From positions 62,001-126,000 of the forward strand of contig NZ_FTMN01000008.1 of NCBI RefSeq assembly GCF_900155945.1: DNA of 64,000 nt, given 5' to 3'. Source of the DNA: Marinobacterium stanieri. GTDB taxonomy: Bacteria; Pseudomonadota; Gammaproteobacteria; Pseudomonadales; Balneatricaceae. A program made the position numbers and the translations under genes. The first letter of the stretch is position 1. Each line of letters starts with the position of its first letter. Under the pieces are notes generated by a model. It had not been told where the DNA came from and made no database searches. It saw only the letters and a list, made by a program, of their open reading frames with translations. Shown piece after piece: positions 1 through 64,000 of the stretch.

Positions 1-206
1 TCATGTCGGTAGCGCAGGAAGTGCTGGAAAAGGTAAAAGCGGCCGGCCTGCTGCCGGTGGGTACAGAGGGGCAGGGCGTAGGTGACTGGATTCTGGTCGA
101 CCTGGGCGACATGGTCGTGCATGTGATGATGCCGGATGCCCGCAGCTTCTATGATCTGGAACGCCTGTGGCAGTTTGACGCCGACGACGAAGCGGCGGCG
201 GAGTAA
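1..206 (+). CDS. rsfS: Ribosome silencing factor RsfS, C-terminal part (partial)
   Basis: The frame is open from the window edge, so the gene begins upstream and only about 68 codons are visible. The visible part carries the RsfS/DUF143 C-terminal signature: [16 protein letters not shown] followed by FYDLERLW. RsfS binds ribosomal protein L14 and blocks subunit joining during starvation. Family members are about 105-120 residues, so roughly 40-50 N-terminal residues are missing. It is followed after 9 bp by rlmH, the usual pairing. The ATG at position 3 is internal and not the start. Confidence 0.93.
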
Positions 207-215
207 CGGCACCCC

Positions 216-683
216 ATGCGTATCCGTTTGCTGGCGGTGGGTAACCGCATGCCGGATTGGGTGACGGCCGGGTATGAAGAATATGCCCGCCGTCTGCCCG
301 CCGATTTTCAACTGGAATTGATCGAGCTGGCCCCCGGACACCGAGGCAAGAATGCCGACCTGGCCCGCGCCATCCGCAGCGAGGGTGATGCCATGCTGGC
401 GGCTATTGGCAAGGGGGACCGGGTGGTCGCGCTGGATGTGAAAGGGCGCCCCTGGTCTACTGAACAACTGGCTGAACAGGCTGAGAACTGGCGCATGGAT
501 GGGCGCAATATCAGTCTGCTGGTGGGTGGTCCTGATGGTCTGGATCCACGCTGCCTGGCGCTGGCCGACCAGAAGTGGTCCCTGTCGGCGCTGACACTGC
601 CTCATCCGCTGGTGCGGGTGGTGCTGGCCGAACAGCTCTACCGTGCCTGGAGCATTCTCCAGGGCCATCCCTACCACAAGTAG
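216..683 (+). CDS. rlmH: 23S rRNA pseudouridine-1915 N3-methyltransferase RlmH
   Basis: A 155-residue SPOUT-class methyltransferase that methylates pseudouridine 1915 in helix 69 of 23S rRNA, using SAM. The sequence begins [16 protein letters not shown], has the SAM-binding [10 protein letters not shown] stretch near residues 100-110, and ends with the family signature [12 protein letters not shown], so it is full length. It lies between rsfS and mrdA with short gaps (9 bp on each side), which suggests co-transcription with the ribosome factor and the elongasome genes. The only Shine-Dalgarno-like stretch, GGAG inside the end of rsfS, is rather far from the ATG. Confidence 0.97.
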
Positions 684-692
684 TCGTCAGGC

Positions 693-2591
693 ATGGCACC
701 CTTCGAGCGTTTAAAAGATTACACCCGCGAAAACATTACCTTCACCAACAGGTCTATCCTGGCCTTTGTGATCGTGGTGTTGATGATGCTGGTGCTGGTG
801 TGGCGTATCTATTATCTGCAGGTAATAGAGCATGATCGCTATGCCGCCATCTCCGAGGAAAACCGGGTGCAGTTGCAGCCGGTTGCGCCCCGGCGTGGCC
901 TGATTTACGACCGTAATGGCGCCTTGCTGGCAGACAACCGTCCTCATTTCAGCGTGACCCTGCTGAAGGAGGAAGTAAAAGACCTGGATCAGACACTGGC
1001 ACGGCTGGGAGAGCTGATCGAGCTGACCCCGCGTGATATCGAACGTTTCCGGAAGCGCCTGAATCAGCGGCGGCGTCCTTACGAAACTGTGCCCCTGCGT
1101 TTCCGTCTGACTGAAGAAGAAATTGCCCGCGTTTCTCTCAATTATCATCGCCTGCCCGGTGTTCAGGTCGAGGCTGACCTGATTCGATATTATCCGCACG
1201 GGGCGTCTCTGGTACATGCACTGGGGTATGTGGGGCGTATCAACGAGCGTGAGTTGGGCCGTGTCGATGAGAAAAACTATGCCGCCACCCATTACATCGG
1301 CAAGCTCGGCATAGAAAAATTCTACGAAGATATCCTGCACGGCCAGGTGGGCTTCCAGAAAGTCGAAACCAATGCCCGTGGTCGTGTGCTGCGAGTACTG
1401 GAACGACAGGACCCGGTACCGGGCAAGGATCTGCAGCTGAGCCTGGATCTGCGTCTGCAAACCTTTATCGAAACCTTGCTCAAGGGGCAGCGTGCCTCGG
1501 TGGTGGCACTGGACCCGAATACCGGTGAAATTCTGGCGCTGGTCAGTACGCCGACCTACGACCCGAACATGTTCGTAACCGGTATTTCCAGCAAGAATTA
1601 CAACGCCTTGCGTAACTCGCCGGACCTTCCGCTGTTCAACCGCTCCTTGCGCGGCAGCTATCCGCCGGCTTCAACCATCAAGCCTGTCATCGCACTGGCG
1701 GCGCTGGAAACCAATACCTTCACCGCTGAGGACAAGGTGTGGGATCCGGGCTTTTATCAGATCAACCGGAATGGCCGCCGTTATCGCGACTGGAAACGCT
1801 GGGGGCATGGCTGGGTGGACCTTAATGACGCGCTGGCCGAATCCTGTGACGTCTGGTTCTATGAGGCTGGCCACCAGATGGGCGTCGACCCCATGTCCGA
1901 GATGCTGGGCAAATTCGGTGTCGGCCAGGATACCAGTCTTGACCAGCCCGAGGCGCTGGCCAACTTCCTGCCCTCCAAAGAGTGGAAGCAGGGCAGCCGT
2001 AGTTTGCCCTGGTACCCGGGGGACTCTATCAACCTCAGTATCGGTCAGGGCTTCCTCGTCATGACCCCGCTGCAAATGGCGACCGCCACCGCTGTCATGG
2101 CCAACCGCGGGCGCTGGGTGCAGCCACGCATGCTGCAGGGATTGATCGATCAACCCGGCGATGACCCCCAGCCTTACGCCCCCATGCTGAACCGCAAGGA
2201 AAAGCCGGCCAATATCAACCTCAAGAACCCGGACCACTGGGATCAGGTGATTGAGGGAATGGTTTCCGTAATGCATGGTCCCAAGGGGACGGCACGTCGC
2301 TCGGCGACGGGAACACCTTACACCATAGCGGGCAAGACCGGTACCGCGCAGGTGGTCGGTATCGCACAGGACGCCGAATATGACGCCGAGGCGTTGGCTG
2401 AACGGCACCGTGACCACGCCCTCTTTGTGGCCTTTGCGCCGGTGGAAAACCCCAAGATCGCGTTGGCCGTGATCGTCGAGAATGGCGGTGAGCGTGGTGG
2501 TGGTGGCTCCAGTACAGCCGCGCCCGTGGCCCGTGAGGTGCTGGATGCCTGGCTGTTGGGCGATTACGAAAACGATTTGGAGAACAAGTGA
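693..2591 (+). CDS. mrdA: Peptidoglycan D,D-transpeptidase PBP2 (elongasome)
   Basis: A 632-residue class B penicillin-binding protein that cross-links peptidoglycan in the elongasome with RodA. One N-terminal membrane segment (about residues 20-42) anchors a periplasmic protein. A dimerisation domain is followed by the transpeptidase domain with all three active-site motifs: S327-T-I-K330, S384-C-D386 and K548-T-G-T551. The SxD form of the second motif is normal for PBP2. Length matches the family. It is translationally linked to rodA: its TGA overlaps the rodA ATG by one base. The gene starts 9 bp after rlmH. Confidence 0.97.
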   Translation: MAPFERLKDYTRENITFTNRSILAFVIVVLMMLVLVWRIYYLQVIEHDRYAAISEENRVQLQPVAPRRGLIYDRNGALLADNRPHFSVTLLKEEVKDLDQTLARLGELIELTPRDIERFRKRLNQRRRPYETVPLRFRLTEEEIARVSLNYHRLPGVQVEADLIRYYPHGASLVHALGYVGRINERELGRVDEKNYAATHYIGKLGIEKFYEDILHGQVGFQKVETNARGRVLRVLERQDPVPGKDLQLSLDLRLQTFIETLLKGQRASVVALDPNTGEILALVSTPTYDPNMFVTGISSKNYNALRNSPDLPLFNRSLRGSYPPASTIKPVIALAALETNTFTAEDKVWDPGFYQINRNGRRYRDWKRWGHGWVDLNDALAESCDVWFYEAGHQMGVDPMSEMLGKFGVGQDTSLDQPEALANFLPSKEWKQGSRSLPWYPGDSINLSIGQGFLVMTPLQMATATAVMANRGRWVQPRMLQGLIDQPGDDPQPYAPMLNRKEKPANINLKNPDHWDQVIEGMVSVMHGPKGTARRSATGTPYTIAGKTGTAQVVGIAQDAEYDAEALAERHRDHALFVAFAPVENPKIALAVIVENGGERGGGGSSTAAPVAREVLDAWLLGDYENDLENK

Positions 2592-3733
2592 TGGTGCCGC
2601 GCGATTTTCAACGCACCATGCCGGGCAGTAATGTTCACCTGCAGCGTCCGTCCGGGCTCTGGTCCTATACCCACCTGGATGCCTGGCTGTTGGTGCTGCT
2701 GCTGGCCCTGTGCGGCTTTGGCCTGTTCGTGCTGTACAGCGCCTCGGGTCAGGATATGGGCTATGTGGTCCGTCAGGCAGTGCGTATGGGTGCCGGCTTT
2801 TTTGTGCTGATTGTGTTGGCGCAGCTGCAGCCAAGGACCTACAGACGCCTGGCCCCCTGGGGCTATGTCGCGGGCGTGGGACTGCTGGTGGCTGTGTTGC
2901 TGATCGGGGTTGGGGCCAAGGGCGCTCAGCGCTGGCTTGAGCTGCCCGGATTCCGCTTCCAGCCATCGGAAATCATGAAGCTGGTATTGCCGATGATGGT
3001 GGCGGCCTGGCTGACCAAACATCAGTTGCCGCCGACCTTCCGCCACCTGGTGCTGGCACTGGTGCTGCTGGCGATTCCCACGGCGCTGATCATGAAACAG
3101 CCTGACCTGGGAACCTCGCTGTTAATCGCGGCGTCAGGTGTGTTTGTTATTCTGCTCTCGGGCGTGTACTGGCGCTGGATTTTCGTCGCGCTTGGCTTGG
3201 CTGGGGCAGCCCTGCCGGCACTTTGGTCAATCATGAAGGACTATCAGAAACAGCGTGTACTGACGTTCCTGGATCCGGAAAGTGACCCTCTGGGCGCGGG
3301 CTGGAACATTATCCAGTCGAAAACGGCCATTGGCTCTGGCGGTTTATCCGGCAAGGGCTGGCTGGAAGGAACCCAGTCCCAGCTCGATTTCCTGCCCGAA
3401 TCCCACACCGACTTTATTATTGCGGTGATTGGTGAAGAACTGGGCATGACCGGTGTGCTGGTGCTCTTGCTGATCTATTTGATGATCATTGCTCGCGGGC
3501 TGATTATTGCCGCCCAGGCACAGGACAGTTTTTCTCGCCTGTTGGCGGGGAGTATTACGCTGACTTTCTTTGTCTACGTATTCGTTAACATCGGTATGGT
3601 ATCCGGTTTGCTGCCGGTGGTGGGGGTTCCTCTGCCAATGGTCAGCTATGGCGGCACCTCGATCGTGACACTTATGGCAGGATTCGGCATTCTGATGTCA
3701 ATCCGCACTCACAGACAGATGCTGACCCGATAG
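2591..3733 (+). CDS. rodA: Peptidoglycan glycosyltransferase RodA (SEDS family)
   Basis: A 380-residue polytopic SEDS protein that polymerises glycan strands in the elongasome with PBP2. It is strongly hydrophobic, with about ten membrane spans. It has SEDS signatures: FQPSEIMKL around residue 120, LPESHTDFI about residue 275, and VVGVPLPMVSYGGTS near the C terminus. The ATG at 2591 overlaps the mrdA stop by one base. An in-frame GTG directly in front at 2588 is a less likely start. It is followed 10 bp later by the lytic transglycosylase, as in Pseudomonas. Confidence 0.97.
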   Translation: MVPRDFQRTMPGSNVHLQRPSGLWSYTHLDAWLLVLLLALCGFGLFVLYSASGQDMGYVVRQAVRMGAGFFVLIVLAQLQPRTYRRLAPWGYVAGVGLLVAVLLIGVGAKGAQRWLELPGFRFQPSEIMKLVLPMMVAAWLTKHQLPPTFRHLVLALVLLAIPTALIMKQPDLGTSLLIAASGVFVILLSGVYWRWIFVALGLAGAALPALWSIMKDYQKQRVLTFLDPESDPLGAGWNIIQSKTAIGSGGLSGKGWLEGTQSQLDFLPESHTDFIIAVIGEELGMTGVLVLLLIYLMIIARGLIIAAQAQDSFSRLLAGSITLTFFVYVFVNIGMVSGLLPVVGVPLPMVSYGGTSIVTLMAGFGILMSIRTHRQMLTR

Positions 3734-3743
3734 GGAGATTAAA

Positions 3744-4745
3744 ATGCGCAACACACTGGGAAGCTGGCTGCTGGCCGGTACATTGCTGACGGGCACCTCC
3801 AGCGCCATGGCTGGCAGTGGATATGAGGAGCACCCGCTGGCAGACGAAGTGGTCAGTACACTTGAAGCGGAAGGCTTTGATGCTGCCGAGGTCCGCAAGG
3901 TGCTGGCCAAGGCCGAGCGCAAGGACTCCATTCTGGAAGCGATCTCACGTCCGGCGGAGCGTCGCCTGACCTGGGGTGAGTATCGCAAGATATTTGTCGA
4001 GCCCAAGCGCATTCGTCAGGGTGTGGCATTCTGGAACGAGCAGGCCGAGACACTGGCGCGTGCCGAAGAAACCTATGGTGTTCCGGCCGAAATCATTGTT
4101 GCGATCATCGGGGTGGAAACCCGCTATGGTCGCATCATGGGCCGTTATCGTGTGCTGGATGCGCTGGCGACACTGGGCTTTGATTATCCCAAACGCGCTG
4201 ATTTCTTCCGTGGCCAGCTGATTGAGTTCATGCGCATGAGCCGTGAAGAGTCGCTGGACCCCACCGGTCCCATCGGTTCCTATGCCGGCGCCATGGGCTA
4301 TGGCCAGTTTATTCCGTCCAGCTTCCGTGACTTTGCCGTGGACTTCGACGGTGATGGCAAACGCAACATCTGGAGCAATAAGGTCGATGCCATCGGCAGC
4401 GTGGCAAACTACTTCCACGCCCATGGCTGGCAGTCCGGTGAGCCGGTACGCTCCAATGTGGTGATGAACAAGGCCGCTGATGAAAGCTGGTTTAATGCTG
4501 GCCTCAAGCCGGAAGTGAGCCTTGCTGAATGGGCCGAGCGAGGCATTGCCACCCGCAAGGATCTGTCGCTGGATCAGCCTGCCACACTGATGGAGCTGAC
4601 AATGGCAGACGGTGAGCATTACTGGTTCGGGTTGCAGAACTTCTATGTTATCACCCGCTATAACCACAGCCGACTCTACGCCATGGCGGTCTATGAGCTG
4701 AGTCAGGCGATCAAGGAGGCCCGTGAGGCCGCCACGGAGAACTGA
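3744..4745 (+). CDS. mltB: Lytic murein transglycosylase B, soluble (SltB-like) form
   Basis: A 333-residue periplasmic enzyme that cleaves the MurNAc-GlcNAc bond, giving 1,6-anhydro ends. The MltB-family catalytic Glu is E125 in GVETRYG, followed by SYAGAMGYGQFIPSSFRDF and a FDGDGKRNIW loop. The N terminus is a signal peptide ending AMA-G, with no lipobox Cys, so this is predicted to be a soluble periplasmic form rather than the lipoprotein form of E. coli. A GGGAG ribosome site precedes the ATG. It sits between rodA and rlpA, the same place as sltB1 in Pseudomonas, consistent with remodelling during elongation. Confidence 0.93.
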   Translation: MRNTLGSWLLAGTLLTGTSSAMAGSGYEEHPLADEVVSTLEAEGFDAAEVRKVLAKAERKDSILEAISRPAERRLTWGEYRKIFVEPKRIRQGVAFWNEQAETLARAEETYGVPAEIIVAIIGVETRYGRIMGRYRVLDALATLGFDYPKRADFFRGQLIEFMRMSREESLDPTGPIGSYAGAMGYGQFIPSSFRDFAVDFDGDGKRNIWSNKVDAIGSVANYFHAHGWQSGEPVRSNVVMNKAADESWFNAGLKPEVSLAEWAERGIATRKDLSLDQPATLMELTMADGEHYWFGLQNFYVITRYNHSRLYAMAVYELSQAIKEAREAATEN

Positions 4746-4749
4746 TGGC

Positions 4750-5580
4750 ATGAAACGGCTCTCTCTCCCTTTGCTGGCTGTGCTGGTGCTGTTGTCGGGC
4801 TGTGCTTCCAAGGAAAGCAGCCGCTACAGCATCAAGCAGGACCGTGGCCCGGATCAGGCCGTGGACCTGTCCAAGGTGCCTGATGCGGTGCCTCGGCCTG
4901 AACCCCACAGCCGCTGGGGTAACAAGAGCCCTTACCAGGTACTGGGCAAGCGCTATTATGTGCTGCCTACCGCCGAGGGCTATCGGGAGAGGGGCATTGC
5001 CTCCTGGTATGGCAAAAAGTTCCACGGCCATACCACATCCAACGGCGAAATTTACGACATGTACCAGATGAGCGCGGCCCACAAGTCCCTGCCGCTGCCC
5101 AGCTTTGTGCGTGTAACCAATCTGGATAACAACCGCCAGGTGGTGGTACGGGTCAATGACCGCGGGCCCTTTCATGACAAGCGCCTGATTGACCTGTCCT
5201 ACGCCGCGGCTTACCGGCTGGGAGTGCTGCAGCATGGTACCGCCCGTGTGGAAATCGAAGCGATTACGCCGGGCAGTGCCGCGGATGCGCGTCTGCTGGC
5301 TACCGAAAAACTCAGCCCCGTCTCCAGTGATCGTGCTGCCATCACCGGCCGCACCCTGCAGGTAGCGGCTCTGTCGAATGAGGCCAATGCCCAGCGTCTG
5401 GCGGCACAACTGGGTGCACAGCTGGAGGAGCCGGCCATGGTGGTACCGGTGGAGCGAGGCGACCGCATTTTGCACCGGGTACAGCTGAGTCCGCTGACCG
5501 GCCGCCATACATTGAACTGGCTGCTGCAGCAGTTGTCACAGGCGGGGTACCCCGGTGCCCACCTGGTGGACTTGCCCTGA
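4750..5580 (+). CDS. rlpA: Septal-ring lipoprotein / lytic transglycosylase RlpA
   Basis: A 276-residue lipoprotein. The start at 4750 gives a classical lipoprotein signal peptide, MKRLSLPLLAVLVLLSGC, with Cys18 as the lipidated residue. The double-psi beta-barrel domain (about residues 80-170) contains GIASWYGKKFHG and VVRVNDRGPF, in which the catalytic-type Glu/Asp region of RlpA sits. The C-terminal part (about 200-276) has a SPOR-like fold expected to bind denuded septal glycan. The ATG lies 4 bp after the mltB stop. An in-frame ATG upstream, inside mltB, would spoil the signal peptide. Confidence 0.95.
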   Translation: MKRLSLPLLAVLVLLSGCASKESSRYSIKQDRGPDQAVDLSKVPDAVPRPEPHSRWGNKSPYQVLGKRYYVLPTAEGYRERGIASWYGKKFHGHTTSNGEIYDMYQMSAAHKSLPLPSFVRVTNLDNNRQVVVRVNDRGPFHDKRLIDLSYAAAYRLGVLQHGTARVEIEAITPGSAADARLLATEKLSPVSSDRAAITGRTLQVAALSNEANAQRLAAQLGAQLEEPAMVVPVERGDRILHRVQLSPLTGRHTLNWLLQQLSQAGYPGAHLVDLP

Positions 5581-5669
5581 TGGCGCGGGTAGAGTTTAGC
5601 TTTCTGCGTGTCGAGAGGCACTTCGTCACCCAAAACCCTTCACTTCAACCAAGATGTAACTGACCGACT

Positions 5670-6842
5670 ATGGCGCAACGACAGACACTTACCAACGCAT
5701 TCCTGTACCTGGCCCTGATGCTCGCGCTGCTGGTGGCAGCCACTGCCCAGGCAGCTTCAGCCCTGATCCCGGCCCCGCCGCAGGTTTCCGCCCGCGCCTA
5801 CCTGGTCATGGATGCTGATACCGGCCATTTGATTGCGGCTGATCGCGAGGGTGAACGCTTCCCGCCGGCCAGTCTGACCAAAATGATGACCAGCTACATC
5901 GTTGAGTACGAGATCAGCAAGGGCAACATTGCCGAAGATGATCTGGTGCTGGTCAGCGAAAAGGCCTGGCGTACCGGTGGTTCGCGCATGTTTATCCAGG
6001 AGGGTACCCAGGTGAAGGTGGGTGACCTGCTGCGTGGTGTTATCATCCAGTCCGGTAACGATGCCTCAGTGGCATTGGCTGAACACATTGCCGGCAGCGA
6101 GCGCGCGTTCGCCGACCTGATGAACCAGCATGCGCGTCTGCTGGGCATGGAAAACTCCCACTTTGTAAACGCCACGGGCCTGCCGGCCGATGATCACTAC
6201 TCATCAGCCGAAGATCTGGCCAAGCTGGCCAAGGCCCTGATCACGCGCTTCCCTGAGCATTACGCCATCTACGCGCAGAAATACTTTACCTACAACAACA
6301 TCCGTCAGCCCAACCGCAACAAGCTGCTGTGGCGTGACGACAGTGTTGACGGTATCAAGACCGGTCACACCGACGCGGCTGGCTACTGCCTGGTATCCTC
6401 TGCCAAACGTGATGGTATGCGTTTGATCTCGGTTGTGATGGGCACCGACAGCGAAGAGGCCCGTGCCCGCGAGAGCCAGAAGCTGTTGTCGTACGGGTTC
6501 CGCTATTACCGTACCCACCAGCTGTATGAAGCGGGTCAGGTTCTGCAGGACACCAAAGTCTGGGCCGGTGCCCGTGACCAGGTACGTCTGGGCCTGACGC
6601 AGGATCTGGCAGTGACCGTTCCGCGTGGCAAAACCGACCTGCTGGAAGCCTCCCTGGAGCTGGACAAGGTGATCAAGGCACCGGTTGAACAGGGGCAGGA
6701 ATTGGGTCAGGTACGTGTCACCCTGGATGGTGAAACAGTTACCAGCGTACCGCTGGTGGCTCTGGAGCCGGTACAGGAAGGCAGTCTGTTCAAGCGTATC
6801 TGGCACGCCATCATGCTGTTCTTCATCGGTCTGATCAGCTGA
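5670..6842 (+). CDS. dacA: D-alanyl-D-alanine carboxypeptidase DacA (PBP5/6 type)
   Basis: A 390-residue low-molecular-mass PBP that trims the terminal D-Ala of pentapeptides. A signal peptide (about residues 1-29, ending AQA-A) precedes the peptidase S11 domain. Motifs are S68-L-T-K71, S128-G-N130 and K230-T-G232. A beta-sandwich domain follows (about 280-370), and an amphipathic hydrophobic tail (FKRIWHAIMLFFIGLI) should anchor it to the inner membrane. It is separated from rlpA by 89 bp, so it may have its own promoter. The long palindromic element lies just downstream. Confidence 0.97.
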   Translation: MAQRQTLTNAFLYLALMLALLVAATAQAASALIPAPPQVSARAYLVMDADTGHLIAADREGERFPPASLTKMMTSYIVEYEISKGNIAEDDLVLVSEKAWRTGGSRMFIQEGTQVKVGDLLRGVIIQSGNDASVALAEHIAGSERAFADLMNQHARLLGMENSHFVNATGLPADDHYSSAEDLAKLAKALITRFPEHYAIYAQKYFTYNNIRQPNRNKLLWRDDSVDGIKTGHTDAAGYCLVSSAKRDGMRLISVVMGTDSEEARARESQKLLSYGFRYYRTHQLYEAGQVLQDTKVWAGARDQVRLGLTQDLAVTVPRGKTDLLEASLELDKVIKAPVEQGQELGQVRVTLDGETVTSVPLVALEPVQEGSLFKRIWHAIMLFFIGLIS

Positions 6843-6872
6843 TCGCGACTTTACCCTTGAAATCGGTATATG

Positions 6873-7045
6873 CTGCCCACATCTCAATGACAGAGTGTTG
6901 AAGACGTCATCGAGGCCGGCGAGACAAGGCAAAAACAGGCGAAAAAGCGCAGTTTAGTAAACTAAATGAGCATTTTGAGCCTGTTTTTAACGCAGTATTC
7001 GGCCACGCAGATAGATGTTCAACGCTCTGTCCAAGGTGTGGGCAG
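6873..7045. repeat. 173-bp near-palindromic intergenic element between dacA and dat
   Basis: The two halves (6873-6958 and 6961-7045) are imperfect reverse complements around a dyad at 6959/6960. Shared blocks, read from each end inward, are CTGCCCACA, GACAGAG, GTTGAA, GGCCG, AAAAACAGGC and TTTAGT. The centre reads TTTAGT-AA-ACTAAA. RNA from either strand could fold into one long hairpin. It ends 8 bp before the dat ATG. It has no ORF and looks like a miniature repeat or mobile-type palindrome. Only one copy was seen in this window, so repetitiveness in the genome is inferred from its shape. Confidence 0.75.
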
Positions 7046-7053
7046 TTGCACTT

Positions 7054-7917
7054 ATGAATACTGATATTGTTTATCTCAATGGTCGTTATCTGCCTGCGAA
7101 TGAAGCCCAGGTATCGGTCTTTGACCGTGGCTTCCTGTTCGCGGACAGCGTCTACGAAGTGATCCCCTACTATCAGGGTGTCGGTTTCCGTCTTCAACAG
7201 CATCTGGACCGCCTGGCTTACAGCCTGCGCGCCATACGTATTGCCGCTGATGACGACTGGCGCAGTATTCTGGACGGCCTGGTAGAACGTAACGGTGGCG
7301 GTAATCTGTCAGTCTATCTGCAGATCAGCCGTGGCAGCGCCGGCAGCCGTACCCATGCCTATGATCAGAGCATGACGCCGACAGTGTTTGCCTGCTGCTC
7401 GCCAATCAAGGATATCTACGCGCTGGGGGCGGATCAGGTCAAGGGCTATACTGTGATTGTATCAGCCGACCTGCGTTGGCACCGCTGTGACATTAAGTCC
7501 ACAGGGCTGTTACCCAATATTCTGGTATTGCAGCAGGCCCGTGAAGCCGGTGCCGATGAAGCACTGCTGGTGCGCGATGGACTGCTCAGTGAAGGGACCT
7601 CATGTAACCTGTTTGTGGTGCGCCAGGGGGTGATCTATACACCCAAGCGCAGCTCGGAAATTCTGGGCGGCACCACACGCGAGTTGATTCTTGAACTGGC
7701 CGCCGAGGCCGGTATCCCCTTTCAGGAGGTGGATATCCGCCCGGAAGAACTGGCCAATGCAGATGAAGTCTGGGTCTCCAGCTCCACTCGGGGGGTAATC
7801 CCGGTGATCGAGATCGACGGCACTCCGGTGGCCGATGGTCAGAAAGGCCCGCTGTGGCAACAGATGTTTGCCCTGTTTACACGTTTTCAACACCGGCTAA
7901 TGACCGGAGAGAAGTAA
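7054..7917 (+). CDS. dat: D-amino acid aminotransferase (fold-type IV PLP enzyme)
   Basis: A 287-residue class IV aminotransferase, most like D-alanine transaminases that interconvert D-Ala and D-Glu. It starts MNTDIVYLNGRYLP and has the SVFDRGFLFADSVYEV motif. The PLP Lys is probably K148 in RCDIKSTGLLPN, followed by EGTSCNLFVV and LGGTTRELIL. The ATG at 7054 fits the family N terminus. An in-frame ATG at 7015 lies inside the palindromic element and is rejected. It sits between dacA and ybeD as in Pseudomonas; the position next to wall genes suggests D-amino-acid supply or recycling. It overlaps ybeD by one base. The ribosome site is weak. Confidence 0.9.
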   Translation: MNTDIVYLNGRYLPANEAQVSVFDRGFLFADSVYEVIPYYQGVGFRLQQHLDRLAYSLRAIRIAADDDWRSILDGLVERNGGGNLSVYLQISRGSAGSRTHAYDQSMTPTVFACCSPIKDIYALGADQVKGYTVIVSADLRWHRCDIKSTGLLPNILVLQQAREAGADEALLVRDGLLSEGTSCNLFVVRQGVIYTPKRSSEILGGTTRELILELAAEAGIPFQEVDIRPEELANADEVWVSSSTRGVIPVIEIDGTPVADGQKGPLWQQMFALFTRFQHRLMTGEK

Positions 7918-8192
7918 TGAGTAGCGAACCTCAAGCACCCAAAATTGAATTCCCCCATCCCGATTACACCCTCAAGATCATCGGTGACAACCATGACGAC
8001 TTCAAAGGTCTGGTTGTTGAGATTGTGCAGATTCATGCACCGGATCTGGATGTCGAGCAGGTGGTGGTACAGGAAAGCGGCAAGGGCAACTATAGCTCAG
8101 TGCGCCTGAGTATCACCGCGACCAGCCATGAACAGCTGGATAATCTGCACCAGGATCTGAAAGCAACGGGTCGTGTGAAAATGGTTCTTTAA
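7917..8192 (+). CDS. ybeD: YbeD family (DUF493) protein
   Basis: A 91-residue small protein of the DUF493 family. It carries [14 protein letters not shown] near the N terminus and the C-terminal RVKMVL. The fold is ACT-like in E. coli YbeD, and the molecular role is unsettled. It is coupled on both sides: the ATG overlaps the dat TAA by one base, and its own TAA overlaps the lipB ATG by one base. A GGAGAGA ribosome site lies in the end of dat. The invariable position before lipB hints at a link with lipoylation, but nothing in the sequence proves it. Confidence 0.92.
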
Positions 8193-8848
8193 TGGCCCTG
8201 TCCGAAGAGCTGATTATTCGCACACCCGAGGGGCTGCAGCCGTACTCATCGGTGTGGGAAAAAATGCAGGCCCTGACGGCCAGCCGTGACGCCTCGACGC
8301 CCGACGAAATCTGGCTGCTGCAGCATGAACCTGTATTCACCCAGGGGCAGGCAGGCAAGGCTGAACACCTGCTCAGTACCGGCGATATTCCTGTGGTTCA
8401 GGTGGACCGAGGTGGCCAGGTGACCTATCACGGGCCGGGTCAGCTCATCGCCTATCTGATGCTGGACCTGCGCCGGCGCAAGCTGGGCGTGCGTGATCTG
8501 GTCGATATTATCGAGCAGTCCATCGTGGCCTTGTTGGCGGATCTGGGGGTGGAAGCCTACCCCAAGCCGGATGCGCCGGGCGTATACGTCAACGAACAGA
8601 AAATCTGCTCGTTGGGGCTGCGCATCCGTCGCGGTTGCTCCTTCCATGGGTTGGCGCTGAATCTGGATATGGATCTGGAGCCCTTTTTGCGCATCAACCC
8701 CTGCGGCTATGCTGGCCTGCAGATGACGCAGGTTCGTACCCAGGCACCCCAGGCTGATCTGGCCGCTGTGTCCGATAACCTAGTAAAACACTTGGTTAAG
8801 AAGTTGGGGTATACTGTACTGACACGCACACATACATGGGATAACTGA
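8192..8848 (+). CDS. lipB: Octanoyl-[ACP]:protein N-octanoyltransferase LipB
   Basis: A 218-residue enzyme that moves octanoate from ACP to the lipoyl domains of 2-oxoacid dehydrogenases and GcvH. The catalytic pair is present: K137 in QKICSLG and C171 in NPCGYAG. The family signatures [12 protein letters not shown] and RRGCSFHG are complete. It is coupled by a one-base overlap to ybeD and followed 6 bp later by lipA, so both steps of de novo lipoate synthesis are likely made from one transcript. Confidence 0.97.
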
Positions 8849-8854
8849 TTAAGT

Positions 8855-9832
8855 ATGGCTGAATCCTCCGAAAAGAAAGCAGGCCGAGTCGAGCAGGGCG
8901 TGAAGCTGCGTGGTGCTGACAAGGTTGCCCGTATCCCGGTCAAGGTAATTCCGACCGAAAAGGACGAAATGCTGCGCAAGCCGGACTGGCTGCGTGTTCG
9001 CATGGGATCAAATGCGGAAGTTAAGCGGATCAAGGAGAAGCTGCGCAAACACAAACTGGCCTCTGTTTGCGAAGAAGCCAGCTGCCCCAACCTGGGGGAG
9101 TGTTTCAGCCATGGTACCGCCACGTTCATGATCATGGGCGATATCTGTACCCGCCGTTGTCCCTTCTGTGATGTTGCCCACGGCCGTCCCAATGCGCTGT
9201 CGGAAGATGAGCCGCGTGAACTGGCTGAAGCCATTGCCGACATGCAGCTGAAATACGTGGTGATCACCTCGGTCGACCGTGATGACCTGCGCGATGGTGG
9301 TGCCCAGCACTTTGCCGACTGCATCCGTGAAACGCGTCAGCGCATCCCCAGTATCCAGATAGAAACGCTGGTGCCGGACTTCCGCGGCCGTATGGATGTG
9401 GCGCTGGATATTCTGAACCAGACGCCGCCGGACGTGTTCAACCACAACCTGGAAACCGTTCCGCGCCTGTACCGCAAGGTTCGCCCCGGTGCCGACTACC
9501 AGTGGTCACTGGATCTGCTCAAGCGCTACAAGGCGTTGCAGCCGAATGTACGCACCAAGTCCGGTTTGATGGTGGGTTGTGGTGAAACCAATGAAGAGAT
9601 CATCGAAGTAATGCGTGACCTGCGTGCGCACGATGTCGATATGATCACCATTGGTCAGTATCTGCAGCCAAGCCGTGACCACCTGGCACTGGACCGCTAC
9701 GTGACCCCGGACGAGTTTGCCGAGTACGAGCGCATTGCGCGTGAACTGGGCTTCAGCCATGTGGCCAGTGGCCCTCTGGTACGCTCCTCCTACCACGCCG
9801 ATCTGCAGGCGAAAGGGGAAAAGGTCGGTTGA
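8855..9832 (+). CDS. lipA: Lipoyl synthase LipA (radical SAM)
   Basis: A 325-residue radical SAM enzyme that inserts two sulfurs into protein-bound octanoyl groups. Both iron-sulfur clusters are recognisable. The auxiliary cluster ligands are C72, C77 and C83 in [12 protein letters not shown], and the SAM cluster ligands are C98, C102 and C105 in CTRRCPFC. The C terminus ends with the auxiliary-cluster Ser region [10 protein letters not shown]. Length is normal. It closes the dacA-dat-ybeD-lipB-lipA run and is followed by a clear terminator. Confidence 0.98.
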
Positions 9833-9851
9833 CCCGTCCTTGTCAGGAATG

Positions 9852-9876
9852 AAAAGCGCCTCAGGGCGCTTTTTTT
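9852..9876 (+). terminator. Rho-independent terminator after lipA
   Basis: Eight-base stem AAAGCGCC / GGGCGCTTT with a TCA loop, running straight into seven T residues, 20 bp after the lipA stop. Confidence 0.9.
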
Positions 9877-9906
9877 ATGTCTTGCGATGCGGTGCACAAA
9901 TTCTTA

Positions 9907-9919
9907 ATATTAGTAATAT
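9907..9919. promoter_or_regulatory. Small AT-rich palindrome upstream of the OsmC-like gene
   Basis: ATATTA-G-TAATAT is a 6+1+6 inverted repeat. It is overlapped by a second inverted pair, TTAGT (9910-9914) and ACTAA (9924-9928). It lies about 26-38 bp before the ATG, where a repressor could overlap a promoter. The cognate regulator is unknown. Confidence 0.4.
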
Positions 9920-9944
9920 CTTAACTAATAGTAAGGGTAGCGAG

Positions 9945-10400
9945 ATGAGTGCGGACAAGCGTGTTGCGGTACAAGCATCCATGGAGCAGGGCTTTCTGGT
10001 AAGTGCGGATATTCGTGGCCACCAGGTGCAGATCGACCAGCCGGAGGCGGCGCGGGGAACTGACCAGGGGCCGACTCCGCTGGAGTACTTCCTGTTTTCA
10101 CTGGGCGGCTGTATCTGCACCATCGGCCGTATCGCCGCCATGCAGCAGAAAATCGACCTGCGTGGCATGAAAGTCAGCGTAGAAGGGGACTACAACCCGG
10201 CTGGCCTGCTGGGTAAACCCAGTGATGACCCGACCGGCTTCAAACAGATCTCGGTGGCTGCCGAAATCGACGCGGATATGAGCGATGAGGACAAGCAGGC
10301 GTTTCTGGATGCTGTCTGCGAACGCTGCCCGCTGCATGCCAACATCAAACTGGAAACCCAGGTAACCCACCACCTGATGGAACCCAGCTGCGTGATCTGA
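9945..10400 (+). CDS. OsmC/Ohr-family protein
   Basis: A 151-residue OsmC-fold protein, a family that includes thiol-dependent peroxidases. Cysteines typical of the fold are present: C56 and C58 in LGGCICTIG on the central helix and C125/C128 in CERCPLH. This CxxC-like pattern is that of general OsmC proteins rather than of strict Ohr, so substrate is not assigned. The start at 9945 fits the family N terminus; upstream in-frame codons extend back into lipA and are rejected. It stands alone behind the lipA terminator with an AT-rich palindrome in its leader, and it converges on dtd. Confidence 0.88.
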   Translation: MSADKRVAVQASMEQGFLVSADIRGHQVQIDQPEAARGTDQGPTPLEYFLFSLGGCICTIGRIAAMQQKIDLRGMKVSVEGDYNPAGLLGKPSDDPTGFKQISVAAEIDADMSDEDKQAFLDAVCERCPLHANIKLETQVTHHLMEPSCVI

Positions 10401-10429
10401 GGCGCAGCCGGGCTTGTTCTTCGGGCCGG

Positions 10430-10867
10430 TCAGACTTCCAGCAGGAAGGTGACGGGCCCGTCGTTGAGCAGTTCCACTTTCATATCCGCACCAAAGCGGC
10501 CGGTGGCGACCGGGTTATGTTGAGACTGAGCCTGTTCGACGAAGTAGTTGTAGAGGCGTTCACCCTCGGCAGGCGAGGCGCCGGATGAGAAGCTCGGCCT
10601 CAGGCCTTTGCGCGTATCCGCGACCAGTGTGAACTGGGAGACTACCAGCAGGCCACCGCCGGTATCGGTAAGGCTCAGGTTCATCTTGTCGTCCGCATCG
10701 GCAAAAATGCGGTAGTTCAGCACCTTCTTCAGCAGCTTGTCGGCGCTGGCCTCGTCATCTTCTTTTTCCACACCCAACAGCAGCAGGATACCGTTGTCGA
10801 TGGCTCCGGTGATCTCGCCGTCCACAGTGACACTGGCATGACGAACCCGTTGAATCAGTCCTTTCAC
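10430..10867 (-). CDS. dtd: D-aminoacyl-tRNA deacylase
   Basis: A 145-residue DTD that hydrolyses D-aminoacyl-tRNAs (and Gly-tRNA-Ala) so that D-amino acids do not enter protein. It starts [17 protein letters not shown] and has the active-site motifs SQFTL (about residues 77-81) and NDGPVT near the C terminus, the Gly-cisPro region. Length is the family norm. It starts 2 bp after the stop of the proline iminopeptidase gene, so the two are co-transcribed. Confidence 0.97.
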
Positions 10868-10869
10868 TC

Positions 10870-11820
10870 TCAGGCGCTCCTTTCAGCGAAACGGTCGGTG
10901 GCGTGCACCAGATTATCGATAATGCCCGGTTCCAGTGCCGAGTGGCCGGCTTCACGGACAATATGCAGCTCGGCATGAGGCGCGGCCTGCTGTAGAGCCC
11001 AGGCCTGCTCCAGCGGGCACACCATATCGTAGCGGCCATGCACGATAGTGATGGGGATATCGGTCAGCTTGTCGGCGTCACGCAGAATCTGGTTCGGCTC
11101 CAGAAATGCCTTGTGGATAAAGTAATGCGCCTCGATCCGCGCCATTGCCAGGGCAAAGTGCGGGTCACCAAAATGATCGACCACGCTGGGGTTGGGAGTA
11201 AGGGTTGAACAGCGGCCTTCCCAGATAGACCAGGCCTTGGCCGCCTGCATCTGTGCCAGTTCGTTATTGGAGGTCAGGCGCTGATAATAGGCGTTCAGCA
11301 GATCGCCGTGCTCCTCGGTCGGGATCAGTGCCAGGTAGTCCTGCCAGTAGTCCGGGAACAGGGCGCTGGCGCCTTGCTGGTAGAACCACTGAATATCGCG
11401 ATCACGGCACAGGAAAATGCCGCGCAGGATCAGACCCAGGGTGCGTTCGGGGTGTGTCTCGGCGTAGACAAGGCTCAGGGTTGAGCCCCAGCTGCCGCCA
11501 AACAGTAGCCATTGCTCGATACTGAGGAACTCGCGAATGCGCTCCATATCAGCGACCAGGTTGCTGGTCGTGTTGTCATCCAGAGTGGCGTGTGGGGTCG
11601 AGCGACCACAGCCGCGCTGATCAAACAGGATGATGCGGTAGCGCTCCGGGTTAAAGTAGCGTCGGTGCACCGGGCCGCAGCCGCCACCGGGGCCGCCATG
11701 CACAAACAGGACCGGAATGCCGTTCGGATTACCACTCTCCTCCACGTACAGGGTATGCCCCTGACCGACTTCAAGGTAGTACTCGTGGTTGTGGCCGATC
11801 TCCGGATAGAGGATACGCAT
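10870..11820 (-). CDS. pip: Proline iminopeptidase
   Basis: A 316-residue alpha/beta hydrolase of peptidase family S33 that removes N-terminal proline from peptides. It has the oxyanion-hole motif HGGPGGG (residues 41-47), the nucleophile S110 in GGSWGS, an acid in HGRYDMVCP and the base His in [10 protein letters not shown], so the triad is intact. It is the first gene of a two-gene minus-strand unit with dtd and diverges from the AraC gene with 91 bp between them. Confidence 0.96.
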
Positions 11821-11911
11821 GCCGATCTCCTGACGCTTGGGTGAGCCGCCAGTATATCGACCCTGTCTGGGCAGGTGAACCGACCCCGTGAAGGCGTGCT
11901 AAAATCCGGCC

Positions 11912-12640
11912 ATGAACATTGATGAAGCTCAGCTGGACATGCGCAGTTACCCCGGCGAAGTCCATGCCCACCAGCATGATCACTACCATCAACTGGTGTT
12001 GCCCTGTGAAGGGGCGCTGGAAATGCAGGTCGGCAGCCGTGAAGGTCAGGTCGGTCATGGTTACCTGGCGGTCGTGGCTGCCGGTGAAAGCCATGCGTTT
12101 GCTGCCCGGGGGGATAACCGCTTTCTGGTCGCTGATTTGCCGCTGGCCAACACTGATGCCTGGCAGGCATTGCCTCCTTTTCTGCCCCTGTCGCAGCCGC
12201 TGCGCCAGTACATCGGTTTTTTACAGAGCTGGCTGGCGTCCGGGCATACGGCCAGCGTACCGGGCAGCGATCAAGTACTGTCCGAGTTGCTGATAGCAGG
12301 CGCTGAGTCGCCGGTGGTGGATCGGCGCATCGAGCCTGTCAGGGAGTGGATGAGCCAGCACTTTGCCGAGGCCGTCAGCTTGCCGCAGCTGGCAGCGCTG
12401 GCCTGTCTCAGTGTGCGTCAGTTCAGTGCCCGCTTTCGTCAGGCGACCGGTCAGTCGCCCCAGCAATACCTGATCAGCCTGAGGCTGGAGAAGGCGCAGG
12501 CGCTGCTGCAACAGACCGATATGAGCCTGCAGCAGGTCAGTGATGCGGTCGGGTATACCAGCCTGTCGGCGTTCAGCCATCGCTTTCGACAGCGTTTTGA
12601 TGTCAGCCCCGGCTACTATCGCCGAAACGAGCAGGCATAG
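11912..12640 (+). CDS. AraC-family transcriptional regulator
   Basis: A 242-residue regulator. The N-terminal half has a cupin look (HAHQHDHYHQLVLPCEG near residues 15-30, a HxH-type ligand-binding barrel). The C-terminal hundred residues form the two AraC helix-turn-helix motifs, with LPQLAALACLSVRQFSARFR and the conserved VGYTSLSAFSHRFRQRFDVSPGYYR. The effector is unknown. The next gene on the same strand is a YddG-like exporter 71 bp away, which is a natural candidate target. Confidence 0.9.
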   Translation: MNIDEAQLDMRSYPGEVHAHQHDHYHQLVLPCEGALEMQVGSREGQVGHGYLAVVAAGESHAFAARGDNRFLVADLPLANTDAWQALPPFLPLSQPLRQYIGFLQSWLASGHTASVPGSDQVLSELLIAGAESPVVDRRIEPVREWMSQHFAEAVSLPQLAALACLSVRQFSARFRQATGQSPQQYLISLRLEKAQALLQQTDMSLQQVSDAVGYTSLSAFSHRFRQRFDVSPGYYRRNEQA

Positions 12641-12711
12641 CGCCGAAACGCGCACCTTTAACCTGCTCGAATCAGGCAGACTGCTGGTTTTTGGCAATGG
12701 AGACCCGCTGC

Positions 12712-13614
12712 ATGTCTGCAACGTTGAATGCCACCTTGATCGGCACTGTATCGATCTGGCTATGGGGCGCGCTGGCGCTACTGACCCGTCTGACCGAAGG
12801 GCGTATCCCGCCTTTCCAGCTGCTTGCCATGACCTTTGCGCTTGCTTTCCTGCTGATGTGCGGTAAGTGGTGGCGTGAAGGACATCTGGGGCTGAAACAC
12901 CTGCGACAGCCGCCACTGGCCTGGCTGCTGGGAGTGGGCGGCTATTTCGGCTACCACTTCTGTTATTTTCTCGCCATGTCACAGGCACCGGCGGTGGAGG
13001 TCAGTCTGTTGGCCTACCTTTGGCCCCTGTTGATTGTGCTGTTTTCGACTCTGTTGCCGGGGCACCATTTTTATCTGCGTCATCTCAGTGGTGCCCTGCT
13101 GGCGCTACTGGGCTGCTGGCTCCTGGTCGGGCGCGGAGGCACCGGTTTTGCCTGGCAGTACCTGGACGGCTACCTGCTGGCGCTGGCCTGCGCGTTGATC
13201 TGGTCGTCCTATTCGGTGGCCAGCCGTCTGGTCAGTCACGTGCCGACCGATGCGGCGGGCTGGTTCTGCGGTGTTACGGCACTGTTGGCGCTGCTCTGTC
13301 ATTGGCAATTTGAACAAACCGTCTGGCCGGACTCGGGCACTCAATGGCTGGGAGTTATTGGTCTGGGGCTTGGGCCGGTGGGCATCGCCTTTTTCACCTG
13401 GGATCATGGCGTCAAGCGGGGCGATTTGCAGCTGCTGGGCGTGCTGGCCTACGCCGCGCCCTTGATCTCGGTGGTGTTGCTGGTGCTGACGGGGCTGGCG
13501 GATTCCAGTAGCGAAATCTGGTGGGCCAGTGCTGCTATTGTTGCAGGCTCTCTGTTGGCGGGCTGGCAGACCGGCAGGCGAACCGCTGAAAAACAGGAGG
13601 TAAGCGCGTCCTGA
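12712..13614 (+). CDS. EamA/DMT-superfamily permease, YddG-like
   Basis: A 300-residue protein with ten predicted membrane spans in two EamA repeats. The N terminus ATLIGTVSIWLWG, the VEVSLLAYLWPLLIVLFS segment and the second-half IWSSYSVASRL region resemble YddG-type aromatic amino acid exporters. Substrate is inferred only at that level. The ATG at 12712 has a GGAG ribosome site nine bases upstream; the in-frame ATG at 12697 is less well placed. It follows the AraC gene. Confidence 0.85.
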   Translation: MSATLNATLIGTVSIWLWGALALLTRLTEGRIPPFQLLAMTFALAFLLMCGKWWREGHLGLKHLRQPPLAWLLGVGGYFGYHFCYFLAMSQAPAVEVSLLAYLWPLLIVLFSTLLPGHHFYLRHLSGALLALLGCWLLVGRGGTGFAWQYLDGYLLALACALIWSSYSVASRLVSHVPTDAAGWFCGVTALLALLCHWQFEQTVWPDSGTQWLGVIGLGLGPVGIAFFTWDHGVKRGDLQLLGVLAYAAPLISVVLLVLTGLADSSSEIWWASAAIVAGSLLAGWQTGRRTAEKQEVSAS

Positions 13615-13877
13615 TAAGTAAGCAGGACAGGGTGCCCGAGGGAGGTTAAGGCCCGGCTCAGTGGTGGTGTGATGTAATTCATGCTCGCACCGCACAAAAT
13701 ACCGGCCTATACTTCTCTGCTGTGAGCGGGCCTGTGTGTGCTGGAAACTATCCAGTGAGGTGCAATGACCCGGTCATGAATCGAGATTAGCCTGTTGAAG
13801 AGGTGCTTCCAGATAGTAAGGATGTGCTTGTTCGGTGTGGCCGTTAAGACAGGAATCATTACACTACAGGATATTCC

Positions 13878-15818
13878 ATGCAGTATGACAGGACGTCCAG
13901 GCGGCTCCCCCGGCCACTATTGACTGAAAAAGGGCTTATCCTGTCCCTGTTCGCGCTTTATATTCTCGCCACATCCGCTATTACCGTTCTCAGCTTCAAC
14001 ACCTCCCAGGCTCAACAGCTGGCAACTACGCGCTCCATGCTGCTGACCGCCGCCCGCGCCGGTGGTCACATTGTCGGCAAGTATTTTCATGACACCTATC
14101 GCCAATCCAGCCCGCCAGGGCAGGACCATTACCGCTTGCTGGTCGAGGCGCTGGACAGCCTGGTGGATGACCTGCCCGGTGTCGAGTATGTGTACTCGAT
14201 GGATGTGATCGAAGGCGAGGCCTACTTCGTGATCAGCAACGAAACCCAGGAAGATCTGGAACGGGGCACCCCCAGCCGGTTCTACAATCCCTACCAGTCG
14301 GCGCCGGATGAGCTTTACACCGCCTATCGTAACCGGGAACCGGTGTTCACACCGGTATACAGCAATGAATGGGGCTCCTTTCGCTCGGCGTTTGTACCCA
14401 CCAAACGCTTCGATGATACCTATTACATTATGGCGGCGGATATTAAGGTCGATGGCCGACGTGACCTGTTTATGCACAGTCTGGGTACGGCTGCGACCAT
14501 TAGCCTGATTGCACTATTACCGGTCTATCTGCTGTTCCTGTTCTACCGGCGTCTGCAACGATTGCGCGCGGAAGAGTTGGAACGTCAGCTCTATAGCAAT
14601 GCATTGACCGGCTTGCCCAATACCGCCTGGTTGATACGGGAGGAGGGGGAAGCCTTATCCGGGGTTAGCGGTATCCTGCTCAACCTGAATAACTTCCATG
14701 CCATCAATATGTTGTTTGGCCGTGAAGCCGGAGACCAGTTGATACAGCGTATCGCGCCGCGTTTACAGGAGCAGTTGCCTCAAGGGGCCCAGCTGTATCA
14801 CCTGGAGGTGGACGAGTTTCTCGTCGTCTGCCAGGTGGCCGAGCCGGATACTCTGCTCGGCCTGGCCCGGCAGTTGCTGGCAGCGGTTTTCTCGCAGTCA
14901 GATGAAAGCACCAGCGCCCGCTTTTCCGTTTCAGCACGGGCCGGAGTTGCCAGTGGCTGCGATTCAATCAAGTCACTGCTTAGCCGAACCCAGCAGGCAA
15001 TGAAACAGGCATCGGTCATGGGATTGCCCTATCGTGCTTATACAGGCACTGACTCGCCTGATCAGTACTACGAGCGCAACCTGCACTGGCTGAATGAGGC
15101 CGGGCAGGCACTGGCAGAAGGGCGTCTTAAGCCCTGGTTTCAACCCATTCGTGATATCCACAGTGGCGGTGTAAAGCACTTTGAAGCGCTGGCACGCCTG
15201 GTGGGGCGCGATGGCGAGGTCTATCTGCCGGGGCAGTTTCTGCCTGCCATTCGCTGCAGTCATCTCTATCCCCTGCTGACGCGTAGCATGATCGAACAGA
15301 GCCTGGCCAGCTTCAGTGATCGTGACGAAATGGTGGCGATCAATATGAGCAAGCAGGATCTGCTGGATGAGCAGACCATGGCGTACCTGTTTGACACCCT
15401 GCATGCCTATGGCATGGAGGGGCGGGTACTGATTGAGGTGCTGGAGTCCGATTCCATCGAATACCAGGACGATGTGGTGGATGTACTCAGCCGCTGCCGC
15501 CAGATGGGGGTAAAAGTCGCCATTGATGATTTCGGCAGCGGCTATTCCAATTTTGACCGCATTCTCAAGATAGAGCCGGATTATCTCAAAATAGATGGCT
15601 CGCTGATCCGTCGAATCGATGAGGATGAAGCGTCTCGCGTGCTGGTAGCGGCCATCTGCCAGTTTGCGGTCAGCCTCAATATCCCGTTGATTGCCGAGTT
15701 TGTTGAGTCCGAGCGGCTGCTGCCCCTGCTGGAGGAGATGGGCGTGAGCTTGGCGCAGGGGTTTGGGATTGGTCGCCCGGCACCTTTGGTATCAGGGTCC
15801 GAAGCCAAATCAGAGTGA
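13878..15818 (+). CDS. Membrane EAL protein with degenerate GGDEF domain (c-di-GMP phosphodiesterase)
   Basis: A 646-residue protein. Two membrane spans (about 19-39 and 204-224) flank a periplasmic sensor-like region of 165 residues. A GGDEF-fold domain (about 235-390) has LEVDEF (309-314) instead of GGDEF, so it should not make c-di-GMP. The EAL domain (about 410-640) is complete: E436-A-L, N489, E520, D550-D551 in DDFGSGYSNF, K571, E607 and a QGFGIG loop, so phosphodiesterase activity is expected. It stands alone with a 263-bp leader in which nothing clear was found, and it ends at a bidirectional terminator. Confidence 0.93.
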   Translation: MQYDRTSRRLPRPLLTEKGLILSLFALYILATSAITVLSFNTSQAQQLATTRSMLLTAARAGGHIVGKYFHDTYRQSSPPGQDHYRLLVEALDSLVDDLPGVEYVYSMDVIEGEAYFVISNETQEDLERGTPSRFYNPYQSAPDELYTAYRNREPVFTPVYSNEWGSFRSAFVPTKRFDDTYYIMAADIKVDGRRDLFMHSLGTAATISLIALLPVYLLFLFYRRLQRLRAEELERQLYSNALTGLPNTAWLIREEGEALSGVSGILLNLNNFHAINMLFGREAGDQLIQRIAPRLQEQLPQGAQLYHLEVDEFLVVCQVAEPDTLLGLARQLLAAVFSQSDESTSARFSVSARAGVASGCDSIKSLLSRTQQAMKQASVMGLPYRAYTGTDSPDQYYERNLHWLNEAGQALAEGRLKPWFQPIRDIHSGGVKHFEALARLVGRDGEVYLPGQFLPAIRCSHLYPLLTRSMIEQSLASFSDRDEMVAINMSKQDLLDEQTMAYLFDTLHAYGMEGRVLIEVLESDSIEYQDDVVDVLSRCRQMGVKVAIDDFGSGYSNFDRILKIEPDYLKIDGSLIRRIDEDEASRVLVAAICQFAVSLNIPLIAEFVESERLLPLLEEMGVSLAQGFGIGRPAPLVSGSEAKSE

Positions 15819-15830
15819 GGCGGCGGGCAT

Positions 15831-15864
15831 AAAAAAACCGATGGCAGTACCATCGGTTTTTTTT
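15831..15864. terminator. Bidirectional terminator between the EAL gene and typA
   Basis: Perfect hairpin ACCGATGG-CAGTA-CCATCGGT with seven A on the left and eight T on the right, so it can serve both converging genes. Confidence 0.95.
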
Positions 15865-15881
15865 GTCCACAAGGGAGTTAC

Positions 15882-17693
15882 TTACTTCTTGTTGGCGCGC
15901 TTGCGCTCGTTTTCTTTCAGCAGCTTCTTGCGGATACGGATGCTTTCCGGTGTTACTTCCACCAGCTCATCGTCTTCGATGAAGTCCAGCGCCTGTTCCA
16001 GCGAGTACTTGATCGGCGGGGTCAGCACGATGTTTTCGTCAGTACCGGAGGCACGTACGTTGGTCAGCTGCTTGCCCTTGGTCGGGTTGACCACCAGGTC
16101 GTTGTTACGGCTGTGGATGCCCAGCACCATGCCTTCATAGACTTCGATGTTCGGGTCGATGAACAGACGGCCACGTTCCTGCAGGGTAAACAGGGCGTAG
16201 CCCAGCGCTTTACCGTTGACCATGGAAACCAGTACGCCGTTATGACGGGATACCACATCACCCTGCTTGACCGGACCGTAGTGGTCGAAAATGGAGGTCA
16301 TGATGCCGGTACCGGAGGTCATGGTCATGAACTGGCTACGGAAACCGATCAGGCCACGTGACGGCATCATGAAGGTCAGACGCACGCGACCCTTGCCGTC
16401 CACTTCCATGTTGGTCATGTCGGCCTTACGCTTGCCCAGTTCCTCGATAACCGAACCCTGGTGATCTTCTTCAACGTCGATCATCACAACTTCGTACGGC
16501 TCGTGGATTTCGCCATCCACTTCTTTCTGGATAACTTCCGGACGGGAAACACCCAGCTCGAAGCCTTCACGACGCATGGACTCGATCAGTACGGACAGGT
16601 GCAGCTCGCCACGGCCGGATACACGGAATTTCTCAGGAGTATCACCCGGCTCGACACGCAGGGCCACGTTGTGGATCAGTTCGCGATCCAGGCGGTCCTT
16701 GATGTTACGGCTGGTGATGAACTTGCCTTCCTGACCGGCGAACGGAGAGTCGTTGACCTGGAAGGTCATGGACACGGTCGGTTCGTCTACAGACAGGGCC
16801 GGCAGAGCTTCGATCACTTCCGGGTCACACAGAGTGTCGGAAATGTTCAGCTCGTCCAGGCCGGTGATGCAGATGATGTCACCCGCCTGGGCAGAATCAA
16901 CTTCAACACGCTCCAGGCCATGGTAACCCATGATTTTCAGCACACGGCCGTTACGCACTTTGGCGTGGCTGTCGATAACTTTAACCTGGGTGTTGGTTTT
17001 GACGCTGCCGCGAGATACGCGGCCAACACCGATAACACCGGTGTAGCTGTTGTAGTCCAGTGCGGAGATCTGCATCTGGAAGGGGCCCTCAACGTCGACG
17101 TGAGGCGCATCTACGTGCTTGACGATCGCTTCGAACAGCGGCGTCATGTCGTCTGCCATGGCTTCGGGGTCATCACCGGCGATGCCGTTCAGGGCAGAGG
17201 CATACACAATCGGGAAGTCCAGCTGCTCGTCAGTGGCGCCCAGGTTATCGAACAGGTCGAAGACCTGATCCATGACCCAGTCAGGACGCGCACCCGGGCG
17301 GTCGATCTTGTTGATAACAACGATCGGGCGCAGGCCACGGGCAAATGCTTTCTGAGTTACGAAGCGGGTCTGCGGCATGGGGCCGTCAACCGCATCCACC
17401 AGCAGCAGTACAGAATCGACCATGGACAGAACGCGTTCAACTTCACCACCGAAGTCGGCGTGTCCCGGAGTGTCGACGATGTTGATGCGGTAGTCGTTCC
17501 ACTTGATGGCCGTGTTCTTGGCCAGGATGGTAATGCCTCGCTCACGCTCCTGATCATTGGAGTCCATGATGCGTTCGGCACCTTCATCGCGGCGGCCCAG
17601 TGTTCCTGACTGTTGCAGCAGCTTGTCGACCAGTGTGGTTTTACCATGGTCAACGTGGGCGATAATGGCAATATTACGTAGGTTATCGATCAC
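15882..17693 (-). CDS. typA: Ribosome-associated GTPase TypA/BipA
   Basis: A 603-residue translational GTPase involved in 50S assembly at low temperature and in stress. It starts [20 protein letters not shown], with the P-loop at about residues 12-20. The switch I RGITI, the DTPGHADF motif and [10 protein letters not shown] follow. EF-G-like domains and the unique C-terminal domain, ending at the basic tail [15 protein letters not shown], complete it. It is monocistronic; the 3' end shares the bidirectional terminator. Confidence 0.98.
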
Positions 17694-17768
17694 GCGAAGT
17701 ACCCTGTGATGTTGTAAAGCGCGACATTATACGGAAGGGATGTGAAACATTCGATCATTTGGTGATCA

Positions 17769-18131
17769 TTATTGCAGAAACCCTGTTCGGGTCATCAGTT
17801 TTCGGTAGGCCTCACTGGCTGTGCAGTACTTGTCGCTCAATCCGGAAAAGTGCTCCTGCAGTGCTGGGTCCTCGGTGTTGGCCAGGCGGGTACGGTAGCG
17901 TTCGCAACGTTCATCCAAACGGTTTACGGCCTGCAGACGGCATAAAGGGTACATGTGGCTTTGGCGAGGATAGTTGTAACAGATGGTGTCCAGACGAATG
18001 TGGCCATTGTTCTCCAGCCATTGGGCCGGGAAACGTTTGGCATATTCGTCATCAGCAGCGACCGGGCTGGCCAGCAGGCTGGTGAAGCATAACAGGGCGA
18101 TGGTGCCACGCACTGTCTTGAAAGCAGTCAT
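17769..18131 (-). CDS. Small secreted Cys-containing protein of unknown function
   Basis: A 120-residue protein that is not recognised. The ATG at 18131 gives a good signal peptide (TIALLCFTSLLASPVAA, cleavage before DDEYAKRF). The mature part is about 95 residues and contains four Cys (in TICYNY, YPLCRL, DERCER and DKYCTAS) that could form two disulfides in the periplasm. An upstream in-frame start would add about 23 residues and bury the signal. An AAGGA ribosome site is close to the ATG. It is divergent from glnA, and its 5' region abuts the glnA enhancer sites. Confidence 0.7.
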   Translation of the reverse strand: MTAFKTVRGTIALLCFTSLLASPVAADDEYAKRFPAQWLENNGHIRLDTICYNYPRQSHMYPLCRLQAVNRLDERCERYRTRLANTEDPALQEHFSGLSDKYCTASEAYRKLMTRTGFLQ

Positions 18132-18278
18132 GATCCTTGAGGTCCTGTATATATAGGGGGCTGCATCAGCATACGCCGAATGCGGTATGCGTTGAAGCAA
18201 GGTTGGCCGAGAAATCCTGTGGGCTTTGCACTATGATAGGCTCGCTTCAGGGGAGTGTTGCCACTGAATGGTGCGCCA

Positions 18279-18295
18279 TGCACCATATGTGGGCA
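18279..18295 (+). promoter_or_regulatory. Upstream NtrC-binding site of glnA
   Basis: TGCACC-ATATG-TGGGCA compared with the NtrC consensus TGCACC-N5-GGTGCA: the left half is perfect and the right half matches at four of six. The centre is about 127 bp upstream of the expected start of transcription and 31 bp from the next site. Confidence 0.7.
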
Positions 18296-18309
18296 ATAAG
18301 CGTGATATA

Positions 18310-18326
18310 TGCACCATTGTAGTGCC
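18310..18326 (+). promoter_or_regulatory. Second NtrC-binding site of glnA
   Basis: TGCACC-ATTGT-AGTGCC: perfect left half, right half GTGC core conserved. It lies about three helical turns from the first site, on the same face of the DNA, as in the E. coli glnAp2 enhancer. Confidence 0.75.
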
Positions 18327-18387
18327 TTGTCGCGATTGCTTTCGGTGCGTGCTACCGAAAATCAACAAGTTAGCTCGCATTAAAAAC

Positions 18388-18403
18388 TGGCACATCCCTT
18401 GCT
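18388..18403 (+). promoter_or_regulatory. Sigma54 promoter of glnA
   Basis: TGGCAC-ATCCC-TTGCT carries the invariant GG (18389-18390) and GC (18401-18402) with correct spacing and matches the -24/-12 consensus almost throughout. Transcription should begin near 18414, leaving a leader of about 70 nt. The remaining upstream stretch (18132-18278) shows no gene. Confidence 0.93.
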
Positions 18404-18485
18404 TTATCAAGCACAAACCGGTTTTCCGGATCCTAATGTAATGATGTTTTGCCAAGGCAAACTGATAACGAGTGGGGATAGCCAA

Positions 18486-19892
18486 ATGTCAGAGAAGACT
18501 CTGAATCTGATCAAAGAAAGCGGCGCAAAGTGGATCGACATGCGCTTTACCGACTTTAAAGGCAAAGAACAGCACGTTACCATCCCGGTAAGCGACATGG
18601 GTGACGAGTTCTTTGAAGACGGCAAGATGTTCGATGGTTCCTCCATCGCTGGCTGGAAAGGTATTGAAGAGTCCGACATGATTCTGCTGCCGGACGACAG
18701 CGCTTCTGTACTGGACCCCTTCGCTGAAGATGCCACCGTTATCGTACGTTGCGACATCATTGAGCCGGCTACTGGCCAGGGTTACGAGCGTGATCCGCGT
18801 TCCGTTGCCAAGCGCGCAGAAGAGTACCTGAAGTCTACTGGTATTGCTGATTCCGCCATGCTCGGCCCGGAGCCGGAATTCTTCGTATTCGACGGTGTTG
18901 AATGGCACGCTGACATCAGCGGTTGCGGTTACAGCATCCAGTCTGAAGAAGCTGCGTGGGCGTCCAACCACAAGATCGAAGGTGGCAACACCGGTCACCG
19001 TCCGCGCGTTAAAGGCGGCTACTTCCCGGTTCCGCCGATCGACTCCCTGCACGACCTGCGTGCCGCCATGTGTGATGCCATGGAAGCCATGGGTCTGACC
19101 ATCGAAGTTCACCACCACGAAGTGGCAACTGCCGGTCAGTGTGAAATCGGTGTGCGCGGTAACACCCTGGTAGACAAGGCTGACGAAGTACAGATCCTGA
19201 AGTACTGCGTACACAACGTTGCTCACGCATACGGCAAGACTGCGACCTTCATGCCGAAGCCGCTGGTTGGCGATAACGGTTCCGGTATGCACGTCCACCT
19301 GTCCATGAGCAAAGATGGCCAGAACATCTTCGCTGGAGACGGCTACGGTGGTCTGAGCGAATACGCGCTGTACTACATCGGCGGTATCGTTAAGCACGCT
19401 AAAGCTCTGAACGCGCTGTGCAACCCGTCTACCAACTCTTACAAGCGTCTGGTACCGGGCTTCGAAGCACCGGTAATGCTGGCTTACTCTGCCCGTAACC
19501 GTTCTGCTTCCCTGCGTATTCCGTACACCACCAGCCCGAAAGCGCGTCGTGTAGAAGCGCGTTTCCCGGACCCGGCAGCTAACCCGTACCTGTGCTTCGC
19601 AGCACTGCTGATGGCTGGTATCGACGGCATCAAGAACAAGATCCACCCGGGCGACCCGGCTGACAAGGATCTGTACGACCTGCCGGCTGAAGAAGCTAAA
19701 GAGATCCCGACTGTTGTCAGCTCTCTGACCGAAGCTCTGGACGCTCTGGAAGAAGACCGTGAGTTCCTGACTCAGGGCGGCGTGTTCACTGACGACATGC
19801 TGGATGCTTACATCGCGCTGAAGCGTGAAGAAGTAGCCAAGGTCAACATGACTACTCACCCGGTCGAATTCGACCTGTACTACTCTGTTTAA
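18486..19892 (+). CDS. glnA: Glutamine synthetase, type I
   Basis: A 468-residue GS-I that makes glutamine from glutamate, ammonia and ATP. It starts [11 protein letters not shown], with DGSSIAGW in the beta-grasp domain, GSGMHVHLS and KPLVGDNG in the catalytic core. The adenylylation site Tyr397 is present in [10 protein letters not shown], so activity should be controlled by GlnE. The ATG at 18486 has a TGGGGA-type ribosome site; an in-frame start at 18399 would overlap the sigma54 promoter and is rejected. It is followed by a terminator and then glnLG. Confidence 0.99.
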
Positions 19893-19910
19893 TCCAGAGT
19901 TGTGAATTGA

Positions 19911-19938
19911 AAAAGGCTTCCCGAGGGAAGCCTTTTTT
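19911..19938 (+). terminator. Rho-independent terminator after glnA
   Basis: AAAAGGCTTCC / GGAAGCCTTTT stem with a CGA-type loop followed by T residues, 19 bp after the glnA stop. It separates glnA from glnLG, though read-through is common in this arrangement. Confidence 0.92.
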
Positions 19939-19989
19939 GTTTCTGCGTTTTGCCCCAACCTGGGGCGTGAGTAACCTTATTTTCTTTTA

Positions 19990-20006
19990 TGCACTATATT
20001 GGTGCA
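19990..20006 (+). promoter_or_regulatory. Perfect NtrC-binding site upstream of glnL
   Basis: TGCACTATATTGGTGCA has both half-sites and is essentially the strong E. coli glnA enhancer sequence. It embeds a possible -10 hexamer, TATATT (19995-20000), so bound NtrC would block a glnL promoter, as at E. coli glnLp. The centre lies 103 bp before the glnL ATG. Confidence 0.88.
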
Positions 20007-20100
20007 TATGGGTTTTGGCTCAGATGGGTCAAGGCCTTAAGCTTCGGTAATCGAGCTCTTGGCAAAGTTGGCGCTTTTCTTGCTTGCACTGCTATGAGGC

Positions 20101-21180
20101 ATGATTGGAATACCTATGGTGAACGCAAACACGCATAAACAGATCCTGGAAAATCTGACCGGCGCCGTTCTGGTGCTGGATGATGAGCTGTGTATCCAGT
20201 ACATGAACCCGGCGGCGGAAATGTTGCTGGAAGCTTCTGTCAGGCGGCTCAAGGATCGTCCCATCGAGGACTGGCTGTCGTCCAGCGAAGAAGAACTGGC
20301 TGTGTTGCGCCAGTCGTTGGCCAGTGGTCACCCGTACAGCAAGCGCGAAGCGCGTCTGGTGACCCAGAGCGGGCGTATTCTGACGGTCGACTACAGCGTT
20401 AACCCGGTACCAGAGGCCGGTATTCTGCTGGAAATCCAGGCGCGTGATCGCCTGATTCGTATCGAGCGCGAAGAAGAGCTGTTGGCACGTCATGCCAGTG
20501 CGCGTGTACTGGTGCGGGGCCTGGCTCATGAGATCAAGAACCCGCTGGGCGGGATCAGGGGGGCGGCGCAGCTGCTGGACAGGGAGCTGGACCGGGATGA
20601 ACTGCACGAATATACCCAGATCATCATCGAAGAAGCAGACCGCCTGCGTCACCTGGTGGACCGCCTGTTGGGGCCGCACAAACTGCCGGTGATCGAGCTG
20701 CTCAATATCCATGCCGTGCTGGAGCACGTTTGCCGGCTGGTCAACGCCGAAACCGATGGCCGCATCGAGATCGTGCGCGATTACGATCCCAGTATTCCCG
20801 AGTTTGAAGGCGCCCGTGACCAGCTGGTCCAGGCGGTGCTCAATATTATCCGCAATGCGATGCAGGCGATGGAAGAGTCCGCGACACCCGAGCCGCGTAT
20901 TACCCTGCGTACCCGGGCATTGCGCCAGGTCACTCTGGGCGCGGAACGCCACCGCCTGGTGTTGGCCCTGGAAATCGTCGATAACGGCCCCGGTATACCG
21001 GAAGAGCTCAGCGATACGCTGTTCTACCCGATGGTCAGCAGTCGTGCTCAGGGGTCGGGGCTGGGGCTCTCCATCGCTCAGTCCATTGTTAATCAACACC
21101 GAGGCCTGATTGAGTTCACCTCGGTGCCGGGCGAGACCCGGTTTAACCTGTTTATACCGTTGGAGTCAGGTCATGACTGA
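20101..21180 (+). CDS. glnL: Nitrogen regulation sensor kinase NtrB (NRII)
   Basis: A 359-residue cytoplasmic histidine kinase/phosphatase that phosphorylates NtrC under nitrogen limitation and is controlled by PII. It has a PAS domain (about residues 10-115), the phospho-acceptor H143 in GLAHEIKNPLGG, the N-box region IIRNAMQA, and G boxes DNGPGIP and GSGLGLSI. It has no membrane span, as expected. The ATG at 20101 has a GAGG ribosome site; an ATG at 20116 is an alternative. It overlaps glnG by 8 bp. Confidence 0.97.
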   Translation: MIGIPMVNANTHKQILENLTGAVLVLDDELCIQYMNPAAEMLLEASVRRLKDRPIEDWLSSSEEELAVLRQSLASGHPYSKREARLVTQSGRILTVDYSVNPVPEAGILLEIQARDRLIRIEREEELLARHASARVLVRGLAHEIKNPLGGIRGAAQLLDRELDRDELHEYTQIIIEEADRLRHLVDRLLGPHKLPVIELLNIHAVLEHVCRLVNAETDGRIEIVRDYDPSIPEFEGARDQLVQAVLNIIRNAMQAMEESATPEPRITLRTRALRQVTLGAERHRLVLALEIVDNGPGIPEELSDTLFYPMVSSRAQGSGLGLSIAQSIVNQHRGLIEFTSVPGETRFNLFIPLESGHD

Positions 21181-22603
21181 AGCTGCTAATGTCTGGATCG
21201 TCGATGACGACCGTTCCATCCGCTGGGTGCTGGATAAAGCACTGACATCGGCCGGATTGAACACCCAGAGTTTCGACCGTGCTGATGGCTTGCTGGATCG
21301 GCTTGACCATGAAGTACCGGATGCTGTTCTTACGGACGTTCGCATGCCAGGGATGGATGGCCTGCAGCTGCTGGACAGGTTGCATGAGGCGCATCCCGAT
21401 CTGCCGATCATTATCATGACGGCACACTCGGACCTGGAAAGTGCCGTTGCCTCTTATCAGGGCGGTGCCTTTGAATACCTGCCCAAGCCCTTTGATGTGG
21501 ATGAAGCGCTGGCACTGGTCAAACGTGCGGTAGAGCATGCGCGTGAGCAGCGTCAGGAGCGTGCCGAGCCTACACCGGAGCGGGCCACTGAGATCATCGG
21601 TGAAGCTCCCGCCATGCAGGAGGTGTTTCGCGCCATAGGCCGTTTGGCACATTCCAACATCACCGTATTGATCAATGGTGAGTCCGGTACCGGTAAGGAG
21701 CTGGTCGCCCACGCCTTGCACCGCCATAGCCCCAGAGCCAAGAATCCGTTTATCCCGCTGAATATGGCGGCGATTCCCAAGGACCTGATTGAATCTGAGC
21801 TCTTTGGTCATGAAAAGGGTGCGTTCACCGGCGCTGCGGCCAGTCGTCGCGGTCGCTTTGAGCAGGCCGATGGCGGCACCCTGTTTCTGGACGAAATCGG
21901 TGATATGCCGGCGGATACCCAGACACGTCTGCTGCGTGTGCTGGCGGATGGCGAGTTTTACCGAGTTGGTGGTCATACACCGGTGCGAGTGGATGTGCGT
22001 ATTATCGCCGCGACTCACCAGAATCTGGAGCAGCTGGTACAGGAAGGCCGTTTCCGTGAGGACCTGTTTCACCGCCTCAACGTGATTCGTATCCACATTC
22101 CTCGCCTGGCCGAGCGTCGTGAGGATATTCCGCGTCTGGCGCGCCACTTCCTGGCCAGCTCGGCCAAGGAGTTGGCGGTGGAGCCCAAGATACTCAAGCC
22201 TGAAACCGCGGCATTCATGTGCGACCTGCCCTGGCAGGGTAACGTACGTCAGCTGGAGAATACCTGTCGCTGGCTGACCGTGATGGCGTCCGGCCGGGAA
22301 GTGTTGGTGTCTGATCTGCCACCTGAGCTGCTGTCTCAGCCTTCGGCGCCGGTCAGCGGCAGCTGGCAGGACAGTCTCAAGGCCTGGGCCGAGCAGCAGA
22401 TCAGCTTTGGTGCCGAAGGGCTGTTGAACGAAGCGGTTCCGGCGTTCGAGCGGGTCATGATCAGCGCTGCCCTTAAAGCGACCCATGGGCGCCGCCGGGA
22501 TGCAGCCCAACTGCTGGGGTGGGGACGCAATACCCTGACCCGTAAGATCAAGGAGCTGCAGATGGATACCGCCACACTCGCGGAAGATGAGGGTGACGAA
22601 TAG
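21173..22603 (+). CDS. glnG: Nitrogen regulation response regulator NtrC (NRI)
   Basis: A 476-residue sigma54 activator. The receiver domain has the acidic pair near residues 11-13 and phospho-acceptor D55 in [11 protein letters not shown]. The AAA+ domain has Walker A GESGTGKE (169-176), the sigma54-contacting GAFTGA loop (216-221) and [11 protein letters not shown]. The C terminus has a Fis-type helix-turn-helix ([20 protein letters not shown]). The ATG at 21173 is inside the end of glnL (8-bp overlap) with a GGAG site. NtrC-type sites occur at glnA, at glnL and at the amino-acid transporter near 42.3 kb. Confidence 0.98.
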
Positions 22604-22646
22604 GTTACGGCCGGTATAATGGCGGGCCGATTCAATGGAGGCCCTG

Positions 22647-23102
22647 ATGCTGGATCTGGTGCTATATCAGCCTGAAATTCCGCCTAATACCGGCAATATA
22701 ATCCGTCTGTGTGCCAACACCGGCTTTCGCCTGCATTTGATCGAGCCGCTGGGCTTTGATCTGGATGACAAGCGCCTGCGCCGTGCCGGGCTGGATTACC
22801 ATGAGTGGGCCAGTGTCTGCCGGCATGCGGACCTGGAAGCCTGTCTGCAGGCTATCCAGCCCAAGCGGGTCTGGGCACTGACCACCAAGGCGCAACGCAG
22901 TCACAGCGATGCCGACTTTCAGGCCGGAGATATGCTGCTGTTCGGGCCGGAAACCCGTGGCTTGCCACCTGAAGTCAGGGCGCGCTTCGACGGTCTGCGC
23001 CTGCCCATGCTGCCCGATAGCCGCAGCCTTAATCTGTCCAATGCCTGTGCCGTCGTTGTCTATGAAGCCTGGCGTCAGCTCGACTACGCAGGAGCTGTCT
23101 GA
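22647..23102 (+). CDS. trmL: tRNA (cytidine/uridine-34 2'-O)-methyltransferase TrmL
   Basis: A 151-residue SPOUT methyltransferase acting on the wobble base of tRNA-Leu isoacceptors. It starts [18 protein letters not shown] and has the SAM-binding [11 protein letters not shown] and the C-terminal knot [20 protein letters not shown]. The ATG at 22647 is chosen over the in-frame ATG at 22635 because a GGAG ribosome site lies between them and the family starts with MLxxVLY. It overlaps the next gene by one base. Confidence 0.97.
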
Positions 23103-23452
23103 TGGCGGATGCTCCCTTGCGCATGTCGCATGCGCTGATTCTGACACGCCTCTCCAGCCATGATCACCGCGCCGGCATTACCTCGGAACTGATTGGTGTC
23201 ACCAGTGAAGGTCAGAGCCTGCTGGTGCGCAGCGATGAAAGTCAGCGGGTGAATGTTGCACTGCTGGAGCATCAGCGTTTGCCCTTGGTGGTGCTCAGTG
23301 ATCGTCTGCTGCCATCCACCGAAGCCGACTATGAACTGCCGGCACAGGCGCTGATCAGCCCTATTCCACTGCCGTCGGCGGAAGTAGAGGCGTTGATTCG
23401 ATCAGGGCGTGAGCAGACCTTGCTCAATCAGGTGCGCGAACAGCTGGTGTGA
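23102..23452 (+). CDS. Hypothetical protein coupled to trmL
   Basis: A 116-residue soluble protein that is not recognised. Its ATG overlaps the trmL TGA by one base, which argues that it is translated. It has no signal peptide, membrane span or Cys. An N-terminal beta-rich part (SHALILTRL, ITSELIGVTSEGQSLLVRSD) is followed by a proline-containing middle and a charged helical tail (AEVEALIRSGREQTLLNQV). A second in-frame ATG at codon 8 is an alternative start. It converges on the cytochrome c gene with one base between stops. Confidence 0.7.
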   Translation: MADAPLRMSHALILTRLSSHDHRAGITSELIGVTSEGQSLLVRSDESQRVNVALLEHQRLPLVVLSDRLLPSTEADYELPAQALISPIPLPSAEVEALIRSGREQTLLNQVREQLV

Positions 23453-23453
23453 A

Positions 23454-23786
23454 TCAGTTGGCTTGAGGTGCACGCGGGCGGCGCGAGTGGATAAAGTCGG
23501 AAACGGCATCGGCCTGCTCATCGCTTAGCTGAGGGAAGCTCGGCATCCCCTTGTGGCCAAGGTCATAGCCGTGCTTGATCATCAATACGATTTCGTAGAT
23601 GGCTGGGGCATCCGGGCCGGCCGGGAGCTGCTCCAGATAGGGACCCAGGCCCTTGTTTTCATGGCAGCTGCGGCAGTAGTACTCATAGAGTTCATCGCCG
23701 GCCTTCATGCGTTCGGGTGGGGTGTCGCCGCAGCCGCTGAGCAGGGGCATCACAACAAGGCCGATGAGCAGGGGGCGCAGGTCCAT
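23454..23786 (-). CDS. Small c-type cytochrome lipoprotein
   Basis: A 110-residue protein. The lipoprotein signal peptide ends LLSGC (Cys19 lipidated). A single haem site CRSCH is at residues 38-42, and M81 in KGMPSF is the probable sixth ligand, which makes it a class I cytochrome c anchored on the periplasmic face. It could pass electrons to a terminal oxidase, but no partner gene is beside it. It starts 4 bp after the holA stop and so is the last gene of leuS-lptE-holA, an unusual transcriptional companion for tRNA synthetase and outer-membrane genes. Confidence 0.88.
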   Translation of the reverse strand: MDLRPLLIGLVVMPLLSGCGDTPPERMKAGDELYEYYCRSCHENKGLGPYLEQLPAGPDAPAIYEIVLMIKHGYDLGHKGMPSFPQLSDEQADAVSDFIHSRRPRAPQAN

Positions 23787-23790
23787 ATGG

Positions 23791-24831
23791 CTATCCGTGA
23801 ATGGGGCGTGGCAGATTCAGCTGGCAACCGGACAGCTCCAGCGTCAGCACCGACAGCAGTAGCCAGGGGTCGGTCTTGAGTTGTCCCTTGATCGCCTGAT
23901 CCACATCCTGACACAGGCCCAACAGGGATTCCAGCTGGCTGGCCGGGGTCTGTTGACTGGCCTTGCGTACCAGCGCCTTGCGTTTGCCCCACACCTTCTC
24001 GCGCTGACAAAGCGTGTCGTAATTGACGCCGCTGGCCAGACCGCGCTGGACGTTCAGCAGGGTGCGGATCTCGCGGCTGAGTGCCCAGAGTACCAGTGTC
24101 GCTTCGACCCCTTCCTGGCGCAGTACCAGCAGGATCTTCTGACAGCGGGCCGGGTCGCGGTGCAGCACCGCATCAGACAGGGCGAAGATATCAAAGCGGG
24201 AGCTGTCGGCCACCGCCTCAATAACCTGCTCTGCATCGATGGTCTGGTTGGCATATAGCAGGCTGAGTTTGTCCAGCTCCTGCCGTGCTGCCAGCAGGTT
24301 GCCTTCGATACGGCTGGTCAGCAGCTGAACAGCGTCCGCGGTCAGTTCCAGGCCCAACCGCTTGGCGCGCTGGTTCACCCAGCCGGGCAACTGATCCACA
24401 TCGATCGGCCAGATCTCGACCACTACGCCGGCTTTTTCTACCTGTTTGAACCAGGCGCTTTTCTTGGCGCCCGCATCCAGGCGATCCGCCAGAATCAGCA
24501 CCACATTATCGGGGGCAGGGTTATCCAGATAGCGCTGCAGCAGCCCGCTGGCTTTCTTGTCCAGCTTCTGGCTGCCCAGGCGTACTTCGATGATTTTGCG
24601 TTCAGCAAACAACGACAGGGCGTTGGCGCTTTCCAGCAGTGATTCCCAGCTGAACTGGGCATCCACATGCATGACTTCGCGTTCGGTGAAACCGTCATCA
24701 CGCAGGTAGCGGCGGATGCTGTCACAGCTTTCCGCATGTTGCAGGGGCTCGTCACCGGTCACCATAAATACCGGAGGCGGTGACGATAGCCGTTTCAGCT
24801 GGGCATCCAGCTGGTCGGCGCGTGTTTTCAT
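23791..24831 (-). CDS. holA: DNA polymerase III delta subunit
   Basis: A 346-residue clamp-loader subunit that opens the beta clamp. It starts MKTRADQLDAQLKR and has the family features PVFMVTGDEPL (residues 20-30), the beta-contact region about residues 70-75, LILADRLDAG, and the helical collar domain at the C terminus. Its ATG overlaps the lptE stop by four bases (ATGA), so the two are translationally coupled, as in E. coli and Pseudomonas. Confidence 0.96.
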   Translation of the reverse strand: MKTRADQLDAQLKRLSSPPPVFMVTGDEPLQHAESCDSIRRYLRDDGFTEREVMHVDAQFSWESLLESANALSLFAERKIIEVRLGSQKLDKKASGLLQRYLDNPAPDNVVLILADRLDAGAKKSAWFKQVEKAGVVVEIWPIDVDQLPGWVNQRAKRLGLELTADAVQLLTSRIEGNLLAARQELDKLSLLYANQTIDAEQVIEAVADSSRFDIFALSDAVLHRDPARCQKILLVLRQEGVEATLVLWALSREIRTLLNVQRGLASGVNYDTLCQREKVWGKRKALVRKASQQTPASQLESLLGLCQDVDQAIKGQLKTDPWLLLSVLTLELSGCQLNLPRPIHG

Positions 24832-25331
24832 GCGCCGGGCCGGATACTGATGTACTGACGCAGGATCTGTTGTGCCAGTTCCTGCTGCATCTGCTGGCGG
24901 ATCAGGTGCTCCTGGGAGTCACTGGCCGTAATGTTGTCCGGGTTGTTGGAATACACCCGTTCAATCATCACGCGTTGCTCCGGTATCAGCGCCCGGTTTT
25001 CGTCCTGGGTATCCAGTACCCGGAACCAGGCTTCGGAGCGCAGTTCGTACTCGGCTACATCCGCGTTACCGGTCAGCGTTGCCGCGCGTCGGGTATGACG
25101 CTCGCGCGTCAGCTCGATGCGATAGCGCCCACCGGCATCCAGCTCAACGCCGTTAATGCTGAAGGTGCGGCGCAGTTCGCGCTCCAGCTGGCTGGTTTTG
25201 GAATCAACCACCAGTTGCGCCTGGCGCAGAGGCTCCGGTACATCCTGCAGGCCGCGCAGCTGGAAACCGCAGGCGGACAGCAGCAGGCTCAGGCCCAGCA
25301 GAGCAACGGGTAGCGTCAGGCGCTTGTGCAT
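24828..25331 (-). CDS. lptE: LPS-assembly lipoprotein LptE
   Basis: A 167-residue outer-membrane lipoprotein that plugs the LptD barrel and helps LPS insertion. The signal peptide ends LLLSAC with the lipidated Cys followed by GFQLRG, the family N terminus of the mature protein. The ATG at 25331 has an AAGGAG ribosome site six bases upstream; an upstream in-frame codon (25352) is rejected because it overlaps the leuS end. It starts 10 bp after leuS and overlaps holA. Confidence 0.95.
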   Translation of the reverse strand: MHKRLTLPVALLGLSLLLSACGFQLRGLQDVPEPLRQAQLVVDSKTSQLERELRRTFSINGVELDAGGRYRIELTRERHTRRAATLTGNADVAEYELRSEAWFRVLDTQDENRALIPEQRVMIERVYSNNPDNITASDSQEHLIRQQMQQELAQQILRQYISIRPGA

Positions 25332-25341
25332 GCAGTTCTCC

Positions 25342-27969
<2,628 letters not shown>

Positions 27970-28029
27970 TCAGACTCCGCTGTCGGGAGGGCCGTTGGGG
28001 CCACGCCGTAAAAAAGACGAATGGCGCAT

Positions 28030-28056
28030 AGCATACAATATTCGCCCTGCTGTCAA
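28030..28056 (-). promoter_or_regulatory. Probable sigma70 promoter of leuS
   Basis: On the minus strand TTGACA (28051-28056) is followed after 15 bp by TATGCT (28030-28035). The -35 is perfect and the -10 matches at four of six; the spacing is short. The 324-bp gap 27931-28254 holds this promoter, the palindromic repeat at 28135-28212 and no other gene. Confidence 0.55.
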
Positions 28057-28134
28057 CAGAGCCAGAGTGTGCTTGAGTGGGCGTCATCTTACTGCAACCT
28101 GAAGTCTTTATCCTTCCGCCCCATCTGACCTGCC

Positions 28135-28212
28135 CCTAGGGAAGCTGTGAACAAGTCTATAGCGACTCAGCGTGGCCTGAGATGCCATGGACTTATTCAT
28201 AGCTTCCCTAGG
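28135..28212. repeat. 78-bp MITE-like palindrome
   Basis: The left arm starting CCTAGGGAAGCT (28135-28160) and the right arm ending AGCTTCCCTAGG (28187-28212) are reverse complements with three mismatches over 26 bp. A smaller inner hairpin, CTCAG / CTGAG, sits in the middle. There is no ORF of its own. The shape, two terminal inverted repeats with almost nothing between them, is that of a miniature inverted-repeat element derived from an insertion sequence. The parent element is not in the window. Confidence 0.75.
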
Positions 28213-28254
28213 CGGCGGGAATCTGCAAAAACCGGATCAGGGATAAGACCGAAC

Positions 28255-30075
28255 GTGAATACCACCCTCTTCGATCTGCTGTGGCAGCTGAAGCACGAAC
28301 TGGAACGTCAGGGCGCCGACAAGATCGATATGCCCAAGTTTATCGATGACGTAGAGTACCGCCGTCGTCTGCTCAAGGCGGCGAATGCCAAGGCGCTGAA
28401 TCCGGCTTTTCGCCAGATCCTGCCGGAGTTGCTGTCCGGCAACCCGCTGGAAATTACCCGCCAGGTAGCAGCGGTGCCACGCACCCGTGAACCTCAACAG
28501 GCGCGCCAGGTGCACAGTCTGGAAACAGGACGCAAGGGACCGGGCCTGTTCAGTGGCGGTATTCTGGTGTTGATCCTGCTGGCGTTTGCCGTGGCTGTGG
28601 TGGAACTGACCAGTGACTCCGTCGTTTCGGACCTGATTGCCAGTGCCGGCCTCAAACCGGGCAGCAGCGTGCAGAGCACCGAGGTGTCTGGCACAACACC
28701 GACGCCGTCAGCGCCCGCTCCCAAAGCGCCGGTCGAGACCCAGGTGGCTGTGGCGGCCCTGACCTCGTCCGAGCAGGAGGTGGACACTCTGTTCCGCCTG
28801 CATGGCTCCAACACTATTGGTGAGGCGCTGGCGCCGGCCTTGCTGAAAGCCTATTGGCTGCAGCAGGGCGCCGACAATATTCGCGTTGAACAGCAGGAAT
28901 CTGAAGTTGAGCACGATGTGCTCTTCCAGCTGCCGGGGGAAAAGGCACTGCAGCGTGTTGAATTGAAGGCCCATGGGTCCAGCACCGGCTTCAAGGGACT
29001 GCATGCTCGCCAGGCCGACCTGGCAATGGCATCACGTCGTATCAAGGGCAAGGAGATCGAACGTCTGGCGCCGATCTACGGTGATCTGAGCAGTGTCCGT
29101 ACCGAACATATCGTGGGTATGGATGGCCTGGCGATCATTGTTAACCCGCGTAACCCGATCAGCAGCCTGAACACCGAGCAACTGGCGAAACTCTTTGCCG
29201 GACAGATCAGCAACTGGAAACAGCTGGGCGGTGCCGATGTGCCGGTGAGTATCTACAGCCGTGATGAAAACTCCGGTACCTGGGACTCCTTTCGCAGCAT
29301 GGTGCTGAAAAAGCATGGCGTGAAACTCTCACCCAAGGCGCGTCGTTACGAATCCAGCATGGAACTGTCGGACCGTGTCAGCCAGGAGCCGGGTGCGATT
29401 GGCTTTATTGGTCTGCCCTATGTGCTGCGTGCCAAGGCGCTGGCGGTGGCCGATGAGGAGGGTGCGCTGCCGGTGTTCCCAACCACCTTCACCATCTCCA
29501 CGGAAGACTACCCGCTGACCCGCCGTCTCTACATGTATGAGCCGATGACGCTGGCATTGAACAGCCCTGCGCATGACTTTATCAACTTCGTCACCTCGGA
29601 AGAGGGGCAGGAGATAGTGCGCAAGACCGGCTTTATCTCACAGAACATTCAGCGTATTCAGCCGGTGCTGAGTGAAGAATTGCCCAAGGAATATCTGGAG
29701 CTGGTACAGGGCGACAGCCGTCTTTCCCTTAACTTCCGTTTCAACAGCGGTACCTTTGATCTGGACAACAAGGCGCAGCGCGACCTTCAGCGTGTGATCC
29801 GCTTCTTTGAGCAGCATCCGGGGCAGCGTGCTTTCCTGATCGGTTTTTCCGACAGCACCGGCAATGCCGAGCATAACCGCCGCCTGTCGCTCAAGCGCGC
29901 GGAAGTGGTGCGTGACCAGCTGCTGTCACGTGGCATCAACGTGGCGGATGTGCATGGTCTGGGGTCGCTGGCACCGGTCGCGTCCAACGCAACTCCCGCC
30001 GGGCGTGAGCGTAACCGTCGTGTCGAGGTCTGGATTCGCGATACGGCGGGCCGTGGTGTGGCCAGCGCTCGCTGA
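28255..30075 (+). CDS. Membrane-anchored phosphate-binding-protein-like / OmpA fusion
   Basis: A 606-residue three-part protein. Residues 1-95 are a charged helical, presumably cytoplasmic domain (FDLLWQLKHELERQGADKI). Residues 99-117 form one membrane span, followed by a Pro/Ala/Thr linker. Residues 178-470 resemble a PstS-type phosphate-binding protein (LHGSNTIGEALAP, the DLAMASRRIKGKE loop, SRDENSGTWDSF). Residues 490-600 are an OmpA-type peptidoglycan-binding domain (FSDSTGNAEHNRRLSLKRAE). The start is probably the GTG at 28255; an open frame continues back into the palindromic repeat. No pst transporter genes are near, so a sensory or tethering role is possible. Confidence 0.8.
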   Translation: MNTTLFDLLWQLKHELERQGADKIDMPKFIDDVEYRRRLLKAANAKALNPAFRQILPELLSGNPLEITRQVAAVPRTREPQQARQVHSLETGRKGPGLFSGGILVLILLAFAVAVVELTSDSVVSDLIASAGLKPGSSVQSTEVSGTTPTPSAPAPKAPVETQVAVAALTSSEQEVDTLFRLHGSNTIGEALAPALLKAYWLQQGADNIRVEQQESEVEHDVLFQLPGEKALQRVELKAHGSSTGFKGLHARQADLAMASRRIKGKEIERLAPIYGDLSSVRTEHIVGMDGLAIIVNPRNPISSLNTEQLAKLFAGQISNWKQLGGADVPVSIYSRDENSGTWDSFRSMVLKKHGVKLSPKARRYESSMELSDRVSQEPGAIGFIGLPYVLRAKALAVADEEGALPVFPTTFTISTEDYPLTRRLYMYEPMTLALNSPAHDFINFVTSEEGQEIVRKTGFISQNIQRIQPVLSEELPKEYLELVQGDSRLSLNFRFNSGTFDLDNKAQRDLQRVIRFFEQHPGQRAFLIGFSDSTGNAEHNRRLSLKRAEVVRDQLLSRGINVADVHGLGSLAPVASNATPAGRERNRRVEVWIRDTAGRGVASAR

Positions 30076-30173
30076 AGCCTGATTGATCTCGGCCCATTAC
30101 TTTCCTGAAATCAGCGATATACTGAAGGCAAAGGCGGCGGGTGTCCGTCGCCGGTGCCAACAGGAGTTCGCCC

Positions 30174-30725
30174 ATGACTAAGCAAGATCCGCAAACCCCG
30201 CAACATTCTGCCAAGGCTCCTGCTGCCTATGACCGGGTGCTGGAGCAACTGCGTAAACGCCTGGACGATGCCGGTGAGGTCAGCTGGGACTTTCTGCAGC
30301 AGCAGATTGAGGAAGCTGCGGAGGTCGAGCTGGCGGCTGAAGAGATGACGCGGGACGAGGTCGAGCTGCTCAAGGCCTATCTGCGTCGTGACCTCAAACA
30401 GCTGGGCTACTATGCGCAGGGAACCGGCGAAGGCCTGGCGGCCTGGCTGCATTTCGATCTGGATTACCTGGAACTGAAACTGAAGCAGAGTCTGCTGGAT
30501 CTGGCCGACAAAACCCGCGTGCAACATGAGCTGCTGCGTGAGCAGCTGGCCCATGCCGAAGACCAGTACCTGGCGGGTGAAGTAAGTGCACCGGGTACCC
30601 TGCGTTGCCTGCAATGCGGTCATACCCAGCAGCTGCGCGCCACTGATCGCATTCAACCCTGTGGCAACTGCTCTGCCGTCGTGTTTGAGCGGGTGTCTCT
30701 ACCCTGGTCGCCGAGCGGCAAATAA
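30174..30725 (+). CDS. ybeL: Zinc-ribbon YbeL-family (DUF1451) protein
   Basis: A 183-residue protein. The long N-terminal helical region (AYDRVLEQLRKRLDDAGE, then acidic helices, possibly coiled-coil) is followed by a C-terminal zinc ribbon with CLQC and CGNC separated by 16-17 residues. E. coli YbeL has the same layout and also lies next to the leuS region; function unknown. The ATG at 30174 has an AGGAG ribosome site at 8-bp spacing; the GTG at 30141 is rejected. Its last 27 bp overlap the 3' end of lnt on the other strand. Confidence 0.88.
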   Translation: MTKQDPQTPQHSAKAPAAYDRVLEQLRKRLDDAGEVSWDFLQQQIEEAAEVELAAEEMTRDEVELLKAYLRRDLKQLGYYAQGTGEGLAAWLHFDLDYLELKLKQSLLDLADKTRVQHELLREQLAHAEDQYLAGEVSAPGTLRCLQCGHTQQLRATDRIQPCGNCSAVVFERVSLPWSPSGK

Positions 30726-32192
30726 TCCCATCAGCGTCAGCAGTCCCGCCAGTGGCCAGACACCCAGATACTGCCAGGGCGTCTGGCCCGTCATCATGTC
30801 CACTTCGTGGCGCAGGATAGCCTGCTCATCCACCGGTGCCTGAGCCGCCAGGCTGCCATCCGGGCGGATAAAAGCGGTCAGGCCGTTATTGGTCGCGCGA
30901 ATAACCCAGCGGCCATTTTCCAGCGCGCGCATGCGGGCGATCTGAAGGTGCTGGTCGGGCGCGATGGAGCGGCCGAACCAGGTATCGTTGGAGACGGTCA
31001 GGATCACCTCGGCCTCACGTCCAAGTTCTGCCACCAATTGTGGATAGGCGATCTCGTAACAGATGGCGGGTGCTATTTTCCGGGTGCCCAGGCTCAGGTT
31101 GTCCGTGTCCTGCCGGGGCAGGGTAAAACTGGACATGGGCAGGTCAAAGAAGGCAATCAGGCCACGTAGCTGGTCTTCAAAGGGCACATACTCGCCAAAG
31201 GGCACCAGTCGCTGTTTGTGATAGATATCCTGACCGGCGCCAAATATCCCCAGACTGTTGTGGAAGCGCACGCCTCGCGGGCGCTCAGGGTCGGCCTCGA
31301 CGTAGGGAAAGCCGCTGATCAGGGCAATATCATCCTGTTGCAACAGGTTCAGGAAGGGTGTCAGGCGCTGGCTGGCGCGGCTGAACGTGGCGGGTATGGC
31401 GGTTTCCGGCCATACAATCACGTCAGCGTCCGTAACGCTCAGGCTCATGTTGATCTGGCGCTGCAGGATGCCATCCAGTTGGTCCGGCTGCCATTTTGCC
31501 AGCTGGGGGATGTTGGGCTGAATCATCACCACATCCAGACTGGCATCCGGTTTCGGCTGGGTCCACTGGGCCGGTAACAGCCAGGCGGCTGCCGCGAGAA
31601 CAACGCCCGGAATCAGTGTCGGGATATGGCGGTCGGCCAGCAGGCGTGCCAGCCCCATGGACAGCAGCAGACTCAGCAGTGACAGAGCCCAGACCCCGCC
31701 GATGGGTGCCCAGCTTTTGAACGGTGTATCCAGCCAGGCATAGCCCAGATAGAGCCAGGGAAAGCCGGTCAGGAACCAGCTGCGCAGCCACTCAAAGCCA
31801 AGCCAGGTGAGGATAAACATCAGCCAGCGATGACGGGCGTTGTTCGCCATGCGGGCAAAGAGCCCGCCCTGCAGGGCAAACAGCAGTGCCAGCGCGGCCA
31901 CAAAGAGGAAGGTCAGGGTGCCCGCCAGCCAGGGCGGTGCACCCCCGTAACGGTCGATGCTGACGTAGACCCAGGAAACCCCGGCGCCCCAGAAGCCCAG
32001 ACCAAAAGCCCAGCCGCTCCAGGCTGCCTGACGCACGGACTGGTGACGCTGCAGCAGGTACAGCAGCGCCGGCCCCAACAGGGCCAGCGGCCAGAGATTG
32101 AAGGGCGCCAGTGACAGCGTGATGCTGGCGCCGCCAAGCAGGGCCAGCACCGCAGTGAGGCCGCGCGGGCGGCGTTTTGACTGAGCGTTCAC
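30699..32192 (-). CDS. lnt: Apolipoprotein N-acyltransferase
   Basis: A 497-residue inner-membrane enzyme that adds the third acyl chain to outer-membrane lipoproteins. About six N-terminal membrane spans precede a periplasmic nitrilase-fold domain with the catalytic residues Glu (WPETAIP, near residue 261), Lys (KQRLVPFGEY, near 326) and Cys (AICYEIAYP, near 380), followed by a C-terminal span. The start is the GTG at 32192, 4 bp after corC; an open frame continuing upstream runs into corC and is rejected. It is the last gene of miaB-ybeZ-ybeY-corC-lnt. Confidence 0.96.
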   Translation of the reverse strand: MNAQSKRRPRGLTAVLALLGGASITLSLAPFNLWPLALLGPALLYLLQRHQSVRQAAWSGWAFGLGFWGAGVSWVYVSIDRYGGAPPWLAGTLTFLFVAALALLFALQGGLFARMANNARHRWLMFILTWLGFEWLRSWFLTGFPWLYLGYAWLDTPFKSWAPIGGVWALSLLSLLLSMGLARLLADRHIPTLIPGVVLAAAAWLLPAQWTQPKPDASLDVVMIQPNIPQLAKWQPDQLDGILQRQINMSLSVTDADVIVWPETAIPATFSRASQRLTPFLNLLQQDDIALISGFPYVEADPERPRGVRFHNSLGIFGAGQDIYHKQRLVPFGEYVPFEDQLRGLIAFFDLPMSSFTLPRQDTDNLSLGTRKIAPAICYEIAYPQLVAELGREAEVILTVSNDTWFGRSIAPDQHLQIARMRALENGRWVIRATNNGLTAFIRPDGSLAAQAPVDEQAILRHEVDMMTGQTPWQYLGVWPLAGLLTLMGLFAARRPG

Positions 32193-32196
32193 CGGC

Positions 32197-33033
32197 TTAG
32201 CGTCGGGTGACCTGCAACAGACGAAGACGGCGGTTGTCGGCGGCCAGTACCTTGAAACTGAATCCGTCGATGTCGATCTGCTCGTCCTTGGCTGGCAGGT
32301 GTCCGAAATGCTGGGTGACGATGCCGCCGATGGTGTCGAAGGCGTCATCGGACAGGCCGACGTCGAAGTAGGCGTTGAAGTCCTCAATCGGCGTCAGAGC
32401 CTTGACCAGAAAACCGTTGTCATCGAAGGGACGGATGTTGCCGTCGTCATCGTCGGCATCATGTTCATCTTCGATCTCGCCGACAATCTGCTCCAGCACG
32501 TCTTCGATGGTGATCAGGCCGGCAACACCACCGTATTCATCCACCACAATCGCCATGTGATTGCGTGTGCCGCGGAACTCGTTCAGCAGCACATTGAGGC
32601 GTTTGCTTTCGGGAATGAAGGTGGCCTTGCGCAGGCACTGGCGAATATCGAACTGGTCCAGAGTCCCTTCCAGCATATAGGGCAGAAGGTCCTTGGCCAG
32701 CAGGATACCCAGCACTTCGTCCGGGTTCTCGCCGCACACAGGGAAGCGGGAGTGGGCGCTGGAGATGATGACCGGCAGGAATTCCCGGGGTGTCTGGTTG
32801 ACCTGCACCATGGTCATCTGAGAGCGTGGAATCATGACGTCGCGCACCTGCATTTCGGTAACCTGCATGGCTCCTTCAATAATGCCGTGGGCATCATTGT
32901 CCAGAATGCCGGAGTCGCTGGCCTGATACAGGATCTCGCGGACGTCCTCAAGACTGCGGGGTTCGTCAGAGAAGGCTTGTGTCAGTTTCTCAAGCCAGCC
33001 CTTGGACGTGCCGCCCGATCGGTCTTCGCTCAT
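32197..33033 (-). CDS. corC: CorC/YbeX CBS-domain protein
   Basis: A 278-residue soluble protein. Two CBS domains (about residues 65-190; VRDVMIPRSQMTMV and AIVVDEYGGVAGLITIEDV) are followed by a CorC/HlyC transporter-associated domain. Such proteins are linked to Mg/Co efflux and ribosome metabolism; the partner is not fixed by the sequence. It starts 9 bp after ybeY and precedes lnt by 4 bp, the E. coli order. Confidence 0.95.
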   Translation of the reverse strand: MSEDRSGGTSKGWLEKLTQAFSDEPRSLEDVREILYQASDSGILDNDAHGIIEGAMQVTEMQVRDVMIPRSQMTMVQVNQTPREFLPVIISSAHSRFPVCGENPDEVLGILLAKDLLPYMLEGTLDQFDIRQCLRKATFIPESKRLNVLLNEFRGTRNHMAIVVDEYGGVAGLITIEDVLEQIVGEIEDEHDADDDDGNIRPFDDNGFLVKALTPIEDFNAYFDVGLSDDAFDTIGGIVTQHFGHLPAKDEQIDIDGFSFKVLAADNRRLRLLQVTRR

Positions 33034-33042
33034 ATGTGTCCT

Positions 33043-33495
33043 CTAAACGGAATAGGGATCGGCTATATTCAACCGAGCCAGGAGGGTACGTTCCAAAGCC
33101 TCCATTTCCTCGGCGTCGTCGTCATTTATATGATCGAATCCGAGTAGATGCAAGGTCCCGTGTACCACCATGTGTGCCCAGTGATCGAACAGGGCTTTTT
33201 CTTGCTCATCAGCCTCAGTCGCCACAACCTCGGCGCAGATCACCAGATCGCCCAGCAGCGTGACGGGAATGCCCGGTGGCACCTCGAACGGAAAGGACAG
33301 CACATTGGTGGGCTTGTCCTTGCCACGGTACTCGGCATTGAGGCTTTGGCTCTCTTCGGCATCGACGATGCGGATGCAGACTTCGCCATCGACCTTGCGA
33401 TCCTTGAGCACGGTTTCAACCCAGCGGCTGAAATCGCCCTCAGCGGGCAGGCCGGCGGCATCGATGGCGTATTGAACGTCTACGGCGATGCTCAT
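33043..33495 (-). CDS. ybeY: Endoribonuclease YbeY
   Basis: A 150-residue zinc-dependent endoribonuclease needed for 16S rRNA 3' maturation and ribosome quality control. The metal motif [11 protein letters not shown] (HxxxHxxxxxH) is complete near residues 115-125, with the upstream [13 protein letters not shown] signature. It is coupled to ybeZ by a four-base overlap. Confidence 0.97.
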
Positions 33496-34520
33496 CGTGC
33501 GTCTCCGTCCGGCTGTGCCTCTTCATGACGCTCGTAGGCTTCGACGATGTGCTGTACCAGCGGGTGACGCACTACGTCCTTGGAACCGAAGTAGGTAAAG
33601 CCGATTTCCTTGACGCCATCGAGGACCTCCATGGCGTGCAGAAGGCCGGATTTAACGCCCTTGGGCAGGTCGATCTGGGTCTTGTCGCCCGTGATCACGG
33701 CGGTGGAACCAAAGCCGATACGGGTCAGGAACATCTTCATCTGTTCGCGCGTGGTGTTCTGGCTTTCATCCAGAATGACGAAGGAGCCGTTCAGGGTGCG
33801 ACCACGCATGTAGGCCAGCGGCGCGACTTCGATCACGTTGCGCTCGATCAGCTTGGCGACACGCTCGAAGCCCATCATTTCGTAGAGGGCGTCGTACAGC
33901 GGGCGCAGGTAAGGGTCGACCTTCTGGCTCAGATCGCCGGGCAGAAAGCCCAGCTTCTCGCCGGCTTCAACGGCCGGACGCACCAGCAGGATACGGCTGA
34001 CCTCTTCGCGCTCCAGCGCTTCCACGGCACAGGCAACGGCCAGGTAGGTCTTGCCGGTACCGGCCGGACCGATGCCGAAATTGATATCGTGGGTGCGGAT
34101 CTGGTGCACATAGTCCTGCTGCTTGCCCGGGCGCGGCTTGATCAGCACCTTGCGGGTACGGATGCCAAAGCGCTTGTCATCTTCGCTCTGGGCCTTGTCC
34201 TTGCGTTTGGGCGGCTGTTCGATGCCGGAGTCCTGCAGCAGCAGGTGGAGGGCCTCGGGGGTGAGCTCTTCACCCTTGAGAGCCTGTTGGTACAGCTGTT
34301 CCAGCAGGCGGCCCATGGCACGGGTGGCGGCTTCGGGGCCGACCAGCTGGAAACGGTTGCCACGGTTGCGGATCTCGACACCGGTGCGCTCCTCAAGCAG
34401 TTTGAGGTGGGCGTCAAACTGACCGCACAGGTTGATCAGTGCGGTCGGGTTGTTGGGTTCCAGCAGAATCGTGGCAGTTTGTTGTGAGGTCAAAAAAACT
34501 CTCCCTGTGTTATCAGGCAT
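33492..34520 (-). CDS. ybeZ: PhoH-like ATPase YbeZ
   Basis: A 342-residue PhoH-family protein. An N-terminal KH-like RNA-binding part (about 15-90) precedes the PhoH ATPase with Walker [10 protein letters not shown] (about residues 147-155), the [15 protein letters not shown] motif and Walker B ILDESQN. It works with YbeY in rRNA processing. The ATG at 34520 lies inside the miaB end (8-bp overlap); a TTG one codon earlier is not needed. Confidence 0.96.
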
Positions 34521-35856
34521 CAAGCTCGGAACTGATCAGTTCGCCGAGCAGTGAGTTGGCATAGGCCTGTTCAATACGCACATCGGCAAAATGGCCGATC
34601 AGGTCCGGATTATCGCAGCGGAAGTTGACGACACGGTTATTCTCGGTGCGACCGGACAGCTGGCCCGGATCTTTCTTGGAATAGCCGTTGACCAGAATGC
34701 GCTGGGTGGTGCCGACCATGCGGCGGCTGATCTGGAAGGCCTGGGCCGTGATACGGTCCTGCAGGATCTTCAGGCGCTGCTTCTTGGTTTCTTCATCCAC
34801 GTTATCCGGCAGGTCGGCGGCGGGCGTGCCCGGGCGACGGCTGTAGATAAAGCTGAACGAGGCATCGAAACCGATATCGGCGATCAGGTTCATGGTCGCT
34901 TCGAAGTCGGCATCGGTTTCGTTGGGGAAACCGATAATGAAATCGGACGAGAAGCTGATATCCGGGCGCAGTTTCTTGATGCGGCGCAGCTTGGATTTGT
35001 ACTCCAGCGCCGTGTGGCCACGTTTCATCGCCATCAGAATGCGGTCAGAACCGCTCTGGACTGGCAGATGCAGGTGGCTGACCAGCTCCGGCACTTCGGC
35101 GTAGACGTCGATCAGGCTGTCGCTGAACTCCACCGGATGTGAGGTGGTGAAGCGGATACGGTCGATGCCGTCGATGGCGGCAACACAGCGGATCAGCTCG
35201 GCCAGGTCGGCGTGGTCGCCATCATGGGTAGCACCGCGGTAGGCGTTCACGTTCTGGCCCAGCAGGTTCACTTCACGCACACCCTGTTCGGCCAGTTCAA
35301 CGCACTCGGTCAGTACATCGTCCAGCGGACGGCTGACTTCTTCGCCACGGGTGTAGGGCACTACACAGAAGGTGCAGTACTTGCTGCAGCCTTCCATCAC
35401 GGAAACGAAGGCTTCCGCACCTTCTACCTTGGGCGCGGGCAGGTGGTCGAATTTCTCGATCTCCGGGAAGCTGACATCGACGATGCCGACACCGCCGTTA
35501 CGGCTTTCGGAGATCATCTCCGGCAGGCGGTGCAGTGTCTGCGGGCCAAAGATCATGTCCACGTAGGGGGCACGGTCACGGATGGCTTCACCTTCCTGGG
35601 AGGCAACGCAGCCGCCGACCCCGATCATCAGGTCGGGCTTTTCTTCCTTCAGCTTGCGCCAGCGGCCCAGCTGGTGAAATACCTTTTCCTGAGCCTTCTC
35701 GCGGATGGAGCAGGTGTTCAGCAGCAGGACGTCCGCGTCATCCGGGTTGTCCGTCAACTCCAGTGCGTGGCTTTCGCCCAGCAGATCCGCCATGCGGGAG
35801 GAGTCGTATTCGTTCATCTGACAACCATGTGTCTTGATAAACAGCTTTTTCGCCAT
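34513..35856 (-). CDS. miaB: tRNA-2-methylthio-N6-dimethylallyladenosine synthase MiaB
   Basis: A 447-residue radical SAM methylthiotransferase acting on i6A37 of tRNA. The UPF0004 domain holds cluster ligands C12, C49 and C83, and the radical SAM cluster ligands are C157, C161 and C164 in CSKYCTFC, the same numbering as in E. coli. A TRAM domain closes the protein (about 380-445). It is the first gene of the minus-strand operon down to lnt. Confidence 0.98.
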
Positions 35857-35912
35857 GAATCACCTGTGTACTGAGGAGGTTTTAAAAGGGTGCGGAATTC
35901 AAAAGGTGCAAA

Positions 35913-35918
35913 ATTATA
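35913..35918 (-). promoter_or_regulatory. Probable -10 box of the miaB operon
   Basis: Perfect TATAAT on the minus strand, preceded by TTGGG, 57 bp upstream of the miaB start. No good -35 hexamer is visible at 16-18 bp. Confidence 0.5.
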
Positions 35919-36029
35919 CCCAAGCACTGAGGCTTAGGCTAGAAACTGGTTAAAAAATGTCCAGTCTTGTTTTCTGACCAGTTGCCCCCATATCCGCCTG
36001 CATCAGAGTGATGAAGAGTGAGTCTAACC

Positions 36030-36347
36030 ATGGCGAATGACGAGCGTTTGTATCGCGTCAGTTTCGTGAATCAGGATAAGGTGTACGAAGTCTATGTGCG
36101 CCATGTGTATCAGAGCGACATGTGGGGCTTTATTCAGCTGGAAGATTTCGTTTTCGGCAATCGTTCAGAGTTGCTGGTCGACCCCAGCGAAGACAAGCTG
36201 AAACAGGAATTTGCCGATGTGAACACCTGCTACGTACCCATGCAGGCGATTATTCGCATTGATGAGGTAAAGCGCGAGGGCGTGGCCAAGATCAGCGATG
36301 CGAAGGGCAATATCACCGCCTTTCCGATGACACCGCCCCGCAAATAA
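36030..36347 (+). CDS. DUF1820 family protein
   Basis: A 105-residue soluble protein of the DUF1820 family, common beside miaB in Pseudomonas-like genomes. It has LYRVSFVNQDKVYEVYVRHV near the N terminus, MWGFIQLEDFVFG and the C-terminal PRK tail. Function is unknown. The ATG at 36030 is preferred; a GTG four codons earlier (36018) is possible. It diverges from miaB and converges on the lipoprotein gene with 3 bp between stops. Confidence 0.85.
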   Translation: MANDERLYRVSFVNQDKVYEVYVRHVYQSDMWGFIQLEDFVFGNRSELLVDPSEDKLKQEFADVNTCYVPMQAIIRIDEVKREGVAKISDAKGNITAFPMTPPRK

Positions 36348-36350
36348 ATC

Positions 36351-36887
36351 TTACTGTGCGGCGGTGTTCAGGCCGTCGCCGCCACAGGCGCTATTGCGGA
36401 ATGCGCTCTGGTTCAGCAGCGCCATACGCTCTACGCCATGATATTCCACACTCTGGTCGGCAAAGATCAGTTCAGCACCTTCAATGCGGAAGCAGCTCAG
36501 ATCGGGGTGCTGCCAGACCTTCGGCCAGACCTTTTTGCCTACCACTTCGTTGGGTGCAAATGGACCGGCCACTCGCAGCCAGGCATTGGGTCGACCGCTT
36601 TTCTTCGAAGGTACCAGGTCTCCTTTGCCGGTATAGGCAGTGGTCTTGAACATCACGTATTGCAGGGTTTTGTCGGTACCGTTGGTAAAGTTGATCTGGG
36701 CGGCGCTGTTGTCCTGCGGAGCGTGGAAGCTGATCAGCAGAACCGGTTTCGGTTTCGGCGGTGCAACGGGCTTCTCGGCAACGGGTTCAGGTTCGGGCTT
36801 GCTGGCACAGGCTGCCAGCAGCAGGGTGGCGGCGAACAGCCCCCCCAGCTTTAGGAGGTTCGGTGTAGAGGGGGTCTGAGTATTCAT
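36351..36887 (-). CDS. Putative lipoprotein of unknown function
   Basis: A 178-residue protein with a lipoprotein signal ending LLAAC (Cys27), then a Pro/Glu/Lys-rich linker (about 31-48) and a globular beta-rich domain. That domain has two Cys (LSCFRI and NSACGG), which may form a disulfide. The family was not recognised. The residues after the lipidated Cys (ASKPEP) have no Asp at +2, which suggests outer-membrane sorting. It stands alone. Confidence 0.75.
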   Translation of the reverse strand: MNTQTPSTPNLLKLGGLFAATLLLAACASKPEPEPVAEKPVAPPKPKPVLLISFHAPQDNSAAQINFTNGTDKTLQYVMFKTTAYTGKGDLVPSKKSGRPNAWLRVAGPFAPNEVVGKKVWPKVWQHPDLSCFRIEGAELIFADQSVEYHGVERMALLNQSAFRNSACGGDGLNTAAQ

Positions 36888-36963
36888 GGAGCTCCTGATC
36901 CGTTACATCTGGGGTTAATTCGGACCGTCAGACTGGTTCCACCAAGCTGAACCTGAGCTGACT

Positions 36964-37980
36964 TCAGTCCTCGGGTGCGATCGGCAGCAGCAGCGTCTTG
37001 GACGGTTTGCCCGGGATTTCCCGCGCCAGGCGTGGCACCAGATAGCCAGGCAATTCTGCCTGCAGGCGTCCCACAAGGCGGCGTGCACGTTCGTCGCTGA
37101 CATCAAAATGGGCAGCCCCGGCGACTGCATCAAGGACAAATAGATAATAGGGCAGTATACCCTCGCTGAACAGGGAATCGCTGAGTGTTTTTTGTACACT
37201 CAGGCTGTCGTTCACGCCCTTGAGCAGCACCGCCTGGTTGAGCAGCGTCACACCAGCCTGGCGCAACGGGCGCAGGGCCAGGCGTACGCTTTCATCCACT
37301 TCCTGCGGGTGGTTGATATGCAACACCAGCGTGCTGGCGAGACGGCTGCTGGCCAGCATCTCAGTCAGCTCAGACGTAACGCGCTGTGGAATCACCAGCG
37401 GCAGGCGTGAATGGATGCGCAGACGCTTCAGGTGCGGAATCTGCTCCAGATCGGCCAGCATGCGGGCCAGACGCGCATCGGGCGTGGCCAGAGGGTCGCC
37501 GCCGGAGAAAATCACTTCGCTGACGTTGGGTTGCTGACGGATATAGTCCAGAGCATCCTGCCAGGCGGCACCGCCCAGCTGGTTTTCGCCATAGGGAAAG
37601 TGGCGGCGGAAACAGTAGCGGCAGTTGATGGCGCAGGCACCGGACAGCACCAGCAACACCCGGTCCTTATATTTGTGAATGACGCCGCTGGATTGCCTGG
37701 CGGCGGCTTCGGCGAGAGGGTCGGTGCCAAAGCCCGGCACTTCCAGCAATTCCTGCTGTAACGGCAGTATCTGCTTCAGCAGCGGGTCCTCGGGGTCGCC
37801 CTTGCGGATGCGATTCAGGTACGGACGGGGTACACGCAGTTCAAATGCACGCTCAGCCATCTGTGCGCCTGCCAGCAGGTTCGGCGGCAGTTCCAGTGCC
37901 TGCAAGAGTTCGGCAGGATCGGTGACCAGGTGACGCAGTTCGGTCTGCCAGTCAGTATCAGCAGGGTGCAGCAGATTCAT
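36964..37980 (-). CDS. epmB: EF-P (R)-beta-lysylation protein EpmB (lysine 2,3-aminomutase)
   Basis: A 338-residue radical SAM/PLP enzyme that makes (R)-beta-lysine for EF-P. The cluster motif is CAINCRYCFRR, followed by SGGDPLATPD. The PLP region is near the C terminus. The ATG at 37980 (MNLLHPADTDWQ) matches the length and N terminus of known EpmB. It lies about 40 nt downstream of a sigma70 promoter that overlaps an in-frame ATG at 38028, so that upstream start is rejected. No Shine-Dalgarno sequence is evident. It diverges from efp. Confidence 0.94.
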   Translation of the reverse strand: MNLLHPADTDWQTELRHLVTDPAELLQALELPPNLLAGAQMAERAFELRVPRPYLNRIRKGDPEDPLLKQILPLQQELLEVPGFGTDPLAEAAARQSSGVIHKYKDRVLLVLSGACAINCRYCFRRHFPYGENQLGGAAWQDALDYIRQQPNVSEVIFSGGDPLATPDARLARMLADLEQIPHLKRLRIHSRLPLVIPQRVTSELTEMLASSRLASTLVLHINHPQEVDESVRLALRPLRQAGVTLLNQAVLLKGVNDSLSVQKTLSDSLFSEGILPYYLFVLDAVAGAAHFDVSDERARRLVGRLQAELPGYLVPRLAREIPGKPSKTLLLPIAPED

Positions 37981-38026
37981 CGGAACGGGATGCTCGGGGC
38001 TGGTTGTGCGGGATGGATTTGCCAGC

Positions 38027-38055
38027 ATTCTCCTTTGCAGTAGAATGGCTGTCAA
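38027..38055 (-). promoter_or_regulatory. Sigma70 promoter of epmB
   Basis: On the minus strand TTGACA (38050-38055), 17 bp, GAGAAT (38027-38032). The -35 is perfect, the -10 matches four of six and the spacing is ideal. Transcription would start near 38020, which supports the epmB start at 37980. Confidence 0.7.
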
Positions 38056-38114
38056 TTTTCTGACCGCCCACTGCGCGGTCTCCTTCGAATTATTGAGTGC
38101 GGAACCTTCTATTT

Positions 38115-38684
38115 ATGGCTAACTACTCCAGCAACCAGTTCAAAAACGGCATGAAAGTGATGATCGACGGCGACCCCTGCTCCATGGTCGACGTGGAGTT
38201 CGTTAAGCCGGGTAAGGGCCAGGCATTCACCCGCGTACGTCTGCGTAACCTGCTGACCGGTCGTATCTGGGAGCGTACCTTCAAGTCCAACGAATCCGCT
38301 GAAAGCGCCGATGTTATGGATATCGACATGGAGTACCTCTACAACGATGGCGACATGTGGCACTTCATGGACCCGAACTCCTTCGAGCAGGTAGCGGCTG
38401 ACAAGAACGCTGTTGCCGATGCTGACAAGTGGCTGAAGGAACAGGACAAGTGTGTTGTGACTCTGTGGAATGACAACCCGATCAGTGTTACCCCGCCGAA
38501 CTTCGTTGAGCTGGAAGTGACTGAAACCGATCCCGGCCTGAAAGGCGATACAGCACAGGGCGGCTCCAAGCCGGCAACCCTGAGCACTGGTGCCGTCGTG
38601 CGTGTACCGCTGTTCATCGAACAGGGTGAAACCCTGCGTATCGATACCCGTACCGGCGAGTACGTGAGCCGCGCAAACGGTTGA
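38115..38684 (+). CDS. efp: Elongation factor P
   Basis: A 189-residue translation factor that relieves stalling at polyproline stretches. It has the three-domain EF-P layout. K34, in the loop KPGKGQAF, is the residue lysylated by EpmA, so the protein is of the lysine type that depends on EpmA/EpmB. Both modifying enzymes flank it. The ATG at 38115 gives the normal N terminus; an in-frame upstream GTG at 38097 is rejected. It is followed by a strong terminator. Confidence 0.98.
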
Positions 38685-38725
38685 TCAGGTCGCAAGACAA
38701 CAGACTCTTTTGAGTTTGAGATATT

Positions 38726-38749
38726 ACGGCAGCTTCGGCTGCCGTTTTT
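38726..38749 (+). terminator. Rho-independent terminator after efp
   Basis: Stem ACGGCAGC / GCTGCCGT with a very stable TTCG tetraloop, followed by five T residues, 41 bp after the efp stop. Confidence 0.95.
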
Positions 38750-38786
38750 GCTTCAGGTTTCCGCTTCTTTCCTCTGGTGATCCTTC

Positions 38787-39755
38787 ATGCAGCAAGATCT
38801 CTGGCGTCCCAATGCCTCCATTGAAAACCTGCGTGCCCGTGCTCGGGTACTGGCGCAGATTCGCAGCTTCTTTGCCGAGCAGGATGTGCTGGAAGTGGAA
38901 ACACCAGTGCTGTCCAAATGCGCCGTCAGTGATCCGTTTCTGGACAGTCTGGAGGTCAGCTTCGGTTTTCAGCCGGGCATAGAGGACGAACGCCTGTACC
39001 TGCAAACCTCTCCCGAGTACGCCCTCAAGCGCCTGCTGGCCGCCGGCAGTGGTGATATCTATTCCATGGCCAAGGTGTTTCGCAACGGCGAGTTCGGGCG
39101 GCGCCATAATCCGGAATTCACCATGCTGGAGTGGTATCGGTTGGGGTTTGATGATCGCCAACTGATGGCTGAGGTCGCGGCGCTGGTCAGGACTGTTGTG
39201 CCAGAATTATCGGTGCAATACCTCAGCTATGCCGAGCTCTTTGAACGTGAGCTGGGGCTGGACCCGCACCAGGCATCCCTGCAGCAGCTGCAACAGGTTT
39301 GCCGTGAGCATGTGGATGCGCCTTTTGAGGATGATGACCGCGACACCTGGCTTAACCTGCTGATGTCGCATGTGCTGGAGCCACGTTTGCATGGGGCCGT
39401 GTTTATCCACAGCTACCCGGCTTCCATGGCGGCGTTGGCACAGGTGCGTGATGACGAACAGGGGCGTCAGGTGGCGGCGCGTTTTGAGCTTTTTGTCGAC
39501 GGAGTCGAGCTGGCCAACGGCTACCATGAATTGACTGATGCTGCTGAGCAGGCGCGCCGCTTGCAGGCTGATCAGCAACAACGTGCCGCCCTGGGGCTGC
39601 CTCAACGCCCGCTGGAGCAACGGCTTGTAGAAGCGCTGGAAGCAGGTCTGCCCGAGTGCGCCGGGGTGGCACTGGGCGTCGATCGGCTAGTGATGCTGGC
39701 GCTGGGTGTGGACAGCCTGGATCAGGTGGTGTCCTTTATGCATGAGCGGGCTTGA
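38787..39755 (+). CDS. epmA: EF-P--lysine ligase EpmA (PoxA/GenX)
   Basis: A 322-residue class II lysyl-tRNA-synthetase paralogue without the anticodon-binding domain. It attaches beta-lysine to K34 of EF-P. It starts MQQDLWRPNASIENLRARA and has class II motif 2 (FRNGEFGRRHNPEFTMLEWY) and motif 3 (GVALGVDRLVMLALG). It lies downstream of the efp terminator and so probably has its own promoter or depends on read-through. Confidence 0.97.
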   Translation: MQQDLWRPNASIENLRARARVLAQIRSFFAEQDVLEVETPVLSKCAVSDPFLDSLEVSFGFQPGIEDERLYLQTSPEYALKRLLAAGSGDIYSMAKVFRNGEFGRRHNPEFTMLEWYRLGFDDRQLMAEVAALVRTVVPELSVQYLSYAELFERELGLDPHQASLQQLQQVCREHVDAPFEDDDRDTWLNLLMSHVLEPRLHGAVFIHSYPASMAALAQVRDDEQGRQVAARFELFVDGVELANGYHELTDAAEQARRLQADQQQRAALGLPQRPLEQRLVEALEAGLPECAGVALGVDRLVMLALGVDSLDQVVSFMHERA

Positions 39756-39916
39756 TACTGTTTGAGCCCCCTCAACTGCTGAGTACCAGGCCAGCCTGCT
39801 GATACTTTTCCGGTCTGTTCTGTCGACCAGTCCACTCAGGTAGCTCGAGCACTCGAAAATGTGACTTCAGGTTGCCAGCTATCCATCTGTCCACTAGCTT
39901 GCAAGGGTGACAAGGT

Positions 39917-39931
39917 CCGGGTTCAACCCGG
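39917..39931. promoter_or_regulatory. Perfect 7+1+7 palindrome upstream of the MDR gene
   Basis: CCGGGTT-C-AACCCGG, 31-45 bp before the GTG. It may be an operator for an unknown regulator or a small RNA hairpin. The rest of the 206-bp gap 39756-39961 shows nothing clear. Confidence 0.4.
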
Positions 39932-39961
39932 CTTGGCCCCTATTTGGCAAGGAGTGACAGC

Positions 39962-41119
39962 GTGACATCAGAAAACCAAACGCCCGCAACCATGGCCGCC
40001 GTTCAATTGGTTGGGCATGGCGGTGTGGATCAATTGCAGTACAGCACTGAGGTGCCTGTGCCTAAACCGGGCCAGGGTGACGTGCTGGTTCAGGTGACTG
40101 CGACTGCCAAGAACAATACCGACCGTAAGGCGCGGGAGGGGCTTTACCCTACCAAGGACAAAGGGGATGTCACCTCCTTCCAGATGGGCGGCGAAGCCAC
40201 GCTGACTTTTCCTCGTATTCAGGGTGCTGACATTGTCGGGCGTGTTGTGGCCGTGGGCGAGGGTGTCAGCGAGTTCCGTATTGGCGAGCGCGGCCTGCTG
40301 GATTTCAATCTCTATCCTGACAACCGACGCGACATCAATCTGACGCCGGACTATTACGGCCACGGCGCCGATGGCGGCTTTGCCGAATATGTGGCCTTGC
40401 CGTCTGATCAGTTTCATCGGGTTGATAACCCAGAGCTGGCCGATGCCGAGCTGGCGTCCATGGGGATGTGTTCCTATCAGACGGCCTACCACATGCTCAC
40501 CGTCGCCGGGGTTGCGGCGGGGGAGCGGGTGCTGGTCAGTGGTGCCAGTGGTGGTGTGGGCACGGCTCTGATTCAATTGTGCCGCATTATCGGCGCCATC
40601 CCCTATGCATTGAGTCAGCAGGACAAGGCCGATGCCTTGCTGGCGCTGGGGGCTGAAGCGGTGCTGGATCGCTCGGATATGAGCCAGTTCACCGAGCAGG
40701 TCAAAGCGGTAACGGGTGGCAAGCCGATTGATGCGGTGATGGATCTGGTGGGCGGTGAGATGACCGATGCCTTCATCGACACCATGATTTTCGATATGAA
40801 ACAGCGCTCCACCTATCCCCGTTTAAGCATCGCCGGGGCCAGTGGCGGTAATCTCTCGGAAATCATGTGGACCCGGGTCTATCTTTATCAGGTGCAGATT
40901 TTTGGCGTGTCCCATGGCACCCGCGAAGAGGCGGAGCAGCTCATTGCCTGGATCCGTGAGGGCGCCTTGAAACCGGTGTTGCACGCGGCCTTTCCCCTGT
41001 CACATCTGCGTGAAGCGGAAGAGTATTTCGTACACCGTGGCAGTAACTATCTGGGCAAGATTGTCATTGTGCCCGATAGCCAGTGGGATACCCATGGCAA
41101 GCCATTTGCCTTGACGTGA
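39962..41119 (+). CDS. MDR-family NAD(P)-dependent oxidoreductase
   Basis: A 385-residue medium-chain dehydrogenase/reductase of the quinone-oxidoreductase type. A GroES-like N-terminal domain precedes a Rossmann domain with SGASGGVGTALIQLC (the glycine motif near residues 193-200). Zn-ligand cysteines of alcohol dehydrogenases are not seen. The GTG at 39962 has an AAGGAG site at 7-bp spacing; the ATG at 39992 matches the usual family N terminus (MAAVQLVGHGG) but has no ribosome site. It is followed at 59 bp by the racemase-like gene, probably one transcript. Confidence 0.82.
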   Translation: MTSENQTPATMAAVQLVGHGGVDQLQYSTEVPVPKPGQGDVLVQVTATAKNNTDRKAREGLYPTKDKGDVTSFQMGGEATLTFPRIQGADIVGRVVAVGEGVSEFRIGERGLLDFNLYPDNRRDINLTPDYYGHGADGGFAEYVALPSDQFHRVDNPELADAELASMGMCSYQTAYHMLTVAGVAAGERVLVSGASGGVGTALIQLCRIIGAIPYALSQQDKADALLALGAEAVLDRSDMSQFTEQVKAVTGGKPIDAVMDLVGGEMTDAFIDTMIFDMKQRSTYPRLSIAGASGGNLSEIMWTRVYLYQVQIFGVSHGTREEAEQLIAWIREGALKPVLHAAFPLSHLREAEEYFVHRGSNYLGKIVIVPDSQWDTHGKPFALT

Positions 41120-41178
41120 TAGGGCTCAGGCCTGTCCACCTCTAGCCTCAGGTGCTGCTTGTGCAGCGGGAGGATGTT

Positions 41179-42225
41179 ATGCAGCACCAGGTAAAACTGG
41201 AACTCATGGATACCCATGCCGGCGGTGATGTCAGCCGCATCGTGACCGGTGGCATCATGCGCTTGCCCGGCACCAGTGTGCGTCAGCAGATGGAGTTCTT
41301 GCGAGATCAGGCTGACGGTTTGCGCCGGCTGTTGCTGGAGGAGCCCTACGGCATTCCAGAAATGTCGGTGGATCTGATCGTCCCCGCCAGCCATCCGGAT
41401 GCCGACTGGGGCTATATCATCATGGAGGTAATGGGGTATCCCATCTACTCGGGCTCCAACACCATCTGTACGGCCACCGCACTGCTGGAAAGCGGTCTGA
41501 TTAAAAAACAGGAAGGCGTACAGACGTTTACCCTGGAGGCGCCGGCCGGGCTGGTGCAGATTGAAGCCCGGATACAGGATGGGGTGGTGGAAGCCATCAC
41601 CTGTGAGGGGCTGCCCAGTTATATCCACACCTACAAGGCCAGTATAGAGGTGCCGGGCATTGGGCCTGTCACCTACAGCATCGCCTATAGCGGTGGTTTC
41701 TACGCGTTGGTGGAGGCGGCCGAGCTTGGTTTTGTGCTGGAGGCTTCCGAAGAGCGTGCACTGGCTGATACTGCCCATGCCATTGTGGAAGCGATTACCG
41801 CCGAGACTGAGTTTGAACACTATGCACTCGGGAATGTTGGGCCCTTGCCCTTTCTTCATTTCATGGGCCCTGTGTTGCAGCTCAGCGATACGACTTACCG
41901 CTCTCGCTCGGCAACCTATGTGCACCCCGGTGTGATCTGTCGCAGCACTACCGGAACCGGTACATCTGCGCGGCTGGCACTGATGCAGTATGAGGGATTG
42001 ATTGAGCCGGGGGATTCCCTTGAAACCGTCTCCTTGCGTGACACCCGCTTTGTTGGCACCTATACCGGCCTTGCCAATAAGCAGGGGCAGGATGTCGTTG
42101 AAAACCGCATCACCGGGCGCAGTTTTGTACTTAATCGCGCAGAGGTGATTGCCAACGAAGATGATGCCATGCTCAGCCCGGAGGTGGTGCAAAGCCTGCG
42201 TGTACTCTCGACACAGCGAACCTGA
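41179..42225 (+). CDS. Proline racemase-superfamily protein with altered catalytic positions
   Basis: A 348-residue member of the proline racemase / hydroxyproline epimerase / 3-hydroxyproline dehydratase superfamily. It starts MQHQVKLELMDTHAGGDVSR, the family N terminus. The first active-site position, Cys in CGHGT of racemases, reads S91 in YSGSNTIC. The second, Cys in DRSPCGTGT, reads T258 in CRSTTGTGTSARL, with Cys254 where Asp is usual. A plain racemase mechanism with two Cys is therefore unlikely; a dehydratase or another activity is possible. The ATG at 41179 has a GGAGG site. It sits between the MDR gene and the ABC transporter. Confidence 0.85.
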   Translation: MQHQVKLELMDTHAGGDVSRIVTGGIMRLPGTSVRQQMEFLRDQADGLRRLLLEEPYGIPEMSVDLIVPASHPDADWGYIIMEVMGYPIYSGSNTICTATALLESGLIKKQEGVQTFTLEAPAGLVQIEARIQDGVVEAITCEGLPSYIHTYKASIEVPGIGPVTYSIAYSGGFYALVEAAELGFVLEASEERALADTAHAIVEAITAETEFEHYALGNVGPLPFLHFMGPVLQLSDTTYRSRSATYVHPGVICRSTTGTGTSARLALMQYEGLIEPGDSLETVSLRDTRFVGTYTGLANKQGQDVVENRITGRSFVLNRAEVIANEDDAMLSPEVVQSLRVLSTQRT

Positions 42226-42279
42226 TACTACCCTGGATGCCTGAGTGCTCTACAAGGCAGCGCGACCGGTACGAAAAGG

Positions 42280-42296
42280 TGCACAATCTCTGTGCA
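42280..42296 (+). promoter_or_regulatory. NtrC-type enhancer site upstream of the amino-acid transporter
   Basis: TGCACA-ATCTC-TGTGCA is a perfect 6+5+6 inverted repeat with the TGCAC-N7-GTGCA core of NtrC sites. Its centre is about 150 bp upstream of the predicted transcription start. A much weaker match lies 31 bp downstream. Confidence 0.7.
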
Positions 42297-42413
42297 CTGC
42301 CTTGAATCGGTGCGCTGCTGCCGGCCCGTGCATTTTACCTTCCTCTCGCGCTTCGCTCGTAAACTGATGTTTTAAAAATACTTTCAATGTTAAGTAAGAA
42401 AACTTCCGATTTT

Positions 42414-42429
42414 TGGCACATTGGTTGCA
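42414..42429 (+). promoter_or_regulatory. Sigma54 promoter of the amino-acid ABC transporter
   Basis: TGGCAC-ATTGG-TTGCA matches the -24/-12 consensus, with invariant GG at 42415-42416 and GC at 42427-42428. Transcription should start near 42440, about 49 nt before the ATG. Confidence 0.93.
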
Positions 42430-42488
42430 AAAGTTATTCGTGTTGAATCTTTTGTTTCAGAAACGTGAAGCCGTTTGAGGATGTTGCC

Positions 42489-43292
42489 ATGAAGAAAATG
42501 TTGAAAGGTTTTAAGCGTAGTTTGGCCGTTGGTGCGGCCGCTGTCGGGATCGTGATGTCAGCCGGGGCTCAGGCCAGCCTCTTGGGTGATATCGAAGATC
42601 GTGGCGTCATTCGTGTTGCCGTGCCGCAGGACTTTCCCCCGTTCGGGTCTGTGGGAACCGATCTGAAACCACGTGGATACGACATCGATATGGCGAATCA
42701 CATTGCCGAAGAGATGGGCGTTAAGCTCGAGCTGATTACCGTGACCAGCGCCAACCGTATTCCCTACCTGCAAACCGGTCGCGCCGACCTGGTGATCTCC
42801 AGCCTGGGCAAGAACGCCGAGCGTGAAAAGGCGATCGACTTCACCGATGCCTACGCGCCTTTCTTCCTGGGTGTATTTGGCACCCCTGATATCGAAGTGG
42901 CTGCACCTGCTGACCTGGAAGGCAAGGTTGTTGGTGTTACCCGTGGTGCCGTCGAAGATATGGAGCTGGAAAAAGTGCTGCCCGAAGGGGCCGAGATGAA
43001 GCGCTTTGAAGATAACAACACCACGCTTTCGGCTTATCTCTCCGGCCAGGTGTCCCTGATTGCGACCGGTAACCTGGTAGCCGCAGAAATTGCAGAACGT
43101 CGCCCGGAACAGGCTCCGGTGACCAAGTTCATGCTGCGTGACTCTCCGTGTTACATCGGCCTGAAAAAAGGTGAAGCCGAACTCCAGGCCCGCGTGAACG
43201 AAATCATCGCTCAGGCACTGGCAAGCGGCAAATTGAACAGCATTTCAGAAACCTGGCTCAAGGCGCCGCTGCCTGCCGGTTTCGGGAGCTAA
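42489..43292 (+). CDS. Amino-acid ABC transporter, periplasmic binding protein (SBP family 3)
   Basis: A 267-residue periplasmic protein. The signal peptide (residues 1-30, ending AQA-S) is followed by a family 3 binding fold: GVIRVAVPQDFPPFGSVG, the YDIDMANHIAEEMG motif, RADLVISSLGKNAEREKAIDF and EDMELEKVLP. The substrate is a polar amino acid or relative; the exact ligand is not readable. The ATG at 42489 has a GAGG site. An in-frame GTG at 42465 is rejected. It is the first gene of a sigma54-controlled operon of four transporter genes. Confidence 0.93.
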   Translation: MKKMLKGFKRSLAVGAAAVGIVMSAGAQASLLGDIEDRGVIRVAVPQDFPPFGSVGTDLKPRGYDIDMANHIAEEMGVKLELITVTSANRIPYLQTGRADLVISSLGKNAEREKAIDFTDAYAPFFLGVFGTPDIEVAAPADLEGKVVGVTRGAVEDMELEKVLPEGAEMKRFEDNNTTLSAYLSGQVSLIATGNLVAAEIAERRPEQAPVTKFMLRDSPCYIGLKKGEAELQARVNEIIAQALASGKLNSISETWLKAPLPAGFGS

Positions 43293-43301
43293 GGCCTGCT
43301 C

Positions 43302-43967
43302 ATGTTGAACTTCAGTGATCTCTTGCCCTATACGGACCTGCTTCTGCAGGGGCTAGGGGTCACCGTTTTGCTGACACTCTATTCCACGCTGGGCGGGGTG
43401 GCCATAGGCACCGCCTGTGCAGCAGGTCGGCACTACGGTGGCAAAAAGACGCGTTGGGTGATCGGCAGTTATGTCGAACTTATCCGCAACACTCCCTTTA
43501 TTGTGCAATTATTTTTCATTTTCTTCGGGCTGCCCGCCATTGGCCTGAAATTAACCGCCTGGGAAGCCGGCTTGCTGGCCATGCTGATTAACCTGGGTGC
43601 ATACAGTACCGAAATTATCCGTGCCGGACTGGCGGCTACGCCAAAAGGGCAGGTCGAAGCAGCACGGGTTTTGGGACTGAGCTCAAGACAGATTTTTTTC
43701 CGGGTAATTTTGAACCCGGCATTTGAAAAGATTTATCCGGCTCTGACCAGCCAGTGCATTATCGTCATGCTGGGGTCGGCCGTGGTATCGCAAATTTCCG
43801 TGATGGATTTGACCTATGCCGCCAACCTGATTCAGTCCCGCAACTTCAGAAGTTTTGAAGCCTATCTGGTCGTGGCCGGCATGTATCTCCTGCTCGCAAT
43901 TCTGATGCGACAGGTATTTGAGTGGGTGGGCCGACGTGTATTTCGCCACCGGAGGACAGCCGCATGA
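43302..43967 (+). CDS. Amino-acid ABC transporter permease 1 (HisMQ family)
   Basis: A 221-residue inner-membrane permease with about five spans. It has the HisM/GlnP signature VELIRNTPFIVQLFFIFFG and the ATPase-coupling EAA loop RAGLAATPKGQVEAARVLGLS. It overlaps the second permease by four bases (ATGA). Confidence 0.94.
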   Translation: MLNFSDLLPYTDLLLQGLGVTVLLTLYSTLGGVAIGTACAAGRHYGGKKTRWVIGSYVELIRNTPFIVQLFFIFFGLPAIGLKLTAWEAGLLAMLINLGAYSTEIIRAGLAATPKGQVEAARVLGLSSRQIFFRVILNPAFEKIYPALTSQCIIVMLGSAVVSQISVMDLTYAANLIQSRNFRSFEAYLVVAGMYLLLAILMRQVFEWVGRRVFRHRRTAA

Positions 43968-44614
43968 TCGATTTTTCAAACTGGGACCTGCTACGCAACC
44001 TGTTACTGGCGACTCGCTGGACCATCGCACTTTCTCTGACGGCCTTTGTCGGTGGCGCCCTGGTTGGCCTGTTGCTGACGGCCATGCGCCTGAGCGGCCG
44101 CTCTGCACTGCAGTATGTGGTGCGCGGCTATGTTGAGCTTTTTCAGGGGACACCGCTGTTGATGCAGCTGTTTCTGGTGTTCTTCGGACTGTCGATGCTG
44201 GGTATCGATATCTCGGCCTGGGCGGCGGCGGCCATTGCTCTGACCTGCTTTACCAGCGCCTTCCTGACGGAGATCTGGCGTGGTTGTATCGACACCCTGC
44301 CCAAGGGGCAGTGGGAAGCCTCACGTTGTCTGGGACTGAGTTTCACACAAACGCTGACGCGGGTGATTTTGCCACAGGCTGTGCGCGTGGCCCTGGCACC
44401 GACCATCGGCTTCTCGGTGCAGGTTGTGAAAGGCACGGCGCTAGCCTCCATTATCGGTTTTGTCGAACTCACCAAGGCCGGCACCATGCTGAATAACGCG
44501 ACGTTTGAGCCCTTTAAAATATTTGCCATGGTAGCGCTGATCTATTTCGCACTCTGTTACCCGCTGTCACTGGCTAGTCAAAAACTGGAGAAGAAATTCA
44601 ATGGCGCTCGTTAA
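43964..44614 (+). CDS. Amino-acid ABC transporter permease 2 (HisMQ family)
   Basis: A 216-residue permease with the same fold: YVELFQGTPLLMQLFLVFFG and the EAA loop RGCIDTLPKGQWEASRCLGL. The start at 43964 has a GGAGG site and overlaps permease 1; an in-frame codon at 43922 is rejected. It overlaps the ATPase gene by 14 bp. The two permeases presumably form a heterodimer. Confidence 0.94.
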   Translation: MIDFSNWDLLRNLLLATRWTIALSLTAFVGGALVGLLLTAMRLSGRSALQYVVRGYVELFQGTPLLMQLFLVFFGLSMLGIDISAWAAAAIALTCFTSAFLTEIWRGCIDTLPKGQWEASRCLGLSFTQTLTRVILPQAVRVALAPTIGFSVQVVKGTALASIIGFVELTKAGTMLNNATFEPFKIFAMVALIYFALCYPLSLASQKLEKKFNGAR

Positions 44615-45329
44615 TATTGATCAGGTCCATAAATATTATGGTGACCTGCATGTACTCAAAGGTGTCGACCTTAAAGTAAAGGCCGGTGAAGTTGTCTCCA
44701 TTATTGGCCGCAGCGGGTCCGGGAAAAGCACGCTGCTGCGTTGCATGAATGGTCTGGAAGAGTATCAACAGGGTGGTATCACCCTGGATGACAAGGAAGT
44801 CTGCAGCGACGAAAAACAGGTCAGACTGCTGTCGCGCAGCGTGGGTATGGTATTTCAGAGCTTCAACCTGTTTCCGCACCTGACAGTGGGTGAAAACATC
44901 ATGCTGGCGCCCAAGCTGGTGTTGGGTGTGGCCGATAAAGAAGCACGCGCGCTGGCGGAGGACAAGCTGGCGAAAGTGGGGCTGGTGGACAAGTTTGACC
45001 AGTATCCCGACCGTCTTTCCGGTGGTCAGCAGCAGCGTGTGGCGATTGCCCGTGCACTGGCCATGTCACCCAAGGTGCTCCTGTGTGACGAGATCACCTC
45101 GGCACTGGATCCGGAACTGGTCGGTGAAGTACTGAAAGTGCTGGAACAGCTGGCGGCGGAAGGCATGACGCTGATCCTCGTCACCCATGAAATGAACTTT
45201 GCCCGCGATGTGGGGGATCGGGTGGTCTTCATGCACCAGGGCACCATCTGGGAAAGTGGGCCTGCACAGGAAGTGTTTGCCAATCCGTCGACCCCTGAGT
45301 TGCAAAGTTTCATCAACGCCGTGCTGTAG
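44601..45329 (+). CDS. Amino-acid ABC transporter ATP-binding protein
   Basis: A 242-residue ATPase of the polar amino-acid transport type (GlnQ/HisP). It has Walker A GRSGSGKST (about residues 34-42), the signature LSGGQQQRVAIARAL, Walker B LLCDEITSALD and the switch His in LVTHEM. It completes the binding protein-permease-permease-ATPase set and is followed 11 bp later by the RpiR-type regulator. Confidence 0.97.
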   Translation: MALVNIDQVHKYYGDLHVLKGVDLKVKAGEVVSIIGRSGSGKSTLLRCMNGLEEYQQGGITLDDKEVCSDEKQVRLLSRSVGMVFQSFNLFPHLTVGENIMLAPKLVLGVADKEARALAEDKLAKVGLVDKFDQYPDRLSGGQQQRVAIARALAMSPKVLLCDEITSALDPELVGEVLKVLEQLAAEGMTLILVTHEMNFARDVGDRVVFMHQGTIWESGPAQEVFANPSTPELQSFINAVL

Positions 45330-45340
45330 GGAGAGGGGCT

Positions 45341-46177
45341 GTGCGTCAGATTACCGAAACGATCCGGCAAAATTATGACCAGCTCTCGCCCAGTGAGCGG
45401 CGAGTGGCCGGTTTCATCATTGATCATCTGGATGATCTGGCAACCTATAACTCGGTTGAATTGAGTCGCCAGTGTAATACGTCGAAAGCGACAATCAGTC
45501 GGCTGTTTCGTCGTCTGGGGTACGACAGCTTCAAGCAGGCCCGAGAAGAGCTGCGTCGACTGCGGCAGTCGGGCGTGCCCTTGCCCGGTTCCATGCAAGC
45601 CGGTGTCAGTCTGGTGGATCGCCATTTCGCCAGTGAGCAGCAAAACCTGCAGCGTCTGGCTGCATTGGCACAGTCCAGCCAACTCAGTGATATCACCGAG
45701 CAGCTGGCCGAAGCCAAAAATGTTGCCGTGATCGGTTTTCGCAACAGTTACCCGATTGCCTTGCACCTGCGTCAGCAGCTGCAGCAGGTGCGTGCATCCG
45801 TGAGGCTTTTGCCTCAGCCGGGGCAGACGCTGGGCGAAGAGCTGGTCGAACTGACGCCCGATGACCTGGTGATACTGGTGGCGTTTCACCGCCGCCCATC
45901 CGGTTTCCGAACCCTTTTGAACACCTTGCAACAGCAGCAGATACCGACCGTTCTGCTATGTGAAAGCAATAGTGGCTTGATGGCGGGTGGAAAAGGCATG
46001 GTGCTGGAACTGCCGCTGGATACCGTATCCGCATTTGACAGCTATGCCCTGCCCATGAGCCTGGCCAGCCTGCTCAGTAACCTGCTGTTGCACCATCAGC
46101 TGGAGCAGGGCCGATCAAGAATTGAGCAGATTAACGAACTCTATGATCTGACCGGGGAGTTGGACATCAGTTATTGA
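45341..46177 (+). CDS. RpiR-family transcriptional regulator
   Basis: A 278-residue regulator with an N-terminal RpiR helix-turn-helix (about 1-75; SRQCNTSKATISRLFRRLGY) and a SIS domain (about 115-250) that normally binds a phosphosugar or related effector. The start is a GTG with a GGAGAGG site. It is 11 bp from the transporter ATPase gene, so it is probably in the same transcript and may regulate the unit in response to the transported compound or a catabolite. Confidence 0.9.
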   Translation: MRQITETIRQNYDQLSPSERRVAGFIIDHLDDLATYNSVELSRQCNTSKATISRLFRRLGYDSFKQAREELRRLRQSGVPLPGSMQAGVSLVDRHFASEQQNLQRLAALAQSSQLSDITEQLAEAKNVAVIGFRNSYPIALHLRQQLQQVRASVRLLPQPGQTLGEELVELTPDDLVILVAFHRRPSGFRTLLNTLQQQQIPTVLLCESNSGLMAGGKGMVLELPLDTVSAFDSYALPMSLASLLSNLLLHHQLEQGRSRIEQINELYDLTGELDISY

Positions 46178-46238
46178 CTGCCCGAGCCGAAGCCCCATCC
46201 GACGAGCGGGGCCTTGGCGGGCTCAGTGGTTTTTTGGA

Positions 46239-47396
46239 TCAAGCCGGCAGTTCATTGAGAAGGGCGCGGCGCATCCGATCGACGGCCTGCTCCAGCAGGG
46301 CTCTTGGGCATCCGAAATTGAGGCGCATGAAGCGATCATCGCCAAAGTCACGCCCCGGTGACATGCCCACGCCGGCTTTTTCAAAGAAGTGCGGCGGGTT
46401 TTCCAGGCAGGCAGCGGATACATCGATCCAGGCCAAGTAGGTGGCCTCAATCGGGTCCAGCCTCAGGCCGGGCAGGGCGTTAATGGCTTCTACCAGATAG
46501 TCGCGGTTGCCGCGCAGGTAATCGAGCTGAGCCCGGTTCCACTCATCTCCATCCCGATAGGCCGCCAGCGCGGCGGTAAAACCAAGCAGGTTCACATCCG
46601 GCACTATGCCCTTGCGTACGCGCTGGAAGCGTTGGCGCAGTTCCGGGTTTTGAATCACCGCAAAGGAGCAGCCCAGGCCGGCAATGTTGTAGGTTTTGCT
46701 CGGCGCCATCAGGGTAATGGTGCGGGCAGCGATCTCATCCCCCAGCGAAGCAATGGGAGTGTGCGTCAGGCCTTCTTCCAGAATCAGGTCGCAATGGATC
46801 TCATCGGAGCAGATGACCAGATCATGGCGAATGATGATCTCGGCCAGAGCTTCCAGCTCTTCGCAGCGATACAGGGTGCCGCCCGGGTTGTGCGGGTTGC
46901 AGAACAGCATCAGCTGCGTTTCCGGGGTGATCGCAGCTTCCAGTGCCTCCAGATCGATCAGCGTGCGGCCATCCTCGTTGCGCTTCAGTGGCACCTTGAT
47001 CAGGCTGCGGTCCGACAGCCGCGGCGCTGACATGAACGGCGGATATACCGGAGAGGGGCTGATCACGGCCGAACCACTCTCGCCAGTGGCGCGACAGGCC
47101 AGATTCAGGCCACACACCAGGCCCGGCAGCCAGACCAGATCGTTGGCTTCAATCTGCCAGCCATACAGCACCTGCATGCGTTCAATGACCAGCCGGTTCA
47201 GTTCCGACGGGGTGTTGGTGTAGCCGAACACGCCATGGTCGATGCGCTGGTGCAGAGCATCGATCACCGGCTGAGGCGCCATGAAGTCGGTATCGGCGAC
47301 CCACATCGGCAGAATCTCGCTGTCGGCGTACTTCTCCCATTTCTGGCTGGAGGTGGCGCGGCGGTCGATCTGTGCATCAAAGCGGGTCGCATTCAT
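46239..47396 (-). CDS. patB: MalY/PatB-type aminotransferase (C-S lyase-like)
   Basis: A 385-residue fold-type I PLP enzyme. It has the MalY/PatB signatures PMWVADTDF, VFGYTNTP and NPHNPGGTLY, and the PLP Lys K234 in APSKTYNIAGLG. Family members cleave cystathionine or other S-conjugates, or transaminate. The ATG at 47396 has an AAGGAG site; the open frame continues further upstream but without family similarity. It converges on the RpiR gene and diverges from leuA. Whether it belongs to the transporter unit is not certain. Confidence 0.88.
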   Translation of the reverse strand: MNATRFDAQIDRRATSSQKWEKYADSEILPMWVADTDFMAPQPVIDALHQRIDHGVFGYTNTPSELNRLVIERMQVLYGWQIEANDLVWLPGLVCGLNLACRATGESGSAVISPSPVYPPFMSAPRLSDRSLIKVPLKRNEDGRTLIDLEALEAAITPETQLMLFCNPHNPGGTLYRCEELEALAEIIIRHDLVICSDEIHCDLILEEGLTHTPIASLGDEIAARTITLMAPSKTYNIAGLGCSFAVIQNPELRQRFQRVRKGIVPDVNLLGFTAALAAYRDGDEWNRAQLDYLRGNRDYLVEAINALPGLRLDPIEATYLAWIDVSAACLENPPHFFEKAGVGMSPGRDFGDDRFMRLNFGCPRALLEQAVDRMRRALLNELPA

Positions 47397-47544
47397 GTCC
47401 TTGCTCCTTAACGGCGATAGCGTGTTTGGTGTTGCTGCTTGATGATACAATAAGCCTAACTTTGACTGCCTTCCAATCGGTGCGTTAGAGGCAGGCCTTA
47501 TTTCGCCGGACAGGCATCGTCCGCAGCTGACGGGAGTAGTGAGC

Positions 47545-49089
47545 ATGAGCCGCAATGATGATCGCGTAATTATTTTTGATACCACCCTGCGTGACGGGGA
47601 GCAGAGCCCGGGCGCATCCATGACCCGTGACGAAAAGCTGCGTATCGCCAAACAGCTGGAAAAGCTGCGTGTAGACGTAATTGAAGCCGGCTTTGCCATT
47701 GCCAGCCCGGGTGATTTCGAGTCGGTAAAAGCGATTGCCGACAGCATCAAGGACAGCACCGTCTGCTCTCTGTCCCGTGCGCTGGATGCGGATATCGACC
47801 GTGCCGGTGAAGCCCTGCGCGGTGCCAACTCCGGTCGTATTCACACCTTCATCGCCACCTCTCCGATCCACATGCAGTACAAGCTGCAGATGGAGCCGGA
47901 TCAGGTAGTCGAGAATGCCGTAAGGGCCGTCAAGCGTGCCCGTAACCTGATCGACGACGTGGAGTTCTCGCTGGAAGACGCCAGCCGCTCCGAGCTGGAC
48001 TTCATGTGCCGCATCATTGAGCAGGTAATCGATGCTGGTGCCACCACCATCAACATTCCGGACACCGTGGGCTACGCGGTACCCCAAGAATATGGTAACA
48101 CCATCGCGCAGCTGATCGAGCGTATCCCCAATGCGGACAAGGCGATCTTCTCCGTGCATTGCCATAACGATCTGGGTCTGGCGGTCGCCAACTCGCTGGC
48201 AGCGGTCAGCGCCGGTGCACGTCAGGTGGAATGTACCATCAACGGTTTGGGCGAGCGTGCCGGTAATGCGTCTCTGGAAGAGATCGTGATGGCGCTGCGC
48301 ACCCGTGAAGACATTCTGGGCCTGAGCACCGGCATCGATACCACCCAGATCGTGCCGGCATCGCGTCTGGTCTCCAGTGTGACCGGCTTCCCGGTACAGC
48401 CGAACAAGGCGATCGTGGGTGCCAACGCCTTTGCCCATGAGTCCGGTATCCACCAGGACGGCGTGCTCAAGCACCGTGAAACCTACGAAATCATGACCGC
48501 TGAAGATGTGGGCTGGAACACCAACCGCATGGTACTGGGCAAGCTGTCTGGCCGTAACGCCTTCCGTACCCGTATGGAAGAGCTGGGTACCAGCTTTGCG
48601 TCCGATGCCGAGCTGAATACGGCGTTCTCCCGCTTCAAGGAACTGGCGGACAAGAAGAGTGAAATCTTTGACGACGACCTGGTGGCACTGGTCAGCGATG
48701 CTCGCGCATCCGCCGGGCACGAGAAGTTCAAGCTGAGCAGCCTCAACGTGACTTCCCAGACCGGCGAAACGCCGGTGGCCAGCCTGGTCGTGTCCGTTGA
48801 TGGTGACGAGCACTCTGTCGAGTCCTCCGGCAGTGGCCCTGTGGATGCCGCCTTCAAAGCGCTGGAACAGCTGGCCAATTCCGGTGCCAACCTGCAGTTG
48901 TACTCGGTGAACGCCATTACCAGCGGTACCGACTCTCAGGGTGAAGTGACTGTGCGTCTGGAGAAGGCCGGTCGTATCGTCAACGGTCTGGGGGCCGATA
49001 CCGATATCATCATCGCGTCGGCCAAGGCCTACATTCATGCCCTGAACATGCTGGATGCCAACATCCAGAAAGCTCATCCCCAGGTTTAA
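47545..49089 (+). CDS. leuA: 2-isopropylmalate synthase
   Basis: A 514-residue enzyme that condenses 2-ketoisovalerate and acetyl-CoA in leucine synthesis. It has [18 protein letters not shown] at the N terminus, the metal ligands in the HCHNDLG motif, GLGERAGNA, and a C-terminal leucine-binding regulatory domain (about 395-510), so it is the long feedback-regulated form. The ATG at 47545 has a GGGAG site. The GTG two codons earlier is less likely. leuB-D are not in the window. Confidence 0.97.
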
Positions 49090-49098
49090 GAGGCATTG

Positions 49099-49962
49099 AT
49101 GTCGGTACAGGCTCAGGAGCAGCAGCGCCACCAGTGGCTGGAAGCAATCGGCATCGACAGCTGGTTGCCACGTCAGCCGCTGCCCGGTGCCGCTGCGCCG
49201 GCTGGTTGGGTTGCCGACTTCCGCTATCCGCAGGCTGATGGAGCGGCGGATTTCGCCGATTATGAGGACAGTGCTGCTGAATCCTCATTGTCAGGGCCCG
49301 CCCAGGGAGCTGCACCGGCTCGAAAACCCGGTGGCGGCTCGGGTATCGATACCCAGGCATTGCTGGGTGATATCCAGACCAGGTCGGCGCCCAAACCCCA
49401 GCCCAAACCGCAAACACCGCCACCGGCTGCCAGTGCCGATCCAGCGCCTGCAGCGGATGCTGCTGCCCCGACGGCACAAAAGCCGGTGGAGCCTGCACCG
49501 CACTTCAAGTTGGCCTATCTGGTACGGGGTGATCTGTTGATTATCGACTCCCTGCCACCGCATCATCGCGAAGGTTTCAGCCGCCAGCACAAGCGTCTGC
49601 TGCAGGGGGTTACCACTGCACTGGGCTTGACGGCTGAGCAGGAACTGTCTGATCCCGCCATGTTGCCCTGGCCCATGCTGGCCAGTAAAACGCTGGATCA
49701 GGGGCCGACCGAAGCAAGGCTGGCCGTGGAACACAAGCTTAAGCGTACGCTGGAGTTTCGCCCGGACATCAGCCGCATTCTGCTGCTGGGTGATGCGGCC
49801 ATGCACTGGGTAACAGGTGAGCCCTTTAAGCAAGGCGCCTTGCCGTCGTTGTCCGGACGTACTTGTGTGGCATCGATCAGCCTGAGTGAACTCCTGCGCC
49901 TGCCGGAACGTAAAGCTGAACTCTGGCAGGATATTCAGCCCATCCGGAATACGGCCTCATGA
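49099..49962 (+). CDS. holD: HolD-like DNA polymerase III psi subunit with Pro/Ala linker
   Basis: A 287-residue protein. The N terminus (RHQWLEAIGIDSWLPRQPL) parallels the E. coli psi start (W-x4-LGI-x2-W-x2-R-P), the part that contacts the clamp loader. Residues of about 55-135 are a low-complexity Pro/Ala/Gln linker. Residues 135-287 form a globular domain ending ELLRLPERKAELWQDIQ, similar to the psi C terminus. E. coli holD is also directly upstream of rimI. The linker makes it twice the E. coli length. It overlaps rimI by four bases. The assignment rests on position and short motifs. Confidence 0.68.
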   Translation: MSVQAQEQQRHQWLEAIGIDSWLPRQPLPGAAAPAGWVADFRYPQADGAADFADYEDSAAESSLSGPAQGAAPARKPGGGSGIDTQALLGDIQTRSAPKPQPKPQTPPPAASADPAPAADAAAPTAQKPVEPAPHFKLAYLVRGDLLIIDSLPPHHREGFSRQHKRLLQGVTTALGLTAEQELSDPAMLPWPMLASKTLDQGPTEARLAVEHKLKRTLEFRPDISRILLLGDAAMHWVTGEPFKQGALPSLSGRTCVASISLSELLRLPERKAELWQDIQPIRNTAS

Positions 49963-50420
49963 CGGCAGAACCGAACCTGCTGGCTGAGGGGGATATAGAA
50001 GCGTTGATCAAGCTGGATGAGCGCTGCTTCCCGGGTGAGCCTTTTGCATCCAGCTGGTGGCTTAAGGCGGCACAGCAGCGTGGCGCCAATGCCTGGGTGC
50101 TGCAGCAGGGGGCTGAGCTGGTGGGGTATGCCCTGTTCAGTCGTGTGCTGGATGAAGCGGAGCTGTTACGCATCGCTGTGGCACCTGAAGCCCGTCGACA
50201 GGGCTTGGGCGCACTCCTGTTGCAACATGCCGAGCAGGCCTTGCTGGCGGCGGGTACTGTGCAGCTTTACCTGGAAGTACGGGCGTCCAATACACCTGCT
50301 CAGGCGCTGTACCAGGCTCAAGGGTGGCAGCTGTCAGGGCGACGGGCCGATTACTACCCGGCCGAAACCGGGCGCGAGGATGCGCTCTTGTTCAGTTTGT
50401 GTCGAGGAAGCGTGGATTAA
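49959..50420 (+). CDS. rimI: Ribosomal protein S18-alanine N-acetyltransferase RimI
   Basis: A 153-residue GNAT acetyltransferase that acetylates the N-terminal Ala of ribosomal protein S18. It has the acetyl-CoA motif RRQGLGALLLQHA (about residues 79-91), LYLEVRASNTPAQALYQ and a YY pair near the C terminus (RRADYYP). The ATG overlaps the holD-like gene by four bases (ATGA), as in E. coli. Confidence 0.94.
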   Translation: MTAEPNLLAEGDIEALIKLDERCFPGEPFASSWWLKAAQQRGANAWVLQQGAELVGYALFSRVLDEAELLRIAVAPEARRQGLGALLLQHAEQALLAAGTVQLYLEVRASNTPAQALYQAQGWQLSGRRADYYPAETGREDALLFSLCRGSVD

Positions 50421-50422
50421 AC

Positions 50423-51091
50423 ATGAGTCTGACTCAGGGGTTGATCAGTACTGGCTGGCTGTGGGGCACTGGCTTGCTGGCCGGTCTGATAATTCTGTTG
50501 GCGTTGATTCGCGCTCCCTGGGGCGTTCTAACCGGTGAGCGCCGCCTGCAGCATTTGCTGTTTGGGGCCACCGTGGTGCTGATGTTGATGTGGACCATGC
50601 GGGCGGGGTTGTCACCAGGCCTCAGTATTCATTTCCTGGGCATGACCACACTGACGCTGATGTTCGGTTGGGATCTGGCGATCCTCTCGGGCAGTCTGGC
50701 TTTGGTAGGTATGGCCATTATCGGTCAGGAAAGCTGGGACACACTGAGCGTCAATGTACTCTGCTCAGTGGTGGTGCCGGTGCTGGCCAGTCTGGGCGTG
50801 TTACGGCTGGTAGAAGCCAAGCTGCCGCCCAATTTCTTTGTCTATCTGTTTCTCTGTGCGTTCTTTGGTGCGGGCGTTGCCACCGCAGTGGGCGGTATGG
50901 TGATGGCACTGCTGCTCTGGGTCGACGGCGTCTATCCCTGGATGAAGATTTATCTGGAGTACGTGCGCTTCCTGCCGCTGATCATGTTCCCGGAAGGGCT
51001 GCTGAACGGCATTCTCATGACCGGCATGATGGTGTTTCACCCGGACTGGATCCGCACCTTCGATGCACGCCGCTACATCGACGAGCAATAA
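50423..51091 (+). CDS. CbiM-like integral membrane protein (energy-coupling factor permease type)
   Basis: A 222-residue protein with six to seven membrane spans, of the COG3235/CbiM-related type. LSIHFLGMTTLTLMFGWD and the C-terminal FPEGLLNGILMTGMMVFHPDWI are the characteristic stretches. CbiM proteins bind cobalt or nickel in ECF transporters, but the classical N-terminal metal-binding MHI motif is absent, so the substrate is not assigned. It starts 2 bp after rimI, and its stop is 17 bp from the convergent regA gene. Confidence 0.75.
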   Translation: MSLTQGLISTGWLWGTGLLAGLIILLALIRAPWGVLTGERRLQHLLFGATVVLMLMWTMRAGLSPGLSIHFLGMTTLTLMFGWDLAILSGSLALVGMAIIGQESWDTLSVNVLCSVVVPVLASLGVLRLVEAKLPPNFFVYLFLCAFFGAGVATAVGGMVMALLLWVDGVYPWMKIYLEYVRFLPLIMFPEGLLNGILMTGMMVFHPDWIRTFDARRYIDEQ

Positions 51092-51108
51092 ATACTGCAG
51101 ATCGGCGG

Positions 51109-51645
51109 CTAGCGTCTGACCGGGTGTTTGGCCAGCTTGCGTTGCAGGGTGCGGCGATGCATGCCCAGTGCCCGCGCCGTGGCAGAAATATTACCCTCGT
51201 GCTCGTGCAGCACTTTCTGAATATGTTCCCACTCAAGCCGGTTCACCGACAACGGGGTGTCCGGGATATCCGAGTCGCCGGGTTCCGAGTCCGGCTCAGC
51301 CTGTAAGGCTTTCAGGATCTGATCGGCATCGGCTGGTTTGGGCAGGTAGTTGTCGGCACCGGCCTTGATGGCATCCACGGTAGTGGCAATACTGGCATAG
51401 CCGGTCAGCACCAGCAGACGGATATTCGGGTTGAGTGCCCTCAGTTGCGGAATCAAGGCCAAACCTGAAGGACCCTCCATTTTCAGATCGACGCTAGCGT
51501 AATCCGGTACCTGCTGCTGGGCCATCTCCAGTGCCTGCTCCACATTGCGTGCCACCTGGGTGACAAAACCACGCCTTGTCATGGCCCTAGCCAGTACGCG
51601 GGTAAAAGCAGGGTCGTCATCGACAATCAGAAAGTGTTCAGCCAT
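51109..51645 (-). CDS. regA: RegA/ActR/RoxR-type redox response regulator
   Basis: A 178-residue two-domain regulator. The receiver domain has the phospho-acceptor Asp in SVDLKMEGPSGL, and the C-terminal Fis-type helix-turn-helix reads RALGMHRRTLQRKLAKHP, the strongly conserved RegA/PrrA/ActR recognition helix. It controls respiration and redox-related genes in relatives. The ATG lies inside the end of the sensor gene (8-bp overlap), so it is co-translated with RegB. Confidence 0.95.
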   Translation of the reverse strand: MAEHFLIVDDDPAFTRVLARAMTRRGFVTQVARNVEQALEMAQQQVPDYASVDLKMEGPSGLALIPQLRALNPNIRLLVLTGYASIATTVDAIKAGADNYLPKPADADQILKALQAEPDSEPGDSDIPDTPLSVNRLEWEHIQKVLHEHEGNISATARALGMHRRTLQRKLAKHPVRR

Positions 51646-52897
51646 CCGTTGATTCCTCTTCCAGCAGGGGCAACAGCACCTCGGTCAAGGTGCCACCCGC
51701 CGGGTGATTGTACAGGCGCACCTCGCCCTGGTGTTGTGACAGGGTGGTCGCCGTCAGGAACAGGCCGATGCCCAGGCCGCGTCCCTTGGTGGTTACAAAG
51801 GGTTTACCCAGTTGGTCTGCCTGCTCCAGCGGCAAGCCGGGCCCCTGGTCGTGAATATGCAGTCTGATACCGGATGTATCCCGCTCTACACTGATCTCGA
51901 TTCCTTTAGGGCTGGCATCAGCGGCATTGTTCAGCAGATTGAGCAAGGCCTGCTGCAGGGACACGGAGGTCAGCAGTCGGGCCTGTTCCAGTTGCGGATT
52001 GAGAGGCTCCAGTTGGAACTCGACCTCGGGGCGCATCAGACTCCACTCTTCCAGTACGCGCGTGAGCAGTTTGCCAAGCGCTTTGGCCTGGGGCTGGTCG
52101 TCACGCACCTGATGTGCCAACTGCTGCAGGCGTTGGCTGCAGCGTTCCACCTGCTCCTGCATCAACGCGACATCCTCCAGCAACTCTGCATCATTCGGAT
52201 GCGTGTGGGCCAGCTCGCTGAGCGTGATGCGTAGCGTCGACAGTGGAGTGCCCAGTTCGTGAGCAGTACCTGCGGCCATGGTTGCCAGCCCCAGTAACTG
52301 CTGGTCCTGAATGCGTTTCTCCCGCTCCCGTTGCAGGTTGCTTTCACGCTGCTTCAAGGACTGCTGCATCTGGCTGATGCTCCAGGTCACCAGTACCGCC
52401 GTGAACAGAAAATTGATCCACATGCCGGTGACGTGCAGGTCCAGCAAATTGAGCACACTGTGCTGATGGGAGGTCTGTGGAGCCAGCAGGGGCTGGTATA
52501 CCTGCAGCAACGTGGTGTAGAGCAGGATGACAATCACCGCCATCAAGGCAACAAAACCCCGAGACAGCGTTGCGGCGGCACTGAGCAGAGGAACCAGCAA
52601 TAGAAAAATGAAGGGGTTGGTAGCACCGCCGGTCTGGAACAGCAGAAAACCGAAAATGACCGCATCGGCACAGAAATGGCTGAACAACTCGATCTCGGTC
52701 ACGGGCCAGGGTGAATGCAAACGGGCAAAGGTGACCAGGTTGAGAATGGCAAGGCCTGCCAGTGCGGACCCGATCAGCCAGACATCCAGAGGCAGGTAGA
52801 GGCCGTATACAGCGAACAGCAGTGCGCAGCTGAGCAAAAAAAGAACCAGCGTGCGTACATACGTCAGTTGCAGCAGGGCAGAGTGAAAACCGTTCAG
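51638..52897 (-). CDS. regB: RegB/PrrB/RoxS-type redox sensor kinase
   Basis: A membrane histidine kinase of about 419 residues with six spans. It has the quinone-sensing heptad GGATNPF, the phospho-acceptor motif AGTAHELGTPLSTL and the redox Cys in QVERCSQRL, corresponding to Cys265 of RegB. ATPase boxes are NNAADAS and GRGLGIGL. No ATG or GTG start exists. A CTG at 52897 has a CGGAGG site at 6-bp spacing, downstream of a TATACT -10 box (52934-52939). The only other in-frame candidate, a TTG at 52984, would lie upstream of that promoter. It overlaps regA by 8 bp. Confidence 0.9.
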   Translation of the reverse strand: MNGFHSALLQLTYVRTLVLFLLSCALLFAVYGLYLPLDVWLIGSALAGLAILNLVTFARLHSPWPVTEIELFSHFCADAVIFGFLLFQTGGATNPFIFLLLVPLLSAAATLSRGFVALMAVIVILLYTTLLQVYQPLLAPQTSHQHSVLNLLDLHVTGMWINFLFTAVLVTWSISQMQQSLKQRESNLQREREKRIQDQQLLGLATMAAGTAHELGTPLSTLRITLSELAHTHPNDAELLEDVALMQEQVERCSQRLQQLAHQVRDDQPQAKALGKLLTRVLEEWSLMRPEVEFQLEPLNPQLEQARLLTSVSLQQALLNLLNNAADASPKGIEISVERDTSGIRLHIHDQGPGLPLEQADQLGKPFVTTKGRGLGIGLFLTATTLSQHQGEVRLYNHPAGGTLTEVLLPLLEEESTDG

Positions 52898-52933
52898 CAG
52901 GAGCCTCCGGAGCCGTTTGGATAGAGACTGAAA

Positions 52934-52939
52934 AGTATA
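52934..52939 (-). promoter_or_regulatory. Probable -10 box of regBA
   Basis: TATACT on the minus strand, five of six matches to the consensus, 37 bp upstream of the CTG start. The -35 region is poor, as expected for an activated promoter. Confidence 0.5.
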
Positions 52940-52962
52940 CCGCGACAGCGACAGAACAGGGT

Positions 52963-52977
52963 GCGACCAAAGGTCGC
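52963..52977. promoter_or_regulatory. Putative RegA-binding site in the regB / BCCT gap
   Basis: GCGAC-CAAAG-GTCGC is a perfect inverted repeat and fits the GCGNC-Nx-GNCGC pattern described for RegA/PrrA regulators. With flanking bases the dyad extends to TGCGACC-AAA-GGTCGCA. It lies just upstream of the regB -10 box, so autoregulation is likely, and it could also act on the divergent BCCT gene. Confidence 0.6.
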
Positions 52978-53117
52978 AATTCAACCTTAATAAATCTATG
53001 GTTGCGAGGTAAGTGACGGATTTTAGATACTATTGTATGAGAGGGCGACGCAAAGTAGTGTTCAGTCGTCTAATCTACAGTTGGAATAAATGAATAACCT
53101 GAGGGAGAAAGTCCATA

Positions 53118-54749
53118 ATGACGGACAATAAAGATCCTATGATCCCCGATGGTGATGTCAATCCTATCGATACGGATTATCAGATCGGACAGGATAACAT
53201 TGTTGTCAACGTGGGCCCGTTCGGGCTCGACATCCACAACCGCGTATTCGCTATCTCCGGCCTTGCCGTTGTAGCGTTCGTGATCCTCACGCTAGCCTTT
53301 CAGACTCAGGTCGAGCCCATGTTTACCGGGCTGCGCAACTGGCTCACCGGGAACCTTGACTGGTTCTTCATAGGCGCTGCGAATATTTTCGTTATTATCT
53401 GCTTTGTGCTCATCTTTACGCCGCTTGGCCGGGTGCGCCTGGGCGGTACCGAAGCTCAGCCGGATTATGGCTATCTGGGCTGGTTCTCCATGCTGTTTGC
53501 TGCAGGTATGGGCATCGGTCTGATGTTCTTTGGCGTATCAGAGCCCATGTCACATACGCTGAGCTCCTTTGGCGGCACCAGCCTGGGTGAAAATGGTCTG
53601 CGTACGGACTGGGCGCCTCTGGGAGCTGCCGGCGGTGATCAGGAAGCGGCACGTCAGCTGGGTATGGCGGCGACCATTTTCCACTGGGCACTGCATCCCT
53701 GGGCGATCTATGCCGTGATGGCGCTGGGTCTGGCCCTGTTCTCCTTCAACAAGGGCTTGCCGCTGACCATTCGCTCCGTGTTTTACCCGCTGCTGGGTGA
53801 GCGCGTGTGGGGCTGGCCGGGTCATATCATCGATATTCTGGCGGTACTGGCGACCCTGTTCGGTCTGGCCACATCGCTGGGCTTCGGTGCGTCTCAGGCC
53901 GCATCGGGTCTGAACTACCTGTTTGATATCCCGCTGGGTGATACCACCCAGATCCTGCTGGTTATCGGTATTACCGCCATCGCGCTGGTATCCGTACTGG
54001 CGGGCCTGGATGCCGGTGTTAAGCGTCTTTCCGAGATCAACATGATTTTGGCGGTGCTGTTGCTGCTGTTCGTGATCTTTGTGGGTCCGACACTGCTGAT
54101 CCTGACCGGCTTCTTCGAGAGTCTCTGGGCATACATCACCAACCTGCCGGCGCTGTCCAACCCGGTTGGTCGTGAAGACAGCAACTTTGCCTCTGGCTGG
54201 ACTGCCTTCTATTGGGCCTGGTGGATTTCCTGGAGCCCGTTCGTCGGCATGTTCATTGCCCGTGTATCCCGTGGTCGCAGTGTACGTGAGTTCATCATCG
54301 CGGTACTGCTGGTACCGTCCACTGCCTGTGTTCTGTGGATGAGTGTCTTCGGCGGTACTGCGATCGACCTGTACTTCACTGAAGGCTACACCGCACTGAA
54401 GGAAGCAGCGCTGCCGCTGCAGCTGTTCACCATGCTGGACGCGCTGCCGCTTGCGCAGATCACCTCCTTCATCGCTATTGTGCTGGTGGTGGTATTCTTC
54501 GTGACCTCGTCTGACTCCGGCTCGCTGGTAATCGACGTGATCGCGGCGGGTGGTAAGGTTGATGCGCCCACACCTCAGCGTGTGTTCTGGTGTACCTTTG
54601 AGGGTCTGGTGGCAATCGCCCTGATTCTGGGGGGCGGCCTGGCTGCTCTGCAGGCGATGGCCGTATCCACCGGTTTGCCGTTTACATTGGTGCTGTTGAT
54701 GGCCGCCTTCTCCATGGTGAAAGGTCTGGCCTCTGAGCCGCGCGGTTAA
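53118..54749 (+). CDS. BCCT-family transporter (betaine/choline/carnitine type)
   Basis: A 543-residue protein with twelve predicted spans. It has the BCCT signatures FSMLFAAGMGIGLMFFGVSEP and, in span 8, WWISWSPFVGMFIARVSRGR. Substrates of the family are glycine betaine, choline, carnitine or DMSP, taken up with Na+ or H+. The trimethylammonium box is not full enough to choose among them. The ATG has a GAGGGAGAAAG site. It diverges from regBA and is followed by a terminator and then the DUF294 and exonuclease genes. Confidence 0.93.
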   Translation: MTDNKDPMIPDGDVNPIDTDYQIGQDNIVVNVGPFGLDIHNRVFAISGLAVVAFVILTLAFQTQVEPMFTGLRNWLTGNLDWFFIGAANIFVIICFVLIFTPLGRVRLGGTEAQPDYGYLGWFSMLFAAGMGIGLMFFGVSEPMSHTLSSFGGTSLGENGLRTDWAPLGAAGGDQEAARQLGMAATIFHWALHPWAIYAVMALGLALFSFNKGLPLTIRSVFYPLLGERVWGWPGHIIDILAVLATLFGLATSLGFGASQAASGLNYLFDIPLGDTTQILLVIGITAIALVSVLAGLDAGVKRLSEINMILAVLLLLFVIFVGPTLLILTGFFESLWAYITNLPALSNPVGREDSNFASGWTAFYWAWWISWSPFVGMFIARVSRGRSVREFIIAVLLVPSTACVLWMSVFGGTAIDLYFTEGYTALKEAALPLQLFTMLDALPLAQITSFIAIVLVVVFFVTSSDSGSLVIDVIAAGGKVDAPTPQRVFWCTFEGLVAIALILGGGLAALQAMAVSTGLPFTLVLLMAAFSMVKGLASEPRG

Positions 54750-54766
54750 GCGCGACTGACCGGATA

Positions 54767-54809
54767 ACAGGCGGGGCGGCCTAGTGCGGCTCCGCCTGTT
54801 TTTGTTTTG
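54767..54809 (+). terminator. Terminator after the BCCT gene
   Basis: AACAGGCGG / CCGCCTGTT stem with a GC-rich loop, followed by TTTTTGTTTT, 17 bp after the BCCT stop and 20 bp before the next gene. Confidence 0.85.
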
Positions 54810-54828
54810 ACGATATGAGTGTGTAGCC

Positions 54829-56700
54829 ATGCATGCCGAACAGTTGGAAGTTGCAGAGTTTTTTGCCCGCCACCAGCCATTTAATCTCCTGCCCGAAGAT
54901 CGGCTGGAACAGCTGGCAGGCGAAGTGGATGTGGCCTATTTCAAGGCCGGTACCCAGATCAAGGAGTTCGGTGACGAAATCAGCGACTGGTACATCATTC
55001 GCAGTGGTGCGGTGGAGGTTTATCGTCGCAACGGCGATCTCTATAACCGGCTCAGTGAAGGCGGCTTCTTTGGTGAGTTCGGGCTGCTGCGGCATGGACG
55101 GGTACGCTTTCCCATCAAGGCGTTGGAAGACACCCTGGTGTACCTGATACCGGAAGATGTCTTTAACGATCTGTTTGATAACAATGAAGCCTTTGCCGAT
55201 ATTGTCGAGGTTGAGGACCGCACCCGCCTCAGGCAGGCGGTGGCACGGCGGCGAGAAGATGCCAATGAGCTGATGACCGCCAAAATCGAAACCCTGGTAG
55301 GCCGGGATGCAGTAACGCTGCCGCCCACGGCCAGTGTGCGTGAAGCGGCCATTCGCATGAGTGAGGAAGGTGTTTCCTCGGTGCTGGTGCTGGATGAGCA
55401 GATGGAAGAGGAGCCGGTGGTGGGAATTATCACCGACCGGGACCTGCGCAACCGCCTGATCACCCCGGGGCTCAGTTTTGATACGCCGGTCAGCGAGATC
55501 ATGACCTCAGAGTTGATTTCGGTGGAGTATGGCCAGTTTGTATTCGAAGCCATGCTGTTGATGCTCAGGCACAACGTGCACCACCTGCCGGTGCTCAAAA
55601 AGCAGCGTCCGCTTGGGGTGATCGCCATCTCGGATATTATCCGCTACGAGTCCCAGAACAGTCTCTTTGTGGTCAGCAGCATCTTCCGCGCGCAAAGCCT
55701 GGAGGAGCTGAGTGCCCTGAAGAGTGATGTAAGTGCTTGCTTCTTGCGCATGGTCAATGAAGATGCCAACTCGCAGATGATTGGCACCGCCATGTCGGTG
55801 ATCGGACGCAGCTTCAAACAACGCCTGCTGGAGCTGGGTGAGGAAAAGCTGGGGCCACCCCCGATTCCCTACTGCTTCCTGGCGCTGGGGTCCATGGCGC
55901 GTGAAGAGCAGCTGATAGTTACCGACCAGGACAACGCCATGATCCTGGATAACCGCTATGACCCTGACCAGCATGATGAGTACTTCAAGGCACTGGCGCA
56001 GTTTGTCTGTGACGGTCTGGATGCCTGCGGTTACACCTATTGCAACGGCGATATCATGGCCACCAATTCGCGCTGGCGTCAGCCGCTCAAAGTCTGGGAG
56101 CAGTATTTTACCGACTGGATTGAAAAGCCGACCCCCGAGTTTCTGCTTAACAGCTCCATCTTCTTTGATATTGAAGGGGTCTGGGGTGAAACCCGTTGGG
56201 CAGTGATGCTCAATGACCTGATTCTGCGCAAGGCGCGCAAGAACCCGCGTTTCCTGGCCTGTATGGCGCGTAACGCCCTGCAGCGCACGCCGCCGCTGGG
56301 ATTCTTCAAGGACTTTGTGATGGAGACCGACGGTCGCCACAGCAACTCCATCAATATGAAACGCCGGGGTACAGCGCCTCTGGCCGATCTGGTGCGCGTG
56401 CACGCCCTGGCGATAGGCTCGCGGGAGCACAATACCTTTGATCGTCTCAGGGACATCATCGACTCCGACCTGTTGCCGCGCGGGCGGGGGCCTGACCTGC
56501 GAGATGCGCTGGAGCTGATCGCCATGGTGCGTATTCGCCACCAGGCGCTGGATGTGGAGGCAGGGAATGAGCCGGACAACAACGTTGAGCCGGAAAACCT
56601 GTCGGACTTTGAGCGCAAGAATCTCAAGGATGCATTCCAGATACTGTCCAATGCACAGAAATTCCTGAAGTACCGTTATCAACCGGGGCGGGTGGGCTGA
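54829..56700 (+). CDS. cNMP-binding / CBS / DUF294 nucleotidyltransferase-like signalling protein
   Basis: A 623-residue cytoplasmic protein. A cyclic-nucleotide-binding fold (about 10-135) is followed by a CBS pair (about 150-275; VGIITDRDLRNRLI) and a DUF294 nucleotidyltransferase domain. The last has an apparently intact active-site motif, LGSMAREEQLIVTDQDNAMI (from about residue 350), resembling GlnD. A C-terminal helical DUF294_C domain closes it. Such proteins usually sit beside a transporter gene and the same exonuclease. It overlaps the exonuclease gene by one base. Target and nucleotide are unknown. Confidence 0.9.
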   Translation: MHAEQLEVAEFFARHQPFNLLPEDRLEQLAGEVDVAYFKAGTQIKEFGDEISDWYIIRSGAVEVYRRNGDLYNRLSEGGFFGEFGLLRHGRVRFPIKALEDTLVYLIPEDVFNDLFDNNEAFADIVEVEDRTRLRQAVARRREDANELMTAKIETLVGRDAVTLPPTASVREAAIRMSEEGVSSVLVLDEQMEEEPVVGIITDRDLRNRLITPGLSFDTPVSEIMTSELISVEYGQFVFEAMLLMLRHNVHHLPVLKKQRPLGVIAISDIIRYESQNSLFVVSSIFRAQSLEELSALKSDVSACFLRMVNEDANSQMIGTAMSVIGRSFKQRLLELGEEKLGPPPIPYCFLALGSMAREEQLIVTDQDNAMILDNRYDPDQHDEYFKALAQFVCDGLDACGYTYCNGDIMATNSRWRQPLKVWEQYFTDWIEKPTPEFLLNSSIFFDIEGVWGETRWAVMLNDLILRKARKNPRFLACMARNALQRTPPLGFFKDFVMETDGRHSNSINMKRRGTAPLADLVRVHALAIGSREHNTFDRLRDIIDSDLLPRGRGPDLRDALELIAMVRIRHQALDVEAGNEPDNNVEPENLSDFERKNLKDAFQILSNAQKFLKYRYQPGRVG

Positions 56701-57455
56701 TGCTGTATCTCAACAAGGAGAAACTGCAAAACGAACCCTCGATGGCGGTACAGGATCCGGATGTCACCGACTGGCCGCAGCGGTTTTCCGAGCTGGCTTT
56801 CAGTGCCGGTTATCCGGCACTGAAAGCCTACTATGCGGCGGGCGTCGTCGCGCCGGATACGCCTTTGGTGGATGTCCCTCTGGTGGCACTGGACTTTGAA
56901 ACCACCAGTCTGAACCCTCAGCAGGGCGGCATTGTCAGCATCGGGCTGGTGCCGATGAGCATTCACCGTATTCAAAGCTCTGAAGCTCGTCACTGGGTAC
57001 TCAAGCCACGTGCGCGGCTGAGCAGCGAGTCGGTGGTGGTGCATGGCATTACCCACTCAGAAGTGGAAGCCGCGCCGGATCTGATTCGTATTCTGGACGA
57101 GCTGCTGGAACAGCTCAGGGGCAAGGTGGTAGTGGTGCACCACCGTGGTATCGAGCGGGCCTTCCTGAATTCAGCCCTCAAAGCGCGGATTCGTGAGGGA
57201 ATCGAGTTTCCGGTCATCGATACCATGGAGCTGGAAGCGCGCCTGTACCGCAGCAAGCGTCCCAGCCTCTGGGCTCGCTTGATCGGCCGCAAGCCGGTAT
57301 CCATACGGCTGGCGCAAAGCCGGGAACGGTATCACCTGCCGTTCTATCGCCCTCATCATGCCCTGACGGATGCCATTGCCTGCGGTGAGCTGCTGCTGGC
57401 ACAAGTGGCCAATCGCTTTGATCCAGAGACGCCCATTTCGGAGCTTTGGCGTTAA
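56700..57455 (+). CDS. DnaQ-like 3'-5' exonuclease
   Basis: A 251-residue DEDDh-type exonuclease. The N-terminal 55 residues are an extra helical part. Exo I is D65-F-E67 in LDFETTSLNP. Exo II is recognisable as VHHRGIERAFLN, with Glu where Asp is usual. Exo III is HHALTDA (HxxxxD type). The substitution in Exo II leaves activity likely but not certain. It is coupled to the DUF294 gene by a one-base overlap, a frequent pairing; the functional link is not known. Confidence 0.88.
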   Translation: MLYLNKEKLQNEPSMAVQDPDVTDWPQRFSELAFSAGYPALKAYYAAGVVAPDTPLVDVPLVALDFETTSLNPQQGGIVSIGLVPMSIHRIQSSEARHWVLKPRARLSSESVVVHGITHSEVEAAPDLIRILDELLEQLRGKVVVVHHRGIERAFLNSALKARIREGIEFPVIDTMELEARLYRSKRPSLWARLIGRKPVSIRLAQSRERYHLPFYRPHHALTDAIACGELLLAQVANRFDPETPISELWR

Positions 57456-57513
57456 CGCAAAAGGGCCAGAGTTGTTCAGTACTCGGCTCTTGCCTTGGCA
57501 ACCCGGCAGGGTG

Positions 57514-59151
57514 TTATACCCTGAACCGGCCCACCTGCTGTTGCAGAGACTGCGCATAGCGATCCAGTGATTGGCTGATACTGCCGATCTCCTGAGAGCG
57601 CTGGGCACCGGCCGCTGCCAGGTCATTGACCTCGGTGATACTGCGGTTGATCTCGTCGACCACCTGGGTTTGTTCTTCAGTGGCGGATGCCACACTGGTG
57701 TTGACGTCACTGATGTGGGCAAGTCCCTGAAGAATGGACTGCAGCTCGCTGTCGGCCTGTTCCGACAGGGCTTCGGTGTCACGGGCCTGGCGGCTGCCGA
57801 CTTCCATCAGGTTGACCACGCTGCCTACACCGGACTGCAGGGCCGTGATCATTTTCTGGATGTTCTCGGTGGATTCCTGAGTGCGTTGAGCCAGGGTACG
57901 AACTTCGTCCGCGACAACCGCAAAGCCACGTCCCTGCTCACCGGCTCGGGCCGCTTCAATGGCTGCGTTCAGCGCCAGCAGGTTGGTTTGATCGGCGATA
58001 TCACGGATGACATCCAGCACGGTGGAGATATTGTCGGAGTCCTTCGCCAGTACCTGAACGGCTTCTACCGCCTGAGCGGCCTGATCCGCTACCTGACGTA
58101 CCTGTTGTGAGGACTGGTGGATAATATCGGCACCACGGGTACCGGTATCATTGGCGTCCTGTGTCAGCTGGGAGGCCCGGGTTGCATTGCCGGCTACCTC
58201 TTCAATGGCGCTGTGCATCTCGTTGATCGCGGTGGCGACCATGGCGATGGAGTCCGTCTGGCGGCTCACGCCTTCGTCGTTTTCATGAGCTGCACGGGCC
58301 AGGTGGCTGGACTCCTGGCCCAGGTCGTTACTCAGTTTCTGTACGCTGGCAATCATCTGTTGCAGGTTGTTGAGTACCTGGTTAAAGATGCTGGCGAGCT
58401 GGCCCAGGTCATCATTCGATTCCACCGGGATACGCTGGGTCAGGTCACCTTCACCCTGTGCAATGTTATCCAGCTGGTCACGCAGGCGGGTGATGGACTG
58501 AATGATCAGGCGCATGAAGACCACAAACAGTCCCAAACTGATCAGTATGGCCGCAAGAGTGACGAGCGTGGAAATCCACAGGGCATTTTCACTCTGAGCT
58601 GCCGCTTCATCGGCATGGGCGTGCGTTTCTTCTTCAAGGTGGGCACCCACAGTGTCAAAGTGGTCACGCAGGCTGCTGAACAGTGGTGCCGTCTCGGTTT
58701 TGGCTACGGCAATGGCCTCGCCGGGCTGACCGTTCTGAGCCAGCTGCAGCGCCTTGCGTGCAGAGGCTTCCCAGCGATTGAAGTCCTGCTGAAAACGCTG
58801 CTCTGCACTGGCAACTTCTCCGGCTGGCAACAGCTTTACGGATGCCAGAAAACGGTCACGGGCCTGATTCAGGTTTTCATCGAAGCTGTCCAGTTGATCA
58901 GTTGCATTCTGCTGCTGAAACTGGGCATCGATATAGGCATTCTGAGCGACGAGGGCCTGATAGAGATCCCTGTCACCGTTGAGGATGGCACTGACCGCAG
59001 GCAGATAGTCGTCTGTAATGACGAGGCTTTCGGATACCAGGTGGCGCGAAGTATAGCCATTCAACAGGCCCGTCAGCACGAGTGCGATGGCGGTAAGTGC
59101 GAAGGGGAGAGCGACACGGGTTCTGAACCCGAATTTATTCAGAATAGACAT
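57514..59151 (-). CDS. Methyl-accepting chemotaxis protein
   Basis: A 545-residue chemoreceptor. Span 1 (about 12-32), a periplasmic helical sensor of about 155 residues, span 2 (about 190-212), a HAMP domain and the signalling domain are all present. The hairpin tip reads [20 protein letters not shown]. No C-terminal CheR-tethering pentapeptide is seen. The ligand is unknown. It is monocistronic and converges on the exonuclease gene. Confidence 0.95.
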
Positions 59152-59200
59152 AAGTCTGACCTCTGGATGACACCGAAGTGACGCTTATAGTTATGAGGGC

Positions 59201-59206
59201 ATTATA
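59201..59206 (-). promoter_or_regulatory. Probable -10 box of the chemoreceptor gene
   Basis: TATAAT on the minus strand, within GCCTATAA, which also matches the flagellar sigma28 -10 element GCCGATAA at seven of eight. The sigma28 -35 element is not convincing, so the sigma factor is open. Confidence 0.45.
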
Positions 59207-59477
59207 GGCATGAGAAGCGGGTCGGGTGTTAACCAACATCAGGATTTCGTGAGAGTTTTTGCCCGGTTTGGGCTAAGGTTTAACCTGTGTCACTATGGAT
59301 CGCATTCAAAGAGACAAGGGGTATGTCTCGACTCAATTTTCATTGGCGCTGCAAGGGAGCTTAAGCGCAGGTGTCTAAGCTGCCAGGGGGCCTTCGCCTG
59401 ATGGTTGTACGCTGGATGTTGGCAAATGAACAGGCTGTAAGCGGATCTGCCCTGTTGACGGACGGGGGGCAGGGCTG
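59207..59477. other. Intergenic stretch, nothing specific seen
   Basis: Together with the chemoreceptor leader this makes a 326-bp gap between divergent genes. Beyond the -10 box for the chemoreceptor no clear promoter, hairpin, repeat or small gene was found. Confidence 0.5.
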
Positions 59478-61589
59478 ATGCCGGGCTCGGTCAAGCCTCT
59501 TCGCGGCGCTATACGAGTACTGGATCAATACGTCGAGCAGCTCTCCAGCAGGCCAACGCTCAGAGCCATACGTGATGGGCTGCTGGGGGTTGTGCCTTGT
59601 CTGATTCTGTCGGCAACCCTTCTGCTGATCTCGGTGTGCCTGCAAATGGCTGGCGCTGATCAAAGCCGGGTCGCTGTGTTCAGTGAGCTGCATTCACGTA
59701 TCACTGTTGCCATTCCCTATCTGGTTACCGCTTCAATCGCCTACATGATTGCTATTCAACTGCACTTGCCTCGCTTGCCGGTGCTGTTTTTGAATGTCGC
59801 TTACCTGATCTGTGTGGATCAGCTGATGGAGCAGTTCAACGGTGCTGCGCGCATGCTGTTTCTACTCAGTGCACTGCTGATTCCCATCTGGGCCACCCGT
59901 GGCCTTGCGATTCTGCATGCTCAGTCATGGTGTCAGCTGACACGTGCCGAGGGGGCTGGCAGCCAGGTCAGGGATACGCTGAATTTTATTATTCCCGGCA
60001 TGCTGGTGGCTGCTGCCGTTATTCTGGTGATGCTGGGTGTCATCCTGGTACTACCCGACCCCAAGTGGATTAATTACTACCTGTTTCTGGATGCGGCCAA
60101 CGAGCCCTATGAAGTGGGGCTGACCTACAGCATTTTGAATTCCCTGCTCTGGTTCTTTGGTGTGCATGGCTACCATGCGCTTCTGCCGGTGCTGGAGGGC
60201 CTGAACCAGGCTCTGATGCTGAATCACACCACGGTGATGGCCGGTGGCTCGGGCCTCGAGTATCCAATGAATACCTCGTTTCTCGGCGCTTTCGTGTTTA
60301 TTGGCGGCAGCGGGGCGACCCTGTCTTTGGCGTTGGCACTGCTGGTGACCACTCGGGTCAAGGCCCTGCGCGTATTGGCACTGGCCAGCCTGCCGTTTGC
60401 GTTCATGAATGTGAACGAGCTGCTGCTGTTCGGTCTGCCGATCATTTTCAATCCGCGCCTGCTGATCCCTTTTATGCTTGTCCCGGCGGCGAATGTATTG
60501 CTTGGGTTGGCCGTGATCCAGGCCGGCTGGGTGCAGGCTCCTTTCATGGATGTGCCTTTCAACAGTCCTATAGTATTGAATGCCTATCTGGCGACGGGGG
60601 GCGATGCAGGGGCTGTATTGCTGCAATTCGCCAATCTTGCGGTGGGCATGTTGCTCTATCGTCCCTTTGTTCGAGGCCTGGAAGCCCGCTTTGAAGAGGG
60701 GCAAGGGGCTGTCATGCGCTCAATCGAAACCCTGTTTTCACGACGTTTCGAGGAAGCGCAATATCAGTCCCAGGATCCTGTCACCGATGGCCTGCGTGAG
60801 CGGCAGAGCAAGATCCAGTTGCAGCGTGATCTTGGTGAGCTGGGTGATTATGAGTTTTTGCTGGAATACCAGCCGCAGGTGGACCCCGTAACGGGGCAGG
60901 TGACCGGGGTAGAGGCGCTGGTAAGAGCGGAAAGCTCCGATGGCAGGCTGTTGTCTCCGGCACAATTTTTACCGCAACTGGAAAGGGGCGGAGTCCTCAA
61001 AACGCTGGACCTGTGGGTGGCAGAAGAGGCCTGTCGTCAGGCTGATGAGTGGGCCGATCGGGGCTACACATTTCCGGTCAGTATCAACATCTCGGCCGAA
61101 GGTTTGAGCTCGCCGGAGGTGATCGATACGCTGACCAACCTCCTCACCGAGTGTCATGGCCGTGTGGCGGTGGAAATCACGGAAGATTCGCTCTCGGCCA
61201 GTCCCGAGACAGTGCGACATCACATAGAACGCATTCGTGAGCTGGATGTTCAGGTGCACATCGATGACTTCGGTACAGGGTTTTCCGCGCTGGGCTATCT
61301 GAGCCAGTATCCGATAGATGTGATCAAGGTCGACCGCAGTTTTGTAAATGCGTTGGAAACCGATAAGGGCTCCAAGGTGTTCAATGGCATTCTCAGTTTT
61401 GCCGAAGCCCTTGAACTGGGGGTGATTGTCGAAGGGGTCGAAACCGAACAGCAGCTTGCATATGTGCTGAATACGGATCGTGTCTCGGTACAGGGGTGGT
61501 TGTATAGTCGGTCGCTACGTGCCGAACAGATCCCGGCGTTCGTTGATCAACATGCTGAACGTGCGCTCCCTGCCACCGCCTCCGCATGA
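59478..61589 (+). CDS. PTS EIIC-like membrane domain fused to an EAL phosphodiesterase
   Basis: A 703-residue fusion. Residues 25-395 form a PTS EIIC-type membrane domain with about ten spans. Its motifs WFFGVHGYHALLPVLEGL (about 225-242) and NELLLFGLPIIFNPRLLIPF (about 313-332) are those of the lactose/cellobiose EIIC family. Residues 450-690 are an EAL domain with E479-A-L, NIS, EITE, DDFGTGFSAL, KVDRSF, EGVETE and QGWLYSR all present, so it should hydrolyse c-di-GMP. No EIIA/EIIB genes are near. A sugar-sensing phosphodiesterase is the natural reading. Confidence 0.9.
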   Translation: MPGSVKPLRGAIRVLDQYVEQLSSRPTLRAIRDGLLGVVPCLILSATLLLISVCLQMAGADQSRVAVFSELHSRITVAIPYLVTASIAYMIAIQLHLPRLPVLFLNVAYLICVDQLMEQFNGAARMLFLLSALLIPIWATRGLAILHAQSWCQLTRAEGAGSQVRDTLNFIIPGMLVAAAVILVMLGVILVLPDPKWINYYLFLDAANEPYEVGLTYSILNSLLWFFGVHGYHALLPVLEGLNQALMLNHTTVMAGGSGLEYPMNTSFLGAFVFIGGSGATLSLALALLVTTRVKALRVLALASLPFAFMNVNELLLFGLPIIFNPRLLIPFMLVPAANVLLGLAVIQAGWVQAPFMDVPFNSPIVLNAYLATGGDAGAVLLQFANLAVGMLLYRPFVRGLEARFEEGQGAVMRSIETLFSRRFEEAQYQSQDPVTDGLRERQSKIQLQRDLGELGDYEFLLEYQPQVDPVTGQVTGVEALVRAESSDGRLLSPAQFLPQLERGGVLKTLDLWVAEEACRQADEWADRGYTFPVSINISAEGLSSPEVIDTLTNLLTECHGRVAVEITEDSLSASPETVRHHIERIRELDVQVHIDDFGTGFSALGYLSQYPIDVIKVDRSFVNALETDKGSKVFNGILSFAEALELGVIVEGVETEQQLAYVLNTDRVSVQGWLYSRSLRAEQIPAFVDQHAERALPATASA

Positions 61590-61710
61590 AAGATATCCGC
61601 AAGGGCGTTGTTTCACCGGGGCTGATCGGCGAAAATAGGCCTAATTCACGACTAACCGCACACAGGGGGCTTGTGCCCCTGTCCCTGTTCAGAGCATAAG
61701 ACCCGAATTC

Positions 61711-63288
61711 ATGTCCATAGCCCAGGAAGTATCCAACCGCCGCACTTTTGCGATCATTTCTCACCCTGACGCCGGTAAGACCACCATCACCGAGAAGTTG
61801 TTGCTGCTCGGTCAGTTGATCCAGGTGGCCGGTACCGTCAAGGGGCGTGGCAGTGACCGTCATGCTACCTCTGACTGGATGAGCATGGAGCAGGAACGCG
61901 GTATCTCCATCACCTCTTCCGTGATGCAGTTCCCCTACAATGACCGTACTGTGAACCTGCTGGATACACCGGGGCACGAAGACTTCTCGGAAGATACCTA
62001 CCGTACTCTGACCGCCGTGGATTCGGCGCTGATGGTGGTGGATGGCGCCAAGGGTGTCGAGGAACGCACCATCAAACTGATGGATGTCTGTCGTCTGCGC
62101 GACACGCCGATCTTTTCCTTCGTCAACAAACTGGACCGCGATATCCGCGACCCCATCGAACTGTTGGACGAGATCGAAGAAGTACTGAAAATCGAGGCGT
62201 CACCGATCAACTGGCCGATCGGCTCCGGCAAGTGGTTCAAGGGGGTGTATAACCTGTACACCGACACCATCCACCTGTTTACACCGGGCCAGGGACATGC
62301 GCTGCCGGAAGACAAGCGGATCCAGGGGCTTGATTCCGATGAAGCCCGCGCACTGCTGGACGATGAGTACGACGACTACGTTGAAGAGATCGAACTGGTG
62401 AAGGGTGCCTGTCATGAATGGGATCAGGATGCGTACCTGGCCGGTAAAATGACTCCGGTATTCTTCGGTACCGCGCTGGGTAATTTCGGCGTTAAAGAGA
62501 TGCTGGACGAATTTGTCGAGTGGGCTCCGGCACCGCCGGCCCGCGCTACGGAAACCCGTGAAGTCAAAGCGGATGAAGAGGGCTTCAGCGGTTTCGTGTT
62601 CAAGATCCAGGCAAACATGGACCCGAAGCACCGTGACCGTATCGCCTTCATGCGTATCTGTTCGGGTTCCTACACCCGCGGCATGAAAATGAAACATGTG
62701 CGTATTGGTAAGGATGTGCGCATCGCCGATGCGGTGACCTTCATTGCCGGTGACCGCGAGAATGTGGAAGAGGCCTGGTCGGGCGATATTATCGGCCTGC
62801 ATAACCATGGCACCATCCAGATCGGTGACACCTTCACCTCTGGCGAAGCACTTAAATTTACCGGTATCCCGCACTTTGCGCCGGAAATGTTCCGCCGTGT
62901 CCGCCCGACGGATCCGCTGAAGATGAAGCAGTTGCAGAAAGGCCTGCAGCAGCTGTCCGAGGAAGGTGCGGTACAGCTGTTCCAGCCGGTGAAGAACAAC
63001 GACCTGATTCTGGGTGCGGTTGGTCAGCTGCAGTTCGATGTGGTGGTGTTCCGCCTCAAGGACGAATACAAGGTTGATTGCCTGTACGAGCCGATCAGTG
63101 TGCAGACGGCGCGTTGGGTTGAGTGCGATGACAACAAGATGCTGGGTGACTTCGAGCGTAAAGCCTACGAAAACCTGGCCTACGATGGTGCCGGTTTGCT
63201 CACCTATCTGGCACCGACCCGCGTAAACCTGTCTCTGACCGAAGAGCGCTGGCCGGAGGTTCGCTTCCGCGCCACACGTGAGCACTGA
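61711..63288 (+). CDS. prfC: Peptide chain release factor 3
   Basis: A 525-residue class II release factor GTPase that recycles RF1/RF2. It starts [25 protein letters not shown], with the P-loop near residues 18-25, [15 protein letters not shown] and NKLDRD, and the RF3 C-terminal domain. Length is normal. The leader (61590-61710) holds a small hairpin, ACAGGGG / CCCCTGT at about 61664-61683. The ribosome site is poor. In E. coli rimI, prfC and a yjjV gene are also neighbours. Confidence 0.98.
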
Positions 63289-63297
63289 TTGCTCGCC

Positions 63298-63322
63298 GGC
63301 ACAGGCCGTTCAGGCCTGTGCC
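63298..63322. terminator. Hairpin between prfC and the tatD-family gene
   Basis: Perfect ten-base stem GGCACAGGCC / GGCCTGTGCC with a GTTCA loop, 9 bp after the prfC stop. Only a weak T run follows (ATACTTT), so it may be a partial terminator. Confidence 0.6.
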
Positions 63323-63333
63323 ATACTTTCCTC

Positions 63334-64000
63334 ATGCTGATTGATACCCATTGCCATCTCGACTTCCCGAATTTTTCTGTTGACCGCGCTGCGGTGATAG
63401 AGCGTGCGCGTTCTGAGGGTGTTGAGCAGATTGTGGTGCCGTCGGTGACTGTGGATAACTTTCAGTCCGTTCTGGACGTGTGTGCGGGTGCGCCTGCACT
63501 GTTTCCCGCATTGGGGCTGCATCCCTGTTTTACCCATGAGCCTGCTGCAGCCATTGAACAGCTGGGGCAGGTGCTGACTAGCCATCACCCGGTTGCCGTC
63601 GGCGAAATAGGTTTGGATTTTCGCCCGGGGCAAGCGCCAGCCGAGATTCAGGTGCCGCTTTTCGAGCAGCAACTGACACTGGCCCGTGAGCACGACCTGC
63701 CCGTCTTGCTGCATGTGGTTAAGGCCCATGACGAGGTGCTGAAACGCTTACGCCAGTGCCAGTTGCCCAGAGGCGGCATCGTGCATGCCTTTTCCGGCAG
63801 TGAGCAGCAGGCGCGTGAATATGCAAAGCTGGGGTTCAAGCTGGGGTTTGGCGGGGCTTTTACCCATGCCAGGGCGCGCAAGTTACAGCGTTTGGCCGCG
63901 GAACTACCATTAGAATGGCTGGTGTTGGAAACCGATGCGCCGGATATGCCGTTGGCCGGCTATCAGGGAGAAAGGAATGAGCCGGCCCGTGTGGCAGAGG
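63334..64000 (+). CDS. yjjV: TatD-family metal-dependent hydrolase, YjjV-like (partial at window end)
   Basis: Open from the ATG at 63334 to the window edge, 222 codons visible. It has the metal motif DTHCHLDF, then LGLHP, GEIGLD, LLHV, HAFSGS and ETDAPDMP, which together give all TatD metal ligands. The last visible motif resembles YjjV (APDMPLAGYQGERNEP). About 35-40 residues of the C terminus are beyond the window. TatD relatives are 3'-5' exonucleases or deoxynucleases. It lies downstream of prfC. Confidence 0.92.
   Translation, partial: MLIDTHCHLDFPNFSVDRAAVIERARSEGVEQIVVPSVTVDNFQSVLDVCAGAPALFPALGLHPCFTHEPAAAIEQLGQVLTSHHPVAVGEIGLDFRPGQAPAEIQVPLFEQQLTLAREHDLPVLLHVVKAHDEVLKRLRQCQLPRGGIVHAFSGSEQQAREYAKLGFKLGFGGAFTHARARKLQRLAAELPLEWLVLETDAPDMPLAGYQGERNEPARVAE

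Follow-up and report, generated by a model that had tools for sequence, protein, structure and literature searches.

Removal of the 5-hydroxyl group from hydroxyectoine has hitherto only been proposed, as a task of EutABC. In the excerpted text of PMC5924519, EutABC is proposed to turn hydroxyectoine into ectoine, a conversion that was not biochemically evaluated. Passages of PMC13188858 have EutD/DoeA open hydroxyectoine and propose that EutABC acts on the opened products; they also describe Halomonadaceae as lacking eutA, and Vreelandella together with a third of the Halomonas species as lacking eutBC. Part of PMC11142988 reports a doeA-independent loss of hydroxyectoine in Halomonas salifodinae, and a portion of PMC5320631 places a COG604 oxidoreductase among the ectoine-induced genes of S. 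meliloti. In proline-racemase-superfamily (PRS) enzymes, the prolyl nitrogen is coordinated by an Asp that precedes the second catalytic position by four residues (PMC4113996). Could an oxidoreductase and a PRS protein together remove the hydroxyl? We describe a candidate pair, MDR-PRS, that would constitute a two-enzyme alternative and that occurs in 58 of 126 genomes of family f37 as well as in halophiles without doeA.

Gene content and modularity of the interval

The window, a 64,000-nucleotide stretch of Marinobacterium stanieri DNA, carries the interval 39962-47396. On its forward strand, an MDR-superfamily (COG0604-like) reductase (39962..41119; PF08240/PF00107; RBS aaggag before GTG 39962) is followed by the PRS protein (41179..42225; PF05544, 271 bits; ATG 41179 with a gggagga RBS). 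The PRS ORF opens at 41152, which gives 357 aa, and the residue numbers Ser100, Cys263 and Thr267 follow this 357-aa ORF. Downstream on the same strand lies a sigma54 -24/-12 promoter, TGGCACATTGGTTGCA (42414..42429, an exact consensus match), and the block that it heads: a solute-binding protein (SBP) of the polar amino-acid type (42489..43292; PF00497, SBP_bac_3), ABC permease 1 (43302..43967; PF00528), ABC permease 2 (43964..44614; PF00528; start inferred, the ORF opening at 43922), an ABC ATPase (44601..45329; PF00005) and an RpiR-family regulator (45341..46177; PF01418 and PF01380). At locus L192 the permeases, ATPase and regulator have counterparts of 90%, 89%, 88% and 73% identity, respectively. 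The convergent neighbour on the reverse strand (46239..47396) is a PatB/MalY-type C-S lyase (TIGR04350, 441 bits, cut-off 340). Start codons of the seven same-strand ORFs and the PatB-type gene were chosen by eye, and protein families were assigned with Pfam/NCBIfam profiles. These profiles bear out the gene families named by an earlier sequence-only reading, including the convergent PLP enzyme, and they support its view that this is not the standard hydroxyproline route: the nine proteins scanned include no DAO-type oxidase, DHDPS-type deaminase or semialdehyde dehydrogenase. A tRNA search found none.

The sigma54 match starts 75 bp 5' of the SBP start and stands ahead of the ABC block only. 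One other exact match lies in the window, at 18388, where a glutamine-synthetase-like ORF begins (gene named by eye). Matches with at most one mismatch number 6 in the window against 3.9 expected, a count reached by 17 of 100 shuffles and not significant alone. At L192 an equivalent exact site at 8080 starts 76 bp 5' of the orthologous SBP ORF. The SBP, permeases, ATPase and RpiR homologous to those of an Hpx/ureide-linked block all occur together in the window. In genome G162 a close relative of the block, with an SBP 80% identical to the window's, stands ahead of genes for allantoicase, ureidoglycolate lyase and allantoinase, and in Klebsiella the related block is adjoined by hpxU and oxalurate genes. 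Purine-ring degradation genes adjoin the block in G162 and Klebsiella and not in the window, and none were seen on two rhizobial plasmids. The block probably imports a product of purine breakdown under nitrogen control.

Do all these genes form one unit? The sequence-only reading had joined MDR, PRS, ABC transporter, RpiR and PatB into a single nitrogen-controlled unit for import and catabolism of a D- or imino acid, and had named neighbour conservation in relatives as the check. Seven of the genes are indeed contiguous and on one strand, with a sigma54 site ahead of the transporter. MDR-PRS linkage, computed directly here, gives a different picture. The two genes form a stand-alone bicistron, with MDR immediately 5' of PRS at 105 of the 107 loci; a few genomes are represented twice (L033 and L067, both M. 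alkalitolerans, are an example; the 107 subfamily rows used below share this double counting). No third gene family occurs near the pair in more than 28 of the 80 named loci (the best 80 of 359 relatives), and MDR is the sole conserved neighbour of PRS. Neither the SBP nor the RpiR of the window has a homologue at the other 26 orthologous loci, which span 12-19 kb each and hold only scattered ABC ATPase/permease homologues (26-41%). A same-genus relative, included among them, has MDR-PRS between epmA and patB, the order otherwise identical and the ABC/RpiR genes absent. None of 105 regions upstream of MDR contains a sigma54-like site, and the most similar ABC/RpiR block found, that of G162, stands ahead of genes for allantoin degradation. 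The genes of the composite unit are therefore not kept together in relatives, and a seven-gene operon is highly improbable. PatB was also rejected as a pathway member; it adjoins leuA in G001 too, whose locus has no ABC block. No shared operator 5' of MDR was established, enriched 8-mers being judged to reflect relatedness.

On this comparison the interval probably consists of two independent modules, an MDR-PRS dehydroxylation pair belonging to the ectoine system and a separate sigma54-driven ABC-RpiR importer. The ABC-RpiR block adjoins MDR-PRS by chance, and in this lineage only. A same-strand gene run can thus fuse two unrelated modules into an apparent single cluster.

Active site of PRS and relatives of its MDR partner

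The 80 named loci were gathered with the peptide patterns YIIME[VA]M and TYVHPGVI, so the patterns themselves account in part for the invariance of Tyr256 and His258 in the named rows; neither pattern covers Ser100, Cys263 or Thr267. Ten of 147 loci were dropped for want of a PRS match of at least 250 aa, namely the broken L052 and nine stretches of plasmid that carry no PRS, and undetermined active-site columns were settled by alignment. Active-site residues read directly from the rows show the Ser100 and Thr267 dyad in 107 of 107 members of the subfamily. Thr267 replaces the second catalytic Cys, and assignment as proline racemase or 4-hydroxyproline 2-epimerase was rejected. The same Ser/Thr dyad is found in 4k7g, a PDB deposit named 3-hydroxyproline dehydratase. 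Position 263 is Cys in 107/107 subfamily rows versus Asp in 31/31 other PRS rows. Both NCBIfam models score under their cut-offs (NF047722, 247/550 bits; NF045511, 140/540 bits). In a phylum sample 51 of 393 genomes match PRS; six intact subfamily hits reach 554-628 bits, all within the order, and the intact hit that ranks after them falls to 275.5 bits. The subfamily is also found in Salinisphaera (L073, L074, L123) and Tsukamurella. We propose that PRS is a cyclic beta-hydroxy-amino-acid dehydratase.

The best PDB match of the MDR is 4j6f (E 4e-89), an S. meliloti ectoine-cluster protein of the alcohol dehydrogenase family and probably identical with the ectoine-induced COG604 oxidoreductase mentioned above. 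MDR relatives were found directly within ectoine operons. That of Paracoccus yeei, 66% identical to the window's, closes a run annotated as ehuABCD-eutAB-cyclodeaminase-doeAB-ssd-aminotransferase, and those of S. meliloti (4j6f) and Phyllobacterium lie 3' of an aminotransferase gene in ectoine clusters; the window's MDR lies in no such cluster. In the MDR tree (midpoint root, several inner forks open), ectoine-operon MDRs are nested among those that have a PRS partner, and the P. yeei MDR is the sister of the clade that holds the window's (100/100). Because eut genes adjoin it and PRS is absent from its 21-kb stretch, the role of the P. yeei MDR cannot be merely that of a PRS partner. Besides Halomonas, this was the one plasmid species found with so close an MDR. 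Ten stretches with MDR relatives comprise three in eut/doe clusters, one with PRS, three with enolase-superfamily partners, one of R. etli with asnC-ssd-aminotransferase only, and two, of Nitratireductor and Aureibacter, with none of the eut/doe, PRS or enolase-superfamily partners; the MDR of Nitratireductor shares a clade with the ectoine-operon and PRS-partnered MDRs. The window's MDR is a putative NAD(P)H ene/imine reductase of dehydrated hydroxyectoine.

Could the pair simply degrade trans-3-hydroxy-L-proline, PRS being an ordinary dehydratase (t3HypD) and MDR a new, non-orthologous delta1-pyrroline-2-carboxylate reductase yielding L-proline? PRS, 4k7g and the cluster-3 t3HypD of PMC4113996 have the Ser/Thr dyad and the SGSN motif in common. 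However, the Asp that holds the prolyl nitrogen is exchanged for Cys throughout the subfamily, the MDR clade has members in ectoine operons, the reductases hitherto reported as partners are OCD or MLD2 and not MDR, and this route gives no reason for the universal presence of ectC in PRS-positive genomes (see below). We consider it unlikely.

Ectoine genes and a proposed dehydroxylation route

Co-occurrence was computed directly over 293 genomes of the order. The ectoine synthesis gene ectC is present in 26 of 26 genomes with PRS versus 122 of 267 without; G079, with a broken PRS, is included in the 26. Within ectC-positive genomes, ectD or doeA is found in 24/26 with PRS versus 36/122 others (within-family permutation p 0.0001), the two PRS-positive genomes lacking both being G235 and G292. 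For these counts ectD was taken at E <1e-75 and doeA at E <1e-150, weaker hits (7/61 and 5/25 genomes) being left out. A doeA hit is absent in 14 of the 26, among them the source genome, which has ectC and ectD. Since ectoine genes mark halophiles generally, part of this co-occurrence reflects habitat and ancestry. Such confounding would suit a pair that serves some other halophile solute or stress compound and merely accompanies ectoine synthesis, as would a more remote MDR, 37% identical to that of the window, beside N-methylproline demethylase and betaine transport genes. Yet the ectD/doeA link persists within ectC-positive genomes and within families, and related MDRs lie inside ectoine operons, which makes this very unlikely.

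The most likely substrate of MDR-PRS, judged from its genomic associations, would be hydroxyectoine, and we infer product, cofactor and reaction direction along with it. Ser100 of PRS would take the alpha-proton from (4S,5S)-5-hydroxyectoine, and the neighbouring hydroxyl would leave as water, in a reaction of the trans-3-hydroxyproline dehydratase type that gives 2-methyl-dihydropyrimidine-4-carboxylate. MDR with NAD(P)H would then reduce this product to ectoine, the net effect being the reverse of EctD. In doeA-positive species the product could feed DoeA; in species with ectC and ectD and no doeA hit, such as the source species, hydroxyectoine would be returned to ectoine. An earlier expectation, dehydration and reduction of an imino, hydroxy-amino or D-amino acid, survives in so far as the pair resembles a dehydratase plus reductase on a cyclic hydroxy-amino acid; the transporter, which had been counted in, is not part of it. 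We put at roughly one in two the probability that a cofactor-independent, PRS-type hydroxyectoine dehydratase and an MDR dehydroectoine reductase form a route from hydroxyectoine to ectoine, so far unassigned, in halophilic Gammaproteobacteria, and that this route, without DoeA, closes a reversible cycle with EctD. The pair would also be a candidate for the doeA-independent loss that PMC11142988, in the part cited, reports for H. salifodinae.

The pair might instead act after DoeA ring opening, on acyclic intermediates (3-hydroxy-N-acetyl-DABA or hydroxy-DABA). The opened products proposed for EutABC in the cited passages of PMC13188858 fit such a scheme, and doeA is present in 56 of the 58 PRS-positive f37 genomes. 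Against it, 14 PRS-positive genomes of the order, the source genome included, lack a doeA hit, and characterised PRS enzymes (PMC4113996) use five-membered imino acids; it is quite unlikely.

Does MDR-PRS take the place of EutBC? Among 108 doeA-positive f37 genomes, 35 have PRS and eutB, 21 PRS only, 43 eutB only and 9 neither (odds ratio 0.35, p 0.03, a statistic that ignores ancestry); eutB was counted here at E 1e-95 or better, no hit passing the curated cut-off of 413 bits and five standing at 324-330 bits. Strict exclusion was not upheld, and because both occur in 35/108 genomes, replacement is at best partial. In the order, 34 chosen genomes (the 26 with PRS and 8 with doeA and no PRS) have eutB in 2/12 doeA-positive PRS-positive versus 6/8 doeA-positive PRS-negative genomes, at E <1e-110, with only G128 passing the curated cut-off.

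If the hydroxyectoine route is correct, cells without DoeA could retune their ectoine/hydroxyectoine mix, with neither solute made nor burnt. A PRS subfamily so far uncharacterised would also gain a function, as would 4j6f, the oxidoreductase of solved structure from an ectoine cluster, and such a pair would drain product in industrial hydroxyectoine production. Among the papers searched we found none joining hydroxyectoine or Halomonas with proline racemase, and the pair is unnamed in titles and abstract openings among the matches listed.

Comparison with described systems

With t3HypD (4k7g), the window's PRS has in common the fold family, dyad, SGSN motif and expected syn-dehydration chemistry; it differs in scoring far under the NCBIfam t3HypD cut-off (247/550 bits), in the Cys at the amine-site Asp in all aligned rows, and in its MDR partner, where t3HypD has OCD or MLD2. 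The S. meliloti 4j6f protein belongs to the same MDR clade as the window's, but is ~45% identical and stands with ssd and an aminotransferase gene opposite ehu-eut, with no PRS in the 29-kb stretch.

The importer block resembles the Klebsiella hpxU-ABC block (RpiR 48% to HpxU, its closest named relative; SBP 62.5%, permeases 64-68%, ATPase 71%). There, however, hpxU comes first and hpxX/hpxZ oxalurate genes lie alongside, whereas no purine gene adjoins the window's block. Assignment of the transporter as EhuABCD was rejected, its scores lying below the NCBIfam cut-offs (EhuA, the ATPase, 278/345.4; EhuB, the SBP, 42.6/190.9; EhuC 140/197 bits). A likeness to ectoine uptake lies elsewhere: in 4 of 106 pair loci (L040, L054, L056, L058) MDR-PRS is found 3' of adjoining TeaA and TeaC homologues, and the L040 binding protein matches 3gyy (E 1e-174) and 2vpn (E 1e-170), which we take to be TeaA. 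In 102 of the 106 no close ectoine gene lies nearby.

MDR-PRS and EutABC, as proposed in the excerpt of PMC5924519, would share the same net conversion, dehydration and then reduction. They differ in their means: EutA is described as a racemase, EutB as threonine-dehydratase-like and EutC, in the portion of PMC3187862 cited here, as cyclodeaminase-like, whereas PRS would work without PLP and, provided that hydroxyectoine has the (4S,5S) configuration, without earlier inversion.

Gene order around the MDR-PRS pair

Do the seven same-strand genes in this part of the window act as one unit? The sequence-only reading proposed a single nitrogen-controlled uptake and catabolic unit: an MDR reductase (39962-41119, +), a proline-racemase-superfamily protein (PRS; 41179-42225, +), and an ABC transporter with its RpiR regulator (binding-protein gene SBP at 42489-43292, two permeases, ATPase and RpiR, to 46177). 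ORF calling and domain searches recovered every ORF and family it listed, and an exact sigma54 consensus lies at 42414-42429, beginning 75 bp 5' of SBP. The single unit did not survive comparison. From genomes of the order we collected 34 loci that contain PRS relatives, 26 of which hold close orthologues (51–79% identity). MDR adjoins PRS in 25 of these 26, the exception being L057. Homologues of the window's SBP or RpiR were found in none of the 26 orthologous stretches (12–19 kb each), and ABC ATPase or permease homologues there are scattered only, at 26–41% identity. In G001, a genome of the same genus, the order epmB-efp-epmA-MDR-PRS-patB-leuA is that of the window minus the ABC and RpiR genes (patB is the convergent PatB/MalY-type gene, 46239-47396, −).

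We extended the set to 107 loci, comprising the 26 orthologous loci, the best 80 of 359 named matches and one Tsukamurella plasmid. A same-strand MDR lies directly 5' of PRS in 105 of them, with a median gap between matches of 9 bp; the remaining two are L068, cut by a contig end, and L057, which has no MDR. By title, the best 80 of the 359 named matches all belong to Halomonas and relatives, Marinobacter, Marinobacterium, Marinospirillum or Salinisphaera. No consistent third neighbour family was found, the most frequent after MDR occurring in 28 of the 80 named loci. MDR-PRS is a conserved bicistron of halophiles without previously assigned function.

Some individual copies deserve mention. 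The MDR-less PRS of L057 (9283-10365, genome G026) belongs to clade B and is the sole exception among the 107 not explained by a contig end. Internal stop codons interrupt PRS in L052:8963-9942 (G079, a genome otherwise equipped with ectoine genes) and in G339:C2:693256-694272, whose genome has no doeA match. On the actinobacterial Tsukamurella tyrosinosolvens plasmid (L178:12028-14146) the two genes overlap slightly and match those of the window at 45 and 49% identity; this pair was presumably acquired by transfer.

What, then, is the ABC-RpiR block? Among 13 other genomes of the genus and family, a close SBP (80%) occurs only in G162, where the second match reaches 33%. There, genes for allantoicase, ureidoglycolate lyase and allantoinase PuuE lie 3' of the five block genes (73–90% identical to the window's), and an exact sigma54 site begins 76 bp 5' of the SBP ORF. 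In Klebsiella, a homologous block adjoins hpxU and oxalurate genes (hpxX, an AtzE-family amidohydrolase, hpxZ), with an aminotransferase annotated as alanine-glyoxylate type 3' of these. On two rhizobial plasmids a GntR gene adjoins the SBP relative, and purine genes are missing from the stretches examined. No sigma54-like site was found 5' of MDR in 105 upstream regions. Most likely the block imports a product of purine breakdown under nitrogen control; it stands beside the enzyme pair through insertion or differential loss.

One further exact sigma54 consensus, and no more, occurs in the window: at 18388, where a glutamine-synthetase-like ORF begins. Histidine-kinase-like and sigma54-type response-regulator-like ORFs resembling ntrBC come next (to 22603); all three were named by eye. 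Between epmA and MDR lies a perfect 7-bp inverted repeat (39917-39931, ccgggtt-c-aacccgg), absent 5' of MDR in 109 other regions checked.

Association with ectoine genes

Among 293 genomes of the order, 26 carry a PRS orthologue (one broken copy counted), 148 ectC, 54 ectD and 20 doeA. All 26 PRS-positive genomes have ectC. Within the 148 ectC-positive genomes, ectD is present in 20/26 with PRS versus 34/122 without (p 6e-6; within-family permutation p 0.004), doeA in 12/26 versus 6/122 (p 7e-7; permutation p 0.001), and either gene in 24/26 versus 36/122 (p 2e-9; permutation p 0.0001). The window's own genome has ectC and ectD and no doeA match at E 1e-60. Four loci, all of one genus, have the pair 3' of TeaA/TeaC homologues (those of the other three 78–88% identical to the L040 query); pairs at this position include both PRS clades (73% and 51–53% to the window). 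Six genomes (G066, G079, G108, G161, G203, G208) each encode two EctD-type hydroxylases that pass the family cut-off.

The best PDB match of the window's MDR, 4j6f, shows no visible difference from a S. meliloti pSymB protein over 345 aligned residues. Directly 5' of its gene are ssd and an aminotransferase gene, and ehuBCD-eutABC-doeAB lies opposite, as placed with P. yeei queries on an unannotated record. A Phyllobacterium relative has the same arrangement; R. etli keeps asnC-ssd-aminotransferase-MDR together, and no gene annotated as eut or ehu lies within 14 kb. In P. yeei, an MDR 66% identical to the window's is the last gene of an ehuABCD-eutA-eutB-cyclodeaminase-doeA-doeB-ssd-aminotransferase run. 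PMC5320631, citing earlier work, lists a COG604 oxidoreductase as ectoine-induced in S. meliloti and as a member of the EutR regulon in several Rhizobiales; judging from the gene's place, this is probably the 4j6f protein.

The other six MDR stretches inspected lie outside ectoine clusters: Tsukamurella has the PRS pair, three have an enolase-superfamily partner, and Nitratireductor and Aureibacter show neither. In a tree of 32 MDRs, with several inner forks unresolved and long branches flagged, the window's clade has P. yeei as its sister (100/100), and the three rhizobial MDRs form a separate branch (100/99). Four distant MDRs, three with enolase-superfamily partners, split from the PRS-partnered and ectoine-operon MDRs and Nitratireductor. 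The distant MDRs of L183:8977-11192, L184:8989-11191 and L185:8974-11159, of the same family, lie 5' of mandelate racemase/enolase-superfamily genes; the P. pantotrophus locus among these also has N-methylproline demethylase and betaine transport genes. MDR may recur as reductase partner for various alpha-proton-abstracting enzymes.

We conclude, with a probability of about 0.8, that the MDR-PRS pair is part of ectoine metabolism.

Proposed chemistry of the pair

Which reaction could it catalyse? trans-3-Hydroxy-L-proline is (2S,3S) and hydroxyectoine (4S,5S). By our own working, CIP ranking at each of the two centres agrees between the rings, so that alpha-hydrogen, carboxylate and hydroxyl share one arrangement; a syn elimination on hydroxyectoine, of the trans-3-hydroxyproline dehydratase (t3HypD) type, would hence require no inversion. 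Hydroxyectoine dehydroxylation is the best fit, and we favour this exact reaction with moderate confidence.

The third best of 17 PDB matches to PRS, 4k7g, is deposited as a 3-hydroxyproline dehydratase; the window's PRS scores far under both t3HypD models. PMC4113996 describes a cluster-3 t3HypD having Ser90 and Thr256, and assigns coordination of the prolyl nitrogen, in a Cys88/Cys236 relative, to Asp232 and His90, the latter replaced by Ser in Ser-type enzymes. That Asp precedes the second catalytic position by four residues and corresponds to column 263 of our alignment. The window's PRS has Ser100-Gly-Ser-Asn and Thr267. Aligning 107 subfamily rows shows no variation at Ser100, Ser102, Asn103, Cys263 or Thr267. 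All 31 PRS rows from outside the subfamily carry Asp at 263, with Thr (25) or Cys (6) at 267. The dehydratase dyad is thus retained and the amine site altered. His236, Tyr256 and His258 are likewise invariant in the 107 rows and found in 0/31 others, Tyr256 and His258 partly by construction, as they fall inside a search pattern used to collect rows.

Could the pair simply replace EutBC? Across the order sample, doeA-positive genomes with the pair carry eutB less often (2/12) than those without it (6/8). In f37, a family of 126 genomes taken as Halomonadaceae, PRS occurs in 58, eutB in 78 and doeA in 108; the doeA-positive genomes divide into 35 with both PRS and eutB, 21 with PRS only, 43 with eutB only and nine with neither. 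Exclusion is weak, all 78 eutB-positive genomes have doeA, and 2/58 PRS-positive genomes, both of one genus, lack it; the pair therefore does not simply stand in for EutBC. The intact ring may be its target, with EutBC acting once the ring is opened. PMC11142988 reports that H. salifodinae still loses ectoine and hydroxyectoine to some extent after doeA deletion, and infers other pathways; the pair is a candidate for the doeA-independent loss of hydroxyectoine only.

The EutABC route proposed in PMC5924519 runs through inversion by EutA, dehydration by EutB to 2-methyl-1,6-dihydropyrimidine-4-carboxylate and reduction by EutC, steps which, as that paper stresses, had not been evaluated biochemically. 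EutB, as a PLP enzyme, would require a free amino group, and the hydroxyectoine ring has none. A PRS does not require one. With t3HypD, as described in PMC4113996, the PRS subfamily has the Ser/Thr dyad in common, but it carries Cys263 where the 31 other PRS rows have Asp.
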